A stretch of 64,000 bases of DNA from Stomorhina lunata (lineage: Eukaryota; Arthropoda; Insecta; Diptera; Rhiniidae), in the NCBI GenBank assembly GCA_933228675.1, contig OW121740.1, positions 52,282,174 to 52,346,173 of the forward strand, read 5' to 3'. Below are positions 1 through 64,000 of this stretch, in pieces. The first letter of the stretch is position 1; each line of letters starts with the position of its first letter. A program made the position numbers and the translations under genes. The notes under the pieces were generated by a model. It saw nothing but the letters and a program-made list of their open reading frames with translations. It ran no database searches and was not told the origin of the DNA.

Positions 1-570
1 TTTCGTAAATATCACGATCATTCAATAAACTAATTTGATTTTGTTCTTGTATTTTTTGTTTTTGTCTTTTCTTTAACAAAGCAGAAATTTAGTTAATATT
101 TCTTCTAATGTGCCACTCACGGGCAAGTCGTGCGCTATTCGTGTAAAATATTTTTTGTGAGTGGCACACAAAATGTGGTTTTCATTTTTTAGTTGATCGT
201 GACTTGTGTAGAAAAAGTTTACTCTTGTCAACACGAGCAAGAGATGAATGTACAAGAAAAATTTGTTAATACCCATGACTGTGTGCGAGATTTTTATGAA
301 AAGGAATTTTTGCACATGAGTAAATGTGTGAAATGAGTGTTCAAATCCTTACCCTGATAGCAAGAGGTTTTATTACAAATAAAAAATATATCAGAAATGT
401 ATGTACATTAGAGTGTCCCAAATACAAAGTTTCATTCAGATCGGATATCTGGAAAGCGTTCCGACTTGACTCCAAAGTTTGGACATGCCAGTTATATACG
501 AAAAATAAGGAGTTTCTTCAAATATATGAAAAAAATTCTATTAAGAACTAGCTGCTTTTTTTATAGATTA
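1..570. other. AT-rich non-coding stretch
   Basis: No credible gene is seen. Short open frames lack any recognisable domain. The one structured feature is an 11-bp perfect inverted repeat listed separately. Confidence 0.5.
110..167. repeat. Short inverted repeat (hairpin)
   Basis: GTGCCACTCAC at 110-120 is the exact reverse complement of GTGAGTGGCAC at 157-167, with a 36-base loop. It could be the remnant of a small fold-back element. No target duplication is evident. Confidence 0.5.
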
Positions 571-576
571 TTAAAA

Positions 577-796
577 AACTATCAAACAATCGTCAAACAA
601 TCATCAAACAATCGTCAGCCAGTCGTGAAACAATCATCAAATAATCATTAAAAATCCTTGAACAGTCGTCAGTCAATCATCAAACAACCATCAAACAATC
701 GTCAAAAATCATTAAACTACTGTCATAAAATTGCCAGTTAATCGTAAAATAATTATCAAACAATTAATCATCAAACAACTGTCAACCAATAGTCAA
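577..796. repeat. Degenerate minisatellite, period about 10-11 bp
   Basis: Imperfect tandem copies of a unit like ATCAAACAATCGTC (variants CAATCATC, CAGTCGTC, CAACTGTC) run through this stretch. Units are too short and lack spacers, so this is not a CRISPR array. Confidence 0.75.
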
Positions 797-802
797 ATTT
801 AT

Positions 803-1318
803 AAATTTTATCGTATAAGTCAGAAAATAAAAGTTATTTTTTGACTTTTATTTTTTCGAGCAGAAAAAAAAGTTATTTTTGACTTTTATTATTTCGAGCA
901 TGAATAAAAGTTATTTTTTGCCTTTTATTTTTTCGAGCAGAAATAAAAGTTATTTTTGTTTAAATTCGTGATAAATTTATTGAAAATTTTTGTTAAACAA
1001 AGATAATTTTTCAGTGAAAATAATTTGCATATGCTCAAAAATTAATGGAGTTGAGTTTCGCAATCATAATTAGGGTTGAAAACACAAAAATAACTTTTAT
1101 TTCTGCTCGAAAAAATAACTTTTATTTCTGCTCGAAAAAATAAAAGTCATAAAATAACTTTTATTCATGATCGAAATAATAAAAGTTAAAAATAACTTTT
1201 ATTTTTGCTCGAAAAAATAAAAGTTTAAAAATAATTTTTATTTTTGCTCGAAAAAATAAAAATCAAAAATTAACTGTTATTTTTTTTTTTCTAAAAGATA
1301 AAAATCAGATTTATAAAA
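803..1318. repeat. Fold-back repeat with 38-39 bp sub-repeats in both arms
   Basis: The left arm (about 803-960) holds three units anchored by CGAGCA at 857, 895 and 934. The right arm (about 1087-1318) holds five inverted units anchored by TGCTCG (one TGATCG) at 1104, 1129, 1168, 1206 and 1245. Each unit reads roughly TTTTTTCGAGCA, then AATAAAAGTTATTTTTGAC. The arms also match outside the units. A pair of inverted tandem arrays around a unique loop is the structure of a Foldback-type element. No coding capacity is present. Confidence 0.7.
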
Positions 1319-2150
1319 ATTTTATGAAAATTTGGTCCAAGACTATCAAATGGTATACTTAGTTTTATTCTTTGACATTTCCATGCGGTTGCTTTTTTTT
1401 TATCAAAAATTCAAAAATAACAGTTATTTTCGGTCCCTGCGTAAAAGTGGTCATGGTAAATGCTTCTTTATGTAGAATCCTAACTTAAACTAAACAAATA
1501 TTTAGAAAAAAAAATGCCTTCATCGGTCCAGCCGTTCTCAAGTGATCCAATTTTAAAGGAAAAGGGAATTTTATCCTCATTTTTCGACTCCCAGGTCCTC
1601 GTTGGTCCATTTTCAAAAATTTAAAAAGGCAAAAAACTATCCAAATGTATGAAAATATCCACATTTAAAACATTTATTAATCGTTTTGATCTTATCATCA
1701 ATATTTGTCATTTCTAATATTTGACTTATATGGGAGGGGTCACGCCCATTAGAGATTAAAAAAAAACCAAGCCTATTTTACCCACCGTTCGCACCTTAAC
1801 ATACAGTCAAAATTTCTGAAAAATCGATCACCCATAGTTGTAATTTTTAAAATTTGACTTATATCGGAGGGGTCACGTCCATTAAAGTTAAAAAAAAACC
1901 TAACCTATTTTACCCACCGGTAACTCCTTATATACTGCTAAAATTAAAAAAAAAAATTGGCCATCTCGGTCATCCATATTTTTCTTTTTTAATATTTGAC
2001 TTATATGGGAGGGGTGATGCCCACTTCACGCCCACCTTACTAAACTGTCAAGATTTCGGAAAAATCGGTCCGCTAGTTTCGGAGATCCTTCATATCAAAC
2101 AACATACAAACAGATAAACAGACGCGAACATTTTTTATAGATATAGATAC
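1319..2150. repeat. Interspersed repeat with three tandem sub-units of about 130-145 bp
   Basis: A block starting TTGACTTATAT(G/C)GGAGGGGT, followed by CACGCCCATTA and 'TTTTACCCACCG', recurs near 1722, 1853 and 1997. It ends with ACAAACAGATAAACAGACGCG, a tail style common to fly interspersed repeats. The proximal part (1319-1700) is AT-rich and carries 'TCGGTCCAGCCGTTCTC', also typical of such repeats. Non-coding. Confidence 0.6.
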
Positions 2151-2709
2151 ATTTTCAAAAAATGTTTATCTGCTTTCCAAATAGATATGTTACCTTAAAG
2201 TCGGTTGAAAGCTTTCCTAATATTCTACATCTTTGAAAACTCTCCTTATATGAAAATTCAAAAATTTGAATAAGTTTGACTTTTTACTTTTTTGAGACTT
2301 CCAGATATTTAAATATCCATTTTTGTTACAATTGGGATAACGTAAAGTCACTTTTGCATAGGATGAAAAAATGTAATATTTTTCATACCGTTTTCAAAAC
2401 TCCTTTTTTGTTTTTTTCAATAGTTTGTCAAACGATTTCGAAAAAAGTAAAAAAAAAAGTTTCGGATTGTTAGTAAGAACTCCCTACAGATTATCACAAA
2501 GAAACAATTAGATCGATATCTTTAACGGCTTAGCCGTACATGCAACTTAAAATCAAAGGATTTCGACAAAAAAAAAAGAAATTTTTACCAAAGTTATAAA
2601 AAAATCGCGTGAATTGTTATATATTACCAGTTTTTAATAGAAAAACTGAAATTATTATTGCTTTAATGAGTAGAAATATATATTAGAATTTTGGCTGAAA
2701 TCGAAAAAA
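2151..2709. other. AT-rich non-coding stretch
   Basis: Nothing recognisable; a 65-codon open frame near 2276-2473 is phenylalanine/lysine-rich noise from A/T runs. Confidence 0.5.
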
Positions 2710-3036
2710 AGGGTTAATTACAAGGGTCAAAAATAAAATTTTTTAAATATAAATTTTAAACTAGAAATTCTAGTACATGTTTTTATTGTTATAAAATATT
2801 TCAATAAAAATTCAAAAAACCGTTCAAAGGTATCCACAGGTTCTAAATAGTTTTCCTGCTAAGCCCATTGGTACGCAAGGATTATTTTGTATAAAAATGT
2901 AACTAAAGGCATCTTTGAACTATTTATTGAATTTAAATGGAAATATAACAATAAAAACATGTTATTTCGAGTACCTTTTGGAAAAAATTTAATATTTTAA
3001 AAATTTTACTTTGGCCCTGGGAATAAAAGGGTTAAA
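2710..3036. repeat. Imperfect inverted-repeat element
   Basis: The left arm (2710-2833) reads AAGGGTTAATTACAAGGGTC and includes ACATGTTTTTATTGTTATA. The right arm (about 2912-3036) contains both blocks in reverse complement. The arms show roughly 70-75% identity by eye and enclose about 80 bp. Probably an old MITE or fold-back remnant. Confidence 0.6.
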
Positions 3037-3346
3037 ATACTCTTTACTTGTGTTGGGTATTTTATATTCGAACTTCACTCACTTAACAATTTTTTATTAA
3101 TTTTCAAATTTTTGATAAGAATTTGATGTTTTACTTAAATTTTTTTGAATGCAATCATAAATTTCTATGTTTTAAATTTTAACCTTTTCATCTTGAGTAA
3201 ATATTGATAGTGTAAACTAGGCTGTGTTTACACGTTCAAAATTTTTTTCATTTCCCTTCTGCTGAAGATATGATAAATAAATATTTAGAAAAGGTATTCA
3301 GATAAATTCTTTAGTTAACTACTTTCGCTTTAACATTTTTAAAAAT
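3037..3346. other. AT-rich non-coding stretch
   Basis: No gene or repeat structure recognised. Confidence 0.45.
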
Positions 3347-3510
3347 AAAACAAGATTGTTATGTTCAGCTGTGCCGAATCTTATACACCCACCACCAAAT
3401 TGTGTTAAATTTTAAACATATTCGAACCCACAACCTCTTAACATATCTCACATATCTATATGCCGAATGCACCTCCAAATCTTTTTGATTGGAGATATAA
3501 AATGTGGATG

Positions 3511-3640
<130 letters not shown>

Positions 3641-3925
3641 AAATGCTGACCGATTATCACAAAACTTTATACACTGGCTGGTATTTATATAAAGCTTAGT
3701 TTTGCAAAATTTAGTGGCCATAGCTGTCATAGTTTATAATTTAATAGCTTTTAACCAGCCTTTGTGGCTTTTTAGTGATTTCTGGCAGTTGTTTTTATAG
3801 GAAATCTATAGTGAAATATGGACCGATTCTTATGAAATTTGATATACTGATCATTAGTTCCATAAAACTTTTCTATTCTAAATTTAGTCTTTATAGCTAT
3901 TACAAATATATTCAATTTATTAGTA

Positions 3926-5229
3926 TCGGGTGTTTTTTATTTAGGTATAGAACTTTAAGTTGGCATCACTTTTTTAACTGGCGGCCATTTTGTCAGCTGT
4001 CAAGTGATTAATATTTAGTTTGGTTTGCCATTTCATCATGAACAGGTTGACAAAAAAACAACGCTTGCAAATCGTGCAAATTTATTTCGAAAATAATGGT
4101 TCAGTTCGCGAAGTTTACCGCAAGCTCCGTCCATTTTATGGTCGACATAATCGTCCATCAGAGCAATTAATTCGGTTAACCATGGATCGTTTTCGCACTA
4201 CGTTTACTCTATGTGATAATACGCATCCGCAGCGACGTCGAACAGTGCGCACCGAAGAAACAATTGCCGCTGTAGAGCAAAGTGTTGAAGAGGACCCGAA
4301 TGAATCGATTCGCCACCGTGCACAGCAATTGGAGCTTTGTCCATCAACTTTGTGGAAGATTTTGCGCAAAGATCTTGGCTTGCGACCTTATAAGATCCAG
4401 CTTGTGCAAGAATTAAAGCCGCGAGACCATGCAATGCGTCGTGATTTTGGTGTATGGGCCGAAAATGAGATTGATCTCGATGCTGATTTATATCGCAAAA
4501 TTTTGTTCAGTGATGAGGCTCATTTTTGGTTGAATGGCTACGTCAACAAGCAAAATTGCCGCATTTGGAGTGAAGAGAATCCACATGAGACCCTTGAGAC
4601 GCCATTACATCCACAAAAACTGACTGTTTGATGTGCTCTATGGGCTGGTGGAGTCATTGGGCCATACTTCTTCCGAAATAATGCTGGAGAGTCAGTTACC
4701 ATAAATGGAGACCGGTATAGAGCCATGATAACCGACTATTTTATTCCCCAATTGGATGGCATGAATGTGAATGAGTTGTGGTTCCAACAAGACGGCGCTA
4801 CATGCCACACAGCGCACGTCACAATTGATTTATTGAAGGAAACATTCGATGAGCGCATAATTTCGCGGAATGGACCTGTCAATTGGCCACCAAGATCGTG
4901 CAATTTGACACCACTGGATTATTTTCTTTGGGGATATGTGAAGTCGCTCGTCTACGCCAACAAACCAGAAACGTTAGGGGACTTGGAAGCCAACATTCGT
5001 GGCGTTATTGCCAACATACGGCCTCATATGCTCGAAAAAGTAGTTGAAAATTGGACCTGTAGAATTGGCTTTATTCGAGCCAGCCGCGGCGGCCACATGC
5101 CCGAAATCATATTTAAACATTAATGGCATAAAATTATCCTTCCAATAAAGCCAAATTGATGGACATTAAAACGATTTTCTTGTGTTTTATTTCAATTCGA
5201 AGTTCTATACCTCTGAAAAAAACACCCAT
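3926..5229 (+). mobile_element. Mariner-like element (DD41D type), copy 1
   Basis: This is a 1,304-bp element bounded by TA dinucleotides at 3924-3925 and 5230-5231, the expected TA target duplication. The terminal inverted repeats start TCGGGTGTTTTTTATTTAGG on the left and, reversed, ATGGGTGTTTTTT on the right. Both continue into GGTATAGAACTT. It carries one transposase frame with a single stop and an AATAAA at 5144-5149. A second copy at 45998-47256 is about 95% identical by eye. Confidence 0.93.
4038..5123 (+). pseudogene. Mariner-like transposase (DD41D), one nonsense codon
   Basis: It would encode a 361-residue IS630/Tc1/mariner transposase that excises and inserts the element at TA sites. 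The start chosen is ATG 4038 (MNRLTKKQRLQIV), where both copies begin an N-terminal helix-turn-helix; the ATG at 4020 adds six unsupported residues. Catalytic landmarks are visible: first Asp in FSDEAHFW, second in WFQQDGATCH, third in TPLDYFLWGY. There are 41 residues between the second and third Asp, the spacing of the rosa (DD41D) group rather than DD34D mariner. A TGA at 4629-4631 replaces the Trp codon of the VWCAL motif seen in copy 2. The frame is otherwise open to the stop at 5123, so this copy is inactive by one substitution. Confidence 0.92.
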
Positions 5230-5525
5230 TATAAATGTGATTCCCGGGGCGGGGTTATATGGGAGCTCTAACTAAATGCGAACCGATTTCGCCCATTTTC
5301 AATATACAAGATATCGAAAATACTTGTGTAAAATTTGTTCCCTCTAGCTCTTTTCGTTAAGACGCCATCGCGCTTTTATCTAACGGACATAAACCCCCTT
5401 TTCTTTTTGTATTTTTGTGTTTCTGTAAGTTTTTTTATATGGGAGCTATGGTCAAATGAGGACCGATTGTAACAAAATTTGGCACACTGACTGGAATTCA
5501 ACTAAAGACTCTATAATATAAAGTT

Positions 5526-8440
5526 GTTGTACTTCCATACATTGATTTATCGTATGGTCCATTTGAAAAGTCCCATAAAAAGAAGAGTTTACCGCTTTTA
5601 CTCTAATTCGGAAACAACTAATGGATACGATTATCCAATTTTTACTTTTGGCAAAAAAATTTTATATTACGAAAGTGCGAAATTGTAACGTAACTCCCCT
5701 AGAAATGTTCTATGTAACATTAAAACAAGCTGTGTTTTTAAAAATTGCATAAGGGGAACACGTGCCGCATCCGCCCACAAAGTGTTAAACTTTTTTATAT
5801 AAGAAAAAATAGGAGTATTTTCGGGTATGCCCAAATTTTAACCATTAAGAATTTAACTTTTTAAAAATATATTTGGAACAAAATTTGGTAATAAATTCTT
5901 AATATTCTGACTTTTGACATCGGTGAAGAAAGGGTTAAACTTTTCCAATTTTAAAAAAATAATGCCGTGTACATTTTATATAGTCTGGGGAAAGATATTC
6001 ACTATTACTTTTATTAATGTTGAACATTGGTGCCATTTAACAAACATATATTCAAATTATTACAAAAAATTCACATTTTCGAGGAATTTTATGATTTCAA
6101 ATCAAAGGCACGGCGAAAGGGTTTAAGATATCTACCCTGTTTTTTTATATTTTATTCTCCAATTTGTTTGTTTTATGATACTGGAAAGCAATTTTATTAT
6201 TTGTGATATTTGTTAAACAAAATTTTAAAAAAATTAAAAAATGATTTTTGAAACCGGCCTGAGAGAAAAGTATAATTTTCTAATATGAAAAAAACGGAGT
6301 AAATTCAGTTATATTTGAGCGAAAATCAACTATTTAGCGCTTACAGGTCATAGAATTGTAAATCATGTCTTACTTTGATTTTTTTTAGCTGCATATCCTT
6401 GGGCGTGTCGTCAAGGACACAAACTTTCGGGGAAACACTGCAATAACTCCAAAACTGCTTCATATAATTTTAATGCTGATAGCTTAATATAAAGCTACTG
6501 TAGTTTTATTTTATATTCCAGTAAACTATATCTAGTTCTAAGTGGTTAAATTTTGGACAAAACCGAAAATACTCCCATTTATTCCCATACAAAAAAGTTT
6601 AATGCTTTGTGGGCGGGTGCCGCATCTTCTTTTGCAATTTTGAAAAAAATAATTGCACAGCATGTTTTCCTGTTACATAGAACATTTTTAAGGTGAGTTA
6701 CGGTTTAATTTCGCACTTTCGTAATAAGAGTTACACCCTAATGTTTATAGTATAGAGCCTTTAATTCAAGCCAATAGGAATCTTTAGAGAAAAATTTTAT
6801 AATTACCATTTGGCAACAAAACAGTGAAAGGGTTAATTAAACTCTTGTTAAAAATAATTAAATATTTGAAAAATCTATAATTTAAACGAAAAACAAATTA
6901 GTTATTAATTTATGCATTCGGTGATTATAGTTGTTTTGTCTAAAGTAAGTAAATATTTGTATAATTAAATTATTGTAGAATTATTTAATTACTATTTGTT
7001 GTAGAGTTATTTAATAATGCAAAAAACATAACTTAACAATAAAGTAAAACATTTAAGTAAACGCTCATCTTATGAATGAATAATGAATATTAATTTTCTA
7101 ATACGATACAATAACACAGTACAACATTTTCCAATTTCAAAATCTTGAACTAGTTGAGATCACCAAAATCTGAAAGCTTAAGATGGCAGAAGAAAAAAAC
7201 CCAATATAGGTTGTGAATTATTAGCTAAGATGTTTCTTAAATCATTTTTAAAGTTTTCGACTAAGGAATGGATTTTTCTGATTCTTAATTCAATATCTCG
7301 TGAACTGTTCGAAATATTGATTTTCTTCACTTCAGCAAAATTTTTACCTCTTAATTAGATCTAAAAAAAATGCCTTGAGATAAAATCAAAAAGAAAAAAA
7401 CAACAACATCTTACTAATAATTCAAAACCGAGCTAGGTTTTTTCTTCTAACCTCATAAGCTCTCAGATTTTCGGGGTCACAATTGGTTCAATATTTTTTG
7501 CTGCACTGTGTAATACGAGTATCTATTGATTATTTTTAAAATTGTTATTTTATGCATATGGGGGATTAGAAATTGTATCTAAGAGATTGCATTATGAATT
7601 TAAAATAATTTAGATTTTTTTACATACGAAGGTTGCCTTTTATGCCTCGATATTGTGCAACTTAAGATAGGCTGAGTTGTTTATCACTTTTGTCTCTTAT
7701 CGACTTCTTGTAGTGAAATTACATGTGCAAATTATGTCATTAGGCAGTGTACAAAATTTTATTGATTTATTTTTAGGACACGAGCCCGCACAGCGGTCCC
7801 AAGGTATTTGAGCCCATTTGTATGGGGAAAAATAAGAGTTTTTGCAGATTTTGCTACATATCGTCCATTTTTTAATTATTTCAAAAAGAAGAGATGAGAG
7901 AATTTAAACCCGAACTTATTAAGTCATAAACATTTAAAATCCATAAAGCAGTTTTGGAGTTATTGCGATTTCTCCCCTAAAATTTACACCCTTGACGACA
8001 CTACTGAGAATGCACTACCAAAAAAAAACATTTTGAATAAAACTTAGCAAAGTAAGACATGATTTACTATTTCAAGACTTTTCAGTGCTCAATAGTTAAA
8101 TTTTGTTAAAATATAACCCCCCAATTTATAAACAAATTTTAAAATTATCAAATTCCTATAATTTGAAATGTGCATGGAAAATTTGAATTATAAGCTTGCT
8201 ATAGCTTAATTTCTTAATTATGAATTAGGGGGTAAAAACATTTATTTAGTTTTTTTCATATTTGAAAATGGGTAATTTTTCTCAGGTTTCAAACTCATTT
8301 TTTAATTTTTTGAAAATTTTGTTAAAGAAATGTTACAAATTTGAATTTCTCCTATCATTGTGTTAAAATGGATAAGTAAGACTATGAAACTCAAAAAATG
8401 GATATCTTAAAGTGTTTCGCCCTACCTTCTATTCAAATTC
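5526..8440. repeat. AT-rich repeat family R3, copies in opposite orientations
   Basis: Two nested inverted pairs are visible. Arm 5661-5860 (TTACGAAAGTGCGAAATT, then CCGCATCCGCCCACAAAG, then GGAGTATTTTCGG) is inverted at about 6535-6735. Arm about 6095-6480 (AAATCATGTCTTACTTTG, then GTGTCGTCAAGG, then ATAACTCCAAAACTGCTT) is inverted at about 7925-8425. A further copy lies at 12035-12300. The stretch 6850-7770 between the arms is AT-rich with nothing recognised. Open frames here are short and without domains. Confidence 0.65.
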
Positions 8441-9831
8441 GTCGTATTTCGAAAAAAAAGTAAATTTTTGATCATAATTTGAGTAAATGCTTAAATTTTA
8501 CTTGTGTTTATTTTTAATCATGTTTGTATGGAATAAAGTTACCCATACCATGGAAACTATAAACAAATTTTGTTTTTCAAAATTTGGTAGACTAAAGCCT
8601 TTCTTTCCTGCTGACAAAGACCAAAATTTTTTATATTTTTTATACCCACCACACTCAGAAAAAAGACATGTACTAAATTTGAGGAAAAAAAATTTCTTAA
8701 AAATAGTAAAAAAAATCCTTATTCAGAGTAAATTTTTACTCAAAACTAGGAAAAATTGTTACGTTCTAGTAAAAAATACAACATTTAAATAAAAAATGTA
8801 TAGTTCATATACTAAAAAATAGTTAACATTTTTCCATACAAAAATTGCATGAATTTTGTAAAATATTATTTATTTTAAGGAAATTTTTGTTAAAAACTAG
8901 TAAATATGTCCTAAATTTTAGTTCATCACATCATAAAATTGGGTAATATTGACTTTAGTTCAAAAAATTTGATTGAGTAAATGATTTACTGAAAAATAGT
9001 TCATAAAATTGAACGTACTTAAAATCTGGAAGTTGTTGTCGTAAATTTAAGTTCATTATTTTCCTAATTACTAGGAACATTTTCCTAATCATGAATTTCA
9101 AGTTTAAGACTTTCTGCATTTTAAGAAAAATTTATTTAAAATTAGTTGAGATAAATTACAACGTCCAATAGTATACAATCTTCTTATAATAAGTAAAATT
9201 GTAATAATTTGTTGAAAGTTATATACTTATATTTAGGATAATTTCCTAAAAATTAGTTCAGATAAATCAGAATAAATCATGTTTAAATTTATGAAGTAAT
9301 TAGGATAATTTTTTTATAATGAGTAAAATTGTACTAATTTCTTGAAAGTTATATACTTATATTTAAGAAAAATTTCCTAAAAATTAGTTAAAATTTTCCT
9401 AAAATTCAGTTCATATATTGAAAAAAGTAAATGTCAATAAATTATTTTCATTTATAATTTATTTTCAATTTTAGTTCGTGATAGTTTTCTTACAAATTCC
9501 GCTTTTTTTCGATATTAGTAGTATAAAAAAAATTGTGTTATAAAAAATTTGTGCCAAAAATTGTGTTTGTTGTTTCTATCTTTGTATAACATAAGTAAAG
9601 GAAATATTAGCGATTAAATAATGCCTCAAAATAAAAGACCAAAAAATCAACAAGGAGATGAAAATTTCCTAAATATTAATTAAAAATTTCCTAAAAATTA
9701 TTTTAAATTTTCCTAAAAATTAGTTTAAATTTTTCTAAAAATTAGTAAAAATTTTCCGAAAAATTAGTTAAATTTTTCCTAAAAATGTATTAAAAATAAA
9801 TGTTAATAAATTATGTTTTCTAATATTGTCT

Positions 9832-10745
9832 TCGTCTGCTTGTGCAAGTGCCCACGATTCAGCACCATATAATAACACTTGTAATTTTAGTTCCTATTGA
9901 GTGGATTTCATTCCAAAGCTAAGTAAGTATGATTCTTCATTTAATTTCATTATTTAAATTCGCTGCGGTACCTAGGTAGACAAATTCTTTAAAAACTCTG
10001 AAGCTATAGTTGACGACGTTCACGTGTGCTCCAATTCTAATGGACTGCTTGCTAGAAGAGACCATCAGTATTGTTTTTGATTACTAGGCCCATTTTCATC
10101 GAATAATTTTCAATACCGGAAAAGGCGGCACTTCACGCAAATGTGAGTAACATGTGCCAGTTGTATTAACTCCAGCATCACGAAGAAGTAAAGTAAGGTA
10201 AGTGTCCATTTGTTTTTCTTGGTGGATTTACCTGGTCTAAAGTCACATTGGGAGGCACCAATTATTTCGTTAATATTGGGTTTTAGCCTTGCACACAGGA
10301 TGCTCGATATCTTATAAGCAATTGAAAGGAGACTTATACCTCTATAGTTAGCGCAGATGGATTTATCACCTTTATCAGAACACTCTCGGTATGTCACCTG
10401 ATTTCAAATCATCCAGGAGATTAGAAGATTAGAGCAATCATATCACATTTGTACTTATCGGGTACATCCATCAACTGAATCGGGGCACCTCCTCTGTTAA
10501 GATTTTTGATATCCCAGGTGCTAAGCCTTAGATCATGATCCTTTATTCGTTTGCTGTGGTCGTCAACATTAGGTTTTTATTCTAATTGTTTCTATTTCAT
10601 ATTAGGAGTTTTTTCCAGGAGCGGGTTACTAGCCTGAGGTCCTTGTTAGCTCACTACTTTAAGGATGTTAAGGTAGCTAACCAGGTGATACTACTAGGAG
10701 GTCAATGTCCACAGTTGAGATGAGAGGTTGACCAAGAAAAATCTG
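9832..10745 (-). pseudogene. Non-LTR retrotransposon family A, degenerate RT fragment
   Basis: Read on the minus strand, the 5' leader resembles the starts at 33842 and 59390 (10745-10520: GTCCACAGTTGAGATGAG-like block). An RT-domain piece follows at 10397-10110 (KGDKSICANYRGISLLSIAY, then CDFRPGKST). A C-terminal piece at about 10090-9832 reads 'IGAHV..NYSF', then FVYLGT, then LLYGAESWALAQADED. Stops and deletions separate the pieces. It corresponds to the same family as 59390-61975 and lies inside the CACTCAG element. Reverse transcription is impossible from this copy. Confidence 0.8.
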
Positions 10746-12034
10746 GGCTTTCAAATTAAAACCAACCAAAAGCGTTGCTTGGCTTAAAACACCAACTATA
10801 TCATCCTGAAATCTAGAATACTTCGACACAATTATGAACTTCAGCAGCCGTTTTCTTCAAATCAAAAAAGGTTATAGGACTTCTCCGCATATCAAGGCCA
10901 TGTAAGTGATGCATTATCTATGACTTTAGAACACTGTTTCCTCAGTTTTTATATTAGGGTGGGTCTTTTTCAATGTTCGACATTAGGTTGTTATATATTA
11001 AATATCAAATTTAAAGAAAACCTTTAAATAACTCCAAAAGCAATCTTCTAAATGCAGTTATTGGATTTAGGTACAGTTTTTTTTTTATTATAATAAATTA
11101 ATGGACAAATATTCAAGGTAAATACATTTTTAGATTGAGCTTTTGCGTAATACATTGATAAGTATCTAAAATTAAAAAAAATCGTATAGGTGTTTTAAAC
11201 TAACAGTTAATTATAGTAGGGCTTACAGTAAGGGGCAAAACTTAACACATTATTTATTAATACAAAATCGAAAAAACTGTAGTTAAAATTCAAAAGTCAT
11301 TGTTTGGTATAATTTTTTCCTTTTGCCAAACACTTTAATTAACTCATGTTCATTGACATTCGGATGGACGAATATAAACCGAATAGGGTCAGATTGTCGG
11401 CAATGAATATTATTTGATAAAAGTGTGAACGAATTTATACCAACCAACTATTTTTGACATTTAACATAATTAAATTTTAAACTTTATTTTCTTTAATTTT
11501 TTCGATTTAGTAATAATAAAAATAAGTAATGTATTTTATTTACCCTTACTAACTGTATGCTCTAAATAAAAAATATAAAAAAATATATATTTAACACCTA
11601 TACCATATTTTATATTTTTCGCAAAATGACCTTTGATTAGTTAAATTGGGAAGTCTAAGGACCTCTAGTGTTCCGTAGCCAAAGATGCCGTGCGTCACAA
11701 AGAGCGTCCCTTCCATGTTATTTGATCAAAGTAAATAACAATTTGACTATGAAAAGGCTTTAATATTTTTCAATGTGTTATACTGCAGTTAATTCTGAAG
11801 TACGATTTTTTATTTATTTACCTTATAAAATTTGTCTTTATTATTAAATACATTAATATAAATACTTATCTATTTTCCAATAACTTACATTATGAACCAA
11901 AATTCTTTTATATTGAAGTTTATATTGCATTTCCAAATAAATAAATTCTTAAACTTGTAAGAGGATCAGATATTTAATGGCAAAGAATGGGTAATGAAAT
12001 ACATTGAGTCATTGCCCGCAGTTATTTAAATTGG
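10746..12034. other. AT-rich interior of the CACTCAG element
   Basis: No coding domain or clear repeat was recognised in this stretch. Confidence 0.45.
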
Positions 12035-12300
12035 AAGAAATTTCAAAACTACTTCATCCATTTTTTATTTCTATGACTTTTAATTTATTGTATTTTTTTG
12101 TATAAGTTGTTATTGATTCAAATTTCGGTAAAACCAAAAATACTCCAATTTTTCCCTATAAGAACAAATTTTACAGTTTAGTGGCGGATGCGACACGCCC
12201 ACCCCTAATGCAATCTAAACAAAATTTTGTATAACATATTTTTTTGTAACGGAAAACATTTGTTAGGGAAAATTAAGGTTAACTTTTTAAAAAATAAGGT
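12035..12300. repeat. Repeat R3 copy inside the CACTCAG element
   Basis: It shares with 6465-6735 the ordered blocks 'AAAACTACTTCAT', 'AAAACCAAAAATACTCC', and GTGGCGGATGCGACACGCCC, the last being a variant of the TGGGCGGGTGCCGCAT block. Non-coding. Confidence 0.6.
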
Positions 12301-14943
12301 ACACTCCAATTTTTATGTACATATATATAAGTAAATGTAAAAATTGTTATAAATATATATGTTATTTCTTATTTAAATATGTATATGTTTATGTGTTTAT
12401 GTTATTTATTTTTATGTTTATGTTATTTAAAATATTTTTGTAAAGTTATGAAAAGATATTAATAAAAATACTTTATACCATTTTTTTATACTTTTATTTT
12501 ATAAAGGGGATATATATATTTTAGAAAATAATTTTACTTAATTTTAGTACTTTTTCTTGTATTATTTAGGAAATATATAATTCAGATAAGTATTTAATTT
12601 AGTGAAAACTAGAAATAAGTTTTATTAATGTAGGAAATATTTCATACTGGGAATGAATATTTTACTATAAATAAGTATTAAACTTATTTATTTTCTGACT
12701 GTTTTTCTCACTTTTAAGGAAAATATTTCCTAAAAATTATAAATTTTTTATAAGATCAAAATAAATAATTTACTGAATTTTAGTAATCTTTTTCTACTAT
12801 CGTAGAAAATTTGAACAAGTTTACTGCAGTTTTTACTTGTTTTAAGTAAAAATAAATTATCTTTTAACTAAAATGAAGGAAAATTTTCCTTATTTATAGC
12901 ATTGATAAATATTTATCTGAACTAAATTAAAGGAAATATTTACTTGTTTTTAAGAAGTTTCAGATAAAATATGAACTAAATAATAGTAATTTTTTTTAAT
13001 TTTTTAAGTTCAATTTTATTTGATTTTAGTTAAAATTTGTTTGATATAAGAAATTTTGTCAAAAACTTAAGGAAATTTTTTTCTAGGAATTAAGGAATTT
13101 TTTTACTCAATTGCTGTAAAAAACGGCTTTGGCGCCATACGACAACCATTTTTTCCTCAAATTTAGTAAATTTTCCTAAATTTTAGTTCATTTTTTTTCT
13201 GAGTGCATCAAAAAGAATGGGAGGTATATTGAGATTGTCATTCCATTTGTAATTTCCTTAACATTAGCTCAAAAACCAAAATTGAAGTATATTCTGAATC
13301 CTTATGAAATTCTAAGACGATTGAGCGTATCCGTCTGTCTGTTCGTCTGTCTGTCCGTCTGTCTGTCTTTCCGCATGTCTGTCTGTCTGTTGTTGGCACA
13401 ATAAAACCTTAACGAAAAAATAAAGGTCACTGAAATTTGGCACACATATTCTTCATTTCTTGGAAAATTTTGGTATTGAAATCGGACAAAATCGGTTCAC
13501 ATTTGACCATAGCTTCCGTATAATCTCTTCTAGGCTAATCGCTTATTTGCTAATAAATGACAAACTATAACAGCTATGATGATAATATAAGTTTTTAATA
13601 AGTACTAGGCAGCATATAAAATTTCATCGAAATCGGTTCACATTTAACCATAGCTCCCATACAAAAAACTTACAGAAACAGACTAAATTCCACCATAAAT
13701 AGACTTGGATGTCAATAACTGATAAAGTGCCACTAAATTTAGCACAAGGTGGTCTTTTGTCAATGCCAGCGAGTGTGCAAAATTTTGTTACAATCGGTCT
13801 CCCTTTGACCATAGCTCCCATATAAAAAATTTACGGAAACACAAAAATACAAAAAGAAAAGGGGGTTTATGTCCGTCTGTCCGTTAGATAAAAGCGCGAT
13901 AACTCCTTAATTACAAGAGCTAGAGAGACCAAATTTTACAAAAGTATTTTCGATATGTTATAGAAGTGTACTAAAAATGGGCGAAATTGGTTCACATTTA
14001 GTTAGAGCTCCCATATAACCCTGCCCCGTGAATCATATTAATGCTGACAACTTGAATACAATTGCAATAGCTATGACGACTAAATTTACAACAAAGAAGT
14101 TTTATGCAAATATTGGTCTGTATATCAAAATGGTCTGGCAAAATCGGTTCACTTTTAGCCATAGCTCCCATACAAAAAACTTACGAAAACAGCCTAAATT
14201 TCACCTAAAATACACTTAAATGCCAATAAATCCAAAAGTATAACAGATATAACCACTAAATTTGGCACAAGAAAGTCTTATATCAATGCTTATATCAGCC
14301 AGTGTGCAAAATTTTGTCGCAATCGGTCACCATTTGACCATAGCTCCCATATAAAAACTTAAGAGAACACAAAAATTCAAAAAGAAAAGGGGTCTATGTC
14401 CGTCTGTCCGTCAGATAAAAGCGTGATAGCTCCTTAACAACAAGAGCTAGTACGACTAAATTAAGCACAAGAAAGTCTTATTTCAATGCCACTGGCTGGC
14501 ATTGAAATGGCTAGTGCAAGTCGGTCACTCATATAAAAAACTTATGGAAACACAAAAATTCAAAAAGAAAAGGGGGTTTATGTCCGTCTGTCCGTCAGAT
14601 AAAAGCGCCTTAACGAAAAGAGCTAGAGGGACAAAATTTTACAAAAGTATTTTGGATATCTTGAAAAAGTTATGTGTTGAAAATGGACAAAATCGGTTAG
14701 AGCTCCCATATAACCCCGGTTCGGGAAACACATTAATGCTGATAAATTGAATACAATTGTAATAGCTATGATGACTAAATTTAGAATAGGAAAGTTTTAT
14801 GCAACTATTGGTCAATATATTAAATTTTTTAGGAATCGGTCCATATTTGTCCATAGTTTTATGAAACATGTTTCTAAATTTAACACAACTTAATGGGGGG
14901 TATATAAGATTCGGCACAGCCGAATATAACACTCTTACTTGTT

Positions 14944-15707
14944 ATACCCTTCACCACCATAGGTGGAAAGGGTATTATAAGCTTGTGCTGATGTATGTAA
15001 CGCATATAAATATTTGTCTTAGACCCACCTTTTAAGCTTAGAATCACTTTCTGAGTCGATTTAGCGATGTCAGTCCGTCCGTTTGGCTGGCTGGACCCCC
15101 ATGTAAACCATGTAATCAAAGTACAAGTCGCAATTCTAAAGATAATTTGATAAAATTTGGCACAGATCATTTTTTTTATATATTTTTTATGGTACCTCCC
15201 ATGGGTCTCACTTTCCGGAATTGATATTCTGGCCACAAATATCAATATTTTTTCATGAGAATTAAAACACTCATGAAATTTTAAATACTGCTTATGTAAA
15301 CCAAAATCACTGTACCAAATTCCATTGAAATCGGTCCACATTTTACCATAGCTCCCATACAAACTCTTCTGTCAAAACGCACTAAATGAGACAAAAATCA
15401 CTAAAACGCTCAATAAATCATAAAAAGATAATGAGAATTTTGAGTTTAGTTTTTGCAAACATAATTCTTGTGAAAACTGCAATCATTTTGCAAAATTTCG
15501 ACATAATTGGTCCATATTTGACCCTAGCTCTCATATAAGTCCAAATGACGAAAACAGCTTAAATAAATAAGATTTAAGAAAATGTTTGTACAATGGCAAA
15601 ATTTAGCAAATATTTGACTTTATACAGGAAAAAGAACACTTTTGACCTTAGTGGTGAAGGGTATCGTATCGTCGGGCTTGACCGACTATAACACTTTCAG
15701 ACTTGTT
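14944..15707 (+). repeat. Interspersed repeat Y, full-length copy
   Basis: It starts with a hairpin at 14944-14975 (ATACCCTTCACCACC paired with GGTGGAAAGGGTAT). It ends with a second hairpin, GTCGG-gcttga-CCGAC at 15671-15686, followed by TATAACACTTTCAGACTTGTT. The copy abuts the end of the X repeat with no spacer. The 160-codon antisense frame across it is not a gene: it is made of repeat sequence found in several decayed copies. Other copies are near 17775, 30985, 31757 and 50523. Confidence 0.8.
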
Positions 15708-16623
15708 TTTTAATTGTTTCTATTCCCAAAAATTTAATTAAACTGAAGTTTTTTTTTCTTAAAATCTTATATATACTTAATTTAGCTTAAGTGTAGGTAA
15801 ATATGTCATTCAGATTTTGTGCAAAAATTTAATATCATTTTATTTATAAATAAGATTTTATGAGAAAAAATTTTGCACATTTAATTTTTCGTATATGAAT
15901 AAGACAAAATCTAAATCTCACTGAATATTCTTCATTTCCAAAAGACTGAAATTGTTTCCAACAACAACAACATTTATCTCAAGCTCATAAAAATGTCACA
16001 ATCTGAAATTTTCTTTCTGTCCAATGACTTTTAAAAATTTAAGAAAATTTTAACACTCTACCCGCCACACGTTTGCTTTCTTGTGGGTGTGATCGAACAA
16101 AGTCAAATGAACATTTTTAAATACATATATGTTTTTATACTATATTTTATTTTAGTATTTTCGAGTATATTTTTGGAAAAGTCATTTGACTTTTCTATTT
16201 CACATGAAACGAAATGCACCCAAAACGCATAAATTTAAAAAGTTTTAAAAATGTTTACCCCTCAGGAAGATAAAAGACTTTATGTTTTAGAACCTAAAGA
16301 GAATTACAGTGTAGGCATTTTTAAACAATATCAGGGTCATTTATTCGTTTGTAACCGAGAAGTATTCTCTAGGAATTATAACGTCAGGTGTTTGGAATGA
16401 GAAAAATATAAATCTAGTTGCAGCCACTTGCAACAAAATGCAAAATTTCATATTATACACAAACTGCATATTTTACAAATCACATATTTTTAAAACAACA
16501 AATATAACAAATTTTTCATTCAAACTTGTTTATACAAATTACATTTACATGATATACGGTCCACATTTCACCCAAGCTCCTATATTAGATCCGTTGATGG
16601 ATTTTTTTATTTAATTTGACCAA
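15708..16623. other. AT-rich non-coding stretch
   Basis: Nothing recognisable beyond simple A/T runs; no repeat family match noticed. Confidence 0.45.
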
Positions 16624-16998
16624 CACTCTGGAGATGACCCCTACGTAGGCTACGTACATGAGAGCTTATAATTACATTACAGGGCCCTATTTCACTAAGC
16701 TACAAGTTTACAATTACAAGTGTAAAATTGTAAACTTGTAAATAATTGTGTTTCAATAAAATACAATTACAAGTTTGTAGCTACAAGTGATTTTTACAAT
16801 TCACAAGTTTACACTCTGGGGATGACCCCTACGTAGGCTACGTACATGAGAGCTTATAATTACATTACAGGGCCCTATTTCACTAAGCTACAAGCTTACA
16901 ATTACAAGTGTAAAACTGTAAACTTGTAAATAATTGTGTTTCAATAAAATACAATTACAAGTTTGTAGCTACAAGTGATTTTTACAATTCACAAGTTT
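16624..16998 (+). repeat. Tandem duplication, two copies of about 187 bp
   Basis: The block from CACTCTGG through GATGACCCCTACGTAGGC, TACGTACATGAGAGC and the start of the hAT-like element (CAGGGCCCTATTTCAC) occurs at 16624 and again at 16811. Identity is near 98% by eye. It contains the palindrome CCTACGTAGG and a TACGTA. The duplication copies both flank and element end, so it arose after insertion. Confidence 0.9.
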
Positions 16999-17035
16999 AC
17001 AAGTCATACTTCTACAAGTGGTTGTGTTTCACTAA

Positions 17036-17520
17036 TAGTTCATTCACATTTAGATCGAAAACTAGATAAAGTAGTTTTCGGCTCAAAACACTATTGAAAA
17101 CTTAAGTTTTCACATACAAAACGAAAACTCCTTCTGCATGTATTTTCATTGAAAACTTATTTGAAAACTATTAAAATACCGATACAACACTGAGTTCATC
17201 CTATTTATTACAACTCTAAATTGAAAAAATCGTAACATACCAAAAATAAATGTCAGTTCAAAATAAAATAAAAAAACAAAAAAAAATATTTTAAAATTTT
17301 TCAAAAATAACATTAAAAATGTGCACAAATTGCAATTGTTTCGTATTTAAAAATTTCAACTATCGGATAGTTAATGATTCGGCGTTGAATCGTACAAGTT
17401 AAACGCGTTTAAAAAGTGGAAAACTCATGAAGTGTCAAAAAAGCTAGATGTGAACGGAATTGTTTTCGATGGAGTTTTCGTTATTGAAAACTTCTAAAAA
17501 TTAGTAATGTGAATGAGCTA
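17036..17520. mobile_element. MITE, 485 bp, TAG(T/C)TCATTCACATT ends
   Basis: TAGTTCATTCACATT at 17036 and the inverted TAGCTCATTCACATT ending at 17520 form the termini. They are flanked by TAA at 17033-17035 and 17521-17523, a 3-bp duplication compatible with PIF/Harbinger-type (TWA) insertion or with a TA duplication if the ends are read two bases shorter. GAAAAC/GTTTTC words recur inside. No coding capacity is present; it is nested in the larger element. Confidence 0.65.
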
Positions 17521-17774
17521 TAATCTAAATTTGTACTTGTACAATTGTAGAATTGTAGAAAAAAGACATAGGGTCGACGAAGACTCTCAAAAAAATTTTA
17601 CAAGTTACAAGTGAATGATAAATTGAATTCAAATTAGGTTTTAAACTACTTTTTTTAATAAAAATTAGGTAAAATTAACACAAAATCAAATCAATATTAA
17701 TTTCCATTTATTTATTTTGTTTGTTTTTAATTATGTAGTCCATTACTTAGTGTACCATGACGAATTTAGTGTAC

Positions 17775-18047
17775 TTTGACGAATTTGAATAGCCATGGTC
17801 ATACTACCAAAAGAATTGTCTGTGTCAAATTTAATGAAATTATCTTGAGAATCGCGATCTGTACATTGATAACAAAGTTTACATGGGGGTTCAGCCAGCC
17901 GTCCAGCCAGATGGACGGACGGACATCGTTAAATCGACTCAGGATGCAATACTAAGTCTATTGGTATACTAAAAGGTGGTCTAAGACCGTTACATACATC
18001 AGCCCAAACTTATAATACCCTTTCCACCTATAGTGGTGGGTATGAAA
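17775..18047 (-). repeat. Repeat Y fragment, antisense
   Basis: Shares with 31555-31754 the blocks 'TTTACATGGGGGT(T/C)CAGCC', GGACGGACATCG, 'AAATCGACTCA', 'CTATTGGTATACTAAAAGGT' and ends in the Y hairpin (CCTTTCCACCTA...GGTGGGTAT). Confidence 0.75.
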
Positions 18048-18683
18048 ATATAATCATGTATGCAGAACAAGGGAGATCAATGATCAAGGATATCAAAAAT
18101 CATTTCTTCTATTTTTTGTATCATAATAGTGTAGACAAAAAAAAAAATGAGCCCATGGTGGATGGGAAAACAAAAAACTCATAATATTTCAGTACAAAAT
18201 GTTTAAATTAAAAGAATATAAAACTACAGGACATATGCTAAAATATGAGCATACGAGTAGTCTTTTAAAAATCTGATAACCATATCAAAAGCCTTAGGCA
18301 TATAAAGTGGGTATGTTTCGAAAATAAATCTTTAAAAAAAGGAACTTTGAACTGCCATAAATCTCAACCAAAGCGAAATTAATAATTTTGAAGAAGTGTA
18401 AAATTGTCTAGGCCAGGGGAATCGTAGATATGATATATGGTTTAGTGCGAGTTCAATATTTTATATTTGACTCCATATATTTATTTATCAAAATAATTTA
18501 TTTTATTATAATCGTAGAAATTGTAATTTTAGAAATTGTAATTGTACAAATTGTAGTTTACAAGTCCAAAAAGCTACAATTGTTGTGAAAATTTTAATGA
18601 AACACAATTGAACAGCACTTGTAAGTATTAGACTTGTAATTGTAACTTGTAAACTTGTATAATTGTAGTTTAGTGAAATAGGG

Positions 18684-19040
18684 AACAGGTCACAATTTTA
18701 AAAATAATTTAAAGAAACACTTTGATTTGATCCAAAGATAATCACTATAATTTTGAAACAAAAACGGATTATTATTTGGGAACCTACCATAGGACAGGCT
18801 TCCCGGAATGAATACAGCAAATAAAATATACTTTTAGTAGGCTAAATTATTTAATGTAACAAACTTTTTCTTAATTGATCTATATAAGAAAAATAGTTGC
18901 TATGATAAAAGCACAGATATATCTATTTCTTAGAATTGAAATAAACATGTGACATTTTTGGTGCATATTTGGCCTAAGTGAAATAGTTGGACTTCATAGG
19001 CTATATAGTTGGAATTGATAGGCTATAGAATCTTATTGTT
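18684..19040. other. AT-rich non-coding stretch
   Basis: Nothing recognised apart from the short junction with the preceding element. Confidence 0.4.
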
Positions 19041-21212
19041 TTTATACCCACCATCAAAAAAATGGGGGGGTATATTCAGATTGTCATTCCGTTTGTAATT
19101 TCCTTAATACTGGCTCAAAAACCAAAAGAGATACATATTCTGAATCCTTATGAAATTGAGTGATGACCGTCTGTCTGTCTGTCTGTCTGTCCGTATGTCT
19201 GTCCGTATGTCTGTCCGTCTGTCCGTATGTATGTCTGTCTGTTGTCGACACGATAAAACCTTAACGAAAGGATGTAGGTCACTGAAATTTGGCACAAATA
19301 TTCTTCATTTCTTGGAAAATTTTGGTATTGAAATCGGGCAAAATCGTTTCACATTTAACCATAGCTCCCGTATAACGTCGTCTAGGCTAATCGCTTATTT
19401 GCTAATAATGACAAATTATAACAGCTATGATGATAAAATTTGGTACATAGAAGTTTTACGTGAGCACTAGGCAGCATATGTGTAAAAATATCATCGAAAT
19501 CGGTTCACATCTAACCATAGCTTCAAACAAAAAAACGGAAACAGTAAATGATAGCTTTGGCCACTTAATTTAGCAGAAGAAAGTATTATGTGAATACCAG
19601 CCGGTGTGCCAAAATTAGTTACAATCGGTCACCATTTAACCATAGCTCCCATATAAAAAACTTACGGAAACTCAAAAATACAAAATGAAATGAGGGTTTA
19701 TGTCCGTCTGCGCTTCAACGAAAAAAGCTATAAGGACAAAATTTTACAAAAGTATTTTCGATATCTTGAGAAAGTTGTGTATTGAAAATGGACGAAATCG
19801 GTTCACATTTAGTTAGAGCTCCCATATAACCCCGCCCCGAGAACTACATTAATGCTGATAAATTGAATGCAATTGTAATAGCTATAACGACTAAATTTAG
19901 AATAGGGAAGTATTATGCAACTCTTGGTCAGTATATCAAATTTGATAGGAATCGGTTCATATTTAACTATAGCTTTCATATAAAAACCACTCCTGGAAAC
20001 CAAAAAAAAATGTAACAAATTCCAGTTAAAAGCGATTAAATTAGAAACTATGACAGCAACGGTCACTGAATTTTACAAAAATAGGCTTTATATACAAGCT
20101 AGTATCTTTTTGATTGTAGATATAAAAAGTTGATGTTATATATATATAAGAACTATAACCAAATGTTGACCGATTTTATATACTGGCTGGTATTTATATA
20201 AAGTTTATTTTTGCAAAATTGTGTGGCCACAGCTGTCACAGTTTAAAATTTAATAGCTTTTAACTGGCGTTTGTGGCATTTTAGTGGTTTCCGGGAGTGA
20301 TTTTTATATGAACGATATGGTCAAATATTGACCGATTCCTATAACATTTGATATACTGACCCATTGTTGCATAAAACTTCTCTGTTCTAAATTTAGTCCT
20401 CTAAGCTATTACAATTGTATTCAATTTATCAGCATTAATGTGATTCCCGGGGAGTGCTATATGGCAGTTTTACCTAAATGTAAACCGATTTCGCCCATTT
20501 TCTGTACACAAGATATCAAGAAATACTTTTGTAAAATTTTGTCCCTTTAGCTTTTATCATTAAGGCGCTATTGCGCTTTTATCTGACGGACAGACGGAAA
20601 TAAACCCCTTTTCTTTTTGTATTTTTGTATTTCCGTAATTTTTTTATATGGGAGCTATGGTCAAATGGTGACCGATTGTTACAAAATTTGGCACACTGGC
20701 TGGTATTCGCATAAGACTTTCTTGTGCCAAATTTAGTGGCCATAGCTATTACAGTTTATAATTTATTGACATTTAAGTGTATTTGAGGCTATGTTCGTAA
20801 TTGTTTTGTATGGGAGCTATGGTTAAATGTGAACCGACTTCATTGAAATGTCATATTCTGCCTAGTGCTTATGTAAAACTTTTATATACCAAATTTTATC
20901 GTCATAGCTGTTATAAGTTGTCATTTATTAGCAAATAAGCGATTAGCCTAGACGGGGTTATAAGGGAGCTATGGTCAAATGTGAATTCATTTTGCCCAAT
21001 TTCAATACAAACATTTTTCCAGGAATGAAGAATATCTTTCAGTGAAGTACCTCCGTTTAGGCGTTATCGTGATTTTAGCAAACAGACTGACATACAGACA
21101 GACAGATAAGGATTCAGAATATATATCTCTTTTGGTTTTTGAGCCAATATTAAGGAAATTACAAACGGAATGACTATCTTAATATACCCCTTTTTTTGGT
21201 GGTGGTTATAAT
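19041..21212. repeat. Two X repeats in inverted orientation (tail to tail)
   Basis: A sense X copy runs from TTTATACCCACCATC at 19041 to about 20150. An antisense copy runs from there to 21212 and closes with 'TAATATACCCC...GGTGGTGG'. The centre near 20140-20160 is a TATATATA stretch. The arms are about 80% identical by eye, giving a 2.2-kb imperfect palindrome. (GTCT)n runs lie at 19168-19245. Non-coding. Confidence 0.75.
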
Positions 21213-22141
21213 TATTTATCTAATCCAATCGTTATTATAAATCTATTCAAAAATATCGTCTTTTTGTTGTAAAGTTTTAACATGATCTAGTCAAATTGTC
21301 TAGACTTTGTTCTATTCCCCGACAACATAAACTTGTATATTCGTCATAAATTTATGTTTATCAGAAAAAATCCACTCATTTTTTCAAAACTAAATACTTA
21401 TGACGAGTTCATTAAAATTCTGTTAAACTGGCCCCTACTGCGCTTAAGACAACTTTTGGGTATATCCCAAAAGTGACTAAATTATTGTTGACAGACAAAA
21501 AAAAATTGAGTATTTTTCTATAAAGACAAGAATATCATAAAAAAAGAACTCAATTTTTAGGTTTAAAATAAAAGAAATTAAAATGATAATATTAATACCA
21601 AATTTATTTTATTTAAATATTTATTTATAAGAAATTATTTTAGCCGGCCAAACCCGACTATGCGATACTGTGCATTACTGATGTCAAATGTGGATAGTCG
21701 ATAAATTAAAAAAAGTGCTCGAGATTCATGTATAATTCCGTCTTTAGATATTATACGTAAGCTAAGGTCAAAAGACACATAAAATTAAGATCAACTGACA
21801 CATATGTTAATACAAAAATTTTTCGGAACCTTCGTCGAATCACAGTTTACGATGTAATTAATTTTGAGTAAGTTTCAGTGGCGCCATCTGTCGGAAAATG
21901 GTCATAGCAGTTTAGAAACCTACATCGGCTCATGCGCTATTAAATTAAATATACGGTGTAACTAACGAGCAACTTTTGTTAAAACTTGGAAAGCGACCTA
22001 GTGGGGCCCTAGAAGGGGACATACAAAAACCATTTTCAAAGATTTCGAGACACATGCAAAATTTCGAGATATTTGTTAAAAAACTCTTTTCGGGTAGGTC
22101 GTAGTACTTTAGTACTTCCAACTCTCACATTTGCAGAGCGA
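21213..22141. other. AT-rich stretch with a small Y-like remnant
   Basis: At about 21645-21720, 'GCCGGCCAAACCCGACTATGCGATAC' resembles the Y terminus (antisense). The rest shows nothing recognised. Confidence 0.4.
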
Positions 22142-23182
22142 TTTTTATACGCACCATCAAAAATAATGGGGGGTATATTGAGATTGTCATTCCGTTCAAA
22201 AACCAAAAGTGATATATATTCTGAATCCTTATGATATTCTAAGACGATTGGGCGATCTCCGACTGTCTGTCCGTATGTCTGTCTGTCTGTTGTCGTCACG
22301 ATAAAACCTTAACGATAAGATATGGGTCACTGCATAAATATTCTTCATATTTTGGAAAATTTTGGTATTGAAATCGGGCAAAATCGGTTCACATATGACC
22401 ATAGCTCCCGTATAAAGTCGTCTGGGCTAATCTTATTGCTAATAAATGACAAATTATAACTACTATGATGATAAAATGTTGTATATAGAAGTTTTACATA
22501 AGCACTAGAGAGCATATACAATTTCATTGACATCGGTTCACATTTAACCATAGCTCTTATACAAACCACTTACGGAAACAGCCTAAATTCCACCATAAAT
22601 AAATAAGAATGCCAATAAATGATAAACTGTAATAGATATGACCACTAAATTTAGCACAAGAAAGTCTAATGTCAAAAAAACTTACGGAAACCCAAAAAGA
22701 AAAGGGGGTTTATGTCCGCCTGTCCGTCAAATAAAGGCACGATTGCGCCTTAACGAAAAGAGCTAGACAAACAAAATTTTGCAAACGTATTTTCGAAGAA
22801 AGTTGTGTATTGAAGACGGACGAAATCGGTTCAAATTTAGTTAGAGCTCCCATATAACCCCGCCCCGGAAATCTCATTAATGCTTATAAATTGAATACAA
22901 TTGTAATAGCTATGACGACTAAACATAGAATAGAAAACTATGCAGCTATTGGTCAGTATATCAAATTTTGTAGGAATCGGTCCATATTTGACTTTAGCTT
23001 TCATATAAAACCACTCCTGGAAACCAAAAAAAGTGTAACAATGGCCAGTTAAAAGCTATTAAATTAGAAACTGTGACTTCAATGACCGCTAAATTTTACA
23101 AGAATAAGCTTTATATAAATACCAGCCAATGTATAAAATTTTGTGACAATCGGTCAACATTTAGTTGTAGTTCTTTTATATA

Positions 23183-24797
23183 CAGTGGCGTGCAGAAATG
23201 AGTACATAATTCATTTCTTTACTTTTCTGAATGATAAAATGAGCAATAACAAAGAAAATAAAATAAGTTTTTTTTTATTTATTCTGCGTTCCATTCTGAA
23301 TAAAACAACAAAAAATTCAAAACAAAAAGCAACAAATTCATAGAGAAAAAAAAACATAACAAAAATAACTCTCATGTACTCAATTTTGCACTTTTCAATA
23401 AAGTTGTTAATGGATCACTTTTTTAGTACTTGGTCCATAACCCTTTATTTTTTAGTACCATATTAATACGCTTTGGCATGCTTTCAACCAGTTCCTGTAT
23501 TATTTCTTTCGGTATATTTTGCCACTCTAGCTGTACTCGTGCCCACAGCTCTTCTAGGTTTGATGGAGCTGATTGGTATAATCCCAGCCGTCTTCCCACG
23601 ATTGACCATAAATTCTCAATCGGGTTGAGGTCGGGGCTTTGAGCTGGCCAATTCATCAGTTGAAAATTTTGCTCACTCAGACATTTTTTCACTATTTTCG
23701 CCGTATGCTTTGGATCACCATCCTGCTGAAACACGACTTCTTCTTCAGGATAGGCACTCTTATCAACGAATTCGGGAAAATGAGTCTGCAAAACGGTGAG
23801 GTATTCTTCCTTCTTCATTATACCTTCAATTCTGTGTAATGGCCCAACATGCCACCAAATGAAGCATCCCCAAACCATGATGTTCCCACCACCATGTTTC
23901 ACAGTTTGCTTGACTTGGTGACGTTGAATGGTATCACCAGGACGACGCCAGCAGAACTGCTTACCGTCCGATTGGAAACGATTAAATTTTGATTCATCTG
24001 ACCAAATCACTCGTTTCCAATCATTTACCGTCCAATTTTTATGGTCTCTTGCAAATTTCATTCGCGCCTTTTGGTTCTTTTCTGACAATGCTGGTTTATT
24101 TTTCTTAACTGCTGAAATATAGCCAATGTCGTGGAGCGCTCTTCGTGCTGTCCATTCACTTACGTGCTTATTTTTGGCAACAAAAGTATTTTTCGGTGTT
24201 ATGGTCTTGTTCTGCCTCATTTCTGCCATCATAAGACGTGCATCCGCGTAGGTTAACAGTTTGCGACGGCCTCTGGTTTGCTTTTTGGGAGCAGTATGTC
24301 GTCTTTTTTGAACGCGTATGACCACAGATTGACTAATATTTAGCTCCTTGGCTATTTCCCGAGATGACGCACCATTATTAGTGGGAAGACGGCTGGGATT
24401 ATACCAATCAGCTCCATCAAACCTAGAAGAGCTGTGGGCACGAGTACAGCTAGAGTGGCAAAATATACCGAAAGAAATAATACAGGAACTGGTTGAAAGC
24501 ATGCCAAAGCGTATTAATATGGTACTAAAAAATAAAGGGTTATGGACCAAGTACTAAAAAAGTGATCCATTAACAATTTTATTGAAAAGTGCAAAATTGA
24601 GTACATAAGAGTTATTTTTGTTATGGTTTTTTTTCTCTATGAATTTGTTGCTTTTTGTTTTGAATTTTTTGTTGTTTTATTCAGAATGGAACGCAGAATA
24701 AATAAAAAAGAATTTATTTTATTTTCTTTGTTATTGCTCATTTTATCATTCAGAAAAGTAAAGAAATTAATTATGTACTCATTTCTGCACGCCACTG
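23183..24797 (-). mobile_element. Tc1-like element with 417-bp acquired inverted repeats
   Basis: It is 1,615 bp with ends CAGTGGCGTGCAGAAATGAG at both sides and TA duplications at 23181-23182 and 24798-24799. CAGTG termini and TA target are Tc1-like. The left 417 bp (23183-23599) is repeated inverted at 24381-24797. That arm includes the last ~65 codons of the transposase, so the gene's own 5' end and promoter have been replaced by an inverted copy of its 3' end. It is inserted in unit 1 of the X array. Confidence 0.92.
23423..24550 (-). pseudogene. Tc1 transposase (DD34E), 5' end replaced
   Basis: The open frame reads 375 codons, but residues 1-57 are antisense of the gene's own 3' end and are not transposase. 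From residue 58 (NNGASSREIAKELNISQS) the normal paired-like helix-turn-helix begins, followed by a basic RGRRK motif near residue 93-97 and the catalytic core: D185 in WSDESKF, D277 in FQQDGDPKHTA, E312 in PDLNPIENLW. The spacing is 34 residues between the last two (DD34E). The core is intact with no stop or frameshift, and WTKY is the natural C-terminus. Without the native start (about 15-20 residues missing) and 5' untranslated region it probably cannot make normal protein, though the in-frame fusion leaves an ATG. Confidence 0.9.
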
Positions 24798-27700
24798 TAT
24801 ATAATATCCCCTTTTTATACCCACCATCAAAAAGAATGGGGGGTATATTGAGATTGTCATTCCGTTTGTAATTTCCTTAATATTGGTTCAAAAATCAAGA
24901 ACGATATATATTCTGAATCCTTATGAAATTCTAAGACGATTGAGCTATGTCCGTCTGTCTGTCCGTCTGTCTGTCCGTCGGTCTGTCTGTCTGTCTGTTG
25001 AAATCACGATAACGTCTAAACGAAAAGAGCTAGCTAACTGAAACTTAGCAAAAACATTCTTTATCTATGAGAAAATTTTGGTATTGAAATTGGGCAAAAT
25101 CGGTTAGCATTTGGCCATAGCTCCCGTATAACCTCGTCTAGGCTAATCGCTTATTTGCTAATAAATGACAAATTATGACAGTTATGATGACAAAATTTGG
25201 TATCTATAAGTTTTAGATAAGCACTAGGCAGCATATAAAATTTCATCGAAATCGGTTCACATTTAGCCATAGGTCCCATACAAAAAACTTACGAAAACAG
25301 GCTAAATTTCACCCAAAATACACTTAAATGCCAATAAATCTAAAAGTATAACAGATATAACCACTAAATTTGGCACAAGAAAGTCTTATATCAATGCCAG
25401 CCAGTGTGCAAAATTTTGTCACAATCGGTCACTATTTGACCTAGCTCCCATATAAAAAACTTACGAAAACACAAAAATTCAAAAAGAAAAGGGGATTTAT
25501 GTCCGTCTGTCCGTCAGATAAAATCGTGATAGCTCCTTAACTACAAGAGCTAGTAAGACTAAATTAAGCACAAGGAAGTCTTATGTCAATGCCAGCCAGT
25601 GTGCAAAATTTCCTCACAATCGGTCACCATTTGACCATAGCTCCCATATAAAAAACTTATGGAAACACAAAAATACATAAAGAAAAGGTTGTTTATGTCC
25701 GTCTGTCCGTCAGATAAAAGCACGATAGCGCCTTAACGAAAAGAGCCAGAGGGACAAAATTTTACAAAAGTATTTTCGATATCATGAAAAAGATGTGTGT
25801 TGAAAATGGACAAAATCGGTTCAAATTTAGTTAGAGCTCCCATATAACCCCGCCCCGGGAAACACATTAATGCTGATAAATTGAATACAATTGTAATAGC
25901 TATGACGATTAAATTTAAAATAGGGAAGTTTTATGCAATTTTTGATCAGTTTATCAAATTTTATAGGAATCAGTCCATATTTGACTTTAGCTTTCATGTG
26001 AAAACACTCACGGAAACCAAAAATTTTAGCAAAGGCCAGTTAAAAGCTATTAAATTAGAAACTATGATAGCTATGGTCACTAAATTTTGCAAGAATAAGC
26101 TCTCTATATATACCGGCCAGTGTGTAAAATTTTGTTATAATCGGTCAACATTTGGCTATAATTCTTATATATATAACATCCCCTTTTTATACCCACCATC
26201 AAAAAGAATGGGGGGTATATTGAGATTGTCATTCCGTTTGTAATTTCCTTAATATTGGTTCAAAAATCAAAAACGATATATATTCTGAATCCTTATGAAA
26301 TTCTAAGACGATTGAGCTATGTCCGTCTGTCTGTCCGTCTGTCTGTCCGTCTGTCTGTCTGTCTGTCTGTCTGTCTGTTGAAATCACGATAACGTCTAAA
26401 CGAAAAGAGCTAGCTAACTGAAACTTAGCAAAAACATTCTTTATCTATGAGAAAATTTTGGTATTGAAATTGGGCAAAATCGGTTAGCATTTGGCCATAG
26501 CTCCCGTATAACCTCGTCTAGGCTAATCGCTTATTTGCTAATAAATGACAAATTATGACAGTTATGATGACAAAATTTGGTATCTATAAGTTTTAGATAA
26601 GCACTAGGCAGCATATAAAATTTCATCGAAATCGGTTCACATTTAGCCATAGGTCCCATACAAAAAACTTACGAAAACAGGCTAAATTTCACCCAAAATA
26701 CACTTAAATGCCAATAAATCTAAAAGTATAACAGATATAACCACTAAATTTGGCACAAGAAAGTCTTATATCAATGCCAGCCAGTGTGCAAAATTTTGTC
26801 ACAATCGGTCACTATTTGACCTAGCTCCCATATAAAAAACTTACGAAAACACAAAAATTCAAAAAGAAAAGGGGATTTATGTCCGTCTGTCCGTCAGATA
26901 AAATCGTGATAGCTCCTTAACTACAAGAGCTAGTAAGACTAAATTAAGCACAAGGAAGTCTTATGTCAATGCCAGCCAGTGTGCAAAATTTCCTCACAAT
27001 CGGTCACCATTTGACCATAGCTCCCATATAAAAAACTTATGGAAACACAAAAATACATAAAGAAAAGGTTGTTTATGTCCGTCTGTCCGTCAGATAAAAG
27101 CACGATAGCGCCTTAACGAAAAGAGCTAGAGGGACAAAATTTTACAAAAGTATTTTGGATATCTTGAAAAAGATGTGTGTTGAAAATGGACAAAATCGGT
27201 TCAAATTTAGTTAGAGCTCCCATATAACCCCGCCCCGGGAAACACATTAATGCTGATAAATTGAATACAATTGTAATAGCTATGACGATTAAATTTAAAT
27301 TAGGAAAGTTTTATGCAATTTTTGATCAGTTTATCAAATTTTATAGGAATCAGTCCATATTTGACTTTAGCTTTCATGTGAAAAACACTCACGGAAACCA
27401 AAAATTTTAGCAAAGACCAGTTAAAAGCTATTAAATTAGAAACTATGATAGCTATGGTCACTAAATTTTGCAAGAATAAGCTCTCTATATATACCAGCCA
27501 GTGTGTAAAATTTTGTTATAATCGGTCAACATTTGGCTATAATTCTTATATATATAACATCCCCTTTTTATACCCACCATCAAAAAAAATGGGGGGTATA
27601 TTGAGATTGTCATTCCGTTTGTAATTTCCTTAATATTGGCTCAAAAATCAAAAACGATATATATTCTGAATCCTTATGAAATTCTAAGACGATTGAGCGA

Positions 27701-29172
27701 TGTCCGTCTGTCTGTCCGTCTGTCTGTCTGTCTGTCTGTCTGTTGAAATCACGATAACGCCTAAACGAAAGGAGCTAGTTCACTGAAACTTAGCAAAAAC
27801 ATTCTTCATTTATGAGAAAATTTTGCTATTGAAATTGGGCAAAATCGGTTAACATTTGACCATAGCTCCCGTATAACCTCGTCAAGACTAGTCGCTTATT
27901 TGCTAATAACTGACAAATTATAATAGCTATGATGACAAAATTTGGTATCTAGAAGTTTTCCATAAGCACTAGGCAGCATATAAAATTTCATCGAAATCGG
28001 TTCACATTTAACCATAGCTCCCATATAAAAAACATACGGAAACAGCCAAAATTCCACCTGAAATTCACTTAAATGCCAATAAATGCTAAAATGTAATAGC
28101 TTTCGCCACCAAATTTAGCACAAATAAGTCTTATGTGAATACCAGCCAGTGTGCAAAATTTTGTCACAATCGGTCACCATTTGACCATAGCTCCCATATA
28201 AAGAACTTACGGAAACACAAAAATACAAAAAGAAAAGGGGGTTTATGTCCGTCTGTCCGTTAGATAAAAGCGCGATAGCGCCTTAACTGAAAGGGCTACA
28301 GCAACAAAATTTTGCAAAAGGAAGTCTTATGTGAATGCCAGTCAGTGTGCAAAATTTTGTTACAATCGGTCACCATTTGACCATAGCTCCCATATAAAAA
28401 ACTTACAGAAACCCAAAAATACAAAAAGAAAAGGAGATTTATGTCCGTCTGTCCGTCAGATAAAAGCGCGACAGCTCCTTAACTACAAAAGCTAGAGAGA
28501 CAAAATTTTACAAAAGTATTTCCGATATGTAACAAAAGTTGTGTACTGAAAATGGGCGAAATCGGTTCACATTTAGTTAGAGCTCCCATATAACCCCGCC
28601 CCGGGAAACACATAAATGCTGATAAATTGAGTACAATTGTGATAGCTATGACGACTAAATTTAGTATAGCAAAGTTTTATGCAACTATTGGTCAGTATAT
28701 CAAATTTTATAGGAATTGGTCCATATTTGACTATAGCTTTCATATAAAAAACACTCCCGGAAACCAAAAAATGTTTAGCAAGGACCAGTTAAAAGCTATT
28801 AAATTAGAAGCTGTGACAGCTATTGCCACTAAATTTTTCCCGACCCGGGAAACACATTAATGCTGATAAATTAAATACAATTGTAATAGCTATGACGATT
28901 AAATTTAAAATAGGGAAGTTTTATGAAATTTTTGATCAGTTTATCAAATTTTATAGGAATCAGTCCATATTTGACTTTAGCTTTCATGTGAAAAACACTC
29001 ACGGAAACCAAAAATTTTAGCAAAGGCCAGTTAAAAGCTATTAAATTAGAAACTATGATAGCTATGGCCACAAAATTTTGCAAGAAGCTCTCTATATATA
29101 CCAGTCAGTGTGTAAAATTTTGTTACAATCGGTCAACATTTGGCTATAATTCTTATATATATAACATCCCCT

Positions 29173-29880
29173 TTTTATATTTACAATCAAAAAGATTTGG
29201 AGGTACATTCATTATATTAAGATTGCACCTATGAAATTATATAGGCATCAATCAATGTTCAGCCCAGACTTTATATATGATGAATGCATTAGGAACTCAT
29301 AACGAAATATATGGACCTGTCGTATTACTATTAACGTGTTTAGCCTAACTACATATTAATCACAACGAAAAGTATTTAACAACTTATTAATGTAAAACTA
29401 TACCTGGTTATGAGACCGAATTTTGATCAAAGTAAATACTGGGAAAACCACTAAAATATTTTTAAATGTTAAACTATAAAGCTACGGCAACCGAATTTAG
29501 TCCAAAGGTTTTACCAACAATACCAAACAGCTTAGCGATTTTTCCAGTTTTGGTGCAGATTTTGAATTAGCTGCACCCTTGTAGATATATGAGATATGTT
29601 TCTAAATTTAACACAACTTGATGGTGGGTATATAAGATTCGGCACAGCCGAATATAACACTCTTACTTGTTATATCTACAATCAAAAAGATTTGGAGGTA
29701 CATTCAGTATATAAATTAGATAGCTATCAATCAATGTTAATTCTAGACTTTTTAACGGTGGATGTATTTGGAACTCCTAACAAAATATATGGACCTGCCG
29801 TCTATAAATATATTGCCAGAAAGTATTTAGCATTAATGTAATATGACTATACCCGGTTATGAGACCAAAAAATGTATGTA
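29173..29880 (+). repeat. X-related repeat pieces, partly duplicated
   Basis: A block 'ACAATCAAAAAGATTTGGAGGTACATTCA' occurs at about 29183 and again at 29678, each followed by ATATGGACCTG and 'TATACC(T/C)GGTTATGAGACC'. Between them is an X terminus with hairpin ATTCGGC-ACA-GCCGAAT at 29637-29653 and the tail ACTCTTACTTGTT. Non-coding. Confidence 0.65.
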
Positions 29881-30500
29881 TTTGTAAAAAAATATGATAT
29901 ACTATTTTAAAGTGCATTCTGTTCTTTTGTTTTTCTTTGCTGTTAAAAAAAATAAAATCAGATACAAACTAACAGAGCTATGGATCGATAAGTTGACGTA
30001 CCTATTTAAAATCGGTTTTGTGCATATAACTCTTAAGTTAGGACGTGTTTCTGAAATTTGTTTCCACGATTTTTTATGCACTCTATGAGACCTACAACCC
30101 AAGCTAAGTCGTTTTCTGAGTTTTTTTTTTGTGTAACAGAGTGATATCTTTAAAATTACAAAATCTACCTTGCAAGATTTATAGGCTCAGGAAGTGATTG
30201 TTATTCGATGAATACCTTAAAAGATTAGACCAATATTGCTATGCGTTACACACATCAGCACAAACTAATAATACCCTTCTAACCTATGATGATTGTATGG
30301 TTATAAAACAAATAAACTGAACAAAAAGAGAAAAACGAATTTTCCGAATTTATTTTTGCCGCACGAAAATCATATTGTGGACCGATATTAAATATATGCC
30401 TAAGATGCGTGTGAACATACTCGTACATATATAATTTATTTATAAATAAATTTGTCTAAAGTTTTTAAAATGTACAACAAATTTATACAAGTACTGAGAA
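29881..30500 (-). repeat. Degenerate Y-like remnant
   Basis: The stretch 30090-30310 carries 'GCGTTACACACATCAGCACAAACTAATAATACCCTT' equivalents of the antisense Y start, heavily decayed. The remainder is AT-rich without recognised content. The overlapping 60-odd-codon frames on both strands are not supported. Confidence 0.4.
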
Positions 30501-30725
30501 AGTATTAGTGCCGGTCAAGTACGACTATATGATACCCTGTACCACTAGGGTTAAAGTGGACCGATTATATAGTTGATAAACTTAGCTTTTTAAATGTTTA
30601 GAGAAATCACTGTGTTAAATTTGATCACCATATACAAATTTTCTCGAGTTTAATATTTAAATAGTTTACGGCAGTGGGTCTGAATGTATATAAATATATA
30701 TTTATAAAGAACAATTTTAGCATAA
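30501..30725 (-). repeat. Y-like terminus, antisense
   Basis: 'GAAAGTATTAGTGCCGGTCAAG', then 'GATACCCTGTACCACTA', parallels the antisense Y end at 30985 and 50523. Confidence 0.55.
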
Positions 30726-30732
30726 AGTCTTA

Positions 30733-30859
30733 TGTAGGGTTTATATAACTCAAGCGCCTGACGATTGAGTGAATTTTACATGTGTTTTGTTACTGTAACA
30801 AAAACAAAATACATGTAAATTTCACTCAATCGTCAGACGCTTGAGTTATATAAACCCCA
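30733..30859. mobile_element. Hairpin MITE, about 127 bp
   Basis: The near-perfect arms of about 55 bp include GGGTTTATATAACTCAAGCG, GACGATTGAGTGAA, and TACATGT, with a loop near ACTGT at about 30790. TA dinucleotides at 30731-30732 and 30860-30861 fit a mariner-type TA insertion. It has no coding capacity. Confidence 0.75.
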
Positions 30860-30984
30860 TATTAATAATCTTTGGACTTTTTATTATACCATGATAAAAG
30901 GTATTTTTTTGGAAGATACACACCCAACTATGGATCGATTTTAACAAAATTAAGTACACTAACCCAAAAAAAAGTTAGTATTAG

Positions 30985-31754
30985 TAATAAAACTAGTAAG
31001 AAAGTGCTATAGTAGGTCTAGCCCGACCATGCAATACCCTTCACTACTAAGATCAAAGCTATTATTTTTCCTGTATAAAGACAAATATTTGCTAAATTTT
31101 GCCATCATACAAACATTTTCTCAAAACTTATATATTCAACCTGTTTCCGTCATTTGGACTTATATGAGAGCTAGGGTCAAATGTGGACCGATTATCTCGA
31201 AATTTGGCAAATTGATTACAGTTATTACAAATATTATGTATGCAAAAAATAAACTCAAAATTTTCATTATCTTTAGATTTACGAGCGTTTTTGTGATTTT
31301 TTGTCTCACTTAGTGCGTTTTTAAAGAAGAGTTTGTATGGGAGCTATGGTCAAATGTGGACCGATTTCAACGAAATTTGGTACAGTGATTTTAGTTTACA
31401 TAAGCAGTATTTGTTTTAAATTTCATGAAAAATATTGATATTTGTGGCCAATATATCAATTCCGGGAAGTGGGACCTATGGGAGGTACCATAAATAATGG
31501 ACCGATTTTGACCAATTTCAATAGCCATGGTCCCATTATTATTTCATCAAATAATCTTTAGAATTGCGACCTGTAGTTTGATTACAAGGTTTACATGGGG
31601 GTCCAGCCAGCCAGCCAGACGGACGGACATCGCTAAATCGACTCAAAAGCCTATTGGTATACTAAAAGGTAGGTCTAAGACAAATATTTCTATGCGTTAC
31701 ATACATCAGCACAAACTTATAATACCCTTTCCACCTATGGTGGTGAAGGGTATA
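30985..31754 (-). repeat. Interspersed repeat Y, antisense copy
   Basis: Starts 'AGTAAGAAAGTGCTATAG' and 'CCCGACC' and ends with CCTTTCCACCTATGGTGGTG, the Y hairpin. About 770 bp, near the length of the sense copy at 14944-15707. Frames at 31029 and 31527 are repeat-derived. Confidence 0.8.
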
Positions 31755-31756
31755 AC

Positions 31757-33330
31757 TAATAAGAAAGTGCTATAGTCGGTCAAGCTAGACTATACGATAC
31801 CCTTCACCATTAAGGTCAAAGATGCTCTTTTTCCTGTTTTTCCGTAAGTTTTTTGTATGGCAGCTATGGTCAAATGGCGACCGATTGAAACAAAATGTTG
31901 TACACTGGCTGGCATTCGTTGTGCCAAATTTAGTGGCCATAGCAATTACACTTTATCACTTATTGGTATTCAAGTGTGTTTATGGTGGAATTTAGGCTGT
32001 TTCCGTAAGTGTTTTGTATGGGAGCTATGGTTAAATGTGAAATGAAGAATAGCATTGCCAAGTTTTAGTGAACTAGCTCTTTTCGTGTAGGCGTTATCGT
32101 GCTTTTAACAGACGGACATACAGACAAACCGACAGACGGACGTCGCTCAATCGTTTTAAAATTTCATAAGGATTCAGAATATATGCCGGGAGTGGTTTTA
32201 TATGAAAGCTATTGTCATATATGGACCGATTCCTATAAAATTTGATATACAGACCAATGGTTGCTTAAAACTTCCCTGTTTTAAATTAAGTTACCATATC
32301 TATTACAATTGGATATAATTTATCAGCATTAATATGATTCCCGGGGTGGGGATTTATGGGAGCTCCAACTAAATATGAACCAATTTCGCAAATTTTCAAT
32401 ACACAACTTTTTCAAGATATCGAACATACTTTTGTACTTCTAGCTCTTTTCGTTAAGGCGCTATCGCGTTTTCTTTTGAAGGACAGACGGATACAAACCC
32501 CCTATCTTTTTGGTATTTTTGTGTTTCCGTAATTTTTTTATATTGGAGCTATGGTCAAATGGTGACAGATTGTGACAAGATTTCGCACATTGGCTGGCAT
32601 TGATATAAGACTTAATTGTGCTAAATTTAGTGGCCTTAGCTATCATAGTTTATCATTTACTGACATTTAAGTATATTTTAGGTGGAATTAAGGCTGTGTT
32701 TTGTATGGAAGCTATGTTCAAATATGAACCGATTTCAATGAAATTTCATGTGCTGCCTATTGCTTATATAAAACTTTTCTGTACTAAAATCGTTATACCT
32801 ATTATAAATTTTTATTTATTAGCAATTAAGCGATTGCCCTAGGTTAGGTTATACGGAAGCTATGGTCAAATGTAAACCGATTTTGCCCAATTTCAATGTT
32901 TTTACCAAGTTTTAGTGGCCTAGCTTTCGTTGGATTGACATAAAACTGTGTTGTGCAAAATTTTGTGGCCATAGCTATTACAGTTTATCATTTATTCGCA
33001 TTTAAGTGTTTTTTAGGTGGAATTTAGGCTGTTTCCGTAAAAGTTTTATATGGAAGATATTGTTAAATGTTAACCGATTTCCATGAAATTGTATGTGCTG
33101 CCTAGTGCTTATATAAAACTTTTCTGTACTAAATTTTATCATCACACCTATTATAATTTTTTCTTTATTAGCAAATAAGCGATTAGACCGGACGAGGTTA
33201 TGCGGGAGCTATGGTCAAATGTAAACCGATTTTGCCCACTTTCACTTTCCTTTTGTTTAGACCCTATCTTAGAATTTGATAAGAAATCAGAATATATACA
33301 CCTTTTGGTTCCGAACCAATTATGTATCCA
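31757..33330 (-). repeat. Truncated Y end fused to X repeat, antisense
   Basis: A Y terminus (31757-31840, 'AGTCGGTCAAGCTAGACTATACGATACCC') passes at about 31840 into antisense X blocks ('TTTTGTATGG(C/G)AGCTATGGTCAAATG', 'GATTCCCGGGG', 'ACAGACGG'). A GTCT-complement run lies near 32105-32145. The copy is rearranged: X blocks occur twice (31845-32090 and 32530-33230). Non-coding. Confidence 0.65.
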
Positions 33331-33841
33331 TTCATGCATGGATTTTTAGGAAACAAGACTTAATTTATTTTGACTAATCAAAGTTTTACGACCTTCTAAA
33401 AATAGGTATTTGGCAAATTCGATGTTTTATAAATTTTTAATAAATAAAAAAATTAAAATTTTTTGTAAAAAAAAATCTTTTTTTTTAATTTAAAGTGCAA
33501 ATAACTCTGAATCCGTTTTGAATATAAAAAAATCCCAGCAAAACTTTGGTAATGGCAAGTACTCTGATAACTGGTTACCTTGTAACGACTACAACATACC
33601 ATCCGAATAAATAATAAGTTATTACAGAAGTAATTATTTGTAATTAAGATGGTAATTTATACCGAATGGCCCCGGTTCAAATCCCACCAAGGGCAACAAT
33701 TTTTTTTAGTTTTTTTTTTTATTAAAAGAGTCTTTTTAAATGATTTTTGAATTTTAAGAACTTAAATATTATCTTCTGTAAAAAAAATTTGTAAAACTAA
33801 CTCACGTTAATGAAAAAATACCATCATGAGTCAATTTTGAT

Positions 33842-34285
33842 TATGTAGGGGATGTTGAATACCAAACACGATTCTAATTGGTCTTAACTTGGTAAGCCCA
33901 ACTTATCTGGGTCAGCCTTCATCTCAACTGTGGACACAGACCTCCTCATGGTATCACCCGGGGAGCTAGTTTAACACCCATTAATATTGTGAGTTAACAT
34001 GTTCCGAAAGTTGTCCCATAAGATCGATAAATATGGGTTAGGATTACGGGCTAGTAACCCTCTCTTGAAAAAATACAATGAAGAGGATAAAATTAGAATT
34101 AAAATGTCTCACTACCTAATGTTGGAGGAAGATGTCCGAAACTTCGATAGAAAGACCAAGTAGAGGAACATTTTTCAAAGCTTGGCCTATAAAATAGGAG
34201 AATATTCGCACAAGATCGAAATCCATGGAATTCTAAAATAAGCTCGGACTTTGACCTTAACAGGTTGTAACATTTAAGAAAGTAA
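33842..34285 (+). pseudogene. LINE family A, internally deleted non-autonomous copy
   Basis: 33842-34120 matches the 5' leader seen at 59390-59665 ('TGTAGGGGAT', 'TGGTAAGCCCA', 'CTGTGGACACAGA', 'GGTATCACC', 'GGGCTAGTAACCC'). It then jumps to the extreme 3' end of the element (34130-34285: CCAAGTAGAGGAACA, AAAGCTTGGCC, TTGACCTTAACAGG). All endonuclease and RT coding is missing. The copy at 55021 has the same junction next to 'CTAATGTT'. Confidence 0.75.
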
Positions 34286-34511
34286 GAGTCAATCTTATAT
34301 AAAAACTATACAAAAAAGAAGATTTAAATTGTTAAGTTTTAAAATAATTTTAAAAAATTTTAAAATAATTACAAAAAATCGTATAAAAATATTTTTCCAA
34401 AAATTACAACAAAGCAAAAAAAAGCAGGGAAAATCAAAGTTATTTTCATATGATTTTGGATCTAAAAATAAAAATTGTTTATATTAATTATAAGCTGCTA
34501 AGTTTTCAACA

Positions 34512-34585
34512 TATGAAGTAGCTCAGTGGAAGAGTCTCTGCCTAGCAGTCGGAGGGTCTGGGTTCGAGCCCCCATTGCATCATAA
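34512..34585 (+). tRNA. tRNA-like sequence (degenerate, AGC anticodon; SINE head?)
   Basis: It carries an A-box-like TAGCTCAGTGGAAGAG and a B box GGGTTCGAGCCCC. The anticodon loop CTAGCAG would read AGC (alanine). The acceptor and T stems pair poorly, with no matching 5' partner for ...TTGCATC. It is therefore probably a tRNA pseudogene or the head of a tRNA-derived SINE rather than a functional tRNA. A run of A and T follows. Confidence 0.45.
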
Positions 34586-34627
34586 AAAAAATTTTGTATT
34601 TCGTTTAAAAATATATGTTTTTAATAA

Positions 34628-34665
34628 AACAACAACAAAAAAGTTGTTGCTGTTGTTGTTGTTGC
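34628..34665. repeat. (CAA)n/(GTT)n inverted microsatellite
   Basis: AACAACAACA followed by GTTGTTGCTGTTGTTGTTG can fold on itself. Confidence 0.85.
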
Positions 34666-35010
34666 TTTCAAATTGCTTACCCAAGTCATTACATTTCTGC
34701 AATTGGTAAGTACTTGCCTCCAATGACATCCACATGTTAATGTAATGACTTAAACAGCGAATGAGTAAGTAGTTCGTGTTCAATAGTTAAACTGTTTAAC
34801 TCATTATTTGGTAATGAAAAGTTTTACTGGGATTGTTTTAAAGCGACTTAAAAGTAATTTTATTTCCTATATATTCTGTAACTTTCAGAAAAATTGAACA
34901 ATCCTTTGCTATGATATAATCAAGTTTTCAAATCATTTTTTTTTTTTAATTGTATCCGTTTTTATAACCAGAAGACCATAATAACAAAAAATGATTGTGG
35001 TGATCAAATC

Positions 35011-35063
35011 TCACTCAAAATTTTGTAAACTATAATTACACTAGTTTACAAAATTTTGAGTGA
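35011..35063. repeat. Perfect 21-bp inverted repeat
   Basis: TCACTCAAAATTTTGTAAAC(T) at 35011-35031 is inverted at 35043-35063, with an 11-base loop. Confidence 0.8.
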
Positions 35064-35125
35064 AATTATTATTCAAAATTAAGAACTACTACATTCAGGA
35101 AGAGATCTCAATAAATGTTATATGT

Positions 35126-35244
35126 GACCCGGTCTATAAAAAGGTTTCTTATGACTCAAAAACAAAATTTCGAAAAATTAGCTAATTTTTTGAAATTACG
35201 TTTTTGAGTCATAAACTACCTCTTCCTTTTTCATAGACCGGGTC
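35126..35244. mobile_element. Hairpin MITE, 119 bp, GACCCGGTCTAT ends
   Basis: GACCCGGTCTAT at 35126 is inverted as ATAGACCGGGTC ending at 35244. An inner pair TTATGACTCAAAAAC / GTTTTTGAGTCATAA continues the stem nearly to the centre. A short non-coding palindromic element. Confidence 0.7.
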
Positions 35245-36470
35245 AAACAAAATAACAAAATATGGAAAGGTTTAATGGTCCTATATGTTTAGAAGGTTGC
35301 TAGTATGACAGCTCATTATTATAAAGAGAATGTAGGGTATACAAATATTAATATTAAACATAAGAATTGTGATAAAATATTTTTGTTTTTACTCATGAGG
35401 ACTTACCGCTTATGTTGATTAAAGAAGTCAAATAATTTCAACAAAAAATTTAAAGACAAATCTTGAAACACTTGTTTTTGCAATATAAACAAATAAAATT
35501 TAAAATAAATAACAAAACGTTATCAGCACTTGTATTTTACTAACAAAAAATACATATTTTTTAATATTATTTAATTTTTATAACACAAACAATTCATATA
35601 TTTTATTATTTATTTAAGTTTAAATTAAATTCATATAAGATTTATTTTTCCAATTCAGCTGCAATTCAGCGACAAAGTAATGATTATTCTATGAATATTT
35701 AAATTTAATTAATTATACTTTAATACAAGAAATTAAACAAAAAAACAAAAACAGGGAAATTTGTTAAAAACGTTTTAATATTCAAAAATCCCGCTTTAGC
35801 TTTAACAAACGTCTAATTAGACCAACTGCAACTGCACGATTGTCTGGTTGTGGATCAGCTGCCGTTTGAGATTTATAAAATTATTGGCATTTGTTTAAAG
35901 TAAAAATAAATAATTTTGTAATTTACTCATTAGCTTGAAAAAAACCTAAATCCAATGATAAATAATTACTTTAATTTAATAAAAATGTTAACTTATTCTT
36001 ATGTTAAAATTCTAACATTTAATTAATTGTGATTTAGATAAATTGAACAGAATAAATTTAAGGTTTATGTTAACGTAACAGCAAATGTTAAAACGATAGC
36101 ATATACCATCCTTCAACAAAAGCTTTTTGGCTTTACTGATATTGCAGTGCATATGTTAAGGCGCTATATGAAATATTAAGTTTTATATGTAAAATACAGT
36201 GGAACAGATGGTAAAATGGAATTTATGTCGATTTCCACTGCTGGTTTAAGCGAATCTCAAAATAAAACGAGTCTTCAGAGCCGGATGCTTTAAAAGAAGT
36301 GTTCTACGATGCTAGATCGCCCATTAGAAAATCTTTTAGTACTTTTTACCATGACGTAGAATTTCCTATGTATTGGAAAGTTGCTAATGGAACACGCAAT
36401 CCAAAAAAATTTTGAAAAATCGGAATTGAGTAAATTATAGCTAAATATTAAACATTTTCATTATATGCAT

Positions 36471-36717
36471 CCTTCTCCGAGAAAAGGGACCTAGTGTGCG
36501 AAAATAAAGCTTTGAAAAAAAATGAAAAATAAAATTTTAATGTTTTTCTCATTTTTATCGATTTTCCTAAGTCGCTTTGTACGATTTTATGGGTTAAATA
36601 AATTTTTATCAGAAATCTAACTCATTTCATCTTATTCTACGCCCGTTTAGGGGCCAGAATCCACTTTTAGGTCCAAAACCGTTTTTTGACACACTAGGTC
36701 CCTTTTCTCGGAGAAGG
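36471..36717. mobile_element. MITE, 247 bp, CCTTCTCCGAGAAAAGGGAC ends
   Basis: A perfect 28-bp terminal inverted repeat starting CCTTCTCCGAGAAAAGGGAC encloses about 190 bp without coding potential. No unambiguous target duplication is seen next to the ends (ATATGCAT left, TCACATAT right). Confidence 0.75.
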
Positions 36718-37015
36718 TCACATATATGAAATTTTTATTTATTTATTTGAATTTGAAATAAATTTTAAAGTAAGTTATAACATTTTGGTGCAAAGGTTAT
36801 ATTGGGTTTGTTCTAACGTTTCTAACTTATAAAAGTATTTCTCCCTCATCTTCAAGTACAACTATCGACTACGAATGTGTCAAATATCATTCCTATAGAA
36901 CCAAAATTGATTCAATGTTTTCTATACAACAGAAAGACAATATCGTATTCAATATTGAAATATTGAAAAAAAAATATGTTTGGAAACCCTGAACATGAGT
37001 TTTTTTTTTGGTAAT

Positions 37016-38194
37016 CAAGGGTGTCATAGAAACCAATTATATTGATATTGGTTTCGAAAACGACAAAAAAATTAAATTGGTGTCATGAATTCCAATATTA
37101 ATGTTCGAACTACATTTTCTATTGGGTTTATGTGTCACAGAAAATAATATTATTGGTTTAGTATTGGAAATAAACCAAGCAACTTACAGTTAACAGATTT
37201 CATTTCAAAATTGGTATATCTATTTAAAACAAAGGCGTTACTGGCCAACTGGTGCCTTTTTCGATTTAAAGATTCACTTACTTACTTACTTAAATGGCCT
37301 GTAATTACAACCTGTTTAGGTCAAAGGCCGAGCAAATTTTAGAATTCCAAGCACCTCTATCTTGTGCACATATTCTCCAATTTCGTATAAAGATTCACTA
37401 AGAACAGATTTTTGAAAATTCGGCCCTGCTGGGGGAAAAAAAGGGAAATAATGGGAATAATTCCCAAACTAAAAACAATAAAACCAAAATTGAAATCGAG
37501 CTTGGATCAGTTACAAAAATAACAGTACAAGTGGTAAGTACTTTTCGAAAAAAGGGGAGAAAAAGAGCAAAAATATTTTTGGTACTTTTTAGCTTTAACT
37601 TTCAAATAAAAAGAGATGAGTGAAAAGTTTACATAGCATTTTTTATCATGTAATAAGATAAAAACAGTTTTGGTACTTTTTTGTGTCTTTGGAAAAAATG
37701 GGGAAAATTGTAATAGAATATTCTTTGTGTGGAGGTACTGGCGAAGCAAATGCATATCAACATATTTGTTAGCAATTTAATGAATATCGCATGTAAGCGA
37801 CAATCGTCCTTTGATTGGCTGTGGTTTGTTTCTTGGTGTAGGTAGATTACATTTTTTCCAGTCCGCAATTCGGTCATTTCATGATGTTGGGGCATACGAG
37901 TACAAGCTTCATTTGTCCAAATAGCAGCGTTTTCTCTATACCACAAACATCGCAAAAAACTGAAAATTTTTCTTCAAATAATTTTCTTTAATAATTTTTA
38001 TTTCGTTTTTTATTTGACTTTTGATGTTTCAAAAAAATTTCAAATGAAATAATAAAAAAAATGATTCGAACATTTTGTTTGATTTCAAACCAATAATAAC
38101 AAAACCGACTTGGTTTCATGACACCAAATATAACCGGTATTGGTTTTCAAAACCGAGAAATTTAACAACTGACTTGGTTTCTATGACACCCCTG
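37016..38194. mobile_element. hAT-like non-autonomous element, about 1.18 kb
   Basis: Left CAAGGGTGTCATAGAAACCA and right end, reversed, CAGGGGTGTCATAGAAACCA. Further in, 'TTGGTGTCATGAA' is also repeated inverted (37080 and 38118). The CAGGGGTG start fits hAT-type ends, though an intact 8-bp duplication is not visible. The interior has no transposase; a LINE 3' end was later inserted at 37278-37387. The 37629-37955 frame has no recognisable domain. Confidence 0.55.
37278..37387 (-). mobile_element. LINE family A 3' end, 5'-truncated, with 12-bp target duplication
   Basis: Antisense copy of the last ~90 bp of LINE A plus its (TAAG)n-type tail (TTACTTACTTAC... on the plus strand). The exact 12-bp direct repeat TAAAGATTCACT flanks it at 37266-37277 and 37388-37399, the signature of target-primed reverse transcription. 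Confidence 0.88.
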
Positions 38195-38224
38195 AATAAT
38201 TCAACCATATCCAAAGTATTGGAC

Positions 38225-39530
38225 CCCGGATAAAGAATTAATACATGAATGAAATACTTCAAGTCAACATTTAACAATCCTATTGGATTGGAACCACTGA
38301 CGGAAGTGCATAATAAAGCCACCCATGGCTGTATCTTCAATAGAATTCCAGACAATCCACCAACAATACAAGAAGTGAAGAACGCCATTAAAAGCCTTAA
38401 GCGCAACAAGGCGGAGATGCTTTTATGTGAAGTTCAAGGATCGGCGAGACTGTGGCAGCCATTTGTCAAAATACCAAAAAAGGGTGACTCTAATAAGAAT
38501 AGTACTAGAGCAATGTAATGAATTCCGTACCCTCATTTACCTGGCGTTTATCGACTTTTTGAAGGCCTTCCACAGAGCCAATAGGAGCTGCCTATGGAGA
38601 ATTTTAGAAAATCGTAACATGCTATCGAAAATTCTTAACTTAATAGACAAAGGTAAATTGTCTAATCCGTTCGAAGTTACTACTGGAGTAAGACAAGGTT
38701 ATATCTTGTCACCTATACTTTTTATCCTCGTCATCGACAACATAATGCGCACGGCTCTGAATGGTAGACACGGCATCCAATGAACACCCTTTAAACAACA
38801 TGAAGACTTGGAATACGCTGATGACGTATGTCTTTAAAGCCAAAGCTTAGGTCACCATCAAGATAAAACTAACGCTATTACTATTGAATTTTGGCCAGCT
38901 GGGCTGGAAATCAATATTTCTAAAAAAGATTATGCCTGGAGGCTATGGCGCAAATCCGTCGACACACATCAAGGTGGATTATGAGTTAATTGGATGTGTA
39001 GGTACCTTTAATTATCTTGGTAGTTTGGTATCTATAAAAGGTGGCGCCGACGAGGATATTGAATTACGTATTAACAAGGCAAAATCAGCCTTCGGCATTC
39101 TTTGATCTATTTGGAAATCTCGGTAAATATATGCAACAACTAAGTTACGAATATATAACTCGAATGTTAAGTTCATATTGTATTACGGTTGCAAATCTTG
39201 GAAACGCACAAATGCTATCGATAAGCGCCTGCAAACCTTTGCAAACAAATACCTGCAGCAAATCATTAATATATGGTGGCCGAACCGCATAAGAAATGAA
39301 GATATACTTAATTCGACAAATCAAATCCCTGCTTCTTTAGAGGTATGCCAACGGAAATGACGATGGATTTGGCACTTCGAAGGCCAAACACCAACATTGT
39401 TCGACAATCGCTTTGTTGCAATTCACAGCGAAGAGGCCGTCGTGTTGGCACCTGCTAAAACGTGGAGAAGTCAATTGATGGGAAGTTGCAATCAGCAAAC
39501 TATTCTTGGAATGACGTGTGTCTAACATCT
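38225..39530 (+). pseudogene. Non-LTR retrotransposon family B, degenerate reverse transcriptase
   Basis: Fragments in shifting frames spell an RT and C-terminal region in correct order. A linker PPTIQEVKNAIKSLKRNKA (38360-38415) is followed by a deletion of the RT fingers at about 38500. Motif A FIDFLKAFHRAN is at about 38545, motif B GVRQGYILSPILF at about 38685, motif C YADDV at about 38815. Then come FNYLGSLVS (39010), KAKSAFGIL (39078) and the C-terminal YGCKSW...LQTFANKYLQQI (39180-39270). Stops and frameshifts make it inactive. The same family occurs at 52800-54259. Confidence 0.85.
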
Positions 39531-39826
39531 CGGATGGTTATGGCTCTATGCTCCCCGAGATTCAATGAAGAAGATGTTAAGGCTTATAACTATAGGGACT
39601 AGACCGCAACGGTTTACGCTCTGGTCAATATTAATGAATTTATTCTTGAGATACCGGCCAATAAGTTGGGGACATTATGTCAAAATAAAACCATTTCATG
39701 TGTAGGCGCAGTCAACATTTACATAAAATCATCTTTAAACATTAACTTAAGGCTGACTTTTTAATTCTACAGAAGAGTATTTTACATTTTTAAGTAAATT
39801 GAAAAAAAATATATTCTAATATTTAA
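39531..39826. other. Short AT-rich spacer
   Basis: Possible LINE B 3' flank; nothing else recognised. Confidence 0.35.
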
Positions 39827-40087
39827 GGTAGAAGGCCAATGCACGCGGCAAGCGGTTGCGGGCGGCAATCAGCTGTTTTTTGATTTGTCAAATTTCAAGC
39901 GGCAATGGAAAAAAGTTTAACTTTGTTCTATTTTTCGCGCGGCAGATTTTTTCAGTGCTACCAGACTTAATTATATCCTACTCAAATATTTTTTTATATG
40001 AAGATTTTTGTAAACAAGAGCACATTTTATGTACTGGCAATACTACGACCGCCCGCAGCCGCATGCCGCGTGTATTGGCCCTGTACC
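39827..40087. mobile_element. MITE, 261 bp, with GC-rich ends and TTTAA duplication
   Basis: Left GGTAGAAGGCCAATGCACGC and right (reversed) GGTACAGGGCCAATACACGC, both continuing GGCA(A/T)GCGG and TGCGGGCGG. TTTAA flanks both sides (39822-39826 and 40088-40092), which could be a 5-bp duplication or a TTAA site as used by piggyBac-type elements. The ends are strikingly GC-rich compared with everything around. The 78-codon frame inside is not supported. Confidence 0.75.
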
Positions 40088-40153
40088 TTTAAGCTTTTAT
40101 TGCGAATGAGATTGCACATTGAAAAAAATTGATTAAGCGATGTCCATCTGTCG

Positions 40154-41512
40154 CACAGTGGTTTACGGACGCTTTTTTTTGGAAATAATTCTGTAACTTT
40201 TGAACGACTGGAGATATTTGAATGAAATTTGACATGGTGGTAGTCAAGGAGTATTTGAGTTGGTTTTTAAAAGCACTGGTCCATGAGGGGTCGGGAGAGT
40301 GATTGATGGACCTTCAAAGTTGGTCACCTCGGGTGTTCGATTTTTTTAAAAATTCGCCAAAAATCCATTTATGTATGGATTGAAAAGAAATTTTAAACTT
40401 AAGTTGTCCTTGAGAAGATCTACAAAAAATATGCTTAAATGTGTAGGTTATCTCCTTTGGATTTCGAGATATTTGGGTAAAAAGGAATTTTTAGGTTGAT
40501 TTTTTACCTCTTTTTTTAAGCTTTTTTGATCTGGTGGACGCATCTGAGGACCAAAAATTTTTTAAGAATATTCTTTAAATTTGTAATAAAATTCTGAATA
40601 ATTTTTGTGCAAGTTAGTTATAGAAATCTTCTTTTGTTTAAAAGTTAAAAATATTCAAAGTTGAAACTTACAAAAAATTTCGCTTTTTTTTTAGTTTTTC
40701 CCCAAAAGATAGCTATATTTTTTCACTAATAAAAAAATATTTTCTTAAGAAACATAAAAAGATTTTTAAAGTTTTTAAAAGAAAACATAATGAGAATGCG
40801 TATAAAACAAATTTCTTGCTAATTGGACTTTTGGTCCTCGCACATGTCCTCTCCAAAAAATGGCAATTTGTAAAAAAAAAAATTAGTTTAAACAAAAATT
40901 TCTCAAAAGGCAAAGCACCGATTTGAAAAAAATTATAATGTTCATATTTTCCAATATATCTGTTATTGATTAGAAAAGTTTTTTCTGAAACGCGCTGCAA
41001 ATAGAGACAGTGTTGCCATATTTGTAAAAAAACTCATTTTTTGAAACACCTTTTTCCCCAGTTGGGAATTGGGGAATTTTTAAGTTAAAATTGGGAATTT
41101 TTTTTAGTCTATTGCTTTTACATCTTATTGGTCTACATTACTACAAAATTTCATTGTAATATCTTTATCCATGTCATTTCCACAGAATATCAAAGATTAA
41201 AAATATTTTCCTTAAAAAAGCAGAAAAACAATTTTTTTTTGTTTTACGATACAAAGTGTAAAAAAAGTAACGCACTTAAAAAAAACTTTTACTTAGTGCT
41301 AATCTCCTAGTCTTTCCCGATCTAATGATACTAAACATGTATATAAAGCATTAATACCGAGTCTTAAAAAACTCTGAAAACTTTGGCCCCCGTAGCATTT
41401 TTACACTGTTTATTTAAATATAAGTGATGAATTTGTGCATATAAAATTAATAATCATACTCAAATATTTCACTATAAGATGACAATGATCCTTCGATAAC
41501 AAACAAATATTT
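40154..41512. repeat. Left terminal inverted repeat of the Transib-like element
   Basis: 1,359 bp, nearly identical to the inverse of 44319-45681; compared by eye, differences cluster at the inner boundary near 41475-41505. It starts CACAGTGGTTTACGGACGC. After the heptamer no convincing nonamer (ACAAAAACC-like) appears at a 12- or 23-bp spacing; a T8 run lies at 40173-40180. Mirrored 95- and 60-codon frames in the two arms are simply the same AT-rich DNA read twice, not genes. Confidence 0.92.
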
Positions 41513-41599
41513 TTTTATTTTTTTAAAGAAAATATCATGAGGATTTATGAAATATCAAAATGTAAATAATTTGTACTTATATTAAAAGGTGAAATACAT

Positions 41600-41605
41600 T
41601 TTATT
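41600..41605 (-). terminator. Poly(A) signal for the transposase gene
   Basis: AATAAA on the minus strand about 70 bases past the stop codon, in the unique interior just inside the left inverted repeat. Confidence 0.5.
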
Positions 41606-41673
41606 GAAGTATTTGTAGTTAAAGTTTAAACTTACAGTTTTTATTACATATTTATATAAAAGTAGTTATTTAC

Positions 41674-43710
41674 TTAATTTTTATTTTCAGTAAAATAATC
41701 AGTACAATCTATTATATCAAGAACCTCTTCCAGGTGTTCGTTTTCAGAAGTTTTTGTATAACTGCTCCACCATTTCTTTCTTATCGTTGATAGAGCAGGA
41801 TCAGAAGACAACAAGAGATAATTTATTAGATCCTGATTTTGCGATTTTCTTGAGCATTTTCTGGTATTAAATAGTTGGATATACTTGAAATCTGAATTCC
41901 GCGCTTCCTGGGCCTCTTCTGTCAGTTCACCAAGTGGGAGAAGATTTGATTCAATTATTTCACGACCATGTTGAAGGACTTTATGAACTGTTGGTGTAAT
42001 TTCTTTCCAGTGATACAAATGTCGTATACGAGTTAACGCGTTGAGGGCATAGCAATGAAATTTTTCAGCATTTATTTGATATTTGCTATTTATTGCCGAT
42101 AATATTACGTAACATTTACGAAGAACTTCCTCATCAATTCCAGTAATCTTTGAAGTTGTTTCATAATTTTCAAAGAATCGCCTGGCCGTATTACCATCGT
42201 TTGTACTGCCATATCCTACAAGTGGTTTGTCTATGTTTAGACCCGTCATAGTTTTGAATTCTTCCTGAATCCTTTTTTTTTCACTGGATCTCATTTCAAT
42301 CAGTTCCTTATTATTTCTCACGGATTTTAGCTGATTATCAGGTATATTCCTATATTTCAGATCATGTGCTATATGTAGCATAAATTCTAAAAATCGGATA
42401 CGTGCATGTAGGGGCGATATACCAAATTCCAGAACCTCTTGATTAATTGCAGTACTAGCTGATGCATCTTCTGAAGTTTGTAGAAATTCCGATTTCTTCT
42501 TTCCGCATAATGAGCATTTCCAAGTTGAATGGGTTTCCGTTATAGCGTTGCTTACTTTTCCATCTATCAATGTCAATTGAAGCTCAAAATTTACATTAAT
42601 CAAATATCCATGTATGTCTATGCAGACTGGACTCAAATTGTCTATTGAATATTTGATATCATCAACCCAATTTTTTGTGCTTGCTGCATTTTCTTTTAAA
42701 TATTCGAATCTGATCGGTCTGCAAAATGCCTTTGATCCTGGAGATGTGTTAACCCACACATATTCAGTACGCTCTTTTGATGTGGATGGTTCAGAACGAT
42801 TCTTTCTTAATCTTAGTGGTACTAGGGATGCCATAAAAACGCTTCTGTAGTCATTTGTGTTCTGATGAGATGTTGATTGTTTGTATTCCGGTAATCCAGA
42901 TAAACCGTCACATCCCCATTTACATATTAAAGTTAAGTCCTTGTTGTCAAGTTTCTTGGCTTCTTCTTCAGACAATGTAGTAGATATCAGCCTTGATGCC
43001 GTATTTTCCAATAATTTTGATAAATCCACAGATGCACTTTCGTCTCCTATCACGTTTGTTGGTATTAAGTTTTTTTTGGTTTTTAATAACGCATTATATC
43101 CTGGTAAAATTGAGTGTCCTTTGTCTCGTAATGCCTTACAGAGTTTAATATATTTATTTTTACTCAATTTCAACTCGAGCATAAGAGCAAGTGCTTCTTC
43201 CTCCGAAAATTCTGATTGAGAAGAAGGAGTTGGTATACTCTTAATAATTCGCTTAAGACGTTTAGGAGAAGCCTCTGGGAGAATATCTGCTATTTGTTTA
43301 GCTTCAGCTGGTTGATTATTTCGTTTGAGCACTTCCTTAAAGGAATCTTTGATTTCAGTATCCGAATGAGTAGAAAGAACTTCGGATAATCGCATCTTTT
43401 TAGATCTTTCTCCGAGATCATCATAGTTTTTTAGAGGGGCTCCAGCACCAGAAGTTTTAAGCTCAATTGAGTCCTTCAGCCAGTCTTTAAATTTAGATTC
43501 AAATCTTTTTAAACAGTAATTAACCGACTTAATTTTAAGTTCAAATAACTTTACAAATTTTACGACTTTGTCTTCCTCACTATTGAGAATCATGGAGTTA
43601 GTTTGACTTTTAGCATATCGCATGATTATTTTAATTTTTTCTGCTCTCGAACTGCTTGGTTGTTCAAAAAGAATATCGCACAACACTTTAAATTCCAATG
43701 TTATAGCCAT
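41674..43710 (-). CDS. Transib/RAG1-like transposase, 678 residues, intact
   Basis: DDE recombinase expected to bind the CACAGTG ends, cut them by a hairpin mechanism and insert with 5-bp staggers in the nucleus. Seen: D268 in KWGCDGLSG, aligning with RAG1 D600; D383 in LIDGKV, aligning with D708; and an acidic cluster E598-E602 in LTEEAQEARN, aligning with E962 in RAG1's SEGNESGN. A zinc site is formed by C399-x2-C402 (KCSLCG) and H576-x4-H581 (VHKVLQHGREII), matching RAG1 C727, C730, H937 and H942. GNTARRFF (506-513) matches GNFARK. The N-terminal ~200 residues are helical and charged, without a RING finger. The start ATG 43710 has a favourable context (ATCATGG). No intron, stop or frameshift; sole gene of the element. 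Confidence 0.93.
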   Translation of the reverse strand: MAITLEFKVLCDILFEQPSSSRAEKIKIIMRYAKSQTNSMILNSEEDKVVKFVKLFELKIKSVNYCLKRFESKFKDWLKDSIELKTSGAGAPLKNYDDLGERSKKMRLSEVLSTHSDTEIKDSFKEVLKRNNQPAEAKQIADILPEASPKRLKRIIKSIPTPSSQSEFSEEEALALMLELKLSKNKYIKLCKALRDKGHSILPGYNALLKTKKNLIPTNVIGDESASVDLSKLLENTASRLISTTLSEEEAKKLDNKDLTLICKWGCDGLSGLPEYKQSTSHQNTNDYRSVFMASLVPLRLRKNRSEPSTSKERTEYVWVNTSPGSKAFCRPIRFEYLKENAASTKNWVDDIKYSIDNLSPVCIDIHGYLINVNFELQLTLIDGKVSNAITETHSTWKCSLCGKKKSEFLQTSEDASASTAINQEVLEFGISPLHARIRFLEFMLHIAHDLKYRNIPDNQLKSVRNNKELIEMRSSEKKRIQEEFKTMTGLNIDKPLVGYGSTNDGNTARRFFENYETTSKITGIDEEVLRKCYVILSAINSKYQINAEKFHCYALNALTRIRHLYHWKEITPTVHKVLQHGREIIESNLLPLGELTEEAQEARNSDFKYIQLFNTRKCSRKSQNQDLINYLLLSSDPALSTIRKKWWSSYTKTSENEHLEEVLDIIDCTDYFTENKN

Positions 43711-43775
43711 GATGTTTTAACTGTTAATAGCAGTTACATTTAAAACTTTCTTTTTTATATTAAAAAAAAACATTT

Positions 43776-43783
43776 TTTATATA
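43776..43783 (-). promoter_or_regulatory. Possible TATA box of the transposase gene
   Basis: TATATAAA on the minus strand, 66-73 bases upstream of the ATG. In such AT-rich DNA this may be chance. Confidence 0.3.
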
Positions 43784-44318
43784 TACCTGTATCCAAAGAA
43801 TAATAAAGAAATCAATGAATTAATGTATTTTTTACCTCTAAAAATAGGTGCATATATAACTCAACCAATATGTGCGTCTCGTAAAACCTACCTGTATGGA
43901 GGTGAGTAACCATATCCTTTCTGACCATTATGAAAAACCCAAGTTGTAACAATTTTTACCTATTGCATTAACTTTCACATTAAAAAACATTTTATAACCT
44001 TAACATAATTTTGCAATTTTTTCAAATACACCAATTTTAAATACCGGAAAAATGCCTTTAAATCCTATTTAAAATAAATTGTCACACTGTTACTATAAAA
44101 GTACTCTTCTAATTAAACTTTTGCTACAAATTATGGATATATTACCTTTACACTGTTATCAAAATCGGTGCCTTACTCGTACTTACTTATTTAGAATCTT
44201 TTACTAAAATTTTATTTTTTAGCTTGGAACAAAAGGCAAAATCGAATAAAATTTTTTTAAGTCATTCTTATAATGTTTTCTTTAAAAAAATAAAAAACTA
44301 TTTATATCTTTTTGAAGA

Positions 44319-45681
44319 AAATATTTGTTTATTAGCGAAGGATCATTGTCATCTTAAAAATAGTGAAATATTTGAGTATGATAATTAACTTTATATGCAC
44401 AAATTCATCACTTATATTTAAATAAACAGTGTAAAAATGCTACGGGGGCCAAAGTTTTCAGAGTTTTTTAAGACTCGGTATTAATGCTTTATATACATGT
44501 TTAGTATCATTAGATCGGGAAAGACTAGGAGATTAGCACTAAGTAAAAGTTTTTTTTAAGTGCGTTACTTTTTTTACACTTTGTATCGTAAAACAAAAAA
44601 AAATTGTTTTTCTGCTTTTTTAAGGAAAATATTTTTAATCTTTGATATTCTGTGGAAATGACATGGATAAAGATATTACAATGAAATTTTGTAGTAATGT
44701 AGACCAATAAGATGTAAAAGCAATAGACTAAAAAAAATTCCCAATTTTAACTTAAAAATTCCCCAATTCCCAACTGGGGAAAAAGGTGTTTCAAAAAATG
44801 AGTTTTTTTACAAATATGGCAACACTGTCTCTATTTGCAGCGCGTTTCAGAAAAAACTTTTCTAATCAATAACAGATATATTGGAAAATATGAACATTAT
44901 AATTTTTTTCAAATCGGTGCTTTGCCTTTTGAGAAATTTTTGTTTAAACTAATTTTTTTTTTTACAAATTGCCATTTTTTGGAGAGGACATGTGCGAGGA
45001 CCAAAAGTCCAATTAGCAAGAAATTTGTTTTATACGCATTCTCATTATGTTTTCTTTTAAAAACTTTAAAAATCTTTTTATGTTTCTTAAGAAAATATTT
45101 TTTTATTAGTGAAAAAATATAGCTATCTTTTGGGGAAAAACTAAAAAAAAAGCGAAATTTTTTGTAAGTTTCAACTTTGAATATTTTTAACTTTTAAACA
45201 AAAGAAGATTTCTATAACTAACTTGCACAAAAATTATTCAGAATTTTATTACAAATTTAAAGAATATTCTTAAAAAATTTTTGGTCCTCAGATGCGTCCA
45301 CCAGATCAAAAAAGCTTAAAAAAAGAGGTAAAAAATCAACCTAAAAATTCCTTTTTACCCAAATATCTCGAAATCCAAAGGAGATAACCTACACATTTAA
45401 GCATATTTTTTGTAGATCTTCTCAAGGACAACTTAAGTTTAAAATTTCTTTTCAATCCATACATAAATGGATTTTTGGCGAATTTTTAAAAAAATCGAAC
45501 ACCCGAGGTGACCAACTTTGAAGGTCCATCAATCACTCTCCCGACCCCTCATGGACCAGTGCTTTTAAAAACCAACTCAAATACTCCTTGACTACCACCA
45601 TGTCAAATTTCATTCAAATATCTCCAGTCGTTCAAAAGTTACAGAATTATTTCCAAAAAAAAGCGTCCGTAAACCACTGTG
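44319..45681. repeat. Right terminal inverted repeat of the Transib-like element
   Basis: 1,363 bp, inverse of the left arm, ending GCGTCCGTAAACCACTGTG. Between the gene start and this repeat (43784-44318) lies AT-rich unique DNA without another open frame. Confidence 0.92.
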
Positions 45682-45689
45682 TGTCGGTC

Positions 45690-45960
45690 TGTCCGTCTGT
45701 CTATCTGTCTGTATATCAGATTTTATGAAATTTTCCTTGAAAAAAATAAAAACTTTTCAAAACAGCGGCGGTTCATCTCATAACTCAGCTAGCCACTGGT
45801 TATTGAGTATAAGGCTATGAAAAACTTCTCTAACTTATGCATTTGCCGTTCGGAGCCGGCGTTAAAACGTAGGTCCCTTTCAATGAGTCCAAAAATAGAA
45901 TCGGCTTCAGCTCATTGTCTGAGAGAAGTACCCCTTGTTCCAATTGGAATGTTGTCGGGG

Positions 45961-45964
<4 letters not shown>
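45690..45964 (+). repeat. LINE 3'-end-like sequence
   Basis: Starts with the GTCT-rich target of the Transib-like element. 'CAGCGGCGGTTCATCTCATAAC', 'GCCGTTCGGAGCCGGCGTTA' and 'GTAGGTCCCTTTCAATGAG', leading into a (TA)n run, resemble 3' ends of fly non-LTR elements known from other genomes. This is recognition from memory of such tails, not domain evidence. Confidence 0.4.

Positions 45965-45997
<33 letters not shown>
45965..45997. repeat. (TA)n microsatellite
   Basis: About 16 TA units; the mariner copy 2 inserted at its last TA. Confidence 0.95.
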
Positions 45998-46000
<3 letters not shown>

Positions 46001-47256
46001 GGTGTTTTTTATTGAGGTATAGAACTTTAAGTTGGCATCACTTTTTTAACTGGCGGCCATTTTGTCAGCTGTCAAGTGATTAATATTTAGTTTGGTTTGC
46101 CATTTCATCATGAACAGGTTGACAAAAGAACAACGCTTGCAAATCGTGCAAATTTATTTCGAAAATAATGGTTCAGTTCGTCCATCAGAGCAATTAATTC
46201 GGTTAACCATGGATCGTTTTCGCACTATGTCTACTCTATGTGATAATACGCATCCGCAGCGACGTCGAACAGTGCGCACCGAAGAAACAATTGCCGCTGT
46301 AGAGCAAAGTTTTGAAGAGGACCCGAATGAATCGATTCGCCACCGTGCACAGCAATTGGAGCTTTGTCCATCAACTTTATGAAAGATTTTGCGCAAAGAT
46401 CTTGGCTTGCGACCTTACAAGATCCAGCTTGTGCAAGAATTAAAACGCCGAGACCATGCAATGCGTCGTGATTTTGGTGTATGGGCCGAAAATGAGATTG
46501 ATCTCGATGATGATTTTCATCGCAAAATTTTGTTGAGTGATGAGGCTCATTTTTGGTTGAATGGCTACGTCAACAAGCAAAATTGCCGCATTTGGAGTGA
46601 AGAGAATCCACATGAGACCCTTGAGACGCCATTACATCCACAAAAACTGACTGTTTGGTGTGCTCTATGTGCTGGTGGAGTCATTGGGCCATACTTCTTC
46701 CGAAATAATGCTGGAGAGTCAGTTACCATAAATGGAGACCGGTATAGAGCCATGATAACCGACTATTTTGTTCCCCAATTGGATAGCATGAATGTGGATG
46801 AGTTGTGGTTCCAACAAGACGGCGCTACATGCCACACAGTCCACATCATAATTGATTTATTGAAGGAAACATTCGATAAGCGCATAATTTCGCGGAATGG
46901 ACCTGTCAATTGGCCACCAAGATCGTGCGATTTGACACCACTGGATTATTTTCTTTGGGGATATGTGAAGTCGCTCGTCTACGCCAACAAACCAGAAACG
47001 TTAGGGGACTTGGAAGCCAACATTCGTGGCGTTATTGCCAACATACGGCCCCATATGCTCGAAAAAGTAGTTGAAAATTGGACCTGTAGAATTGGCTTTA
47101 TTCGAGCCAGACGCGGCGGCCACATGCCCGAAATCATATTTAAACATTAATGGCATAAAATTATCCTTCCAATAAAGCCAAACTGATGGACATTAAAACG
47201 ATTTTCTTGTGTTTTATTTCAATTCGAAGTTCTATACCTCTAAAAAAAACACCCAT
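45998..47256 (+). mobile_element. Mariner-like element (DD41D type), copy 2
   Basis: 1,259 bp between TA at 45996-45997 and TA at 47257-47258. The termini TCGGGTGTTTTTTATTGAGG and ATGGGTGTTTTTTTTAGAGG (reversed) continue to GGTATAGAACTT. It is 45 bp shorter than copy 1 because of one in-frame deletion in the transposase. AATAAA lies at 47171-47176. Confidence 0.93.
46110..47150 (+). pseudogene. Mariner-like transposase (DD41D), nonsense codon and 15-residue deletion
   Basis: Same family as 4038-5123. The start is ATG 46110 (MNRLTKEQRLQ). After NNGSVR, 15 codons present in copy 1 (EVYRKLRP and following) are deleted in frame, removing part of the N-terminal DNA-binding region. A TGA at 46380-46382 replaces the Trp of STLWKIL. 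The catalytic part from 46389 to the stop is open: LSDEAHFW, WFQQDGATCH, and SCDLTPLDYFLWGY with the 41-residue spacing; here the copy keeps the VWCAL Trp that copy 1 lost. The two copies were thus inactivated by different mutations. Confidence 0.92.
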
Positions 47257-47258
47257 TA

Positions 47259-48697
47259 TATCTAAAATTTTCCTACCCAGCACGCTATCAAATTTCATCA
47301 AAATTCATCGGTCGAAAAACTTTATGTGCGACATATAAAATTTTTTATTGAAAAGTACATTTCATGATGAACCTGCCTTCATAAATTATATACCAAATTT
47401 TAGGAAATCCTTCGCGAAGTACTCTTTTAAATTTCATCAAAATTGCCGAAAGTGCTAATTTGTTTAAAATATACTATTAAAAAATAAAACAGTCCTGGAC
47501 GATGGGCATATCTAAGTTTAGAAAATTTACAAGCAAAGCAAGCTATTAAATTTCATAAATATTGGTCTATAAACACCTAAGATATGGCTAAAACAGTAAA
47601 ATCGGTGTATTGCAAATTTCAGAATAAAACATTTTTGAGAAAACTTTATTTGACCTCAGGTGTTTATGGACCGCTTTTAATGAAATTTAATAGTGTGGAG
47701 TACGTCTTATAATTTGATATATAATGAATGTCTGCGTTTTCTATGAGCTTTACAGACCTGATTTTAGCTGACGGAGATATTTTATACTCGTAAATTATAA
47801 ATAAGTAGTCTGATTTTTGAACATTGTAAAGGAAATATATTTATGTATAACGGGCCTATATAATAACATATCAGATTTTAGGAAATCTTGATAAAAATCC
47901 ACAAACACCTGGAATATCTCCAAAACACTAAAATCGATGTACCACAAATTTCCGAATTTTTAATTTATTTTTTACTTTTTTAACTTAGTTGGTTTTTTTG
48001 GCGATATCTCAAAAGCTTATGAACCGATTTTGATGAAATTAAATAGCGTGCAGAGTATTACTACTCACACCGGATTTATAATTTAAGTAGTAGCTGACAT
48101 GATTTTTTTTCAATAGAACTTAGCCCAAATAATCCAAAAATAATAAAAATCAAATTTCTCAAAAAATGCAAAAAAGTACGTTTTATAAAAAAAAATTCAC
48201 ATATACAATTACAAGACTACTCTAAAATTGTTCAATAAAAGACACCTTCCAAATATTGTTCACTAAGAATTCATCTAAATCGGTCCACTTACTTGGGAGA
48301 TAACTATTAAAGAACTTTTTTGATATCCATAATACGAAATTAATGAATTTAATTATATATATAAGGAAGGAACAATATTTACCAAGTATTATTGAAAAGG
48401 CTTACTAAGTTTCGATAAAAGTTCATATTTATGAACTTTTTAGAACCGCGAACGTTTTCTGATTTTAAATTTTATTTTGATCACAAGATATGTAGATGTA
48501 ATATATGTATAAAAATTTAAGCCGCAGTATCAACCAAGGTAATCCAATTTATGTAGGATTCACTTAAATTAGTCTTCAGAAACATATATATTTTACAATG
48601 AACTCTTTCGATTATGTACTTTACTTTTAAAACACCATTGTTGAAGGGTATCTAAGATTCGGCATATCCGAACATAACACTCTTACTTGTTTTTAGC
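47259..48697 (+). repeat. Interspersed repeat Z (X/Y-like architecture)
   Basis: Repeating blocks 'AAATTTCATCAAAATT' and 'CACTAAAATCG' occur about every 150-250 bp. The copy ends with a hairpin-like GATTCGGCATATCCGAAC followed by ATAACACTCTTACTTGTTTTT (about 48655-48697), the same terminal arrangement as X. Non-coding. Confidence 0.65.
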
Positions 48698-50120
48698 ATA
48701 AATTCAAATACTAAATCTCTGGTATCGTCGAAATTATATTAGTTAATGACCTTTCATGCAGGAAGGGACCTTATCGCTTCTCGAATGCTTATGGTTACTT
48801 TTAAACAGATCCAAGAAAAGTGGAAAGAAAATTAACCGCACTTTCCTAGGCTATAGCAATTTAGATTAGGAAAATCGATCTAACTTAATTTTCAGGGGGT
48901 GATACACATATCGATTTTCTCTTATAAATGTTTAGTACAGCTGCTTTTTCAATTCAACTGAAACTAAATAAAAGTATTGCATATCTTTAGGCCAAATAAA
49001 ATATTTAGAAATATTTATCTCAAATTGAATTGGAAAGAAAAGAGTTGAGCGAATTATATTCCTTAATAGCAAAAACCATTGCATATCGTGTGGATGAACA
49101 AAGTAAATATTAACGGAAAAACTAAATTTTAAATAATATTTATTGTTCAGAACAATTGGATTTTAAATACCACAAACCACATCAAGATACTAAAATAAAA
49201 AAAAATATTTGTAAATATCTTAAAGTTTCTCCATATTAAAAATCATCACTTGTTTGATATTATTTATTTTAACAAAATGAATAAAACTGTTAAATAAAAC
49301 ATATGCATGTAAAGACTAGTCGACATTGACTGTCAACTGTCAAAGGAATTTTAAAATATAATAAATAATAAACTTGAGTTTAAGATTTTATAAATCTCAT
49401 GTGAGTATTTTTGGTCAATTACCAGAAAAGAACAAAGAAAAAAGTCTTAACAAAAACCACAAGTAAAGAAGATTTTCTCTTTAACTTAATACCCAGGAAA
49501 ATCTGTTGTTAAAGATTTATTTATTTAAATCTTTTACGTTTCCGGAGAAAGTGGATAATAAATATTTTTGTGGGAGTGAGTGAGTGTGTGTGTTTTTGCC
49601 TAAGTATGAGTAAAAACATATGATTTTTCAGAGACATTTATTCTTTTATTTTTCACAATTTATCACATGTTTAGTTTTCTTTCATAATTTCCTTGATTTC
49701 CCCTGTTTTTTTTTCTTTATTGACGAGTAAAGAAGGAAAGTCTTTTTTGATTGTGGAACTTATTCGTCATGGTTAAGGTCATGGATTCTTGTGTCATAAA
49801 TCACAAATGCTTGTCTGTCACAGTGTCTGCTTTTGATTGGCATCGACGCCTGATTTTGAAAAAAAACCTAATTCTTTTAATAATTTTTCTTAAAAGAATT
49901 TTCTCTTCTTAAGGGTAGAGGGGTTAGTAAATGCTTGAAGAATTACTTATGAAAATATTTATAATATTTATATTTAATCATTTGTTTTGTGACAATAATT
50001 CATGTTTACTTACGAGGGTGGGCCCCTATGTCCGCGAATTTTTTTGTATTTATCGTCTCTCAATTGTTTTCCGGTGCGATGTTTTAGAATCAAAAATTTA
50101 GAACAATATTTACTTTTTTT
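48698..50120. other. AT-rich non-coding stretch
   Basis: Nothing recognised. A GAGTGAGTGTGTGTG run lies at about 49575-49592. Confidence 0.45.
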
Positions 50121-50124
50121 GCCT

Positions 50125-50510
50125 GCTATTGAAGAATACGACTTGGACAATTTGTGGTTTCAACTAGACGGTGCCACATGCCATACAACTAGAGCGACTA
50201 TGACTTTATTGCAAGAGACATTTCCTGGCCGCGTAATTTCTCGTCGTGGCGATATCAACTGGCCACCAAGATCATGCGATTTGACACCATTATACTTTTT
50301 TTGAGGGGCTACATGAAAGATCGTGTTTATGCAGATAAACCTTTAACTGTTAAGCACTTATAAACCAACATTCGTCAAGTTATGGCTGATATACCGCCCA
50401 ATATGTGTCAAAAGTGGTCGAAAATTACCCCAAAAGAATCAATGCTTGGAACATTTCGCGTGGTTGTCACTTAAATGATGTAGTGTTTCACACATAATGT
50501 CAACGTTCAA
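50125..50510 (+). pseudogene. Mariner-like transposase fragment (third DD41D lineage)
   Basis: Only the C-terminal catalytic part remains: DNLWFQLDGATCHTTRATM (Q-to-L beside the catalytic Asp), NWPPRSCDLTPLYFF (the final Asp deleted with TPL-YFF), then after a stop 'GYMKDRVYADKPLTV' and a degenerate tail ending near NDVVFHT. Sequence divergence from the copies at 4038 and 57126 shows a separate lineage. No inverted repeats were found around it. Confidence 0.85.
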
Positions 50511-50522
50511 ACTTTGTAATAA

Positions 50523-52573
50523 ACAAGTAAGAAAGCGCTATAGTCGGTCAAGCCCGACCATACGATACCCTTCACCACTAAGGTCAAACGTGTTATTTTT
50601 CCTGTATAAAGACATATATTTGCTAAATTTTGCCATCATACAAACATTTTCTCAAAACTTATATATTTAACCTGTTTCCGTCATTTGGACTTATATGAGA
50701 GCTAGGGTCAAATGTGAACCGATTATCTCGAAATTTAGCAAATTGATTGCAGTTATTACAAAAATTATGTATGCAAAAAATATACTCAAAATTTTTATTA
50801 TCTTTAGATTTACGAGCGTTTTAGTGATTTTTTGTCTCACTTAGTGCGTTTTTAAAGAAAAGTTTGTATTGGAGCTATGGTCAAATCTGGACCGATTTTA
50901 ACGAAATTTGGTACAGTGATTTTGGTACAGTGATTTAATATATTGATATTTGTGGCCAATATATCAATTCCGGGAAGTGGGACCTATGGGAGGTACCAGA
51001 AATAATGGACCAGTTTTGACCAATTTCAATAGCAATGGGACCATGCATTATCAAAAAATGATCTGCGCCAAATTTCATCAAATTATCTTTAGAATTGCGA
51101 CCTGTAGTTTGATTACAAGGTTTACATGGGGGTCCAGCCAGCCGGCCAGACGGACGGACGGACGGATATCGCTAAATCGACTCAGAAAGTGATTCTAAGC
51201 CTATTGGTATACTAAAAGGTGGGTCTAAGACAAATATTTCTGTGCGTTATGCTAGAAACACAATCACGACAGCAGGCTACACGAACACCGACTACAAAAG
51301 TGGTTGGCTGCAACAGTCGCCTTGTAGTCAGCTACTTAATTATTTTTAAGACGACAGCTGCATTGAAAACAGCTGATATAGATTTTTGACGTTTGGACCA
51401 TAAAATTTTTTAATTTGTTTTTTAAAATAATGGACTTCCTCTATTATTATTTCATCCAAGTCCATACCTGAAATATATTAAGAAAAATTAATAATAAATA
51501 AAGAAAAAGTTATAATAAACTTACCAAATAAAACAAAAGCCAAACAAACAGATAGAAAAATTAAACAAAATAAATCAAAATGTCCACAATAAAAACAGCT
51601 GCTTATGAGTGATGCCAATATCGCATTTATAAGATGGGCAAAATGACGATTTATATTTTGACAGAAATTACATAAATCATTTTTAGTAATCAACCTCCGA
51701 TATCAACGGTTTTCATGTACCTGATAGTATATATAAATCAAAAAATTCTAATAGAATGATTTTAGTGGAATCACTTATAGTTTGAGAGTTATGAGCTTTT
51801 TAAATTTTAAAAATTGTAGGGTATAACTTTAGAAGCTTACATCCGATATTAACTTTTTTGGTATCAAACAAAAGCTACTAAAAATACTTTTCAAATGATA
51901 TATATATTCTTCCGATTTATAATGGTTAAAAAGCCCATATTCTAAAAACTTATTTTCACAACCGACATTTTTTTATAAAAATACGCATATCTTGAAACAA
52001 CATAGATATAAGTATGCTCTTTTAAATAATAGATTTTATACAGGACATATTAGGTTTTATATAACCTAAACTACGTAGCTCTAGCACATGAAGCGTGTGA
52101 GTTATGACAGTTTAAAAATTAACTTCTTAAAAATATACTTTTATTGAGGTAGAGTTATATAAATATAAATTTTTATATCATATATTAATCAGATATTATT
52201 ATATACATTATATATATAAATATTTGATAAATATATTAATTGTTTATTTCAATTTCCTTCATCTTAATTATTGTATATAAAGTTAAGTGGTTTAAATCGC
52301 TCATTTATTTCATTATTATATGGTGTTGACAGCACTAAATCTGTTATTGTCGCCAATAAAAATAGAAATTAGTTTAATCTTGGCTACAGCTACAACGGTG
52401 GTCGATAGTCGTGTAGCTGTGCCGACGTTAAAAAATTTATTCGCATTTAAATGCGTGTAACCTTATTTTGACGGGTTGTAGCCCGTAGCCTGTAGCCGTG
52501 ATTGTGTTTCTAGCATTACATACATCAGCACAAACTTATAATACCCTTTCCACCTATGGTGGTGAAGGGTATA
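50523..52573 (-). repeat. Interspersed repeat Y, antisense copy split by an insertion
   Basis: Runs from 'AAGTAAGAAAGCGCTATAG' to 51249 and resumes at 52516 with TTACATACATCAGCAC to the closing hairpin (CCTTTCCACCTATGGTGG) at about 52573. Joining the halves gives the uninterrupted GCGTTACATACATCAG seen in other copies. Confidence 0.85.
51250..52515. mobile_element. PIF/Harbinger-like non-autonomous element, 1,266 bp
   Basis: The termini are TGCTAGAAACACAATCACG, matched inverted at the right end, flanked by TTA at 51247-51249 and 52516-52518. TTA is the 3-bp TWA target typical of the PIF/Harbinger superfamily. Sub-terminal CAGGCTAC/GTAGCC and CTACAAC words are frequent on both sides. The interior is AT-rich, and the 71-codon frame near 51478-51693 has no domain; there is no DDE nuclease or Myb-like gene. 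Confidence 0.75.
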
Positions 52574-52798
52574 AAAAGGGGATGTTGTATATATAAGAAC
52601 TATAGCCAAATGTTGACCGATTGTAACAAAATTTGCCACACTGGCTGGTATTCATATAAGACTTTCTTTTAAATTTAGTGGCCATAGCTTTTACAGTTTA
52701 TCATTTGTTGGCGTTCAAGTGTATTTAAGGTGAAAGTCTGTTTCCGTAAGTGTTTTGGATGGCAGCTATGATTAAATGTGAACCGATTTCGATATATA
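52574..52798 (-). repeat. Repeat X fragment, antisense
   Basis: 'AACTATAGCCAAATGTTGACCG' to 'AAATGTGAACCGATTTCGA'; continues beyond the LINE and MITE at 54509, where 'TGCTGCCTAATGC' follows as in intact X copies. Confidence 0.75.
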
Positions 52799-52799
52799 T

Positions 52800-54259
52800 A
52801 TTTAGTCCTTTAATTCCTGGTGGAACATAGGGCCTCAACAAATGTTTTCCATGTAAGTTTATCGGTAGTCATCACTTTCATCTCGTTCCATGATACACCG
52901 AACTCCCTCAGCTCGTTCTCAGTTTGGCGTCTCCACGGGTTTGCGGGTCTACCAGACCTCCTGGAACCTTGAGGATCATATTCAATAGCTTGACGATTTA
53001 TATCAGTGGCCGCTTTTCTTAATGTGTGCCCTTGCCAGCCATATTTTCTAGTGCGTATGCTTATTTGTAGCGGGTCCTGAGCGGTGCGCAACCATAGGTC
53101 TTCATTAGAGATTGTGATGAAAATTTTGAGTATACGTCTTAAACACCGATTAACAAAAGCTTGCAGACTGTTCATCTCACGACTCGAGATATTCCAAGTC
53201 TCACAGCCATATAGGAGCACGGCTTTAAAATTGTTGTTAAAAAAGTTTATTTTGGTGGTGGTCGAGATATTATGAGATCTCCAGAGTTTGTTTAGTATGC
53301 CAAAAGCTTGCTTTGCTCTGCATAACCAATTTTGGAAGTCTTCTCTGCTGCCTCCACTTTTTGAGATAATACTCCTTATGTAACAGAAGGTTTCAACTTC
53401 AGCAAGATAAAATTTGGCGTCATTTTGTGAGTTAATTCGCATCTGCTTAGTTTTCTTGATGTTAATCTGAAGATCAGGTAGAGCAGCACGGGAGGCAAAG
53501 TTTTAAAGTTTCGATTGCATGCTTGAGAATCGATGAGTGAACAGACACACGTCATCGGCGTAATCGATGTCATGTAGTCTATCGTGAAGACCCCACGAGA
53601 TACCATATTGCCCAGTCATCGGATTGCTAAACACAACATCAAGAACTATGTTAAATAGCAGTAGGGATAACACCTATCCCTGACGGACTCCAATCTTAAA
53701 ACTAATGGGCTTGCTCTGACAACCTTCATAGAGAATACAGCAAAACGCGTTATTTGCAAAGCTCTTTTATGAGTCGTATGATCTTCTCGGGGACTCCTTT
53801 GCATCTTAAAGCTTCCCAAATAGCCCTGTGCTCTAAAGTGTCAAATGCACGTTTAAAATCAATAGGTAAAGGGGAGATCGCCGTTCAACCGATTGTTTCA
53901 CAATAACCCTAAGGCTATTAATGTGATCAATACAGGATTTATTCGGACTAAAGCCTGCTTGTTCGCGTCTAAGCTGTGGTTCAACAATGGACTCTATGCG
54001 ACTGTGCAGAATATGGGCTATGACTTTATTGACCATATTAAGAAGAGTGATACCCCTCCAGTCGTGCAAATTCACTTTTTTGGGAATTTTTATAATTAGG
54101 CCTTCTCTGAGGTCGTCCGACCAGTATTTTATCAAAGGCTTAAAAAGCTTTGTGGATAGAGCTGTATTTTCTTTGCATAATTCAAGTGGAAATCCATCAG
54201 TACCTGCAGACTTTCCAGATTTTAGGCATTTAATTGCGGCATTTATTTCTTGAGATATA
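52800..54259 (-). pseudogene. Non-LTR retrotransposon family B, 5'-truncated RT gene
   Basis: On the minus strand, 54259-53833 encodes EINAAIKCLKSGKSAGTDGF, IPKKVNLHDWRGITLLN and QAGFSPNKSC (RT fingers). Motif A reads DFKRAFDTLEHRAIW near 53855-53805 and the catalytic YADD lies near 53560-53540 in a shifted frame. An intact C-terminal frame (53442-52810) has KAVLLYGCETWN, VNRCLRRILKI, SNEDLWLRTAQDP, GHTLRKAATDINR and GRPANPWRR, ending in CSTRN. It is broken by frameshifts and stops between 53830 and 53440. The 3' end is a TA-rich tail next to repeat X. The clade is not assigned; it resembles arthropod RTE/CR1/Jockey-type elements. Confidence 0.87.
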
Positions 54260-54508
54260 TCGCACTTGTTCAACAAGAGGGTATTAACTCAAAATTTTTA
54301 AATTTTCACTTCTTAGAAGAAATTGATGTGTAGTAGTCTTATCTACCCACAGTAAAAATCTGACATCATTTTCACTTTAATTTCGCCAAAAAAACTACAG
54401 TTTTACACCTCTTCTTTATATGAAAGTAGTAGTAAAATAAAATAGTTTTTTGACTCTACTGAAAATTTTAAAATTTTGAGTTAATACCCTCTTGTTGATA
54501 AAGTGCGA
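54260..54508. mobile_element. Palindromic MITE, 249 bp, TA-flanked
   Basis: TCGCACTT and CAACAAGAGGGTATTAACTC at the left are inverted at the right with about 47 bp of near-perfect pairing. TA occurs at 54258-54259 and 54509-54510. It lies exactly at the 5' truncation point of LINE B. Confidence 0.75.
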
Positions 54509-54511
54509 TAT

Positions 54512-55018
54512 GCTGCCTAATGCTTGTGAAAAAATTCTATATACCAATTTTTATCATCATGACTGTTATAATTTGCCATTTATTAGCAAATAAGAAATTA
54601 GCCTAGACGAGGCTATACGGGAGCTATAGTCAAATGTGAACCAATTTTGCCCAATTTCAATACAAAATTTTTTTCCCAGAAATTAAGAATATTTTTGAAT
54701 TATAAGAATTATTTTTTCAAGTGAGTCTGGCCAGGGATCGAACTTGGGCCTCTGGTATGCTAGGCGGATGACTAACCTGCTATACCACGGCGGTCTGGTT
54801 CTTCCTGAGTGAAAGGGTTGTTCGGCATTCCCCAATTGCCGGTTTGAATTACAAAAAAAAAACTTCTTAACAAAACAAACAACAAAAAACTATTACCCAG
54901 AATTTCATAACGATTCAGAATATATATTCCTTTTGGTTTTTGAGCCAATATTAAGGAAATTACAAACGGAATGACAATTTAAATAAAACCCTTATTCTAT
55001 TTGATGGTGGGTATAAAA
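54512..55018 (-). repeat. Repeat X fragment, antisense, with SINE-like insert
   Basis: 'TGCTGCCTAATGC' to 'GGTGGGTATAAAAAG'. The middle (about 54705-54895) is replaced by a tRNA-like sequence. Confidence 0.65.
54716..54800 (-). tRNA. tRNA-derived sequence (SINE head or pseudogene)
   Basis: On the minus strand: GTGGTATAGCAGGTTAGTC (A-box region), loop CCTAGCAT, and AAGTTCGATCCC (B box), with partial T-stem pairing. The acceptor stem does not close. Flanking A-rich text on the opposite side (54848-54892) could be tail-like. Likely a SINE head rather than a working tRNA. Confidence 0.5.
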
Positions 55019-55020
55019 AG

Positions 55021-55215
55021 AACGACCCCTCCTAATGTTAAAATAGGACATCCGAAAATTCGATGGAAAGGCCAAGTAGAGGAAAATCTTTCAAAGCTTG
55101 GCCTATAAAATTGGAGAATATGCGCACAAGATCAAAGCTCATAGAATTCTAAAATATGCTCGGCCTTTGACCTTAACAGGCTGTAAATATAGGCCATTTA
55201 AGTAAGTACCTAAGT
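55021..55215 (+). pseudogene. LINE family A, internally deleted copy (3' end)
   Basis: 'CCTCCTAATGTT' is followed after about 10 bases by 'CATCCGAAAATTCGATGG', AAAGGCCAAGTAGAGG and the terminal 'GCCTTTGACCTTAACAGGC' with a tail of TAAGTA repeats. The jump from leader to 3' end matches that at 33842-34285. Confidence 0.7.
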
Positions 55216-56270
55216 ATTTTAAAAAGTAAAAAAAGCTTTAAGTTCTATAAATTAAAATCAACCATCGTATTTGTTGGCCCTAAAATAAATATTTAAATTT
55301 TGTAGTATCATTTCAAAATTAAATTTTCAAAACTTTACCCCAAACAATTAATTACAATTAAATATAAAGTTATTGAAATTTCAAAAACAAACGAAAAACT
55401 TTTGTTTGAACCTTTTCGACACTTTTAAATAATTTTCTCAATACTTTTCGTATTATGACAGTGGAAATTGTTGGTAACTGTTTTTAATAAATAACTTCCT
55501 TCCTGTTAGGATAAACAAAAAAGCCTAAAATTTATCGACTTGATAAAGTGTAAAGATGACTATGGAGAAAAGTTTTTCGAAATCGGATAAAGGCAAATCA
55601 TGCAAATTTGCACACCAAAGATAAATGAGAAAGCAAAAAATTTATAAATTGAAACGAATATTAAAAACAAATAAGAAAGTATTTAAAGCTATAAACATTT
55701 TTAAAACAATTAATTAAATTAAAAAATTAAACTACTTGATATTTTTTTTAAATTTATCAAAATATAAAGACCCCCTAACCTAATACTTCCAAGTCATATG
55801 TTACCGTGTTTAAAAACATTTTTGGCAAATCTTAAGGAATGTCTTAGAAACATTCCGAAAGTTGTATTTTTTTTCTTTAGCTTTAAGGTTTGCCTTTTAA
55901 ACGCGACATATGAAATAGGTATTTCCCAGTTTGGGGTGAAAATACTCGCTACTTAAGAAGAAGGGACTTGGAAAATTACACACATTTTATAGTGAGTGCA
56001 GAAGACAACAATAATGATTTATGACCGTTAAATGTACACAGAATCCTTAAAGGATAACATCGAGCAGTAAAGGAAAAGAAATCTCCAAAAATCACATACT
56101 TAAATGTTGAGTACTACAAGAATTTTTTTTGAAAAATAAGCGGAGGAAAATAATTTATAACTAAAGTGGTCCCATCATATGGAAGATGATGTACAACTAT
56201 AGACAATATTCAAATAATCTAAATTGATATTTATTTTATATACATACGTACATACATACATATGGGCAAA
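55216..56270. other. AT-rich non-coding stretch
   Basis: No gene or family match noticed; (CATA)n-like run near 56243-56262. Confidence 0.45.
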
Positions 56271-57020
56271 TCCTGCGTGACGGACGATACCTTTGTACGG
56301 ATTTTGTTGTACTTAAATGAATTCCATTGTCGTTTTACACGAGATATCTTTGCACAGATTTCGGAGAATATTAGGTCATCGATTGTGCTCTCGAATGGCA
56401 TTTGTTAATTTACAAACTTGCTTTGGTGAAAAAAGATATTCGCTTTTAAAGTGCTGTGACGGACGCTACAAAAAATGCAAGTGACTTTTTTTCAACACAT
56501 ATTTCTGTAATTTTCATCAAAACGGTCATAGTAATAAAAAAAAATGTCAATTTATCGAAGATAGAGGAAAATCAGAGGATTACAAACCCGCTTTTATAAG
56601 ATATTTTAAAGTTTCCAGTTTCAACAAAAATCCATAAATGTACTGTTGCGGACGCTATGTGATGGACGATACAGTTTTTACTTGAACGTTTTTTATTAGA
56701 AAAAATGCATATTTCATATTTTTTTAAGGGTTCGTAAATCAGTAAAAATAATAGTGTTATGTATTCCCTAATTTCATCTCCTTCATCTTCATATTCGCGG
56801 TTAAAAATGCGGTTTTTGGACACAATTTAATATTTCGCACAACGACTACATACATATATTTATTTAAAGTTACACTTTTTACATCTTATTTTTCGTCCCA
56901 AGAATGCTGAGGCTAAATGTTAGAGTGTTCCAAAAATATTTTTTTTTTTAAAGCATAAAATTTGCCCCCACTGTATGTTTTTTTTAACACATAATACCTT
57001 AAATTTAATCTGTGGATATA

Positions 57021-58324
57021 TCGGGTGATTAAATTTTAAGGGCCGATGTTGATTTTGAATAAAATACAAACTATTTAGGAAATTATTGTAATTTTATTTT
57101 ATTATGATATATTGGTATTACTCAATTATGTATGGAACACAATATCGGCCAAATGGGCGCCGCGACCACGGCGATACACCTCTATCCGATGGTCCACATT
57201 TTCGATGACCCTGAGGCATAATGGAGGTTCTATGCCGTTAATGTGCCGAATTATCTCATCCTTTAGCTCTTGAATTGTTGCTGGCTTATCGACGTACACT
57301 TTTTCTTTCAAATAACCCCAAAGAAAAAAGTCCAACGTTGTCAAATCACATGATTTTGGCGGCAATTGACATCGCTATTACGTGAGATAACACGGCCATT
57401 GAATTTGTTGCGGAAAAGAGCCATTGTTTCGTTAGCTGTGTGACAAGTGGCACTGTCCTGCTGAAACCACATATCGTCCACATCCATATCTTCCAATTCG
57501 GGCCACAAAAAGTTCGTAATCATCTCACGATAGCGAACACAATTCACAGTAATTGACTGACCGGCCTCATTTTGGAAAAAATAGGGCCCGATGATGCCGC
57601 CAGCCCATAAACCGCACCAAACAGTTACTCTTTGTGGGTGCATTGGTTTTTCGACAATCACTCTTGGATTCTCATTCGCCCAAATGCGGCAACTGTGTTT
57701 ATTGACGAATCCACTGAGGTGAAAATGTGCCTCATCACAGAAGATGATTTTCTTGGAAAATTGATCATCCACTGTGGCCATTTCTTGCCACCATTTTGCC
57801 CATTCACGACGTTTGGAATGGTCAAGAGGCTTTAGTTCTTGAGCCAATTGCACCTTGTAAGCGTGTAAATGCAAGTCTTTATGCATAATGTTCATCAACG
57901 ACGAGCGTGAGAGGTGCAATTGTTGGGCACGACGACGAGTTGAGGTGGACGGCTCTTCAGCCACACTATCGCGAACAGCAGCAATATTTTCTGCAGTACG
58001 AGATGTACGAGCATGCACTGGTGTTCTCACATCTTCTACAGACCTGGTTTGCTAGAACTTTTCCACGATTTTTGCGATTGTACGCACATTTAGACGATCA
58101 AATTGACCAAAAAAATCACGAAGTGCACGATATTCATTTTGATTTGAACGTCAATTTTCATAATTAGTCTGGATAACTTTAACACGCTGTTGGATTGTAT
58201 ATCTCTCCATGGTTCAAATTGAGTAAGTCTGAAATAGAGAAATGTCAAATAAAATTCGGAAAAAAAACTTGGCGCTTAGGTGTGGTTCACATTCAACATC
58301 GGCCCTTAAAATTTAACCACCCTT
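57021..58324 (-). mobile_element. Mariner-like element, second DD41D subfamily, copy 1
   Basis: 1,304 bp between TA at 57019-57020 and TA at 58325-58326. The ends TCGGGTGATTAAATTTTAAG and (reversed) AAGGGTGGTTAAATTTTAAG continue into GGGCCGATGTTGA. It has the same overall length as the element at 3926 but clearly different ends and protein. Confidence 0.92.
57126..58210 (-). pseudogene. Mariner-like transposase (DD41D), two stops and a 1-bp deletion
   Basis: Start ATG 58210 (MERYTIQQRVKVIQTNYEN). A TGA follows directly in place of the Gly codon kept at 63525, and a TAG replaces Gln in EQT (about 58042). The main frame 58030-57341 has the helix-turn-helix, CDEAHFHLSGF, VWCGLWAGGIIGPYFF and MWFQQDSATCHT. 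A one-base deletion near 57360 shifts into the last frame (SCDLTTLDFFLWGYLKEKVY to ADIVFHT, stop at 57126). Second and third Asp are 41 residues apart once the shift is allowed for. About 361 codons originally. Confidence 0.9.
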
Positions 58325-58326
58325 TA

Positions 58327-59104
58327 GATAGTGTTATTGCTTTATGAATAAGACAGATATGTGTTCGCAAATTTTGTATTTAATAAATATCGTTTTGTAA
58401 AAAATATATACTGTGACGGACGCTACACACTTTCCGATATATATTATTCTATAAAATGCTATATTAACATCTATATATTTTTAGCCTAATGTAAAGCATA
58501 CTATAAGTTCTCCTTACGAACCAAGTTCAATTGGAGAAAAAAGAAAAATTGCACTAGTCAAATTAAAAAAAAAAACTTTATTTCTGTGACGGACGCTACA
58601 CACTGTGACCCCTTTTTAACTTGACATTATTTAAATCACTCCAACTGCTTTTTATGGGGTCTTTTACATCTAATTGTATAAAATAAAGTAGACCTTGTAC
58701 CGTTATACCTAAATGGATGTTTTTGTGATTTTTATGAACTTTTAAAAAACCTATTATTTTAAAAAATTTATAAAAATTCGAGATGGGTGCAAATAAAGAC
58801 CTACCATTTACGAAGAGAGCTATCGAAAATTGTATCCATTATATATTCTAAAGGATCAATATATGGTAATTTTTTTCGTAAATACAAATACGTGATTTTG
58901 ACAGTTTTAAAATGTTGTCCTTGTTTTAATGTTTTCGGATTTTCCCATATGTACTAGTATACAGAAATGAATGCCATCATTTTGCGATTTTAGATTCTCA
59001 AAATGGGGAAATTTTCTTACAAATAAGAAATGAGTATACATTTAAGGCAAAATATTGTCAATTTTATGAAAGCTGTTGCAAAATCTGTACTAGGGTTCCA
59101 AAAC
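58327..59104. other. AT-rich non-coding stretch
   Basis: Contains two of the 14-bp motifs listed above; otherwise nothing recognised. Confidence 0.45.
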
Positions 59105-59388
59105 CCTCTTCCTTAAAACTTTTAATATCCGGAAGACCCAATGTCTTGAATTAACACGCAAGCGAACGTCCCATCACATCACGTCATCTGTATTTATAGA
59201 TGGTATAAATATTGAGGAATCAGAAGCTCTTGATGTTCTAGGCATGAGAATTCAGTGTGATGTCCGTTGAGCTTAACAAATTTTCAAGTGTCGAAAGAAG
59301 CATACAAGTACCTCGGCTTTTTAAAGTGGTGCAAAAGATATTTCACTCCATCTGATCTCCTTACTATACTTATATCCGATCGAAGGGT
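59105..59388 (+). pseudogene. Non-LTR retrotransposon (third family), RT C-terminal fragment
   Basis: Reading through stops and one shift gives IRKTQCLELTRKR, EESEALDVLGMRIQCDVR, then decayed 'KCLGFLK', 'CKKYFTPSDLL' and 'TIY', the thumb region of a Jockey/R1-like reverse transcriptase. The family differs from A and B. It ends at the start of LINE A. Confidence 0.65.
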
Positions 59389-59389
59389 G

Positions 59390-61975
59390 ATGTAGGGGAT
59401 TTTGGATATAAAGTAACGGTCCTGAACGGTCTTTACTTGGTAAGCCCAGGCTTATATTGGTCATCCTTCACCTCAATTGTGGACACGGAAATCCTAGTGG
59501 TATCACCTGGGTAGCTACGTTAATACCCATTAAAGTAGTGAGCCAATATGTGCCACGAGTTCCCCCATAAGAACTATAAAAACATGGGTCTAGGACGTTG
59601 GGCTAGTAACCCACTCCTGGAAAAAAATTACTATGAAAAAGCAAAAAGGAAGAATTAAAAGACCCCTCTAATGTTGATGACTATGGCAAGCGAAAAAAGA
59701 CCATGATTTAAATATCAGCACCTGGAACATCCGAACCCTCTACAGAAGAGGTGCTCTGATCCAGTTGATGGATGTTCTCGAGGAATATAAATGCGATCTG
59801 ACTGCTGTCCAAGTAGTAAGATGGAATGGCCACGGCATCACCAAGACACCAAAAGGTGACCTATATTACAGCTGCCATGAGAATATTTATGAATTTTTTT
59901 GCAAATTCATAGTTAGCAAAAGAAATGCGCAGCCTAGTCTCCAGATTCACCCCAGTTAACGAAAGATTAGCAACAATACATGTCGAAGCAAAATACTTCT
60001 GAGTTTAATTTGTGGCCACGCTCCCACGCTTTTATGAAAAACACGAGGAAGTGTATGATAGCTTCCTTAATCATGACGTAAACATAACACTGGGTGATTT
60101 TAACGCAAAGATTGGACGGGAAAGTTGCTTTGAGCCCACTATCGGTAAATTCAGCCTTCACAGCGTAATATCTCATTATCGTATAAGGTTGGTCTTATTT
60201 GCTGCTGCTCGAAATATGAGTGTGAGTAGCATCAGATTTCAACACCGTAGAATACACAAAGTGGGTGTCTCTACGTGTCTTCCGATCAAATGACAAAAAA
60301 TCAAATAGACCATATTGTAGTTGACAGAAGGCACTCATCAAGCGTATTGGATGTGCGTACAATTCGAGGAGCCAATATGGACTCCGATCACTATCTCGTT
60401 GCAGCCAAGGTGAGAACACGCCTGAGTGTGTCTCAAGACATGCAGACAATCCCATCAAATTGCCATAGATTACTCGCAACGAACAGCCCAATTACTCGGA
60501 GAAAATATTTTTACTCCCAACGACATCAGCGCTCTATGGCAACATATTGCCAACTCTATGAAAACTGCTGCAAAAACTGTATTGGACTTCCAAAAAACTC
60601 TTGGTATGACGAGGAGTGCCGCGATGCCACTGCTGCGAAAAATGCAGCCTACAGGGCAACCCTGCAGTCAGTAGTTACTCGTCGAACTTTAGAAAGATAT
60701 AGAGAAAGAAAGAAGAAATGCCTATTCCGAAGAAAAAAGAGAGAAATGGAAAGACGTGTGATCGAGGAGATAGAGTTATATGAGAGTCGTAATGAAGTGC
60801 GAAAATTTTATCAAAAAGTTAAACATCAAATGGATGGTTTTACCAACTGTATTTTTTCCTGCAAGGACGACCAAGAAAACCTGAAAACGTACTTAAACTG
60901 TGGAAGGAGCACTTTTTCAAATTGTTGGTATCAAATGAAAGCGATCACGATGACACGCCTGAAAAAATCAATGATGACGGCCTTATATGTCTACCACCAA
61001 ACCAAAATAAGATTAGAATCGCAATAACTCGACTAAAAAATAACAAAGCTGCGGGTGCCGATGGTCTGCCAGCAGAGCTTTTTAAGGCCGGAGGTGAAGA
61101 GTTGATAAGGCTTCAGTTTCAACTTATAGAAGCAATATGGTCAGAAGAATACATGTCAGACGATTTTAATCTTAGTGTCCCTTGTCCTGTGCACAAAAAA
61201 GGAGATAAAACTGTATGTACAAATTATATCTCAATTGCATATTGAGATATAATTTGTATTAGAATACCTAAGTTATAACCAAAATGTGCGAAAGGCTAAA
61301 GTCCAAAATTAACGAAATAATTGGGACTTACCAATGTGGCTTTGGACCAGGTAAATCAACCACTAACCAGATCCTTACTCTACATCAAATCCTGGAGAAG
61401 ATCTAAAAAAAAACAAACTGATACGTATCATCTCTTTGTTGACTACAAAGCAGCTTTTAACAGCCCGATACGGAAGAAGGTGTTTGAAGCAATGTCTGAC
61501 TTCGTCCAACCCCACGAAGCTTATAAAGTTATGTAGGATGGCACTAACTAATACAATATCATCTATAGGTAAGAACCTACTAGAGTCTTTCATAACTAAA
61601 CGGGGTTTCAGACAAGGTGACAGTCTAGCATGGGATCTCTTCAATATTGTGTGTCTTGCGAGATGCAGGAGTTAATACAACTGGTAAAATCTTCATTGAT
61701 ATTATAAGACGAGGAAACTGCCGCCTTATCCAGTATCGAGAAGGAATCAAACAAAATGGGTCTAGCTTTAAATGAATCAAAAACAAAACTGATGGTTTCT
61801 TCAGGCAGACAGACCACTAGAATTGGATCACATGTGTCCGTTGAAAGCTATAGCTTCGAAGTTGTAAAAGAATTTGTATACCTTGGTACCCCTGTGAACA
61901 TCAGCTTTGAAATTAAACGTAGAATCATACTTGCCAATCGATGCTATTTTGGTCTAAGCAAACAGGGCCCCGTCA
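59390..61975 (+). pseudogene. Non-LTR retrotransposon family A: endonuclease and reverse transcriptase, decayed
   Basis: Leader 59390-59700, then an APE-type endonuclease: ISTWNIRTLYRRGALIQLMD, AVQVVRWNGHG, VNITLGDFNAKIG (60080-60115), NQIDHIVVDRR and the SDH box in SDHYLVAAKV (60385-60412). A basic coiled linker (RKKKCLFRRKKREMERR) follows. RT pieces: RLKNNKAAGADGLPAELFK (61030-61085), CPVHKKGDKTVCTNY, CGFGPGKSTTNQIL, motif A as FVDYKAAFNS (usual last Asp changed to Asn), RQGDSL. The YADD motif is lost in a small deletion near 61690-61700. LNESKTKLMVSS and FVYLGT close the copy before a truncation at about 61975. Several stops and shifts; inactive. Target-primed retrotransposition is the family's mechanism. 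Confidence 0.9.
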
Positions 61976-62128
61976 GGGCTGCCAGATTTGGGGTTTTGGC
62001 TCCAATGCTGGGGATATTCAATCTTCAAAAAGGCGGAAAAATTTGGTTTGGGGCTTGGGGATTTTGTTGGGGATTCACTAAAATTTGTTGGGGATTTTTT
62101 GGGGAAATTTGAACTTGTAAATTTAAGA
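61976..62128. other. G-rich unidentified segment
   Basis: Repeated TTGGGG(A/C)TTT-type words directly after the LINE truncation point; unlike its AT-rich surroundings. Function not recognised. Confidence 0.4.
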
Positions 62129-62295
62129 CAGTCGAACTTTTATAAATTGAATCACCATTATCCCGAAAAAACCTTCAACTTACGCAGACTTTAACTTTTT
62201 GAATCATATTTAAGAACGTTCAAGTTAAAAACGAAATTTGCTTCAACTTATGGAAAATTCAAGTAATAGAAGTTCAAATTAGAGAAGTTCGACTG
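62129..62295. mobile_element. MITE, 167 bp, CAGTCGAACTT ends
   Basis: CAGTCGAACTTTTATAAATTGAA at the left is matched inverted at the right (TTCAAATTAGAGAAGTTCGACTG). A TA follows the right end (62296-62297); the left TA is mutated. CAG-starting ends and TA target suggest a Tc1/mariner-type MITE. Confidence 0.6.
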
Positions 62296-62471
62296 TATTT
62301 TATTATCAAACTTTCTTTTACAAATTGGAAAACCATATTCGAAAAAATGCAGTCAAATTTAATTTAATTTTGTTCGAAAGTTTATAATTTTAAAGATGTT
62401 GCCGGTACATCATAGACACTTACTTAGACTGTGCGCGAACTGTCAAAGTACATTTTTGAGACGTCTAGGTA

Positions 62472-63686
62472 TAGGGTGGTTAAATTTCAAGGGCCGATGT
62501 TGATTTTGAATAAAACACAAACTATTTAGGAAATTATTGTAATTTTATTTTATTATGATATATTGGTCTAAATTTTCGATGACCCTGAGGCATAATGGAG
62601 GTTCTATGCCGTTAATGTGCCGAATTATCTCATCCATCAGCTCTTGAATTGGTGCTGGCTTATCGACGTACACTTTTTCTTTCAAATAACCGCAAAGAAT
62701 AAAGTCCAACGGTGTCAAATCACATGATCTTGGCTGCCAATTGACATCGCCACTACGTGAGATAATACGGCCATTGAATTTGTTGCGCAAAAGAGCCATT
62801 GTTTCATTAGCTGTGTGTCCTGCTGAAACCACATATCGTCCACATCCATATCTTCCAATTCGTGCCATAAAAAGTTCATTATCATCTCACGATAGCGAAC
62901 ACCATTCACAGTAACTGCCTGACCGGCCTCATTTTGAAAAAAAAAACGGCCCGACGATGCCGCCAGCCCATAAACCGCACCAAACAGTGATCCTTTGTGG
63001 GCGCATTGGTTTTTCGACAATCACTCTTGGATTATCATTTGCCCAAATGCGGCAGCTCTGTTTATTGACGAATCCACTGAGGTGAAAATGTGCCTCATCA
63101 CAGAAGATGATTTTCTTGGAAAATTGATCATCCACTGTTGCCATTTCTTGCCACCATTTTGCCCATTCACGACGTTTGGAATGGTCAAGAGGCTTTAGTT
63201 CTTGAGCCAATTGCACCTTGTAAGCGTGTAAATGCAAGTCTTTACGCATAATGTTCATCAACGACGAGCGTGAGATGTGCAATTGTTGGGCACGATGACG
63301 AGTTGAGGTGGACGGCTCTTCAGCCACACTATCGCGAACAGCAGCAATATTTTCTACAGTACGAGCTGTACGAGCATGCACTGGTGTTCTCACATCTTCT
63401 ACAGACCCGGTTTGCTCGAATTTTTCCACGATTTTTGCGATTGTACGCACATTTGGATGATCAAATTGACCAAAAAAATCACGAAGTTCACGATATGCAT
63501 TTTGATTTGAACGCCCATTTTCATAATAAGTCTGAATAACTTTAACACGCTGTTGGATTGTGTATCTCTAAATGGTTCAAATTGAGTAAGTCTGAAATAG
63601 AGAAGTGTCAAATAAAATTCGGAAAAAAACTTGGCGTTTAGGTGTGGTTCACATTTAACATCGGCCCTTACAATTTAACCACCCTT
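62472..63686 (-). mobile_element. Mariner-like element, second DD41D subfamily, copy 2
   Basis: 1,215 bp between TA at 62470-62471 and TA at 63687-63688. The ends GGGTGGTTAAATTTCAAGGG and (reversed) AAGGGTGGTTAAATTGTAAG match the element at 57021. Internal deletions shorten it by about 90 bp. Confidence 0.88.
62560..63570 (-). pseudogene. Mariner-like transposase (DD41D), multiply broken
   Basis: The start codon has become ATT (ACCATTTAGAG versus ACCATGGAGAG in the sister copy). The frame 63450-62929 keeps the N-terminal domain, CDEAHFHLSGF and VWCGLWAGGIVGPFFF, then a frameshift in an A-run near 62936. The frame to 62820 gives NEAGQAVTVNGVRYREM and MWFQQD; a small deletion removes SATCHT-equivalent codons and shifts again. 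The last frame reads ANETMALLRNKFNGR, SCDLTPLDFILCGY, and ends early because a deletion removed the codons for the final ~20 residues. Inactive. Confidence 0.88.
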
Positions 63687-64000
63687 TACATTACATTTTT
63701 TTGCTTTTTATTTATTTTTTTTTATGATCACAGTCTATGTAATAGTCTATGGTACACATCACTATAAAGAGCTTGGTAAAGCAGTTTTGAATATGTTAGC
63801 GGTTCCGAGTATTTTTGGTTTTGAGTTTAACAAAACTTCATTTTCAACAACATTATCTTTAATTGGAATATCATAATAATAACAAAATTTGTTGTCAAGA
63901 ATTTCAACCGACAACTGAGATGTTAACAAATTTAGTTCAAAAACATTCTCTTCATCAGTTTTTCTTAAATTTCATGCAAATGTTCAATTTTGAAAGTACG
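63687..64000. other. AT-rich non-coding stretch
   Basis: Nothing recognised. Confidence 0.45.

Follow-up and report, generated by a model that had tools for sequence, protein, structure and literature searches.

An apparently young Transib family in Stomorhina lunata with kilobase terminal arms that appear to exchange sequence

The window (the whole 64,000-nt stretch of Stomorhina lunata DNA analysed here) contains an intact Transib element that appears to be young. Our preferred reading, to which we give a probability of about 0.8, is that its family arose in a burst from one progenitor and that its long terminal arms exchange sequence, which would keep them near-identical and would sometimes leave the gene inverted relative to the outer ends. 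This reading is built on features observed directly in the assembly: the anatomy, the target-site duplications, the number of copies, their intact frames, the star-like pattern of the interior and the arm mosaics. The two end haplotypes found on either side of the gene, the arm mosaics and the unvarying interior go beyond the initial annotation of this DNA.

Anatomy of the element and placement of its transposase

The element boundaries were exact, at window positions 40154-45681 (5528 bp), with TGTCG directly outside either end. The arms at 40154-41475 and 44360-45681 were 100% complementary over 1322 nt, and BLAST extended the match to 1363/1367 nt (99% identity, element positions 1-1363 against 4162-5528). 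The CACAGTG ends, 5-bp TGTCG duplication and 678-codon gene of the initial annotation were all confirmed, and its arm length of 1.36 kb is correct once the 40 nt at the inner edge, which have diverged slightly, are counted in. The features are as follows.

40149..40153, no strand: left target-site duplication TGTCG, identical to 45682-45686
40154..40160, + strand: left terminal heptamer CACAGTG; the 25-bp end recurs across the genome
40154..41516, + strand: arm A, the left long terminal inverted repeat on the gene's 3' side, ~1363 nt, G-type outer haplotype
40193..40432, + strand: outer block of markers in the arm (positions 40, 87, 103, 188 and 279), which separates G-type from T-type ends in the copy alignment
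41381..41446, + strand: inner pair of markers in the arm (positions 1228 and 1293); 1293 tracks gene orientation nearly always, 1228 less strictly
41674..43710, - strand: predicted Transib transposase gene, 678 codons from ATG to stop, intronless and unbroken (ORF and phmmer match to Hztransib 6pqn)
within 41674..43710, - strand: putative catalytic residues D268 (42907-42909), D383 (42562-42564) and E602 (41905-41907)
43711..44314, - strand: unique sequence between arm B and the ATG, upstream of the gene; presumed promoter and 5' untranslated region
44315..45681, - strand: arm B, the right long terminal inverted repeat on the gene's 5' side, ~1367 nt, G-type outer haplotype, matched to arm A as above
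45675..45681, - strand: right terminal heptamer CACTGTG, at the tip
45682..45686, no strand: right target-site duplication TGTCG, a direct repeat of the left flank

CACAGTG/CACTGTG occurred within the element at the two tips only. The description of these ends as V(D)J-type held for the heptamer but not for the full signal of heptamer and nonamer with 12/23 spacers. The two ends of the window copy had the same sequence over 1322 nt and so lack 12/23 asymmetry, and inspection by eye gave no convincing nonamer match beside the heptamer. Elsewhere in the window, ORFs at 4008-5123, 23423-24553, 46383-47150, 57341-58051 and 62929-63567, and at 52810-53502 and 53833-54288, appeared mariner-like (transposase) or reverse-transcriptase-like when their translations were read by eye.

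The predicted protein was compared with solved structures using phmmer and matched Hztransib (6pqn) with an E value of 1.3e-88 over residues 162-657, while the RAG1L chain 6b40 matched at 1.4e-4. A profile made from 14 proteins matched Hztransib at 2.3e-172, RAG1L at 1.4e-16 and RAG1 chains at 3.8e-11 to 2.4e-6. The family was settled by this PDB sequence search because Pfam models gave only sub-cut-off matches to the protein, none reaching the cut-off; a precomputed PF26100 label was carried by 29 of its 66 relatives. D268, D383 and E602 were invariant in the 14-protein alignment and align, through a 17-residue offset counted by hand, with Hztransib D126, D225 and E436, as numbered in an excerpt of PMC6941560. 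The named relatives among the 66 came from Stomoxys, Lucilia and Eurosta flies, one ant and one cockroach, and the nearest, P0001, was 61% identical along the whole length. Searching for a sister lineage with P0001 listed at least 66 matches, each 63% identical to P0001, which fits the burst of this family (66 of 2002 candidates scored).

GC-rich 5-bp targets are preferred by the Transib superfamily, and a GC-rich, CRNYG-like consensus was found over 38 target sites of the family. The element has a single DDE transposase homologous to Hztransib and the RAG1 core, and 5-bp target-site duplications flanked 38 of 40 two-ended copies. Both tips carry CACAGTG, in keeping with Transib-type termini that begin with CAC and resemble the RSS heptamer (excerpts of PMC7204232 and PMC4411706). 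By its sequence the protein is a predicted Transib transposase and the element is not of the RAG1/RAG2 (RAGL) type, which places it, as first proposed, inside the RAG1/Transib clade. CACAGTG termini and 5-bp duplications would equally suit a RAG-like transposon (RAG1L-RAG2L, ProtoRAG-type) with V(D)J-style ends. We regard such an identity as highly improbable, as the protein is far nearer to Hztransib than to RAG1L or RAG1, the ends of the window copy are identical and hence without 12/23 asymmetry, and no RAG2-like gene was found beside the RAG1-like gene: a scan for unspliced ATG ORFs of 80 aa or more detected no second ORF inside the element.

Copies, target sites and an apparently recent burst

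The 25-bp end, allowing up to 2 mismatches, gave 2370 matches in the 728-Mb Stomorhina lunata genome (1175 forward and 1195 reverse), while its reversed-sequence control gave 0/0 in the same genome at the same threshold. A 73-bp subterminal stretch with at most 1 mismatch matched 573 G-type and 431 T-type ends, 1004 genome-wide. These young-type matches suggest about 500 copies from one young burst, and the remaining ends would belong to older, deleted or more diverged copies. We sampled 48 loci, of which 40, the window copy among them, were two-ended and 34 were full-length at 5.2-5.7 kb. The 5-bp flanks were identical in all two-ended copies except L013 and L030. Together the 2370 end matches against none in the control and the exact flanks of 38/40 copies indicate that the element is not a chance arrangement, and the proposed boundaries and the expectation of many near-identical copies were both borne out. 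The copies L030 and L031 (C1:32263932-32274985) lie end to end at full length with CGATG alone between them, the right copy having a CGATG duplication and the left copy mismatched flanks.

Over the 38 sites the target consensus was C-R-N-Y-G, with C at position 1 in 30, R at 2 in 35, Y at 4 in 33 and G at 5 in 25. The targets showed no per-site hairpin preference (87/304 complementary positions against 89.1 expected, n=8, p 0.64). Two copies of a single repeat carry insertions at the same CATAG, L024 in one and L029 in the other; the site reads CCACCATAGGTGG, a short palindrome.

When the flanks were joined, 9 of 38 aligned across the junction with paralogous sampled sequence at 71-99% identity, three of these weakly (71-77%). 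The best such match fell in the window.

4043..4384, + strand: paralogous empty site of copy L035, in a mariner-like ORF, with a single CGACG (99.1%, joined-flank match)

Empty sites, which the initial annotation proposed to look for, were thus found in paralogous form for some other copies but not for the window copy itself. Its own joined flanks recovered no empty site among the best 40 of 1754 candidates; beyond its own two flanks, the 38 other matches listed all lay in left-flank bases 1-87.

The 678-aa frame was kept in 26 of the 34 full-length copies and was broken or altered in 8. In the chromosome 1 (C1) sample, L009-L047, it was kept in 18 of 26; the other 8 copies had been picked by similarity. 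An alignment of the interior of the 34 copies (2737 columns) had 65 singleton columns and no shared substitution column. Shared length variants were limited to two homopolymer runs (in 4/34 and 5/34 copies), a single ambiguous column one base long (2/34) and cut edges. As no interior substitution is common to two copies, the family appears to be a star burst from a single progenitor. In the first 1300 arm columns we counted 63 private substitutions confined to one arm, 5 that the two arms of a single copy shared, 4 that occurred in two copies and 7 that were widespread. Private substitutions were equally frequent in the two parts, at 7.1e-4 per site in the arms and 7.0e-4 in the interior, indicating little divergence since the burst. 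The star-like interior and the intact frames agree with the recent activity first proposed, and by these measures the family appears to have burst very recently.

Two end haplotypes and probable exchange between the arms

The widespread arm substitutions made up the outer block, with G-type (GGTTT) and T-type (TACCC) haplotypes, and the inner marker pair; the window copy was typed GG. The inner marker 1293 tracked the gene, with A on arm A in 33/34 copies and G on arm B in 31/34. Marker 1228 was C on arm A in 31/34, but arm B had G in 22 copies and C in the other 12. In contrast, the outer block did not track the gene: among 26 C1 copies the T-type end was on the 3' side in 15 and on the 5' side in 7, with 2 GG and 2 TT. 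These 26 copies were exact-end pairs from C1 up to 49.6 Mb, with one 13.4-kb pair left out for length, and their outer type was scored on at least 2/3 markers. L001-L008 had been picked for their resemblance to the window copy, and 5/8 were GG; the ratios use the 26 full-length copies of L009-L047. Typing was extended to the 47 ORF places on C1 and C2 among the 66 listed by the P0001 search, with the 19 on other contigs left out. The C1 places beyond the sampled copies gave 3 TG, 2 GT, 4 GG, 1 TT, 1 half-typed and 1 untyped; those on C2 had T on arm A in 5 and on arm B in 3, with 18 untyped including the sampled copy L004. These further copies agree with side switching of the outer ends.

The arms themselves were mosaic. 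At alignment columns 190/281 the 29 T-type arms of the 34 copies were CC in 19, CT in 6 and TT in 4, and the 39 G-type arms were TT in 33, TC in 4 and CT in 2. These mixed states imply several breakpoints, as expected from exchanges inside the arm. L009, L027 and L035 each carried one private substitution in both of their arms, and L022 carried two; private deletions were likewise shared by the two arms of L034 (3 bp) and of L038 (30 bp). These changes are probably footprints of conversion inside one element. Homopolymer changes of one base that the two arms share in L001, L021 and L023 also point to conversion but are weaker evidence. Homogenisation was incomplete, as the 63 single-arm private substitutions and the large single-arm arm deletions of L009, L027 and L046 indicate. 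The four substitutions common to two copies, each time in a single arm, may reflect exchange between copies or recurrent mutation. Heterotypic copies may share descent, and independent exchanges are not exactly countable.

Most copies were heterotypic (22/26 sampled; 43/61 exact C1 pairs), which is what one or two heterotypic masters predict. Two sister masters whose arm haplotypes were opposite, multiplying in parallel and lacking recurrent arm exchange, could in principle account for this. We consider such a history unlikely, because no interior substitution divides the two orientations (0 informative columns), and it is already strained by the intermediate arm mosaics and by private changes shared by both arms of one copy.

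A single assembly underlies the arm mosaics, and some of the exchanges could be mimicked by errors of polishing or phasing where arms are identical. If all of the mosaics were artefacts of assembling or polishing 1.36-kb repeats that are nearly identical, the element would be an ordinary young long-TIR Transib. The inferred ~500 near-identical copies are the hardest case for polishing, but we judge this explanation quite unlikely: private-substitution rates in arms and interior were equal, the widespread substitutions occurred in the arms alone and for the most part fit two haplotypes, the exact duplications indicate that copies were resolved at distinct sites, and the 30-bp deletion that L038 carries in both arms would be hard to produce by polishing. 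Exchange between the arms within a family that burst from one progenitor is the reading that we prefer.

The exact-end pairs on C1 numbered 61, of which 43 were heterotypic, 15 GG and 3 TT, against a random expectation of 48% heterotypic (p 5e-4). They were drawn from 173 listed C1 ends, 51 of them unpaired; the G-type ends were the first 100 places and the final 2 Mb may be absent. Since the pairs overlap the sequenced set, 51/173 ends are unpaired and the members are kin, the set probably shows heterotypic ends that were inherited rather than selected. The excess of GG over TT is a possible sign of conversion bias or of a disadvantage of TT.

Proposed cycle, known systems and older copies

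In the cycle that we propose, the transposase, presumably active, would bind the tips, nick at CAC and make a hairpin on the flank, a chemistry carried over by analogy from Hztransib. The element would be excised with its arms and inserted at CRNYG-like targets through cuts staggered by 5 bp. In or around this cycle the 1.36-kb arms would recombine by crossover and gene conversion, with repair of the excision gap as an example occasion, and this would keep the arms nearly identical and at times turn the gene around with respect to the outer ends. Homogenisation of the arms and inversion of the gene, including the timing and repair pathway of the exchange, are proposed from comparing the copies. 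More tentatively, and as a reading that we think rather unlikely, long-arm Transibs in general could be self-homogenising and invertible. Arm recombination coupled to excision and gap repair would then hold 1.3-kb arms identical, flip the gene against the ends and usually leave the two outermost ends unlike, with asymmetric end pairs favoured at transposition. The 43/61 heterotypic pairs and the 15 GG against 3 TT hint at such a preference, which might be a counterpart of the 12/23 rule.

The V(D)J recombinase has a RAG1 core that derives from a Transib-type transposase (excerpt of PMC4411706), and intact, very young Transib families are useful for this reason. Here hundreds of near-identical natural copies with kilobase arms and two naturally varying end types are available, making it testable how long inverted repeats stay identical and whether a RAG1-type transposase heeds end asymmetry.

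Hztransib of Helicoverpa zea is described in an excerpt of PMC1852546 as having 'long TIRs', a length of 3518 bp and a deduced protein of 489 aa. It shares with the Stomorhina element a Transib transposase (structure 6pqn), an aligned catalytic triad, 5-bp duplications and the long TIRs, but is shorter than the 5528 bp and 678 aa found here, its structure aligns only from residue 162 of the Stomorhina protein, and the excerpt gives no TIR length. The Drosophila transib1-4 elements belong to the same superfamily but have TIRs of 40-45 bp at total lengths of 2167-2883 bp (Table 1 of PMC10299278, FlyBase-derived, in excerpt) in contrast to the kilobase arms. The spread of transib1 (3030 bp) in D. 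melanogaster between 2013 and 2016, reported in an excerpt of PMC12230796, is a parallel for the recent burst. A search of open-licence PMC papers found no Transib with kilobase arms and no paper pairing 'Transib' with 'long terminal inverted repeats'. The initial annotation had called kilobase repeats unusual and possibly diagnostic of a new subfamily; the first part stands against the Drosophila elements, but long TIRs alone do not define a subfamily because Hztransib was already described with them, so far as the excerpt goes.

ProtoRAG/RAGL elements share CAC-type ends, 5-bp duplications and a RAG1-related enzyme (excerpt of PMC7204232), but carry RAG1L and RAG2L, whereas the Stomorhina element has a single gene that is Transib-like by sequence. 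A structural parallel lies in another superfamily: Galileo, a Drosophila element of the P-element superfamily with an unrelated transposase, has recombining TIRs of up to ~1.25 kb, with chimeric or recombinant forms, deletion derivatives and two-TIR copies (excerpt of PMC3573991). According to that excerpt, Galileo TIR chimeras lack matching 7-bp duplications and its longest-TIR copies lack a transposase frame, whereas nearly all Stomorhina mosaic copies have exact 5-bp duplications and the long arms flank intact genes.

Older copies were also present. L018 and L019 had 1298-nt arms with ~90% identity to the window arms, and their own arms were 96% and 98% identical; kilobase arms therefore predate the burst. 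L019 had a perfect CAGCC duplication, and its centre had no match to the 66 transposase relatives. The outer markers were GACCC in both arms of L018 and L019, by which T-type ends would be ancestral-like at 4/5 sites, with the polarity uncertain because other older arms were mixed (L042 GGCCA, L033 GGTCC, L041 GGCCC). Derivatives included L048, which has an internal deletion, the near-palindromic L041 and L032, which has a 1.7-kb insertion.

A second, different Transib-type terminus (CACAGTGGTATTAACTCTGC...) was seen in the older arms, at ~1497-2850 of L019 and in part in L018, L013 and L039. It had ~317-bp inverted repeats and a further CACAGTG ~120 bp inwards, and in L019 its immediate 5-bp flanks were inverted, not direct. 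A protein search for other Transib ORFs in the genome listed at least 66 matches with 29-52% identity to an ant relative (65 of 2053 candidates scored). Examples lie at C1:57502709-57504703, C1:146259892-146261859 and C1:64677438-64705821, and several were multi-copy and unbroken. Four of these other Transib ORFs stand in a row on C1, ~8.9 kb apart.
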